Below are positions 1 to 64,000 of a stretch of DNA of 64,000 bases, piece by piece. Location of the stretch: the NCBI RefSeq assembly GCF_963576615.1, contig NC_088711.1, positions 12,385,869-12,449,868 on the forward strand. Direction: 5' to 3'. Under the pieces are notes generated by a model. It worked only from the letters and a program-made list of their open reading frames with translations. It had not been told where the DNA came from and searched no databases. The DNA is from Watersipora subatra (lineage: Eukaryota; Bryozoa; Gymnolaemata; Cheilostomatida; Watersiporidae). The number at the start of each line of letters is the position of its first letter. Within the stretch, counting starts at the first letter, position 1. The translations under genes were made by a program, and so were the position numbers.

Positions 1-764
1 CCTACAGGTTGGAAAGTGATAAATTATGAGTTTTTCTCGTTAAGAAGTTTCCTTTATGCATGGTTCCCGAGGTAGAGATCTATGTTATACTCATATACCT
101 TCATAGTCTGCTGTAAGTTTTCTCCACATAAGGAAATCATGCTTTTAGGACAGCGGGGTGGGGAGTCACCTTTGGCAGGAAGTACCTTCTTTCCTGCTGG
201 TATAAATATTACGTTGCTTGTCAAATCTAATTAAGAAATTTGGCTATTCTAGTATGGAAAATAAATATACTTGCGGGAAAACGTGACCCCATTTATTGAT
301 CCTTAGCTTTTTTACCCACTTTCATCTACCCCAGCTTCTTGTGGCCAGCTCTCCTTTTACTGTACCTTAGCTCTGTGCTAGCCCTAGCTCCTTTTACACA
401 TCTTTAGCTTCCTTTGTCTACCCCACCCTTTGCTCCTTTCACAACCTGTTAGCTTCTTTCACCAATTCCCAGCTACTTTTAGATATTCTTAACTGCTTTT
501 ACCCGACTTCAGCTCCTGACAACCACTCCTAGCTCCTTTTGCTTACATTACTTTTGCTCCTTTGGCTCATTTTATGTCGTGGTCACCTCTTGTGGTGTTC
601 CTGACATATTCTGCTTTTCTTACACATGGCTTTGTTAACTTGGAGCCCAACTAAAGCTGTATCTTTGCATGCACAACTCTAGCATCATGTTTCCTCTTAC
701 AGTGCCTCATTACTGTTAATAGTTACCTGCTTTCACCTGTTCCTACCTGATCCTAACTCTGCCA

Positions 765-1137
765 CCAATATAGACTCTGTCTACACTATCTACCTGCTCC
801 TTACCTTGTAAACAATATAGATTAGTCAATGCTATCTACCTGCTCCTTACCTTGCTAACATTGTAGAGTGGTCTACACTATCTACTGGCTCTATACCTTG
901 TAAACAATATCGAGTCGTCTACACTATCAACCTGCTCCTTACCTTGTTAATAATATAGACTAATCAATGCTATCTACCTGCGCCTTACCCTGTAAACAAT
1001 ATAGAGTATCCTACCAATGATATACAGCCCCCATGGGGGGGGGGCTGTATATCATTGATCCTACACAATCAACCTGTTCCTTCCCTTGTTAGTAATATAG
1101 ACTAGTCTATGCTATCTACCTGCTCCTTACCTTGCTT
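765..1137. repeat. 46-bp tandem repeat, about 8 imperfect copies
   Basis: The unit is built on CTACCTGCTCCTTACCTTGT followed by an AACAATATAGA-type spacer. Copies alternate between GTCTACACTAT and GTCAATGCTAT ends. The array is interrupted by a perfect hairpin at 1015-1058. Confidence 0.8.
1015..1058. repeat. Perfect 18-bp stem hairpin
   Basis: The arms at 1015-1032 and 1041-1058 are exact reverse complements around an 8-nt G-rich loop. The hairpin sits inside the 46-bp array. Confidence 0.9.
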
Positions 1138-2274
1138 CCAGTAGCCCTTTTAAAGGAATAAGGAGATGCAAGTTTGAGCAAAGATGATCTTTCACTACAT
1201 ATGCTCACCCCTTAGCTCCGCAGGTTCACCGCACTCTTGTTCGAGAATAATACTGGTTGGCACCGGCTTGTTGCTCTGCCTGCGAGTATTGTAAACTGGT
1301 ACAGTCATGGTTCTTCTCGTGGATTTTGGGTCATACGCTCCTAAATTCACAAACACATTCAGATAATCTGAGGCATGCCTGTCTCAACATTTGTCTTTTT
1401 TATGAGGTGAGCACAAAATTGAGTATGATACTGAGGAGGTAACCTTAATAAACCCTTGCTAACTGTAAACCGCATTTGAATGAAGGGCTGAGAGGAAAAT
1501 GATGGGGTCAGAGGCTGAAATTGGTGTATTAGACATGCACCTGTTGTAGGATGCCACAGTGGTAACTCAATCAACAGGAATATTGTGTCAAATGGCGCCT
1601 CGGTGGTCATCTCAATATCATATTTTCTAATTTAGATGACTGCATTTGAATTGTTTTAGGAAATGTTTATGATTTAGTGGTTGATCCTTCATTAGTTTGT
1701 TTTATTGTCTCATAATTACCGTAGCTAGTACACTGAGTGTTATCCGTAAAGAAGTGCATATGATGAATTAATGTTCTCATGCATGTCGACAGAAGCAACT
1801 AAGGCGGCCATAGCTGTGAATGAATATCGATTCCAAGCACTGTTGCTTGTGACGGACGTGTGCCAACAGACATTGAAAATGCATGAATACCTGAAAAGTC
1901 AAATTGTTGTTATGTCTAATCGCTAGATATTTTTTGATTACTAGCAAAAATAATTAATTCTAAAAAACATTTCACTGTGCCAACCTCGACCTATATAATT
2001 TTTCTGCTGACCTTCTTGGTTTCGGTCGATTCTAGATCTGTGCTAAGATTAAGCATTCGTGAGAAGATATGATAATAATGTAAGCCTAATAAGTTGAACA
2101 GGGTACAAACAGCATTCAATGTGAACCTGGCTTTCCTCATCATTGCTTATATACTCGCAGCTGGTGTTTACTTGTGACTGGTTTTTATCAACTCAAGTCA
2201 TTTATTTATTCTTATACGCATTTTACCTGATGCTAGATGTGGCTGGTCAGATGTGTACGCTATGGAATGTTTAC

Positions 2275-2409
2275 GACAAGAGCCTGTGTTTATCTGATGG
2301 CTTCTCTTTCCGTGAAAGAGTTGATAAGGTCCCTTCAAACTGCAGATCTTTTGCAGCAGTTTGTCTATGGAACTGGTATGTTGATAGGCATTAGGTGGTA
2401 AGCCAGAAC
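2275..2409 (-). CDS. SHIPPO-like exon, third repeat
   Basis: The exon encodes SGLPPNAYQHTSSIDKLLQK and LKGPYQLFHGKRS. The pattern PP.AY...SSIDKLL and RGPY.LF.G resembles CIMAP2/LEXM-type SHIPPO proteins, as I recall that family. The acceptor ACAACAG is clear, but the donor (GTAAAC at 2274) is uncertain. Exons further left were not resolved. Confidence 0.42.
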
Positions 2410-2692
2410 CTGTTGTTGTTGTCTCTTTTCCTTTCCCACTATCTGATATGGAATTGAAAATATCGGATTTGTACAAAGCTAAATATGATTTGGTTACCAA
2501 ATGTATACATTGTTTAAAAATTATGCAGCTGCAGCTACCGGCTGGAATTCATGGCATTGTCTGTTCACCAAGCGGTGGTGAGACCACCTGCGCTCTTCCT
2601 ACCATGTAAACTAACACAATTACAACTGAATAATTTACGGATGCAGAGCGTTTCCTTTTAGATGTCAAACATGGACTACTTTAGCTACTCAC

Positions 2693-2780
2693 CAAAATCA
2701 AAGGTGCCCAAGACCTGGTTACACGGGCGTTTGGGGACTACGGGCTGATGTGTGCCAACTCCTGGTACTACCATTGACTT
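2693..2780 (-). CDS. SHIPPO-like exon, second repeat
   Basis: The exon encodes KSMVVPGVGTHQPVVPKRPC and VLGTFDF. The acceptor is CTACAG and the donor GTGAGT, ending in phase 1. It fuses in frame with the next exon as FDFGSGLPPNAY. Its entry phase (0) does not match the exon at 3014-3152 (leaving in phase 1), so a small exon may be missing between them. Confidence 0.45.
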
Positions 2781-3013
2781 CTGTAGCAGTTTCTTGTGCA
2801 GACGACCCCATTGCCATGCAAGATGGGGTTTGTTTTTTAACTGGTCATGTTTTCTGTTCTGTTTGTCTAACCATACGAAACAAATCCATAACACCTCTAT
2901 GTCTCATAGGCATCCACATTTCTAGTTTTTATATTACGTGCATTTAGCAATGTCATCTTTATCTGTTATTATGTTTCACGAGAACTTGTGGTAACTCTAT
3001 AATTGGAACAAAC

Positions 3014-3152
3014 CTTTCTGTCTGCTGTTACATATATTTCCATGAGTTAAGTCATAAGTTCCTGGACCAATTCTGTTCTCCTGCTCCTTCATTTCTGTCT
3101 TTGCTTTCATTTGTGCAAGAGTCAAAATTTCATTGCGGCAATGTCCTTCTCG
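3014..3152 (-). CDS. SHIPPO-like (Pro-Gly-rich) exon
   Basis: The exon encodes LTLAQMKAKTEMKEQENRIG followed by PGTYDLTHG. The GPGTYDL motif is typical of SHIPPO/sperm-tail PG-rich proteins of ciliary microtubules. The acceptor at 3153 (GGCAG) is inferred, and the donor GTTTGT leaves phase 1. It may continue the gene to its right or begin a second gene. Confidence 0.45.
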
Positions 3153-4455
3153 CTGCCATTTTACACAAATGCCATAAATCATGCAATAGCAATAGTGAAT
3201 GCTGCTGCCACCAACGACGGCTTCTAACATTTATTGTATGGAGAAATATACAACAAACGGCAATAATTAGATCAGACTCATGCTTGAGAAGATAATGGCT
3301 GATTCCTTATCCTCAATCTGCTAGTAACTACTCACTTCTTCCATGTTGTCTCAGCTCAATATAGGTAGTAGTGTCACTTCATATAAAATAGCAGTAACCT
3401 GAACTTATCCTACTAACCAAGTCATTCCTACCTGTCACCAATTCTATAAATATCTATTTTTTCATACCAAAGTTGGCATGAATCTGTTACGTTATTGGTG
3501 TTGTAAGTTGAGCTCACAAATTTGACGTTGCATGATGGACATTTACTAGTAAATTTGTCCAAGTAAAAGGCCACCATTCTCTAGTTTTATGTGACACTCT
3601 TTAAGCATATCAGTTGTAGTAGCTAGTAGCATGCTATTAGCTGATAGGCTGTGAATATGGCTCATGCAAGCTTAATCAGACTTCATGTACTAAATAACTG
3701 AGACAATGTTGCCGAACAAAATTCAGACCTCCATTCAACCCTAGCAATACATTCATTACTATTTGTGTACCACCGGAGTCAAGTCCCGATATTATGTCTA
3801 AAATTTTAATTACTGTAAGTGTATGTAATATCGTTTAATGGAAATGGTTTTTTAATTAAATTTTTTTTATAAAATAGTTATTATAGATTTAAAAATTAAA
3901 AGTTTTCTATGTTTTTGCAGTAAATCTTTTCCTTTAATTGAGCATCTCTATTTTTAACTTATATCATACCAAACTCATTTCATCATCGAGTCACCGAGCT
4001 TTTACTAATTGATCATTTAAGAGCAAAAGAAACTTGTATTGAATTTAAAACATGAAGAGTTGGATCGTTAATGCATTATCTAGGCGAATGATCTAGGCAA
4101 GCATTGACTAGACACGTAATACAAATTTTTTGCGTAAATATTAAATTCACTAAAATCTTGCTCTGGCTTGTTATTGTCATGTTATCGTGCTTTTCTGTTT
4201 TTACAAAGCCTCCATAACATTATTATGTTGTTATGGTGTTATCATACACAGATTCATTGTCTAAATATCACTTTCTATATTGAGTATGAGACAAAGATAT
4301 GGTCATGTAGACTAAGTAATACAATAAAATTATGTTCTGTTTAAATTATTAACTAACTAAATGTCTATGTTAGTAAACACCCCTGTATCATTGTGTGTCC
4401 GTTAGTCGGCTGAAATGCTATGTTTTCCGCATTTTTATGGCCAACATTATCCAAC

Positions 4456-4527
4456 CTTCACGCCCTTATGCTCCGTGCCTTCCACCAGTTTGCTAAAAAT
4501 ATTTGGGTTCGAAGCTCCATCTGATTT
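4456..4527 (-). CDS. Unrecognised gene, exon 5
   Basis: The exon encodes 24 codons, KSDGASNPNIFSKLVEGTEH KGVK. The acceptor is TTCACAG and the donor GTTGGA, phase 0 to 0. It may continue into the exon at 3152-3014, which also accepts phase 0. Confidence 0.45.
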
Positions 4528-5136
4528 CTGTGAACCAGCCTCTTAAACACCCACCTGCTGGTTATTTGTTTTAAAATAACAAAAATCTCGAGCATTGCTA
4601 GACTTACTGTTAGTGTTTATATAATTTTGTGCTACATACCGTAATGTAAATACGTGAAGTATGCATACTGGCCTAATTAATGCTCTAGATTATATTTGCC
4701 CATGGCCTTTCAAACCTATTGAAATTTAATATAGCCGTTGTATGGCTAGGTTTATTTAGTTATTTAAAAGTTGAACTACTCATATTTCAGCAAAAGTGGC
4801 TAATTCTATTAACAGCTATTTCCTTTTTTATAGAATTCAAAAAGTTATTATCAATATATTTATACGAAAAACGTTATTGATACATTTAGGTTTCGTGCAA
4901 ATTGCATGTTAATGAGACACAAAATATAAAATAACTTGACAAAGCAGAATGTCGACAGGTACTTCTTATTTAAATATTAATTAAACCAACCAAATTCAAA
5001 ATCTAACCTTTTTCTGCGCTCAACCACTTTTAGGAACTAAACTGTGTTTTCAGGCTCTTATGTTCTCATCAAGAAGTCATTTTTTGGATAAAGCATAATA
5101 TTTCATATATTATGGTATTAACTATTAATATATTTA

Positions 5137-5902
5137 GCCATAGACCTCACTTACTCACCCTTCCATATAGCCATAGACCTCACCTACTCACTCTTCCATA
5201 CAGCCATAGACCTCACCTACTCATTCTTCCATATAGCCATAGACCTCACCTACTCACTCTTCCATATAGCCATAGACCTCACCTACTCATTCTTCCATAT
5301 AGCCATAGATCTCACCTACTCACTCTTCTATATAGCCATAGACCTCACTTACTCACTCTTCCATATAGCCATAGACCTCACTTACTCACTCTTCCATATA
5401 GCCATAGATCTCACCTACTCACTCTTCCATTTAGCCATAGACCTCACCTACTCACTCTTCCATATAGCCATAGACCTCACTTACTCACTCTTCCATATAG
5501 CCATAGATCTCACCTACTCACTCTTCCATATAGCCATAGACCTCACCTACTCATTCTTCCATATAGCCATAGATCTCACCTACTCACTCTTCTATATAGC
5601 CATAGACCTCACTTACTCACTCTTCCATATAGCCATAGACCTCACTTACTCACTCTTCCATATAGCCATAGATCTCACCTACTCACTCTTCCATATAGCC
5701 ATAGACCTCACCTACTCATTCTTCCATATAGCCATTTACCTCACCTACTCACTCTTCCATTTAGCCATAGATCTCACCTACTCACTCTTCCATATAGCCA
5801 TAGGCCTCACCTACTCATTCTTCCATATAGCCATAGACCTCACCTATTCACTTTTCCATATAGCCATAGACCTCACCTACTCTTTCTTCCGTATAGCCAT
5901 GC
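5137..5902. repeat. 33-bp minisatellite, about 23 copies
   Basis: The unit contains CATAGACCTCACCTACTCAC then TCTTCCATATAGC. Copies differ by substitutions only (CACCTA/CACTTA, CACTCT/CATTCT, GACC/GATC), with no indels. It therefore reads as an open 11-residue periodic frame on the plus strand, which I do not regard as a gene. It lies between exons 4 and 5 of the unrecognised gene. Confidence 0.95.
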
Positions 5903-5985
5903 ATGGTGCTAAGTGTTCTAATAGTTTGTTTGAAGTTTCAGTTTTGTTACAATTACAAATTGCAATGTTAAAAGTAAGACCTCAC

Positions 5986-6139
5986 CTTCCAGTCTTTGCA
6001 GATCATTTTTGGTACTGCAGCAGCTGTATGCTGAGCCGCTGTAACAGAACTCTGTGGTGACTGCGTTGGTGTTGATTCATATTTAATTGGTTGCCTTGAC
6101 ATCTGGTGATGTCTAGGGTGAAGTCCACCTGATTCAAAC
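5986..6139 (-). CDS. Unrecognised gene, exon 4
   Basis: The exon encodes FESGGLHPRHHQMSRQPIKY then a Ser/Thr/Gln/Ala-rich segment and PKMICKDWK, with donor GTGAGG, phase 0. A 33-bp minisatellite begins about 85 bp inside the next intron. Confidence 0.5.
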
Positions 6140-6263
6140 CTACATTGAATAGCATGCGAAAAGATTTGTTCCATTACAATTTAACTAAGTTTGATAGTCC
6201 AAATATAGTTGTGTAGTCAATGATTTATCTTAAATGGCCATTTCTATATATGATTAACTGTAC

Positions 6264-6435
6264 CTTTTAACTCGGGAGTTGAACGATAACTCCGAGACGT
6301 CAGCTACGGTGAGAGTGTCTCTCTTTGCTGCTTTTTGTTTCTGTTTGCTCTTTTTGATAGACAGTGGTGTAAGGTGATGCCTTTCTTTGTGTAGGTGGGT
6401 TTCAACAGTGATTGTAATTTTGCTTCCTCCAAATT
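6264..6435 (-). CDS. Unrecognised gene, exon 3
   Basis: The exon encodes FGGSKITITVETHLHKERHH, a run of basic residues (IKKSKQKQKAAKRDT) and LTVADVSELSFNSRVK. The acceptor ATTAG has a poor pyrimidine tract. The donor is GTACAG, phase 2, matching exon 4. Confidence 0.48.
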
Positions 6436-6817
6436 CTAATCTTGATGGTAAACTCTAAGCAAAGCACACTTGACAATAATAATAGTTTTTTTGAAACTGT
6501 ATTAGCAGAGAGCGGGAGTACAACGAGGAAGGTACTGTCAAAAATCATCACAGCACATTAAGGAAATCTGGAGATGCCAGCAAATTTTTGGTGGCTTTCT
6601 AAGAGCGAGGCCTTAACAGAAAATATCACACAGTAATAATATAATGATTGTCTCAACATGTAACTAGGTGGATCTGAATAACTTTATAACTTTTGTAATC
6701 ATGGTTACATGGTTCTATTGGTATGCTTATATGAACATTTGTTTTTTATTATATTATATGCAAATCTAAAATAGATGTTGATATTGTCTGAACAAATACA
6801 ATAGGTTCTAGATGTAC

Positions 6818-6923
6818 TTTCAAGAAGTAAGTTGTTAAACTCTTGTACCCTGATTTCTGATGGCGAGCTTTCCTCCACATTTGTTGCCAAACGGTTCGTC
6901 ATCTCTGACAGGTTTTTCTCCAG
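6818..6923 (-). CDS. Unrecognised gene, exon 2
   Basis: The exon encodes LEKNLSEMTNRLATNVEESS and VQEFNNLLLE, a short helical, coiled-coil-like stretch. The acceptor is TGTTTAG. The donor GTACAT is weak but gives phase 1, as exon 3 needs. Confidence 0.45.
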
Positions 6924-7406
6924 CTAAACATTTAGAATATTACTTGTTAGATGCAGTTGCCCCTACATAAGTATGTAATGGTAGGAGTTCATTGACACAT
7001 TTTATAGCAATAACTGCATCAAGACTTGCCCAACCTTTGTTGCCTGTTGTGTCAGTTTAAGCTAAGATTGTTCAATTCACAAATGTATTTATTTTTTATT
7101 GCATCCATTACTATAACTACTTGCCATATAAGGAGTGTTTATAGAGCTATGAAAATTTAACCAGTTGCACTTGATGTGTGTAGTAGTGTTTAAAAAATTA
7201 TACATATTAAATTTTTATTCCAATTATTAAATTCATATCATACCATTAAATTCTATAATTGGCTATCGGTTCTTAAACAATCTTTAGCATTTTGTTTTAC
7301 ATTGAAAATTATTTTGCTCATACAATCAAATAACAAGAAACTAAATTTTTCATAACTTTTAAACTTAAAATTTTATGTTATAATTTTAACAACTGCTTTA
7401 AGTAAA

Positions 7407-7510
7407 TGTTGTTATATCATCCCTGTTATACAGGGGTGATATAACAACATATATCCCTGTTATATCCCTAAGGGCTGATATCCCTGTTATATAGGGATAT
7501 CAGCCCTTAG
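7407..7510. repeat. Twin hairpins
   Basis: Hairpin one has arms 7407-7425 and 7431-7449 (19 bp, one mismatch). Hairpin two has arms 7468-7485 and 7493-7510 (18 bp, perfect, 7-nt loop). Both loops and the spacer share CCCTGTTATAT. They lie within intron 1 of the unrecognised gene. Confidence 0.9.
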
Positions 7511-7631
7511 GTGATCTCTAATGTACACTTGTGAGAGGTTGAGTAAATAACTCTATACTTTTATTTTTGATTAAAAATCGTTTACAAAAACTTCAAGTTT
7601 GTCAGAAACATCTTACAATTCAAAAGCTAAC

Positions 7632-7757
7632 CTTGCGTAGGATCTCAGCTTCCAGTTGGTTGCTGCTCCTCATATTACCAAGGTCATAGGCGGACTCTAT
7701 TAACTGACTTCTGTGCAAAGGTTTGTACTGTCCTAAGCTTCCAGATATTGAAGCCAT
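7632..7757 (-). CDS. Unrecognised gene, exon 1
   Basis: The ATG at 7757 opens 42 codons beginning MASISGSLGQYKPLHRSQ and ending AEILRK before donor GTTAGC, phase 0. I recognise no family. Support comes from the coherent chain of splice phases through the four exons below. The gene runs in the same direction as PCSK7, about 1.2 kb beyond its stop. Confidence 0.5.
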
Positions 7758-8965
7758 CTTGCGGGTTACTAGTTCTCAGCTAACAAGGCAGATGTTTAAA
7801 GGACTGAGTGACGTGTGACAAAATGATTGTTGACGTAGAGACAGTGCGCACCGCTGAGACTGAATATAAAAGCGAACTTATGAGCTTACATAATAATAAG
7901 TAATATTTTGAATTCGATACCAACAGATAACATGCAGTTATCTGTTGTTTCTTAGGTAGATTTGCGTTAGCTAAAAGTTTTTTTCAAAATTTTTTGCGGC
8001 TTCGACTATTACATGATTAAGCGATTTGGTTTAGAAGCTGTTGGTTTACTTAGTAGAACATCCACCGATAATGAAATTCGATGTTTGCAAGGTCAGCTAT
8101 AAGAATACAGCATTATATTTGTGGTAGAGTCTCAGTTTAGTGCTATCGGAGAAAATAAATTTTGCGCTAATGGCTCACTGAAACAAGTTTAGGCTCAAAC
8201 AATAATCCAGTTGTAAACCTGAAAGGCTTCTACTCTGAAACTAGGTGAAATGATATTCACTTTTATTCCATCACTTCTAAACCAACTGAGGCGATACCAC
8301 TTTTATCCCGCTGCTATTCAACCAATTTGAGTGATACGCACTCATATTCCCTGGAAGCACCTTTGGATGGAATTACCTTTGCAATGTAACCTACATTGAA
8401 AATTTTTATAGCCCAACTTTAATTTAATTTACGATTCTAAACAAACCAAAACTAAAATGATAAGTGTTAGAAGTGACCATATTAAAATGGCAAAGTCAGC
8501 TTATGGCAAATTTATTATAGTATACAAATGCGTGTACAACCGAATGGTGGTAATATCTTCCCTAACAGAAATATTTTTTGATATAAAATCTTTTAAGTAT
8601 CATGTTGAGAAATGTCTAAATGTTAAATACAGAATGGATGGCTTCAGATGGTAAATAATAAACATCTACTAGAGAGTGTAAACAACTAGGCAATAAAATA
8701 ACTTCATAATTTCATAAGTGATTTGCCTTCAAATAGACCCTCTGGCTATGATTTGGTACGGTTAAGTCGTACCAAAGATAATCTACAATACTAATGTGAT
8801 GTCAGCCAGCTGAGTGCTTTCAAAAGCTATGCACAAAGAATGATGAGTAAATTCAATGGGAATAATTACTCATCCGATTCTAATGAGAAATTATAAAGCT
8901 GAAAAATCGTACAAATGTCAAGTATAAATTTTTTTTTTATTGTTATATGCACAAGAGGCAAGAGA
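7758..8965. other. Intergenic between PCSK7 and the unrecognised gene
   Basis: The sequence is AT-rich and I see no exon. It should contain the PCSK7 3' UTR and the promoter of the minus-strand gene starting at 7757. A possible PCSK7 poly(A) signal lies at 8936-8941. Confidence 0.5.
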
Positions 8966-9259
8966 CTAGCCAGGCACGAGAAGAGCCGTTGTCTCAAGAT
9001 TGGAGCTGGCATCCGTATAGTCTTCTTCATCAGTACTATGAGGAGATGCGGCTGCAGGACCCGTATCATCTAACGGAATATGCACTGAAGTATTCACGCA
9101 GTTGAATTCTATAGCACCATTTGGATTTATGCAAGTTTTAATTTTGTTATTCAGCAGGGTTTGTTGGTCTGTCGAGAGAGAAGTTGTCTTGTTTACGTAG
9201 TCCTCCACCAGATTAAATATAGTTGCTATGGTTAGAAATGATCCCACTATTACTATGAT
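8966..9259 (-). CDS. PCSK7: PCSK7 exon 13: membrane helix and cytoplasmic tail
   Basis: The exon begins [18 protein letters not shown], a membrane helix, and continues as a polar acidic tail ending ETTALLVPG and TAG. The acceptor is TTTTGTAG and phase 0 matches exon 12. A possible AATAAA signal lies at 8936-8941, next to a genomic A tract. Confidence 0.88.
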   Translation of the reverse strand: MIVIVGSFLTIATIFNLVEDYVNKTTSLSTDQQTLLNNKIKTCINPNGAIEFNCVNTSVHIPLDDTGPAAASPHSTDEEDYTDASSNLETTALLVPG

Positions 9260-12200
9260 CTACAAAAGTAAAACAGTTTAAATAATATTTGATGTAGCGG
9301 GCAATGAAGGTTCCTGCAAAGCTTTTTATCCATTGTAGCCCGCCTGCATAGGAGTTCAACAAATGGAGGCAAAAGTTATTAAAAAAACTGATGAGTTTAT
9401 TGTGGTCATACTCCTTCAAACTTTGTATGTTACTTCTTTATGAGTTAATACATGCAGAAAAGTGGGATGTTCATTAGTTTAAAACAGCACTAAAATACTG
9501 TACACAAGAGAAGAGAAGTCAACCGATAAAGTAAGTATACTTTTAAATAGGAATAAATGATTATCCAATCCGTCTCATTCTTACCTTGTTTATAGTGCTA
9601 GTACACCAACAATTTATTACGTACAACATATATGTTCCGATACAGACCGACATTTTGAGGTATATTGTGGTGTGACTTTGTTGGAATTGACATAGCTAAC
9701 AATAGAGTTACTTATCATATTGACGTAGCTAACAATAGAGTTACTTATCACAGCTAAAGTTGTCTATTTAAAGATTCTGATGCATAAACTGTAATTGGCA
9801 GACTGAGTTCTTTTGAGCCCGCGAGCCTTGAGACTGAGAGTAGAGAGACAGGACTAGAGCTTTCTAACTGTACGCACACACGCACGCACACACACACACG
9901 CAATCAGAGTTGACACTTACTTGCAATACTTTAGTATGCACACTCTGTTGAGGCTCATTGACATCATAGAGTGGTGGCTTGCATTCAACTGACTTGTTGA
10001 TACGAAGATAGTGACCGGATCGAGACTCATAAGCGTCACTGAATATAACAAATATAAATTATTGTTTTCAAGTTGTATACACGTATGACTTGAAATAAGC
10101 AAAAAATGTATGTGGTGTGATCTTATCTGTACATGTCTTATCTGTAAAAAACGAAATGTTCAGAATTTAGCCTGCAAAATCATTCAAATACATAATTGTA
10201 CAGCTGCTTGGATTACATATTTGAAATCAGGACAAATTTAATATATAATGTATGGCCATTGACTAAATTCACTATGGCTGACAATGTTGTGAATGAGAAT
10301 TTTAGTTTGCCAACAAAGGTACAGTTTATTTCGCATACGACTAAATATTATTGTTTTCTTTTATTGCTAAGAATGAAATAAAGCCTTCCAAAATTAAGAC
10401 TACCATACTTGTCACAGCTTACTGTAGAAAAGACTGATATTGAGTTGTAACCAATTAATTACACTATAGTAATAACCTCTTCATATTTTATGTTAAAACC
10501 AATTTCAGACTCGCTTTCCTCAATATGACCTGAATGCAATAATGTGTTCAGATGTAGCCTACAAATCCATCATATAAGCTTATATTTAAAAAAATAAAAA
10601 AAGTTGATTATTTGCATATTTCTAGAAAAGCTAAGATGGGAGATTTTGCACCTGTTGTTTTTCTAATATTTGAATAAGTTTGATAAAAAGATTTTAAGGA
10701 CATGCAATATTAGCTAATAGTAAACTGCTGACATTTAAACCATTGCGACTGTGACATAATATATGAGCAGTTTGTATTGAAACACAGCAAAACTCCATAG
10801 CCTTGAATCCCGAGACATACATTCTCAAAAAAGTAGATGCGATAATAATGTACCCGTATATACTTTCCTAATGAGATTTGTTTTTATGGCAAATATTAGT
10901 CTATCTTAAACCAAGTTCTACTCGATCTTAGAAGAAAATAAATATATGCAGTGCGGCTAATAGCATGAAATGTGTTCATTTACTGGAATAGATAGTCAGC
11001 TATATAACTACTATGACAGTACTTTCTATTTGTTATTGACCTGCGTTACTGCTCGTACTCAAGATTACGTAGTAGTATATGTCACAGATAGGATGCTTGC
11101 AAGAGTATCATTGAGTTTCCATGAACCGATGCAATTAAGATGCAGTACCTAATATTTTGTTATTCCAATGCAATTGACAATGCAGTTATCTGCCTTGAAT
11201 ACCATGTTGAGCCGCATGGTTTCTCAAAACGGTGTGAGTTTCCTATAGCAATTCTATTAAATAAAACTTCAAAATGTAACTAAAGCCTGTTTTCTATAAA
11301 CAAATAGCATGAGTTTTTTGTGTTAACTTTTTACAAATAACATGTCCTACTAAAATATCTTTTGAGTGGTTCTTTAGTCAGATTAGGCAACCTGAACTAA
11401 CAATGATATTATATCGATCTAAAAAGACTAAGTCTTGGAATAACAGCCACTCAAAAATCATGAAAACACTAATCATCACAGTTCATTTATGTTCAACAGG
11501 CTATTCTGACTGAAGATAGGTTATACGAGCTCAATGTGATAATATAAAATATGGGCTACTTACTTTATCTGCGCTTGATACCGTTCAGGAGTGAGGCTTG
11601 AGCCATGCAGAGAAAGAGACCAGGTTTCAAGAGTACCCGAGCGATAAGGGGTTAAACTGCCGGAGCTCTTGTCAGTGATAACGAGCTGGTATAATCCAGC
11701 AGGCCTTTCACCCCAGCACTTTACCGTAGAGAACGTCCACGCTTGAAAGCCTTTTTTCCTGGAGTAACAAGAGCAAATTAAATGAATGCAGAAATTGATA
11801 ACTATTAACTACAAGTATGTGATACATGGTTGATTTTGACCATTTTTAAAGTTTATAAGTGAAAAAGACACATTTGTGTAAAGCGCATTCGAAATGAACA
11901 AAACAAAAACAATTACCATTAAGCTAAATAAGGAATAAACAGTGCTACAGATCAGAGACCATAGGCCTAACAGCCTTAATTTAACAAATTCTTATGCCGC
12001 TTGCATCCAACAGCTATATAAAATCATAATGTACAAACTACATGTAAGTTAGTGTAGTAGAGCTGCTAACAGTTTCACACAGAGTACGAATAAAAGTCAA
12101 AGACAAAAGCATTACGATATATTTAAGCACATTATTCTTCGGTGTGGTTGCTGCGGTTGATCATTATAAATATAAATACTACTTCGCCGGTCTTTTTACT

Positions 12201-14754
12201 ATGTATCTGGTTTCTCATTTTTGAATGAACAAAATCAAAGATGGAGAATACTCTTTTAATGCTTGAGCTGATTGCAGTGAAGAGTTTGATGTTATAATCA
12301 CATTTATCAAACAGAGTGGTAAGCAAATTGTACCAGTGACATTTGCTACCTCACAAGTATATTAAATAAACTCATACATGCAGGTCCTAACTTCAAACAT
12401 CCCTAGAACTGTAGTGTTGTACTAAACGTGCAGTCAATTATCTCCATCACACTTCCTAATTCATGATAGAAAAGCCCTTACAGATTTATTACACATCAAA
12501 ACAAGATTGTTTGTCAAAAAGTACCAACTTTTAAAAATGTAAAAAAATGAAAAAATTATTGATTTTTCCCAAAAGATCATGGATTAAATATGATTTAAAT
12601 CATTTGATTTTTCGAACCAACCATGGTAAAACCACTAGTTTGCTAAAAAGACAAAAGCGCAAGATAAGAGTGATTCAGCTTCCAAGTGGCAATAACCGAG
12701 CAATATCACTTGAAAGAGAAATACTATTTAGCACTGAGTGTATATAGTGTATATCCTAGCAACAGTGTGTTACTTGTAGACAACTAGAGTTACTTGTAGA
12801 CAACTAGAGTTACTTGTAGACAACTAGAGTTACTTGTAGACAACTAGAGTTACTTGTAGACAACTAAAGTTACTTGTAGACAACTAGAGTTACTTGTAGA
12901 CAACTAGAGTTACTTGTAGACAACTAGAGTTACTTGTAGACAACTAGAGTTACTTGTAGACAACTAGTGTTACTTGTAGACAACTAGAGTTACTTGTTGA
13001 CAACTAGAGTTACTTGTAGACAACTAGAGTTACTTGTAGACAACTAGAGTTACTTGTAGACAACTAGAGTAGAGTTGACTAATACTCACGAGTCTTTATC
13101 ATAAGGTCTGTAGGAGGCAAGAACCGATGAGTCCTCCGTGTTCGGGCACTTCAACTCTATCATCAGATTGCCTCTTTGCTCATGTGTGATAGTTACAGTT
13201 ACTTCTACATACTCGAGTATATTGAGGTTGCGATTCTGCAAGTCCTCAGCACTTACTGGAACAATGAGAAGCCACTGTCGGTGGGTGCCAATAAGAGCAT
13301 GCGTGTGTTTTGTCTAAGAGTGATGCGTTAGTTTACAGCGAAGCATTAACCCTTTTGCAGGCAGAGCGACATTATTGTCGTTTTGCGATACTGGCGACAA
13401 TGGGCAAAGCGACTATTTTGTCGCCACACGAACGTTTTTCTAAAAATTGATTTTTGGTTGGCTTATTGCCTTTTTCTGGAGTGATTTTTAGACTGGAGTG
13501 ATTTTGCATCGGAATCTGAGAGTGAAAGTGATGAAGAAGCTAGTAGCAGTTTTCATACTCATGGAGGTGGCAGTGATGCTAGTGCCCGAGCTACTATCAG
13601 AAATTTATATACTAATCAGGCCTCTGCAAGGGCAAATGCTTCCAAAAGTACCATAGCTAGAGAAACATTTATGAGAAGAATTGACTTGAAACACGTTTAT
13701 TTGTATTTACCTGTATCATAAACACATAATATACGTTTAAAATATCATAAATAAGAGTGTATCAAGGATTTTTGAAAAATTAATTTGCTCAGGAGGTCTC
13801 AAATAACCCAAAAAAACTTGCCTGTGAAAGGATTAAGGACAAGGGCCAGCAAATTTTCTTATGGTAATAAAACCATGATTCTTCTTATTAATTTTACTTA
13901 ATTTCTGTAATCCATCAATTTTTAGCTTCTTGAAGGTTGACTTGCAACAAAATTCACGTTACAGTTATTTGGTATCAAAAGGTTCACCATGTCTTACTCT
14001 GCTGTGTTGTAGGCGCAAAATATGTGGAAATGTGATTACAAGCTCTTAAAAGCTCAAAAACGAACGGTTAATCGCCGTAGTTTGGAATCTCTTTATTTTG
14101 ATGACGTACTCAAACATTGTGGTTATTGCTTTGACAGGTGATGTTATCACGTGAAATATAAGGTTCAATATAAAACATCCTGTAGCACTAGTTTATATTG
14201 TATCTGAGACTCATATTACTCTAGATCCTTTAAATACCATGTCTATGTCTTTCAGATCCTTCAGACATGGTATCTGACAGCTATCTAACAGTAGACAGTA
14301 TCTAAGAGCTATAAATATCTAAAACATCTGGGGGTGAGAAGAATGACTAGTTACCTACCAGGATAAGAGAGAGTCATCTGCTGACCACGCATGATAGACT
14401 GAGATAGATGAATATCCTCTTTGGTAAATGAAGAGAGAGCAGGAACCTGTTTCCATACCTAAACAGAGATAAAGAGCATTAGCAAACTACAATATAATAA
14501 TATAATATAGTTGTCTTACCAAAAATGACCAGATGGTGGGTCTACTGACTCACAAAATATCCGACTACGGTGTTCTTTTATTATAATAATATCAAACTAC
14601 ACAAAATGTGAAATTCACAGTTTGGTAGAAAGTTTGATGTTATTCTAAATATAACTATGCATTTGCTAAAAAGACTTCATATATCGGATATGAGATAAGT
14701 AGTGAACTTATACCACGATGTTTGCATCATTTCTACCAGCATTCCTTGTGTTAC

Positions 14755-14796
<42 letters not shown>

Positions 14797-17700
14797 AGGA
14801 GAGAGAAAAAAACCATTTGCATACGGCAAGGATGTTGGTGATCACGACTAAAACAAATTGTTAAAACTGTCCATTAGTGTTATACCTCTTGATCAAAAAG
14901 ACTAGAGAACAAGCATTTTGGCTGAGCAGAAAGCAATGAAACATGGATATGAGTAATGTTAATGACAAACATATTATGACAACATATAGGAGGTAGCGCT
15001 AGTCACTACATAACCTTGTTAGCCGTTAAGTAATACCTTAGCTGCGTTGACAATATTCCATGGACTGATCAGTCCAAACCCATGTTTGTGGCTGTGGTTG
15101 AGGCCAGCAGCATTTGTTCTCCAGTCTGGGTCTCCTTCATCAACCTGCAGCATACAACTGAGTCTTAATGCAGCAGCCATCTAATTATTAACTTTCAAGT
15201 GTGGTAAAGCTTGGTTTCCATAGGCGCGCGACGTCATGCGTAGGCCAGCTGCGATGTGAAAACGTCAACGCAAGACGATCGCGCGACGTGTGTATGCTGA
15301 TCGCAAGGATCTAACGGAATGGATCCTTGCGACGGGTGCGCGCGATGATGTATCCCACAATACACCGCTCGACCTTTTCAACCTATCCCACAATTCTAAC
15401 GGAAGGCTATTTTCCGAAGAAATCGGTCTCCCGTACGAAAGAGTAAGCATGGTTTTCATATGACAGCGCAAGGGCGCAACGGTGGGCTGTTTTCCGAAGA
15501 GATCGGTCTCCCGTACAAAAAAGTAAGGAAATTACCCACCCTGTCCAATGCAAGCATGGCGCCTACGCGCGCTATGGAAACACTGCATCGCAGCCCAAGA
15601 AATGCATTGCGCACGATCACTGGGCCGCGCACGAACATTGTGCTGTCATATGAAAACCAGGCTTAACTAAGTTCACTTATTAAATTATTAGATTAGAAAA
15701 CAAATTCAATCTAAACGGTTTAATATCGATTTTCAAACGTCTCAGATCTCAAACAAATCAGTGTTTGAACAAAAACTCTACTTTTTGCTTCACATGTCAA
15801 AAAGATTTGAAACTAGAACAGTCCCAGATAAAACATAGAAACCCGACAACGCATTATTTAACAAGCTGACTCTTTTTTCCCCCAACTCTCTCTCTAGTTA
15901 TGTTAAACCATAACTGTCACGAACAACTTTTATCGTATTTACTAGGTAAATCAGACACGCTGATTCCGATTTTGTAATCAAAATAAAGATTAGGCCACTA
16001 ACTTTCAGAGTAATGAAGGATTTTTTATAGCGTTTTAATATCAGTCTCGAAAACAACACGATCGGCGTAACAAGCTCCGCCCATAAATACTTGACGTAAC
16101 CTAGCTTTTTAGGAACAGAAGTTACGTAAGGATGTTTAGACCGATTTAGAATAATGGAGATGGGTGTTTTAAAATCCATTAATATCTAAATTCAGCCTTA
16201 AAAATAATATCAGTCTTTTCTGAAAGGTAGATAAGCTATTTAGCATTGCATATTTAAAAAGTGCGATAACAACGCTAGCTCGTGATAAAACCGCGCTTTT
16301 TGAGCTCATTTTTCTCGGCGTCCAGCCCATTTAAACGTCATGTAACAAGCTGCGAGCAATTTTAAATAGTTTATATCCCTTTCATAAAAAACTGAAACTA
16401 TTTTACAGGCTGGATTTAGATAATAATGGGTTTTAAGACACCCATCTCTATTATTCTAAATCGGACTAAACATTCCTAACTTCCGTTTCTGAAAAGCTAG
16501 GTTTCGTCACATATTTATGGGCGGAGCTTGTAATGCCGATTGTGTTGTTTTCGAAACGGATATTGAAACGCTTTAAAAAAGCCTAAATGACTTTGAAGGT
16601 TAGTGGACTAATCTTTATTTTGAGTACAAAATCGGAATCAGCGTGTCTGATTTACCTAGTAAATACAATAAAAATAAAAGTTGTTCGTGACAGTTATGGT
16701 TTAAGTATTCATCCAATTGTATTTTGAGTGTTGCCTATATTGATGTATTGTTTTATTTTTATCTTTTATTCGAATAAAACTCTTAAGCTATTTCTACACT
16801 TTTTATTTTATACATCGACGTCGAACAGCCATCAGTAAAAGAGTGCTGTCGACCACCGAGGTCGAAATATTCTGGAGGTCAGCATAAAATGAATGGCGAA
16901 TTTAAAACTAAAAATCACATGCTGAGTAAATATTATACTAGCTAGTAGTACAGTAACCAAGGTAGATGATATACTAGCTAGTAGTACAGTAACCAAGGTA
17001 GTTGATATACTAGCTAGTAGTACAGTAAGCAATGTAGGTGATATACTAGCTAGTAGTACAGTAAGCAATGTAGATGATATACTAGCTAGTAGTACAGTAA
17101 GCAATGTAGATGATATACTAGCTAGTAGTATAGTAACCAAGGTAGATGATATACTAGCTAGTATTACAGTAACCAATGTAGATGATATACTAGCTAGTAG
17201 TACAGTAACCAAAGTAGATGATATACTAGCTAGTAGTACAGTAACCAAGGTAGATGATATACTAGCTAGTAGTACAGTAACCAATGTAGGTGATATACTA
17301 GCTAGTAGTACAGTAACCAATGTAGATGATATACTAGCTAGTAGTACAGTAAGCAAAGTAGGTGATATACTAGCTAGTAGTACAGTAAGCAAAGTAGGTG
17401 ATATACTAGCTAGTAGTACAGTAACCAATGTAGATGATATACTAGTTAGTAGTACAGTAACCAAGGTAGTTGATATACTAGTTAGTATTACAGTAACCAA
17501 TGTAGATGATATACTAGCTAGTAGTACAGTAACCAATGTAGATGATATATTAGCTAGTAGTACAGTAACCAATGTAGATGATATACTAGCTAGTAGTACA
17601 GTAACCAATGTAGATGATATACTAGCTAGTAGTACAGTAACCAAGGTAGATGATATACTAGCTAGTAGTACAGTAACCAATGTAGATGATATACTAGCTA

Positions 17701-20700
17701 GTAGTACAGTAAGCAAAGTAGGTGATATACTAGCTAGTAGTACAGTAAGCAAAGTAGGTGATATACTAGCTAGTAGTACAGTAACCAATGTAGATGATAT
17801 ACTAGTTAGTAGTACAGTAACCAAGGTAGTTGATATACTAGTTAGTATTACAGTAACCAATGTAGATGATATACTAGCTAGTAGTACAGTAACCAATGTA
17901 GATGATATATTAGCTAGTAGTACAGTAACCAATGTAGATGATATACTAGCTAGTAGTACAGTAACCAATGTAGATGATATACTAGCTAGTAGTACAGTAA
18001 CCAAGGTAGATGATATACTAGCTAGTAGTACAGTAACCAATGTAGATGATATACTAGCTAGTAGTACAGTAACCAATGTAGATGATATACTAGCTAGTAG
18101 TACAGTAACCAATGTAGGTGATATACTAGCTAGTAGTACAGTAACCAATGTAGATGATATACTAGCTAGTAGTACAGTAACCAAGGTAGATGATATACTA
18201 GCTAGTAGTACAGTAACCAATGTAGATGATATACTAGCTAGTAGTACAGTAACCAAGGTAGATGATATACTAGCTAGTAGTACAGTAACCAATGTAGATG
18301 ATATACTAGCTAGTAGTACAGTAACCGATGTAGATGATATACTAGCTAGTAGTACAGTAACCAAGGTAGTTGATATACTAGCTAGTAGTACAGTAACCAA
18401 TGTAGATGATATACTAGCTAGTAGTACAGTAACCAAGGTAGTTGATATACTAGCTAGTAGTACAGTAACCAATGTAGATGATATACTAGCTAGTAGTACA
18501 GTAACCAAGGTAGTTGATATACTAGCTAGTAGTACAGTAACCAAAGTAGATGATATACTAGCTAGTAGTACAGTAACCAAGGTAGATGATATACTAGCTA
18601 GTATTACAGTAACCAATGTAGATGATATACTAGCTAGTAGTACAGTAACCAAAGTAGATGATATACTAGCTAGTAGTACAGTAACCAATGTAGGTGATAT
18701 ACTAGCTAGTAGTACAGTAAGCAATGTAGATGATATACTAGCTAGTAGTATAGTAACCAAGGTAGATGATATACTAGCTAGTAGTACAGTAACCAATGTA
18801 GATGATATACTAGCTAGTAGTACAGTAACCAATGTAGATGATATACTAGCTAGTAGTACAGTAACCAAGGTAGATGATATACTAGCTAGTAGTACAGTAA
18901 CCAAGGTAGATGATATACTAGCTAGTAGTACAGTAACCAATGTAGATGATATACTAGCTAGTAGTACAGTAACCAAGGTAGTTGATATACTAGCTAGTAG
19001 TACAGTAACCAAGGTAGATGATATATTAGCTAGTAGTACAGTAACCAATGTAGATGATATACTAGCTAGTAGTACAGTAACCAATGTAGATGATATACTA
19101 GCAAGTAGTACAGTAACCAATGTAGATGATATATTAGCTAGTAGTACAGTAACCAAGGTAGATGATATACTAGCTAGTAGTACAGTAACCAATGTAGATG
19201 ATATACTAGCTAGTAGTACAGTAACCAAGGTAGATGATATACTAGCTAGTAGTACAGTAACCAATGTAGATGATATACTAGCTAGTAGTACAGTAACCAA
19301 TGTAGATGATATACTAGCTAGTAGTACAGTAACCAATGTAGATGATATACTAGCTAGTAGTACAGTAACCAAGGTAGATGATATACTAGCTAGTAGTACA
19401 GTAACCAAGGTAGTTGATATACTAGCTAGTAGTACAGTAACCAAAGTAGATGATATACTAGCTAGTAGTACAGTAACCAAGGTAGTTGATATACTAGCTA
19501 GTAGTACAGTAACCAAGGTAGTTGATATACTAGCTAGTAGTACAGTAACCAAGGTAGATGATATACTAGCTAGTAGTACAGTAACCAAAGTAGATGATAT
19601 ACTAGCTAGTAGTACAGTAACCAAAGTAGATGATATACTAGTTAGTAGTACAGTAACCAAAGTAGATGATATACTAGCTAGTAGTACAGTAACCAAGGTA
19701 GTTGATATACTAGCTAGTAGTACAGTAACCAATGTAGATGATATACTAGCTAGTAGTACAGTAACCAAAGTAGATGATATACTAGCTAGTAGTACAGTAA
19801 CCAAAGTAGATGATATACTAGTTAGTAGTACAGTAACCAAAGTAGATGATATACTAGCTAGTAGTACAGTAACCAAGGTAGTTGATATACTAGCTAGTAG
19901 TACAGTAACCAATGTAGATGATATACTAGCTAGTAGTACAGTAACCAAGGTAGGTGATATACTAGCTAGTAGTACAGTAACCAAAGTAAATGATATACTA
20001 GCTAGTAGTACAGTAACCAATGTAGATGATATACTAGTTAGTAGTACAGTAACCAAGGTAGTTGATATACTAGTTAGTAGTACAGTAACCAAGGTAGGTG
20101 ATATACTAGCTAGTAGTACAGTAACCAAAGTAAATGATATACTAGCTAGTATTACAGTAACCAATGTAGATGATATACTAGTTAGTAGTACAGTAACCAA
20201 GGTAGTTGATATACTAGTTAGTAGTACAGTAACCAAGGTAGATGATATACTAGCTAGTAGTACAGTAACCAAAGTAAATGATATACTAGCTAGTAGTACA
20301 GTAACCAAAGTAAATGATATACTAGCTAGTAGTACAGTAACCAATGTAGATGATATACTAGCTAGTAGTACAGTAACCAAAGTAGATGATATACTAGCTA
20401 GTAGTACAGTAACCAAAGTAGATGATATACTAGCTAGTAGTACAGTAACCAAAGTAGATGATATACTAGCTAGTAGTACAGTAACCAAGGTAGTTGATAT
20501 ACTAGTTAGTAGTACAGTAACCAATGTAGATGATATACTAGCTAGTAGTACAGTAACCAAGGTAGATGATATACTAGCTAGTAGTACAGTAACCAAGGTA
20601 GATGATATACTAGCTAGTAGTACAGTAACCAATGTAGATGATATACTAGTTAGTAGTACAGTAACCAAGGTAGTTGATATACTAGTTAGTAGTACAGTAA

Positions 20701-23700
20701 CCAATGTAAATGATATACTAGTTAGTAGTACAGTAACCAAAGTAGATGATATACTAGCTAGTAGTACAGTAACCAAAGTAGATGATATACTAGCTAGTAG
20801 TACAGTAACCAAGGTAGTTGATATACTAGTTAGTAGTACAGTAACCAATGTAGATGATATACTAGCTAGTAGTACAGTAACCAAGGTAGATGATATACTA
20901 GCTAGTAGTACAGTAACCAAGGTAGTTGATATACTAGCTAGTAGTACAGTAACCAAGGTAGTTGATATACTAGCTAGTAGTACAGTAACCAAGGTAGATG
21001 ATATACTAGCTAGTAGTACAGTAACCAATGTAGATGATATACTAGCTAGTAGTACAGTAACCAAGGTAGGTGATATACTAGCTAGTAGTACAGTAACCAA
21101 AGTAAATGATATACTAGCTAGTAGTACAGTAACCAATGTAGATGATATACTAGTTAGTAGTACAGTAACCAAGGTAGTTGATATACTAGTTAGTAGTACA
21201 GTAACCAAGGTAGATGATATACTAGCTAGTAGTACAGTAACCAAAGTAAATGATATACTAGTTAGTAGTACAGTAACCAAAGTAGATGATATACTAGCTA
21301 GTAGTACAGTAACCAATGTAGTTGATATACTAGCTAGTAGTACAGTAACCAAAGTAGATGATATACTAGCTAGTAGTACAGTAACCAATGTAGATGATAT
21401 ACTAGTTAGTAGTACAGTAACCAAAGTAGATGATATACTAGCTAGTAGTACAGTAACCAAAGTAGATGATATACTAGCTAGTAGTACAGTAACCAATGTA
21501 GATGATATACTAGCTAGTAGTACAGTAACCAAAGTAGATGATATACTAGCTAGTAGTACAGTAACCAATGTAGATGATATACTAGCTAGTAGTACAGTAA
21601 CCAAAGTAAATGATATACTAGCTAGTAGTACAGTAACCAAAGTAAATGATATACTAGCTAGTAGTACAGTAACCAAAGTAAATGATATACTAGCTAGTAG
21701 TACAGTAACCAAGGTAGATGATATACTAGCTAGTAGTACAGTAACCAAAGTAAATGATATACTAGCTAGTAGTACAGTAACCAAAGTAAATGATATACTA
21801 GCTAGTAGTACAGTAACCAAGGTAGATGATATACTAGCTAGTAGTACAGTAACCAAAGTAAATGATATACTAGCTAGTAGTACAGTAACCAAAGTAGATG
21901 ATATACTAGCTAGTAGTACAGTAACCAATGTAGATGATATACTAGTTAGTAGTACAGTAACCAAGGTAGTTGATATACTAGTTAGTAGTACAGTAACCAA
22001 GGTAGGTGATATACTAGCTAGTAGTACAGTAACCAAAGTAAATGATATACTAGTTAGTAGTACAGTAACCAAGGTAGGTGATATACTAGCTAGTAGTACA
22101 GTAACCAAAGTAAATGATATACTAGCTAGTATTACAGTAACCAATGTAGATGATATACTAGTTAGTAGTACAGTAACCAAGGTAGTTGATATACTAGTTA
22201 GTAGTACAGTAACCAAGGTAGATGATATACTAGCTAGTAGTACAGTAACCAAAGTAAATGATATACTAGCTAGTAGTACAGTAACCAATGTAGATGATAT
22301 ACTAGCTAGTAGTACAGTAACCAAAGTAGATGATATACTAGCTAGTAGTACAGTAACCAAAGTAGATGATATACTAGCTAGTAGTACAGTAACCAAAGTA
22401 GATGATATACTAGCTAGTAGTACAGTAACCAATGTAGATGATATACTAGCTAGTAGTACAGTAACCAAGGTAGATGATATACTAGCTAGTAGTACAGTAA
22501 CCAATGTAGATGATATACTAGTTAGTAGTACAGTAACCAAGGTAGTTGATATACTAGTTAGTAGTACAGTAACCAATGTAAATGATATACTAGTTAGTAG
22601 TACAGTAACCAAAGTAGATGATATACTAGCTAGTAGTACAGTAACCAAAGTAGATGATATACTAGCTAGTAGTACAGTAACCAAGGTAGTTGATATACTA
22701 GTTAGTAGTACAGTAACCAATGTAGATGATATACTAGCTAGTAGTACAGTAACCAAGGTAGTTGATATACTAGCTAGTAGTACAATAACCAAGGTAGATG
22801 ATATACTAGCTAGTAGTACAGTAACCAATGTAGATGATATACTAGCTAGTAGTACAGTAACCAATGTAGGTGATATACTAGCTAGTAGTACAGTAACCAA
22901 TGTAGATGATATACTAGCTAGTAGTACAGTAACCAATGTAGATGATATACTAGCTAGTAGTACAGTAACCAATGTAGATGATATACTAGCTAGTAGTACA
23001 GTAACCAATGTAGATGATATACTAGCTAGTAGTACAGTAACCAAAGTAGATGATATACTAGCTAGTAGTACAGTAACCAAGGTAGATGATATACTAGCTA
23101 GTAGTACAGTAACCAATGTAGATGATATACTAGCTAGTAGTACAGTAACCAAGGTAGTTGATATACTAGCTAGTAGTAGAGGTAGTAACCAATGTAGGTG
23201 AAATGTATGCCACATGTCAAGAGAGGTCACATACCTTGACAGATGTGAGCACAATGAGATGTTGAATGTCCCTCCAGGAGAGACAAGGATTGACAGAAAG
23301 AACAAGAGCAATTACTCCCGCTGCCAGTGGTGCAGCAGCACTCGTACCAGAATGAGAGTTAGTACAGCCAGTACTTTGTGGCCGATGCGTCACATCAGTT
23401 GTTACCTACAGACAATAGCAAAGGTAGTCAATCATCAGTTGAGATGAAAGCATAGAGCACTATACAACTGAATATACTGAACTGTTCATCCTCAGTTGAG
23501 ATGAAAGCATAGAGCACTATACAACTGAATATACTGAATTGTTCATCCTCAGTTGAGATGAAAGCATAGAGCACTATACAACTGAATATACTGAATTGTC
23601 CATCTATTGTTATGATATACAACAATCCCTCGTTACTTTCTGGCTAACCTTTCGCAGTTGCTGTACTTCGCGGTTAAACAACGTTCATTAGAAAATAAAA

Positions 23701-26700
23701 ATCCCTTCAAAAACTACCCAAATTAGCATGCGTAAATACACATAAAATATATTTCCAAACATGTGACTTCCTTCTCACAGCAAACACAGTTAATCATAAG
23801 TACGAATATACAGGCCAGATGAAGTCCACACTACACCCGTTACTACGTAGGTCCGTTCTCTCGCTTAAAATAATGTGACTGAAAATGAAATAAAAACTGC
23901 AATTCAATCCAAATTACTTCAATTTACTTATTCATTATATAAGGAGTACATCAAAGATATTTCGAAAGGATTTTAAGTGTTCTGATGTTAAAACTTGGCT
24001 CATTCATATACTTTAAAAAATTAGTTTCTATTTTGCGGATTTTTACTTATCGCAGGAGACGCCGGTCCTCATTAACCACAAAAAGTGGGAGATTACTGTA
24101 GCTGTGTTGCTGTGCCTGTTATCACTACGCCACTCGCTACGCCACTCGCCACGCTACTCACTACACTACTCACCAGCCCAGAAGTGCCATCACCGCTGGG
24201 AGTCACAGCTAGCATGGAGGAGCAGTCCTCAGCATAGACAGGCTTTTTTCCTCTCCGATCAACAGCGCCTGCAAAGATGGAGTAGAGCTCTAACTATGCC
24301 ATCTCCATGGTGTCAAGCGAAGCAGCCAAGTAAAGCGCATAAGAAATTTTACGCAGAACTTAGTTCATACTCAAGACTAATGTGCTGAAAGAGAAATCTT
24401 TTTAAGGAGTTTGAACTCTCAAAGTTGTGACACACATGTTCATGATTGAGTGGTTTGGTGCCGTACGAGTCTCAGGTTGAAATGACGATTTAAAGATAAG
24501 TTTTCAATCCTTTGTTTTTTGTGACGTCGTTTTATCTTTGTCAGCCATCTTTATAGACAATTTTATCGTTAAAAACACGAATCTTTTGCAATGAACTTTT
24601 GAAAGCGATGTTTTTGTTTACAATTTTTTTGTTACAGTATCAAAACAACACCAAAAAGTACTATTAAATAAAAGAAAAACGATCGTTTTCTACAAATATG
24701 GCGGCAGTTTCGTGAATGAGCGCATGTGCAAACAGCTTTATGAAGTAAAAAAAAAAGATAGATAAGGAATGTAACATATTGAACATAAACTAAACTGTAT
24801 ATATAACCTAAAGAGATCAGATAAAGAAAAAATTGCAAAGACTAACATTTGTTCCAACCATAAAAACACACAAACTTGGCATCATGGAATACAACAAGTA
24901 CCTGCCATACCACTACTGACGACAACAAGGAATAATGCCTGATTCAGATCGATGTCGTATGTCTGGAGTGCGAGGTACTGCGCCTACACGCGATCGCGCC
25001 GAACAATTCTTTGGAGTGCGCACAGGATTTATTTGCATCATTGTGCGATTTCATAGCTATCGCGGTTCGAATTAATCGCACACCTGCATAAGCTTGCATA
25101 CCCTAGGACACTTATGTATTCGCGTCATCTAACTTTCGCATTTTCGCGATGTCATCCTCTCGCGAAAATTTCATGAGCGAAACTAAACTATCATAACGAA
25201 CGAGCGAAAACGTGAAATTAAATAGCTTTGTTCATTGATATCCACAATAAAATCTTCATATTAGAAATGCAGGCAATTTTCGTCTGTGGTTGGACTCAAT
25301 GGGAAATTTCTGGTAAACTCATTATAGCTAATACACCGACTGAGCAGCATGGCAAAGCAAATTAAGAGGATATCAGTTTAGTCACTGAATTTGTAACTGA
25401 TGAGGATGAAAGTCTGGTAAGTGAAGTCATAAAATTGAAGAATAATTATTGCAATGATGAATTTTATTGCCAACCAAAAAAAATATCAACCCTCACCAGG
25501 TCCAACCACATTATACAGTTTTGGTTGTGAACAGACACATTAAAGACCGTGCTGCTACTTTAATTATCTGTATAATCACGAAAATCTAAATATTGATTGG
25601 CTATAATGTCATCAACAACTAATTACCTGTTTTATGACTCGCGTGGTAGTTAATGAACTCACAGAAAAATGTTCGTCTTTAGATTAGAAATTCTCAAACA
25701 AAAGTTTGAAATTACTTCGTTGTTTTAGGCTGATTTTATAGAGAAATCTTCGGACAACACAGTCATTTTCATAAAACTTTTAAAGACCGTGGGTTATGTG
25801 GTCAACGAATAATAAAATCAGGTTACCACGCAATTGCTGAGAAAGTCCAAAAATGCGTTTATGGCAGTGGCCCCTAGAAAACGCATAAATGCGTTTATGG
25901 CAGCGAAAGGGTTATACAGTTTTGGTTGTGAAGTTGGTTGTTACCTATCTATTTTCTTCTTCTTGGGATTCGATTGTGAAAGTCACAGCGGGAGGGACCT
26001 AGACGTCTTTGATAGTCCAAGAAACAAATAGCAGCAAGTGATCAAATTGAATTATCGATCTCACCCACACATTTCAACCTGCGGTTTACAAATATGAACT
26101 AGTCCCAAATTGAGTTTTTTTTCTTATTAGCAAACTGGACCTGAGGAATGTAATCTGTTTTTTTCACTGCATTTATTTTCACATCACTATATTTTCGCAC
26201 TCATCAGAGCCGCAAAATTAAGTTGCAGCGAAATTTTACTCTGTGTGCTACTCACGAAACTAAATACTGGCGAAATAAAAGTGTCCTAGGGTAGCGGGGC
26301 ACAACTACACGACATTGGTCTGAATCAGGCTTAGGCTAAGTCAAGTGATAATTACCAACAGCTAGATAAGCCCATATATGTATCGCCCAACCTTTTAATC
26401 TTTACAAAGTTAAGCGTGGTTATGGTAAAAGTATATGAATAACTACCCTAAAAGATAATAATTCATGATTGCTATGCAAAAGTATGTAAAATATCATGGC
26501 CCGCTGAAGATATTATCAGTGTATGAAAATCAGTCTATGATTTTACACAATTGCAATATTAATGTAATAAATACATCAATTAAAGTTTGACAAAAAATCT
26601 AAATTACAGCGGATGTTATCATTTTCAACTTGCAACAGCTGCAAGATGTTTAGCTATAACAAAGTCATAATTTACATACACCATAGCACCTATGTAGCAA

Positions 26701-29700
26701 CTATGTCTTATGATTGATCAAATTCTGTATGATGTCCATTTTATTCCCACGCGTCTTGATGTGTTAAAGTTCAACATCTTTAGAAACTTCAAGCTCAGAA
26801 CTTTTTCAACAGCTGTTAAATGTTTTCAATAAAATATCACAAATTATACTGTTAAACTTTTACCTATGTACATTTGTAAACATAAAAAAGCTTGAAGGTC
26901 TTTTCTGCTTATTTAGGCCATGATATACTTTTGCTATTTTAATAATTAACAACGTCATAGATGAGAGGCAGTATTATGCACTGCCCGTGAGTGTAATCTA
27001 CTATATAAACGGCAATCGTTGTCTATCTGTCTGTCCGCTTTATAGAGTACCGTACTTTTCGGACTATTAGCCGCTACTTTTATATAAGGGCGTGTCTATT
27101 CTGTGGTTTTTTCACCGCTAGGGCGCATTAACGGGAATCTCCGGTTAGTACACGCCCCTATTATAATACGTAACCTGCTATTCATCGTAGGGATGGACGA
27201 TGAATACTGATATGCTAATAGTATGAGTTGTCTTCTCGATATATTGAGTCACCGATAACTCCCAAATATGAGCAGTATAAATAAATTATATGGCGGTCTT
27301 TTTTTCGATACGATCGTACGAAGCAAACTTAATTAATATGAGTAAGTAGTAAAATTAAATTAGTAGTAAATATTAGTAGTGAATTAAATAAAATTTACTA
27401 CTCTTTAAATAAATTAATGAGTAGTAAATTACATCTAATTAATATTTACTGCCAACGTGTACCGGGAAGGTCATGTGAACATTTGTTTCTTGCAACCACT
27501 AGAAAAACGCTGTTCTTTATCTACTATATAAACGGCAATCGTTGTCTGTCTGTTTGATTGAGTGTCCGCCTTATAGAGCGATCTTTCCTTTTATCGTCGT
27601 ACGAATTTCGGTCATACGAAGCGAACTGAATTAATATGTGTAGTAACAGTAAATAAATTATAGAGCGGTCTTTCTTTTTCCATTCGGTCGAACGAAGCCA
27701 ACCGAACTAATATGAATACTAAATATCGTAATTTCGTAATATGGACTATTAGCCGCTACTTTTCTCTGACGATTTGAGCCAAGCGGCTTATATAAAGGTG
27801 TGGCGATTCTGTTGTTTTTCTTTCACCGCTCAGGCGCATTAACCGAAATCCCCGGTTAGCACGCTTTTTAAACAGCAAATTTTCTGCCGTGTTAAAAAGC
27901 ACCTTCCTGAGTTCTGCGGCCTATACAAAGGTGTCTATACAGCTATACAAATGTATTATTTATTAAATAAAATAAATTAACGAGTAGTTATTTACATGCA
28001 ATTAATATTTACTGCCAACGTGTACCGAGAAGGTCACGTAAACATTTGTTTCTTGGAGCCACTGGAAAAACGCATTTCTCACCTACTAAATTTCCACATC
28101 AAAAAGGTAAGTGTTTCTTATACGATGTTGTATTGTATATGAATTGCCACATCTCCACTACTTAATAACGTTGAATTTGCCGCTGTTCGTGATAGTGGGT
28201 CATGTTCATTTCCTTCAGCAGCCGAGTTACTAATTTTTTTTCAGCTACGAGTAGGCCTACTGTAACTTACTATTACAGAACTTTCACGAGTACTCCGAGG
28301 GTTGCGATACGCTATTGTGAAAAGAAAGAGAGCAGCTGCTATCGACTTACAGTCACCCTGCATCAGCCATGACCAGCTATACGTCGCCTGCTCAAAAGTA
28401 GGCACACGCCGAAAACTGTTTCTTCATACGCCCGACAGAAAAACCAAAAATGTTGTCTATCCGCAAGTGTTGCGTTGAACTAAGGAAGAGAGAGAGAGGG
28501 AGAGAGAGGGAGAGAAAGGGAAAGAGAGGGGGGAGAGAGAGAGGGAGAGAAGGGGAGAGAGAAGGAGAGCGAGGAGGAGAGGGGGGAGAGAGAGAGGGAG
28601 AGAAAGAGGGAGAGAGAGAGGGGGAGAGGGAGAAAGAGAGGGAGAGGGGGAAGAGGGACGGAGAGAGAGAGGGGAGAGAGAGAGAGGGGAGAGAGAGAGA
28701 GGGGAGAGAGAGAGAGGGGAGAGACGGAGAGAGGGGAAAGAGGGAGGGAAGGAGAGATGGGGAGAGGGAGATGTAACTGCATATTTGGAGTTGTTTTACA
28801 GTATGAAAGCCAAATCTCAATAAACCTTATGCTGCCCGTGAATCTGTTCCTGTAGGCGGGTAATGCAGCTAGTGTTTTATAAATGAAATAATGTCTTATC
28901 TGCACTTACGACGATAACACCAAAACAAATTAATGTCATATGGCCGAGGGGGGAGGGGGGGGTTCACTGTATATAAATGGATGAATGTTATTTATCTACG
29001 TTCAAGCAACTAAACAACGGTTTGAAAGCTGAAAACTGATATCTTACAATGCCATGCGTGCGCCTTGGCATATGATGGCGATGAAGGTAAGGTGAACCAA
29101 TGAATGTGAATCAATATTGAGTCAGTTTTGAACCACTGTCACATATATTCAGTTCCAACAGGAAACATTTATGGAATAAAACTCACCTATGGTCACAAAG
29201 TACATGGAGTTGGCATAACCGTCAAAGTTGCAATTATCAAAGTTTTTTCCACCATTGCCACTAGCGACAACATATATACTTCCATATCCATTTCTTCCTT
29301 TCATTATACCGTTTCTTATGGCAGCCTGCACAAATAAAATATATTTGTGAAAATATGCATGACCTCTGCTAAGGGTTCCAAATATATGTCAAGCATTACG
29401 GCCTATTCACCGATCAACTTTTCATGCGTATAAAATACAATATGAACTACAATAGAACGGAAATTGCATTCGTGATAATACAATAGAACTAATCAGCAAC
29501 TATCTGTAGTTCATTGTGAGTGCCCATACATGTAAGAGTGTAACTCGGTCAAGAATGATCAAACAGGTTTCAAATATCATCTACACAGCAAACAGTAGAA
29601 TGTTCCCTCTCATAATATCACCCTTTCTAAAACGACCTTAGGCCTCTACCTTTGACCTTCAGTGACAGGTTACTGCTTATGAGACTGACGAGTAGGTATA

Positions 29701-32700
29701 AAGGATTAGAAAGTTCAGATTTTACAACAAGCCAGGATAGTAGACTACGTGATCATATGCTATATGATTAGGCAAAGACAAGCAATACGATTACTAGTGA
29801 CTATCATGACAAGTCAGCGCAGCGTCATAGAGTGATTAATTAATCTATAAGAAGTGATAAAACTGCTAGTGTTGAGGAGACAACTGCAAAAATGAAGCAG
29901 GAAATTGGGGATATAGATAAGAACCTCTCTTAAATATGACAGGAGAGTTTTAACAACTTCCTGTAGTAACGGCTTCTTTATGCTAAGATTTGTCAAAGGC
30001 TATATAGATTCACCTTCATTGGTCTGCCAATTGTCTGATGGACTGTTGGAATGCTGCCAATCCAAACATTTCCATTTCTGACTATGAGTACTTCGCATAA
30101 GCATATATAGAGGTGACAAATTGACTCTTTTAATATTTTTGGTACAGCTAGAAACTGATAAAACTGAGAAAACCATTTTTGGTTACAGACAAGTTATTTG
30201 CCCTGTTATTGCGTTTCATAAAATGTGCAGCCTTTGCCTCTGTCGCGCATTCTCTATAATAACCACAATCTATTTCAATATAATGGTTGTTAACTATAAT
30301 AACCACAATCTATTTCAATATAATGGTTGTTAACTATAATAACCACAATCTATTTCAATATAATGGTTGTTAACTATAATAACCACAATCTATTTCAATA
30401 TAATGGCTGTTAACTATAATAACCACAATCTATTTCAATATAATGGTTGTTAACTATAATAACCACAATCTATTTCAATATAATGGCTGTTAACTATAAT
30501 AACCACAATTTATTTCAACATAATGGTTGTTAACTATAATAACCACATCTATTTCAATATAATGGCTGTTAACTATAATAACCACAATTTATTTCAATAT
30601 AATGGTTAACTGAAATAAAATAACTGATTCAATGTTTTTATGAGAAACAAAGGGACATAAAATTAATTAGTTCCCAGCCTGTATGATTCACTACTACTAC
30701 TAAATAGTATCTATGAGTTATAGTATGTATGAGTAATAATATTATACCTGTGAGTAATAGTACCTAAGAGTAATAGTACCATTGAGTAATAGTACCTGTG
30801 AGTAATAGTAGCTATGAGTAATAGTAGCTATGAGTAATAGTAGCTATGAGTAATAGTACCTGTGAGTAATAGTACCTGTGAGTAATAGTACATATGAGTA
30901 ATAGTACCTATAAGTAATAGTACCTGTGAGTAATAGTACCTATAAGTAATAGTACCTATAAGTAATAGTACCTATGAGTAATAGTACCTGGGAGTAATAG
31001 TAGCTATGAGTAATAGTACCTATGAGTAATAATACCTGTGAGTAATAATACCTGTGAGTAATAGTACATATGAGTAATAGTACATATGAGTAATAGTACC
31101 GGTGAGTAATAGTAGCTATGAGTAATAGTACCTATGAGTAATAATACCTGTGAGTAATAGTACCTATGAGTAATAGTACCTACAAGTAATAATACCTGTG
31201 AGTAATAGTAGCTATGAGTAATAGTACCTATGAGTAATAATACCTGTGAGTAATAGTATATATGAGTAATAGTACCTGTGAGTAATAGTACCTATGAGTA
31301 ATAGTACCTATGAGTAATAGTACCTGTGAGTAATAGTACATATGAGTAATAGTACCTATGAGTATAGGTTTTTACAAATAGAAATACAACAGATTGCGAT
31401 ACCAACAATGTTAAGTAATAACATAGAAGAAATTATTTATAGATAAAATAAGTTGCCTTTTGGAATACACTACGATGGCATAGTACCTTCTGACGATGGT
31501 AAAGCCTTATTGATGCTAGGACAATAACATGATACAAATAATAATAGATCGATTGCATTGACGTATTGGCTATAACTAAGGCTGAGATGGCACCGGCTCA
31601 TAATGTACGTTAACAGAAATATACCTTAGTCAATCTTTTGTACATTAACTGAGTTGTGCATTAATTTAAAGTAATAACTGAAGGTCCGCTGTACATCTGT
31701 TCCACATCATAGTCTATAGTCATATTCTCATAGATTAACTTATAGTAATAACTGAAGGCCCGCTGTACATCTGTTCCACACCATAGTCTATAGTCATATT
31801 CTCATAGATTAACTTATAGTAATAACTGAAGGCCCGCTGTACATCTGTTCCACACCATAGTCTATAGGCATATTCTTATAGATTAACTTATAGTACTAAC
31901 TGAAGGTCCGCTGTACATCTATTCCACACCATAGTCTATAGGCATATTCTTATAGATTAACTTATAGTACTAACTGAAGGCCCGCTGTACATCTGTTCCA
32001 CACCATAGTCTATAGTCATATTCTCATAGATTAACTTATAGTAATAACTGAAGGTCCGCTGTACATCTGTTCCACACCATAGTCTATAGGCATATTCTTA
32101 TAGATTAACTTATAGTAATAACTGAAGGTCCGCTGTACATCTGTTCCACACCATAGTCTATAGTCATATTCTTATAGATTAACTTATAGTAATAACTGAA
32201 GGCCCGCTGTACATCTGTTCCACACCATAGTCTATAGGCATATTCTTATAGATTAACTTATAGTACTAACTGAGGGTCCGCTGTACATCTGTTCCACACC
32301 ATAGTCTATAGTCATATTCTTATAGATTAACTTATAGTACTAACTGAAGGTCCGCTGTACATCTGTTCCACACCATAGTCTATAGGCATATTCTTATAGA
32401 TTAACTTATAGTACTAACTGAGGGTCCGCTGTACATCTGTTCCACACCATAGTCTATAGGCATATTCTTATAGATTAACTTATAGTACTAACTGAGGGTC
32501 CGCTGTACATCTGTTCCACACCATAGTCTATAGGCATATTCTTATAGATTAACAAAATGTTCAGGTTTCTCTCTATCTCAATGGTCAGCATTATTAAATA
32601 ATTACGAGCAATTCTTTGCCGCGAGTCATAATAACATTATTATTATAATGTTATTAAATAACATTATGTTATTTAATAACATTATAATAGTATTAATGTT

Positions 32701-35700
32701 ATTAAATGACATTATTATTATAATGTTATTATTAATATTAGTAATTGATGCTATAGATCTTGTAGCGAACCAACGAGGATTTCCATTCACTTTATCCGAC
32801 ACACAGTCCTTGTATCGAGACTGCCATATTATAAGTGGACTAAATCATATTATTACCATGATTAGTAATAAATGAAACGAACTAGGGAGAGATGCTGAGC
32901 TCACTCGATCTTGATGAGCCCAAGTAACTTTATCAGCCAATTAACAAGCCCTATCTACAGACAATCTATGTCATATCTATAAGAACAAAGAGAATACATG
33001 GACAAGACTTACCTTAGCTAACGTATGGGGCCCGTCTACTGTCTCCCCATCATCCTCTGGACCCCAACTACACGAATAGATATCATTAATTGCGTGCTTG
33101 GCAGCAAAGGCATCACGCTCAAGCAGGTCAGTCATGCTGCCATCTAATGCTCGCACTCCTGCAAGATGCCAACTCAAGTGATTCAAATGAAACAAGAAGT
33201 GCCACTTAGAAGCTTATTTTAGACTAAGGAAGCTTTCCGACTACTTACTAGTATTCTAGAGGTACACGCGATTGAATATCGAAAAACATACCCACAGATG
33301 AATCCAATGAAACATTTTTAGCATACAAGGAAAGCAATCAATTATCATTGAATATAAACATTAAAATGTTTACAAAGATCTCAGGCTATGACTCTGAATG
33401 ATACATGAACACACATAGGCTATCTCGGTTATCATGTACCTCTGCATACTCCAATCCAAGTAAAACTACTGTTATTCTCCTAGAATCCTGAGAGGTAGCC
33501 TCATGTTCCTAATCACTTCCTACACAGAGGAAGCCAAATGTAACTTGAGATAAGAGCAATTCTAAAGCCAGCAATTTGTTCCCTTCAAGTCTCTAAGCAT
33601 TGAATGTCAGTCCACATTCCTTTCTGGCTACGCATTGCTAAATAACTGCATATTTAGCTGTGTACTGTTGCGCAAGGCCCATTCAAAACAGCCCTGCAAT
33701 CACTTTGGTCATCTTTAGCCTGTGAGGCATTAAAATATAACTTTGATTAATGAGAAAAACATGGTACACGGCAAGTATCATTTAATGTGACATGTGACAG
33801 TTTTGAGTTTGTCCGTCACCAAGTATTTAGAAGAAATGGGCAACAGCTCTGGTGAACTGGCCTTATCAATGGACAGCCACTCCCATATGATTAATGTAAT
33901 AACACAACTAAACGTATTTCTCTGCTGAAGGTCCAGAAAAAAAGCCTCGTGAATTCATCTCCAAGAACACGCGTTGGCATGTTTAAAGGAAAACCTACAC
34001 GTGTAACATCCTATAAATTGAAATGTTTCATATTGATTGGAATTCATCCAAGCATGTTGAGTTATTTTTGAATTTCATGGTGACTTCGGTCCCTCAGTAC
34101 TTCCATGAATCATTCTCAGAGAAAGGGTTACGAATAGTTTATTAATACTGTTTGAAATATTACTCCTCTAAAGGCACCCACCACGCAGCAAGTAATACGA
34201 GAATTGATAAAATCTGTCGTGTTAACGAGCATAGGGCCAGCATAGGTTAAACACAATGTCGACCGAGTTATAACATATCAGATAATTTTAGAAGCTTCTT
34301 TTTCTAGAATTTTTGCTCTGCATTGTTGTACTTGTTTGCTCTGTTAGACAAGCCCTGGACCTATATGACCAAACTACATGTACTTTTAGTTACAACAAGA
34401 AAGTTAATCAGAGAAACAGTCTGATCTTCCTTCACTTCTGCCCTATTCAAACAGAGGATAGCCTGTAGTACTATTGTGATGGTTCATCTCCAGCATAACT
34501 TAATGTGTGTAAAGCGGTGCAAGCCTATAGAGAATCCCCAACCTTTGTGTGCACACCTTGGTATGGAAGGTCTTGTAGTGATTTCTTACTGCTCCAAAAA
34601 CATAATTCAATCTTTTGCCCAAACAATTCTCATTCAAATCTGAGCTGATATCTATATATATATATATATATATACCATTATTATTATTATATATATATAT
34701 ATAAATCTAAGCATTTGTTAGTCTCTCATCCGAGTGTCCAGTTATAGTGATAAAATTATAGGAACAAAATACCACTCCGTACTAGAATTGAACTCGGAAA
34801 CAGTGGTTTAGCAGACAGGCGCGCTAATCGCTATGCCGCACAGCCACCTTGCCATAAAATGTAACAATTGTTTGGTTACTAAACTTACTACTAGCACACT
34901 GGAAGATCCCCATTGCGTGAAAGATCATGATGCGTAACAATTACAAGTAGCCTACAATTATTTCCAGCTGTGGAAAACCGGCTGCATGGCTTACTGGTAG
35001 TGCACTTAGTGTCACATCCATGTATCCTCTGAATGAACGGGTTCAACTCCTGTAAGGTACAATCTTTTTTTCTGCGCGGACGAAAGGACACGGCTTTTAT
35101 TATAGTAAAAATTTAGCCTAGCTTGAGTTACTCAAATTCAATGGGTAAAGAAACTTAGCCAATGGCAACTACATTATCTAACGCTTTTTTAAGCTGTTTT
35201 AAATTTTGCACGAATGTGTAGCGTAAGAGGTTAGAGAAGTTTTTAACAAACTGTTTTAGCTATGCCTCGAGCTTTCAAATATTTGAACTATGCATTGGCT
35301 GGACACGCAGAAATAAACAAACACCTTCATTTAAAAGTCAGAATGGTAAATGTTGTATATATTGATTATCAATACTTTTTCTGTGCAAACTTTTTTATTA
35401 CTAGCGCAACGCCGGGCATTCAACTAGTAACTTATAAAACAGCTCAAGAGCAACCAACCTGATATGGAAGCCTCATAGGCTATTCCTACACCGCATATAC
35501 CATTGTTGGCCACGGCTGCAATCTCCCCAGCGCACCGAGTACCGTGTTCATTGTGATCTACAAATACATTCCATTAACAAAAATTATTGTCTCTACACAT
35601 TCTTCACTTTTTTCAATTTTATACATGACTAGCTGTGCCTCCCGGCGCTGCCCGGGTGTTAAAAATCAGCTTATAAACTAAGTAAGCTAGTAAGCTTACT

Positions 35701-37492
35701 GATTCTAAGCTAGTAAGCTAGTAATTCCAGTAAGCTAAGCTAGTTAATAGGCACTAGGCTTCTAATGGTGGTAGGTCATGACGTTGCGCCAGCATTGCTG
35801 TTCAGCTCCAGCTATTCTAATAATAGCTATAGCCGGAATGACAGACAGACGACAGACATAGTATGCTTTGAGAAATATATATATATATATAGATAATTCC
35901 AGTCATGCAAAGCGTAGCACTATATGGAAACTAGATGAATTTAATGCCAGTAACTTCTGCAAAAAAAAATAACAGAAGATTCAAACAGCAAGTTGATGCT
36001 TGTATGAACAAACGAGCCTCACAACAAAGACTGGCTAAATCTCACTCTTCACGTTCAGATAATGCATAGCATTGTTGAGAGCCAGACATGTTGTGACAGT
36101 GGTGGCTGCTGGACAGCTTACAGGAAGCAGCACTTCCATACTGTACAGGAAGTAACACCTGCAGTTGGTGGCAAAATGCCAAAAATCAGTTATTTATTAG
36201 CTACATACAGAGCACGACACCGCGCATTAGGATGCCCTGCTTCTTGTAGCTTGCTGTATTGGAATGAAGGTGATATATAAGCTTTATTAATCATATAGCT
36301 GAGCAGGTATGTAAAGGTAGAAACTTTGATAATCATATGGAGAATTGTTTACTCTTGTTCCTTGCAGGTTGAAATGAAAAAAACGGAATGATCGTTAAGA
36401 AAAACATGTGACGATAACTCCTGGTGAGAGGATAATGTTAGTAAGATACACTAAATGAATTTCACTTTGTATGACTAATGCAGCCATTTTATTCAATAAT
36501 ATTTTAGATTATAGAGACATTAACATATACATTTTACTTGTTTGATATGCCAAAGCTAGGCAGCTAAGTCTCCATCAGTGCTAAAGTTAAAACGTTAGAA
36601 GGATCAACTTTGTGACCGGAAGAAGAACACTTGAAACAGGCCCCAAGGCTAGAATGATTGGATGCTCAGTCTAGTAAATACATTTAAATCTGTTCGGTTA
36701 CAGAGGTAAAACTCAAGCCACTGACCGATTGGTTTGCCATTGAGTTCATTTGGCATTGGATCATTATCGTGATCATTTAGGTCTATGCTTCCCTCAGGGT
36801 TGTAGTTGTCCTTGAGATCTGGGTTGTCCCACTCTAGACCATCATCGACAACAGCCACGGTCACATTGCGTCCCGTGACGCCGAGTGCCCAAACACCTGA
36901 CACATTTAGGTACACAGTCTGCTCAGGACTATTGCTGGCATCTGGGTGCTAAAATCATTCCAAGTAGTACAAAGTTGGGTCTGAAAGCAAAGGCTTCCTC
37001 CTGTGATTGCGAGCTGCTACACAAAATAAAAGCATCACAACACAAGCAGATCAAATGTGTACATACCAAGTGCCACTGCTTAGTATAATTGGCATCATTA
37101 AATTTTATTCTCCGCTTGAACCTGTGCCTTTCCCAAATTTCTGCATACCACTCAACGTCCTTCAGCTTGTTAAGTTGACCATGCAGATGCTCCTTGTTGG
37201 CACGAACCGCGGGAGCACATGTTGTGTTGCTAAACGCGCATGAGCCATTGGCAAAATGGTAAGTGTGAGTATAAATATAACAGTCATCTATGAATAAGCA
37301 AGGCGATGTGTGTACAAGGCCAGCATCCAACAAGTCTGAAGTGGTATTCTTGTCAGCAAAATCTCTAAGTTTGATGGCATAGAGCATTGTCTCAGCATGA
37401 CTACCCTTCCAGTCAATATGGTTGAGCACGAGCTTGCTAAGAGACAAGCTGCTAAGAGCAAGCCAAATGGCTAATGCTAGAGCAAGAGTCAT
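8966..37492 (-). CDS. PCSK7: Proprotein convertase, PCSK7-type (whole gene, 13 coding exons)
   Basis: This encodes a membrane-anchored subtilisin-family (S8B) protease that cleaves precursor proteins at basic sites in the secretory pathway. The joined exons are 37492-37067, 36948-36726, 35557-35459, 33158-33013, 29325-29187, 24268-24174, 23405-23235, 15144-15037, 14458-14359, 13255-13090, 11758-11564, 10038-9921 and 9259-8966. All have GT-AG boundaries and unbroken phase, giving 759 residues (human PCSK7 is about 785). Visible in order are a signal peptide (1-19), a prodomain ending in a basic site (R122 to R128), catalytic D177 (VVDDG), H221 (HGTRCAGE), oxyanion N322 (SGNGG), S398 (GTSAAAP), a P domain (about 434-625) and a single membrane helix (about 663-680). 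There is no Cys-rich domain between P domain and helix, which favours PCSK7 over furin or PCSK5/6. The exact start is inferred. Confidence 0.9.
9866..9902. repeat. (AC)n microsatellite
   Basis: A short CA/CACG run in PCSK7 intron 12, immediately beyond the exon 12 donor region. Confidence 0.85.
9921..10038 (-). CDS. PCSK7: PCSK7 exon 12: juxtamembrane stalk
   Basis: The exon encodes [25 protein letters not shown], comparable to the SGKYLHDDFALPCPP stalk of the vertebrate protein. The boundaries are TTCAG and GTAAGT, leaving in phase 0. Confidence 0.85.
11564..11758 (-). CDS. PCSK7: PCSK7 exon 11: end of P domain
   Basis: The exon encodes [20 protein letters not shown] and [14 protein letters not shown], matching the WTFST.RCWGE block of PCSK7. 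The boundaries are CTCCAG and GTAAGT, phase 2 on both sides. Confidence 0.92.
12769..13070. repeat. 20-bp minisatellite, about 15 copies
   Basis: The unit is GTTACTTGTAGACAACTAGA. The copies are nearly identical, with three single substitutions. It lies in PCSK7 intron 10 and ends 19 bp short of the exon 10 donor. Confidence 0.97.
13090..13255 (-). CDS. PCSK7: PCSK7 exon 10: P domain
   Basis: The exon encodes [25 protein letters not shown], the typical P-domain beta strand. It leaves in phase 2 at GTGAGT. A 20-bp minisatellite starts about 20 bp inside the following intron. Confidence 0.9.
13346..13836. mobile_element. piggyBac-like remnant flanked by TTAA
   Basis: TTAA at 13346-13349 is followed by CCCTTTTGCAGGCAGAG. 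The other end reads CTTGCCTGTGAAAGGA then TTAA at 13833-13836, an imperfect terminal inverted repeat. TTAA target duplication and a CCC-type end are piggyBac hallmarks. Internally, about 13480-13700 on the plus strand reads as an acidic/serine stretch ([17 protein letters not shown]), like the N-terminus of piggyBac transposases. No DDD catalytic core is present. It lies in PCSK7 intron 9. Confidence 0.65.
14359..14458 (-). CDS. PCSK7: PCSK7 exon 9: P domain
   Basis: The exon encodes [20 protein letters not shown] and onward to LSYP. It follows NAAK of exon 8 in the way AAKIW follows in vertebrate PCSK7. The boundaries are TTTAG and GTAGGT, leaving in phase 1. Confidence 0.85.
14757..14810. 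repeat. (GA)n microsatellite
   Basis: An uninterrupted GA run followed by GGAGGAGAGAG in PCSK7 intron 8. Confidence 0.95.
15037..15144 (-). CDS. PCSK7: PCSK7 exon 8: end of protease / start of P domain
   Basis: The exon encodes [20 protein letters not shown] and PWNIVNAAK, the conserved convertase transition into the P domain. The boundaries are CTGCAG and GTATTA, phase 0 on both sides. Confidence 0.92.
15206..15665. mobile_element. GC-rich MITE-like element
   Basis: The ends AAGCTTGGTTTCCATA (left) and TATGAAAACCAGGCTT (right) form an imperfect 16-bp inverted repeat. The interior is much richer in GC and CpG than its surroundings (GGCGCGCGACGTC). It contains an internal duplication of about 45 bp near 15404 and 15484 (TTTTCCGAAGA.ATCGGTCTC). 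No transposase is visible. It lies in PCSK7 intron 7. Confidence 0.6.
15902..16704. mobile_element. Foldback element, copy 1 (about 800 bp, arms about 390 bp)
   Basis: The left half (TTAAACCATAACTGTCACGA) and the right half (TCGTGACAGTTATGGTTTAA) are reverse complements that stay alignable through most of the element. It encodes no protein; the open stretch at 15898-16179 is arm sequence. A second copy lies at 42078-42876. Confidence 0.85.
16934..23200. repeat. Giant 36-bp minisatellite, about 174 copies
   Basis: The unit is ATATACTAGCTAGTAGTACA then GTAACCAANGTAGATG. The 36-bp period holds for nearly 6.3 kb without a visible indel; variation is substitutions only (CTAGCTAG/CTAGTTAG, AGG/AAG/ATG, GATG/GTTG/GGTG/AATG, ACC/AGC). 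Because 36 is divisible by 3, the minus strand reads as an open frame of over 2,100 codons (period [12 protein letters not shown]). That frame is offset from PCSK7 exon 7, so I treat it as non-coding. It fills most of PCSK7 intron 7. Confidence 0.98.
23235..23405 (-). CDS. PCSK7: PCSK7 exon 7: catalytic Ser
   Basis: The exon encodes [20 protein letters not shown] then [10 protein letters not shown] (catalytic S398) and [16 protein letters not shown]. The donor GTATGT at 23234 lies only about 35 bp from the edge of the giant 36-bp array. A 57-bp tandem repeat flanks the acceptor side. Confidence 0.93.
23431..23605. repeat. 57-bp tandem repeat, 3 copies
   Basis: The unit contains CAGTTGAGATGAAAGCATAG. 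It starts about 25 bp upstream of the PCSK7 exon 7 acceptor, in intron 6. Confidence 0.93.
24174..24268 (-). CDS. PCSK7: PCSK7 exon 6
   Basis: This is a short exon (95 bp) encoding [20 protein letters not shown], matching the convertase block between the GNGG and GTSA motifs. The boundaries are TTTGCAG and CTG before GTGAGT, phase 1 to 0. Confidence 0.88.
26997..28085. repeat. Two-copy tandem duplication, unit about 530-560 bp
   Basis: Both copies open with CTATATAAACGGCAATCGTT (27000 and 27522). Both contain GGACTATTAGCCGCTACTTT and GGCGCATTAAC, and close with TGCCAACGTGTACCG (27450 and 28013). The copies are clearly diverged. It is probably a transposon-derived segment in PCSK7 intron 5. 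Confidence 0.75.
28484..28770 (+). repeat. Polypurine (GA/GGGA) tract, about 290 bp
   Basis: Almost pure A/G on the plus strand, built from GAGAGAGGGAGA-type units. Open frames across it are low-complexity artefacts. It lies in PCSK7 intron 5. Confidence 0.97.
29187..29325 (-). CDS. PCSK7: PCSK7 exon 5: oxyanion-hole Asn
   Basis: The exon encodes [14 protein letters not shown], with the oxyanion Asn at residue 322, and [18 protein letters not shown]. The boundaries are TGCAG and GTGAGT, leaving in phase 1. Confidence 0.93.
30254..30608. repeat. 40-bp minisatellite, about 9 copies
   Basis: The unit is TATAATAACCACAATCTATT then TCAATATAATGGTTGTTAAC, with GGTT/GGCT variants. It lies in PCSK7 intron 4. 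Confidence 0.96.
30712..31368. repeat. 16-bp minisatellite, about 40 copies
   Basis: The unit is GAGTAATAGTACCTAT, with CTGT, CATA and GCTA variants in the last bases. It lies in PCSK7 intron 4, just right of the 40-bp array. Confidence 0.96.
31661..32553. repeat. 74-bp minisatellite, about 12 copies
   Basis: The unit contains GGTCCGCTGTACATCTGTTC and ends ATAGATTAACTTATAGTA. Sites alternate TCATA/GCATA and CTCATAG/CTTATAG. It lies in PCSK7 intron 4. Confidence 0.96.
32625..32740. repeat. AT-rich palindromic tract
   Basis: Repeated TTATTAAATAACATTAT in both orientations makes a self-complementary AT island in PCSK7 intron 4. Confidence 0.8.
33013..33158 (-). CDS. PCSK7: PCSK7 exon 4: protease core
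   Basis: The exon encodes [10 protein letters not shown] and [20 protein letters not shown], the convertase signature between catalytic His and oxyanion Asn. The boundaries are TTGCAG and AAG before GTAAGT, leaving in phase 0. Confidence 0.93.
34770..34862 (-). repeat. tRNA-derived SINE head or tRNA pseudogene
   Basis: The minus strand reads GGTGGCTGTGCGGCATAGCG then an A-box-like ATTAGCGCG and a B-box-like GAGTTCAATTC. It shows no well-formed cloverleaf. It lies in PCSK7 intron 3. Confidence 0.55.
34978..35062 (+). repeat. tRNA-derived SINE head
   Basis: TGGCTTACTGGTAGTGCACT resembles an A box, and GGGTTCAACTCC resembles a B box about 50 bp later. It lies in PCSK7 intron 3. Confidence 0.55.
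35459..35557 (-). CDS. PCSK7: PCSK7 exon 3: catalytic His
   Basis: The exon encodes [16 protein letters not shown] with the catalytic His (residue 221). It enters and leaves in phase 1, between acceptor TTGTAG and donor GTTGGT. The conserved block [11 protein letters not shown] runs directly into VRALDG of exon 4. Confidence 0.9.
35627..35893 (+). repeat. Dispersed repeat, short copy
   Basis: It starts CTAGCTGTGCCTCCCGGCGC and ends with the tail AATAGCTATAGCCGGAATGA then CAGACAGACGACAGACATAG and (AT)n. Related bodies or tails occur at 40296-40450, 49862-50275 and 57208-57560. It lies in PCSK7 intron 3. Confidence 0.65.
36726..36948 (-). CDS. PCSK7: PCSK7 exon 2: catalytic Asp
   Basis: The acceptor is TTTTAG. 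The exon begins [10 protein letters not shown] and carries [17 protein letters not shown] followed by VVDDGLEW with the catalytic Asp (residue 177). It ends in phase 1 at ATCG before GTCAGT, a slightly weak donor. Joining to exon 3 restores an Asp codon and the DHNEHGTRC context. Confidence 0.9.
37067..37492 (-). CDS. PCSK7: PCSK7 exon 1: signal peptide and prodomain
   Basis: The exon encodes residues 1-142. I chose the ATG at 37492 because it starts a classical hydrophobic leader ([19 protein letters not shown]) and has A at -3. An in-frame ATG 30 codons upstream (37582) would bury the leader and has a weak context. The exon contains three N-glycosylation sequons (NTT, NGS, NTT). It ends with the basic autoprocessing site RHRFKRR and the mature N-terminus QWHL, then donor GTATGT in phase 0. 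Confidence 0.85.
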
Positions 37493-39637
37493 CCTCTCTA
37501 ATTGGGCCGACCATGCAGCTCGTGAATAACACGCTAATGGAAAAACTTGGAGCCAGTTTTCTACAACAGTACATAAATTCATAAAGTTATGCTTTTTTCA
37601 ATTCATATAATGACGAAATTTATGTACTGTAGATGAAGTCAAGGGAAAACACACTATCTGGTGACCAATAAGTACAAATTTGACCTTGACCTCATAAAAT
37701 AATATAGAACCATGCTGAATTCCATATATATCTTATGAGCAGGTCTAATGGCCCCTCTACTTGAACATGTAAAACTAGGTTTGAGTTTTGTAGTTTCCAT
37801 CAGGGACTATATCGGACTTTCATAGCACTAGGTAATCAATGTTTGTAAGGAACTTGATAATAATAAAGGTAATGTAATGGTACTTCTGGTGCTACACAAC
37901 TGGTGCCATTTGCCTCAAATAACATTCTATCTTGTACACCAGGGTTGAAAAAAAACCATTATTTTAATCGAATAAATCGGATTTTTTTTATTTCAATCCA
38001 TTTTATTGAGGATCATGATTTTTTTGATGATTTAATTTTTTCACTCATGTAAATGGTCACTTATTTGTCACTTAACGAAAATAATGTTTAATTTGCAAAA
38101 TTTCACAAATTTGTTTGCCAATGCAAAGAGTTTCTTTACAACAGTTGAGTAACATACTTTAGTAAAAAAATTATTCAATAAGGAACAATTGCTTGATGAT
38201 CGGTCATCAATGATTCAACCTTTATTACAATGTAGCATATTTGGTTCATAAAAAGAAAGTTTTATTGGGTTTCCATAGCAGAGGCAATATATATTACGCG
38301 CACATGAAAGCCATTAAAAAACTACCAAAAAGCTATCAGCTGCGAATTGAGATATAATCGCAATCGATTTAGCCTCTCTGATACACGCTCAAGATATTAA
38401 AAGTGCTCAATAAAAATTGATTGAAAATTATCTAAGATGTAGTAACCTTGATAAAGGTTTAGTCATACAGACCTGTAGCATTGGCCAAATGCTCAAATTA
38501 TTATTAGAGTGCAGGATATCACAATTAGATATATCGTAGTAAATCCATCCTAAACGGATTTATGGAAATATTTATGTTGAAAGCACTAAAAGCTTAACTT
38601 TTTCTTGACTAATTGAAGTGGCAAATTGCTTTATTTGTTATGCAAAGCAAAAAATGCAAAGATACGTTTTCTTTTACTAACGTCAACAAAGAAAGTCTAA
38701 CAAGCAGGCCGTTCTAATTATATTTTTGAGAAAATTAAATTAACCTACTAAAATCAAAACGTAAGCAAAGTTAGAAATGACATACGCACAATGTGTATTG
38801 AAACTAACCAGTGATCATAACATGACTAACACCACTTACGTTTATAAGTTGTACTACATTCACGTTCACTCTTGACTCGTCCATCAATAAACTAAATGGA
38901 CTATTTGACACCCAACATGATCGTCGAACAAAACGATTTTGACGTCGCCGACATCAGTACTGTGGTCGGTATTGCTTTATCACTTCGCCATTTATACGGC
39001 GTTCACATACATGTACACTACGTACACGTACAGTATTCGATTTTTATAGTCGACATTCGCTATAACTCGCCAATAATGAGAGTTGACATTCTTCATTGGC
39101 GAAAGCTAATTTTTTGTTATATTACACAGATTTATGTTTTTAAAATTTGAAAAAGTTGAATTTTTTACTGTTTTATTTCATAACATAAATCTAATACTAA
39201 TCTCGTGTTTTGCAAACAGTCGAATGACAGAATTGCGCGCGTGCTACATTAATTATCAAAACATCCGTTAATGTGCTGTATTCAATTCCCGTCAGTTGTT
39301 CAGCTGTTGAGTTTGATGCTCCTCGCTATACGGTAGGCTGGCATCGTGAAATTAAATTGAACTATCACAATCATAGATTTTTTAATTTTCAAATAAACAG
39401 CAAATAATATCCAACCTTCTCTGCACGTTAACGTAGCAACGATTTAGTCTTTATCTAAACTACACTATAATTGTTTTATCAACTACAATATATTTTTTTA
39501 ATTTTAAAGTGTTGCTTGCGACGGTCCATGTTTTATCACAGTTGCAAAATTGTCAATGATTTTTTGCAGGATATATCTTAAAGAAAAAAGTAGCGTTAGC
39601 CTGCTCTTGTACAGGTCTGCACCAGCACCTGTTTAAT
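37493..39637. promoter_or_regulatory. Divergent intergenic region, PCSK7 / CRMP
   Basis: The two genes point away from each other across about 2.1 kb, so promoters and 5' UTRs should lie here. I see no CpG island or clear TATA motif at either end. An AT-rich block at 37948-38050 resembles a transposon end (AATCGAATAAATCGGATTTT). The small frame at 38896-39150 has no support. Confidence 0.5.
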
Positions 39638-59347
<19,710 letters not shown>

Positions 59348-59802
59348 AAGCTTTAAAATGACTGATAATTTTAGCATTTTTTATACATTTGCCTGGTAGA
59401 GTTAAATATTGTCAATGGTAGCGTCACATTTCTACACAATAAAAACATGGCGGTCTCCCATATCTTGGCCTGACTTATTGCTTATGATACCTAGCTTATC
59501 ATTTTTCCAAATGTAATATTACAGCTTTTGCTGTCCTTTTTTGCCGTTCTAGTCATGTTTTTGTCAATGCCATTATTATATATGTTGTCATTAGTTTTAC
59601 GCAATGCTTAAAACAATAAATTGTGTTATTCATCGAGAAAATGTATTTCCATTTGTTAAGCATTACGGTATCGTAGAAAACAACCCAGCAACACCCGAAA
59701 AGAAGAGCTTCACGTTTGGCAAAAATGTAAACAAATATTATTAGTTATTCATAAACATTAACAATTATACGCGACTATATAAATAAGTTGAAGGAATGAA
59801 TA

Positions 59803-61661
59803 TCAAGCAGTCTCTGGGGGTGCCTCCTTGTCCTTAGGTTCTGGTTTTTGTATAAGAGGCATGAGGCCTGACAAACAGATCAGTGCACAGAATAGCAGAG
59901 CACAACAGATTATAAAAATAAGCCTATTGCCATGGCGGAATGTCTCATCATGCAACAACATTAATACAATGCAAGAGATGATATTCAAAGGCACTCGAAA
60001 CCAGTTCATAATACTAACAGCATGATTTTCAGGGATTATCTCCTCTCGGATGGCGCTAATAGATGCAAAGTAAATGCCAACAGAAATCTGATAGAGAAGA
60101 AAGGAAATGAAACATATTCGAGTGTTTGTATAGTCGGGATGAGTGAAAATGACACAGATACAGCAGCTTATGAATGCCATAGTAATGGACAAAGCAAGTG
60201 CCAATGACTCCGTATGGTACCTGGTGAGAAGCTCATGTAGACTTGTACCTATCATAATGCAAACCATAAAACTAGAGAAAACAACTCCAAGTGAGGGATG
60301 TCCGGGCCAAAGAACAGGGGTCCAGAGGAAGACAATGAGAGCCATAACGCTCTCAAACATAGACTGTATAGCCCCAATCAGCATAATTTTTCGGCTTTCA
60401 TTAATTTCTCGCAATCCTGATAAGCAGGCAGATTTGAATTTGAGATTCTGAGTCCCATAGTTCTCCGACCAAGTAGTCATTATGATGATACCAGATATGA
60501 GAAGACAGGGAATGGCCAGCATAAAGGGGGCAACAGGTCCTAAGTCTAACCATTCAGCAAAAGCATTAGCGATGACTCCACTCAACACCGCGAGTGACCC
60601 ATTCCATACTGAGAGCTTCTTCATCGTTTCTACAATCCACTCTTTCGGCAGATCGTGAGTCTCAATATGTTCGTGGATGTACCAAGCTTCATACGCTGAA
60701 AAGAGCAAGGACGTGGCCACGCCTCCAAACATCCTTCCTAGCAGTAAGAGTCCGTAACTTGTGGATAATTTCATAAAACATGCGATGGAATAGATGACGG
60801 TGAAAACGACACACAAGTTGCGACGACCATATTTGTTCGCGACAAAAGGAGCCCACGTGCCAAGAATCACAGTGGAGGCATATCCAACCACATAGAGCAC
60901 TGCAATTTGTGCTTGCTCAAAGCCATAGTATCGATAGAGCCGGTAAAGGTACGGTCCTTGCAGCCAATCAGCTATCAGAGCCAGGAAGTATGCTGAGAAA
61001 TATTGTCTTTGAAACTTTGTAAAGTTTGGGTTATTTATAACAGTAGAAGCCTTCCTAGATTTCCAAACATAAGTGGTGAGGGCCGCGCAGCAGACGCTCA
61101 ATATTAAAAAGGCTATGTACGTGATGACCATCATCTACAATTAAAACATTTATGTCAGTAAAATGTAAAACAGGCTGACAATAATAAAAAATCTGACACA
61201 GATATAGAAGAAAAGCTATTAGAATGCAATGCAGGAAATCTAAACCTCGAAAGACATTCTTTATGAGTATGTATGTGATGGACTGATTCTCAAGGGCTCA
61301 CTGCACTTGGGTAACTTAGTTTAGCACTCTTATCTGTTAAAGCTGGGTTCATGTTTACTGTGAACCAGCTACAATCAACAACCACATTGTAGGCTTTTCC
61401 TGTCATAAAAATAAGCTAAATTTCACTTTCACCACTGACAACATAAAATCAATCATTTAATTGTTACAGTAAATAGTAGAGAGTGAAGTATCACATAAAT
61501 TTATTGCAAATGTCATGTAAACCTTTATACATCATATCATCACCCTGTTCTATAACACCTCTGAACCTAGCGCAATTAGAACTATCATACTAGTAATGCA
61601 ATGTTGAGTTGGAGTTGTTGTACTCTGCGGGACTAGTACTTACATGAAGTGGATCAGCCAT
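59803..61661 (-). CDS. MFSD5: Major facilitator superfamily domain-containing 5 (molybdate-anion transporter family)
   Basis: The main exon (61134-59803) encodes 443 residues that align along their length with vertebrate MFSD5 (450 residues). Shared blocks include YFLALIADWLQGPYLYRLY, LYVVGYASTVILG, LLFSAYEAWYIHEHIE.HD, LGPVAPF.LAIPCL, IQSMFESVMALIVFLWTPVL, FSSFM and MNWFRVPL. Twelve or so hydrophobic helices are evident. The ATG at 61134 directly follows a splice-like TTGTAG. An upstream exon 61661-61644 (ATG, six codons MADPLH, donor GTAAGT) would splice in frame to give 449 residues. The family is linked to molybdate uptake. The gene lies tail-to-tail with CRMP, about 450 bp apart. Confidence 0.92.
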
Positions 61662-64000
61662 TGGATAACTCGGAACTCAGTGTTTTGCTAGCTTAAATTA
61701 AATGGGAGTTAGCAAATCATATCAACTGATACACTAATTTTCATGATAGACAATAGCTAGTGCAACTCACTATGTGAAAGCTAGCCTACTATATTGTTAG
61801 GCGAATATCTAATGAACTATCATTTATGAAACAACTATGAGCAGGAATGTCTCATACTGACGATTTGTGCTCCTATTGTCGACTCAGACATTTTTCAAGT
61901 CGAAGCCTTGCAACGACGATTGATAACAATATTATCTATGTGCAGACATCTGAAAAGGTAACTCACAAGTGAAAACATTTTCATTTCAGGTAATAAAATG
62001 CCTTTTACGCCCCAGTTTCTCATTTTTGTAGTTTGAACATTGTGGACATGATCGGAATAAGTTTGTTAATCAACTGTCATAGCACGAAGTGAGTCGAGTT
62101 TTATGAATCATAGAAAATTGGTATTTGTCAAAACCAAAGCTAACTACAATTGCAGTTATACAACTTAAAAAGAAACTGAAACAAGAAACTTTTGAAGAGA
62201 TCATATTCTCCAGGGAACAAAAAACTTAGAAAATGAGGAATACCCAAAATTGCTTTTTCAGTTATAGGTACACATCTACTATTGTTATATCAACCAATCA
62301 GGTGTGATAGAATTTGGAATGCTCTACATAGTGAACCATGTAAAAAAAATCTTTTTGGAGCGCTTGACAAATATGCGGTCAGTTAGGCCGCCTCCAGGTA
62401 AATACCCCAGAAATTAATTACCTCATTCGCAAAAAAAGTCGTAAGTATAGAGCATCACAGCTATTCAGTTTATAAAGTAACTTTTATCATTTATATACAG
62501 CTGAAATTCTCTGTCCAATGGATTGTTGTAATCAGCTACATATGCAACATGTTTTATGTTATTGTCAATACCATACACCTAACATCGGTGAATACTAACT
62601 ATGAACAGTTATTACTTTTGCAATATTCTCCCTTGAACAATATTGCATATGTATAACTTTTTATTAGCAAAGGAAATAATTAACAAAATTATGTTTTTCG
62701 TTACATGCCAAAAGAAAAAAAAAGTGAAAACAGAAATCAGGAATTTGAAGTGAGTTGAACAGACGTGTTTTAAAAGTTGGTAATCTAATAGTACTGTGGA
62801 AGAGCCAGGATAGTGAATTGAAGGTTGTAGTAACAAAAAGTTCATAAACTGAAACATATGATGGTGGATGTAGTATGTTGGTGTCAGGAAATAGAAAATG
62901 ATGTTTGTCATATGGGTGAAAGGGTAAATACAAAAACCTGTAACACAAGTGCAAAAACGAGCAAGTTTGGATGAGGCAATATGTTCATAAATTTATGATG
63001 TGATTAGTGGAAGTGTGATAAGCTGGAATACGTGATGGGTAGTACACAAGTCTTATTATACATGTCTGTAAGAGAAATATCCTTTTTTGCTGTCGATAAG
63101 GTGAGACAGAGACATATATACCAGGGCCCTTGATCAGATGACAATGCATAAGTTGAAAGTTAAACAACAGTGCTGTCTTTTTGTTTATGAAATACACTAT
63201 CTGCATTACATAAAAAAACATGTTTGATGAAAGCTTGCTGCAAACGAGATCAGTATGTTTGAACCATGTATGATCATCACTTATGATGAAGCTAAATAGT
63301 TTTGTTTATTTCTTCTGAGACAGAATATTATCCCCCCCATGTAAATTGAAGGACACAGTATTCATATTGAAATGACAATGTCGGAATACTAAATTAACTA
63401 ACTCGGCACCAACATAATCATAGAACTTTAAAAAAATTGTATTCCCTTTTAAAAACTAAGAACAGCAAGACATAACCTTTACTGTCAGACTTGAATAAAC
63501 CCTCAGACTGATTAAAAGTTTTAATCAGTCTGAGGGTTCAGTAGAGAAATTCGCATGTACCTAACTCTGAAAGCAGATAAACTAAACGAGATTATGAATG
63601 AACAACTCTTAATTGGCAAAAACTCCTAACGAACAACGGCCATAAATTCTACTGTCAGATGGGCCTCAGATGCAGCGCGAAGCACTAGCAATGTTAATCA
63701 GTTTGAGGAGACTCATGGTTGTTCAGTTTATAACGAACTGTAGAAATGGCACCACTGCTCTACCGTACTAACTCGCAACCTACAGGCAGACTATTTATTA
63801 CCAATTGCATGGACAACTCCTGTCTAGGGCACCCCATGTAAGGTTTAGGTCATTATGCTAATACCATCGCTCAGATTATAAAGACCATATTGTTCAGCAA
63901 CAAAAACAGCCCATGCATTGAAAAGTACAATAATACATGTATGTACTTTTATTTACCATCATTATAATAATGATATTCTCATTTGCGATCTTTATCATCG
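61662..64000. other. Region right of MFSD5, no gene seen
   Basis: AT-rich sequence upstream of MFSD5 on its strand. It should hold the MFSD5 promoter and 5' UTR. I see no exon with both splice signals and coding character. The only structure is the palindrome at 63498-63538. Confidence 0.5.
63498..63538. repeat. 41-bp near-perfect palindrome
   Basis: The arms AACCCTCAGACTGATTAAAA (63498-63517) and TTTTAATCAGTCTGAGGGTT (63519-63538) are exact reverse complements separated by one base. Confidence 0.95.

Follow-up and report, generated by a model that had tools for sequence, protein, structure and literature searches.

The register of a 36-bp minisatellite, probably locus-specific, within a PCSK7-like gene intron of Watersipora subatra needs no special cause

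The 64-kb stretch of Watersipora subatra DNA analysed here (the window) contains a long tandem array whose 36-bp units differ by base substitutions and yet keep exact spacing, which raises the question of what holds the units in register. The initial annotation offered two answers, expansion by unequal exchange or gene conversion on the one hand and selection on spacing on the other. TRF reported the array with a period of 36, 173.5 copies, 95% matches, 0% indels and a score of 10992, and when it was cut every 36 bases, all 173 full units were in register. Among these, 25 unit sequences can be told apart, the most frequent of which has 43 copies, and two units differ on average at 1.76 of their 36 bases (4.9%). 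The description of the array as varying by substitutions only, at a few fixed positions, was borne out across the 173 full units, whose variation is confined to 11 of the 36 unit positions with 13 substitution types, seven of them transitions. The consensus unit is A+T-rich (24 of 36 bases; 33% GC), and with a 36-bp unit in 173.5 copies the array falls within the definition of a minisatellite (tandem unit of 9–100 bp). That the array is free of indels holds for the 173 units, by TRF and by the unit tally, but not at the right edge, where the 174th unit carries a 4-bp insertion; this unit, the sole length variant of the array, is unit-like for 17 bases, resumes the unit sequence after the insertion and gives way to other DNA beyond. 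The array end given previously, 23200, includes it.

An intron of a minus-strand gene holds the array, which, counted with its terminal unit, makes up 77% of that intron (Table 1). The exon upstream of the intron is of the subtilase, furin/kexin type, and the next downstream exon matches it in phase, although searched alone in Pfam the downstream exon gave no match. PF00082 was found in three ORFs and PF01483 in one, furin and kexin chains were matched, and the exons of a convertase catalytic domain and P domain occur in order. Two further minus-strand ORFs (32980–33213 and 29152–29388) resemble convertase exons by motif alone and gave no match in Pfam, and motif scanning between 29152 and 23405 yielded no trace of the convertase exon expected there. 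These matches support a minus-strand host gene encoding a proprotein convertase that is PCSK7-like and whose likeness to human PCSK7 is presumed. Of the earlier placement in PCSK7 intron 7, what stands is a position inside a GT-AG intron of a minus-strand, PCSK7-like gene. Given this strand, RNA transcribed from the gene would contain the unit in complementary form. Elsewhere in the window, a minus-strand open frame of 443 aa (59806–61134) matches the MFS_5 transporter family (E 6.6e-77).

Table 1. Positions in the window of the array, its duplicated blocks and the parts of the putative host gene
Feature	Position	Strand	Description and basis
36-bp minisatellite array	16934..23178	+	173 full units and first 17 bases of the 174th; TRF and unit-by-unit tally
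Terminal (174th) unit	23162..23201	+	40 bp, 4-bp insertion; pairwise alignment
11-unit block repeated at 10-unit offset (units 11–21 and 21–31)	17294..18049	+	unit-type string analysis
Block-duplication span, units 88–111 vs 143–162	20066..22765	+	local self-alignment of unit-type string
Host intron	15145..23234	-	GT...AG, 8,090 bp; splice junctions read
Catalytic-serine-region exon, furin/kexin-type convertase	23235..23405	-	Pfam PF00082 E 3.7e-13; PDB furin E 5.3e-14; junctions
Next downstream exon, 3' end approximate	15022..15144	-	motif scan and acceptor
ORF with end of convertase P domain	11563..11808	-	Pfam PF01483 E 5.3e-09
ORF with catalytic-histidine exon (HGTRCAG)	35427..35573	-	Pfam PF00082 E 7.5e-09
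ORF with catalytic-aspartate exon (VVDDG)	36652..36948	-	Pfam PF00082 E 1.6e-06

To judge the register we compared the target with other arrays of the same genome, using 15 stretches of 10 kb taken at fixed coordinates and not selected by content (base 3,000,001 on contigs C1–C11 and base 35,000,001 on C1, C3, C5 and C7), together with the window, 214 kb in all. The best-scoring among overlapping TRF rows was kept if it had at least 5 copies and a period of at least 10. The result was 43 arrays including the target, with 635 substitution types and 101 indel types between them, and 22 of the 43 were without indels, a count to be read with a small array sample and a TRF scoring that somewhat favours low-indel arrays. 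The 15 stretches alone gave 31 arrays covering 21,997 of 150,000 bp (14.7%), 16 of them indel-free, and the window gave 12 arrays covering 10,515 bp (16.4%), of which six, the target among them, were indel-free. No array of the 43 is longer than the target, which is free of internal indels, and it counts against an ordinary register that two other large arrays do carry some, one of 57 bp x 85 with two indel types in eight occurrences and one of 38 bp x 99 with five types in six occurrences; a further array, of 54 bp x 37, has zero indels. Judged by arrays of at least 84% match (target excluded), the 13 substitution types of the target, which give no more than a minimum count of mutations, would be accompanied by 1.49 indel types, with a Poisson probability of zero of 0.22; judged by arrays of at least 90% match (target excluded), the expectation is 1.24 and the probability 0.29. 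Against all 42 other arrays (101 indel types to 622 substitution types), a set that includes many older and messier arrays, 2.1 indel types are expected and the probability is 0.12. Counted by occurrences, a comparison that again weighs against an ordinary register, the ratio of indels to substitutions is 144:1,474 in the other 42 arrays and 0:214 in the target, although occurrences are not independent because units are copies of one another. As 21 of the 42 other arrays, with many unrelated periods, are without any indel and the probability of zero indels is 0.12–0.29, the lack of indels in the target is unremarkable and its register needs no special cause. Selection on spacing, as proposed in the initial annotation, is thus not needed.

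The order of the unit types revealed how the array has changed. The longest repeated string is 11 units, compared with a maximum of 6 and a mean of 4.0 in 300 shuffles, and strings of 8 and 6 units recur at offsets of 52 and 55 units. In the self-alignment of units 88–111 with units 143–162, 19 of 24 columns are identical and there are four whole-unit gaps, with a score of 36.0 where the best of 30 shuffles reached 9.7. Duplicated blocks with whole-unit gaps mean that length changes did happen, in whole-unit steps. Some variants are confined to a region, A at position 32 (17 units) to units 85–157 and G at position 24 (8 units) to units 3–50, while others, G and A at position 28 among them, are distributed over the whole array. 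Adjacent units differ at 1.63 positions against a shuffle mean of 1.76 (range 1.59–1.90) and are therefore not clearly closer than chance, so that slippage by single units either does not dominate or has been overwritten. The array thus combines 25 interspersed unit types with multi-unit duplications beyond those in shuffles. Such duplicated blocks and region-confined variants are expected from unequal exchange or conversion, so that the other proposal of the initial annotation gained support.

A role for the sequence or spacing of the units could be sought at the level of DNA, RNA or protein. The 36-bp spacing might be held by selection, through protein binding, nucleosome or helical phasing, or RNA structure, and 173 units without an internal length variant would fit, as would the palindrome of the consensus unit and the RNA folding result given below. 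The unit had been called TAG-rich and palindromic, and the consensus does contain one perfect palindrome of at least 6 bp, TACTAGCTAGTA, of 12 bp, but in a test with 200 dinucleotide shuffles it is of marginal significance (p = 0.055); across 38 array units, palindrome enrichment reached p <= 0.05 in 0 of 38, with a mean longest palindrome of 4.9 against 5.0 in shuffled units, which does not support palindromes as a common trait of these arrays. When a single six-unit stretch of the transcribed strand was folded as RNA, z was -1.96, with 7 of 200 shuffles equally good, while DNA folding of the other strand of that stretch gave z = -0.45. Structured RNA was rejected, as an Rfam scan of the 64-kb window found no family at gathering score and this one six-unit stretch folds only weakly. 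DNA makes one helical turn per 10.5 bp, and a 36-bp unit does not complete an integral number of turns. Given also that indel-free arrays of unrelated periods are common and that zero indels had a probability of 0.22–0.29 against clean arrays, we consider selection on spacing improbable. Nor does the array appear to be a coding exon, a reading we hold to be scarcely credible. One open frame is kept through the array on each strand (2,091 aa on the plus, 2,159 aa on the minus), and a 200-aa segment of the plus-strand translation matched the Pfam family RNase_Zc3h12a_2 at 24.7 bits, above the cut-off of 23, and HPS3_C at 19.8 bits, below the cut-off of 26.7. However, for neither family did any stretch pass alone, and both matches were set aside as repeat artefacts. 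The open frames are expected by chance, because the unit length is divisible by 3 and both strands stay open in 70% of 5,000 mononucleotide-shuffled units. Furthermore, the plus frame is without an in-frame ATG. Of the 13 substitution types, 11 are non-synonymous there, compared with 82 among the 108 possible changes, and for the minus frame the figures are 10 of 13 and 71 of 108. The array is also inside a minus-strand GT-AG intron. The coding exon was rejected on the chance openness of the frames, the mostly non-synonymous substitutions and this intronic position.

The array might also owe its appearance to the assembly or its presence to a mobile element. Arrays that exceed read length may be assembled wrongly, and the repeat may have been collapsed or wrongly extended. 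Against this speak the structured order of the substitution variants, the imperfect block duplications, the convertase exons in order on either side of the array, and the size of contigs C1–C11 (46–79 Mb, which suggests long reads), all of which are still compatible with a wrong copy number; an artefact seems to us quite unlikely. Some mobile elements carry minisatellites, for example Helitron-like elements of bivalves, and a transposable element that moved here could have brought the repeats with it. The initial annotation had proposed to look for the unit elsewhere in the genome. When we searched 783.7 Mb in 239 contigs, all 75 of the matches listed fell in the target array; the counts are lower bounds, and very common words are skipped. 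The array thus does not behave as multi-locus satellite DNA, and we give an origin by transposition very little credence, on a search made with the unit.

Taken together, these results argue strongly for a large but ordinary, locus-specific minisatellite within a PCSK7-like gene intron, amplified and turned over by exchange or conversion and most likely functionless, in a repeat-rich genome with many arrays of its sort. It is probably a VNTR, as read from one assembly. In this locus-specific minisatellite, one short intronic stretch would have been amplified, after which exchange or conversion out of register, involving either two alleles or sister chromatids, would have kept turning the array over. 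Each such event would gain or lose whole units and spread substitution variants. A small number of independent mutations after the expansion would account for the absence of internal indels, and units of deviating length may also be lost through poor pairing. Splicing would remove the array, which most likely serves no function. On its own the array is of little consequence, its strict register being explicable by recent turnover and few mutations, and it would be usable as a polymorphic marker if it varies between individuals.

Among known systems, MSY1 of the human Y chromosome (25 bp), as portrayed in PMC2599865, has units of 75% A+T and base-substitution variants, and variant-length units are described there as never observed. 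The target resembles it in these respects, being A+T-rich and without variant-length units across its 173 internal units, with the exception of the 40-bp terminal unit. However, MSY1 variants form blocks of one type according to the same account, while those of the target form no long one-type blocks and are interspersed, with neighbour similarity within the shuffle range. The setting of MSY1 is the non-recombining haploid Y (PMC2599865). Where hairpins in the manner of MSY1 are concerned, the values for the target are p = 0.055 for the palindrome and z = -1.96 and -0.45 for RNA and DNA. The interspersed variant units, which PMC2599865 mentions for many autosomal loci, and the unit duplications are features shared with the hypervariable human minisatellites MS32 and CEB1, whose germline instability, as that source relates, has been measured, whereas the target is read from one assembly. 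Intronic arrays of similar unit size are described for TERT intron 6, namely VNTR6-1 (38 bp, 24–66.5 copies) and VNTR6-2 (36 bp) (PMC11830802). Unlike the target unit with its 33% GC, VNTR6-1 is presented in that report as high in G, with predicted G-quadruplexes, and as tied to TERT splicing (PMC11830802).

The terminal unit suggested a look at array edges in general. In indel-free arrays, 28 edge units diverged from consensus by 3.8% and 438 interior units by 3.5%. At the chosen threshold, partial copies were present in 3 of 53 array flanks, one of them with a gap, and raw best matches in 49 control stretches reached up to 22 bases; the terminal unit of the target itself fails this threshold, its first 17 bases having already been taken by TRF. 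Edge decay as a general rule was therefore not found, as edge and interior diverge alike and few flanks hold a partial copy.

The most interesting observation of the analysis is the minisatellite load. About 15% of the 150-kb sample consists of minisatellite arrays with many different periods and units. In three arthropods, all tandem repeats of 1–50 bp together account for genome shares of 1.3%, 2.4% and 2.9%, or 13,254, 24,199 and 28,698 bp/Mbp, as tabulated in PMC3152781. Against this yardstick, which is a rough one as the study used a different program and itself warns against comparison across programs (PMC3152781), the 14.7% array content of our small sample is high. It is conceivable, though we rather doubt it, that a genome-wide process multiplies short locus-private segments where they stand and is inclined to lose units of deviating length, which would give both the array share of about 15% and the roughly one half of arrays that are free of indels, the target being one of its products; whether units are private to their locus was examined for the target array alone. 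If the load holds genome-wide, the species would be a good one for studying how minisatellites originate and how their register is maintained. The second longest of the 43 arrays, in the sampled stretch L010 (1920–6748), spans 4.8 kb with 85 copies of a 57-bp unit at 97% match. The 38-bp array in the sampled stretch L017 (2–3771), with 99 copies at 77% match, 98 substitution types and five indel types, is probably old with its register nearly kept, and is more puzzling than the target. In the window itself, a 167-bp unit is present in two copies at 43817–44156 with 99% match, a recent tandem duplication and perhaps a first step in the birth of an array.
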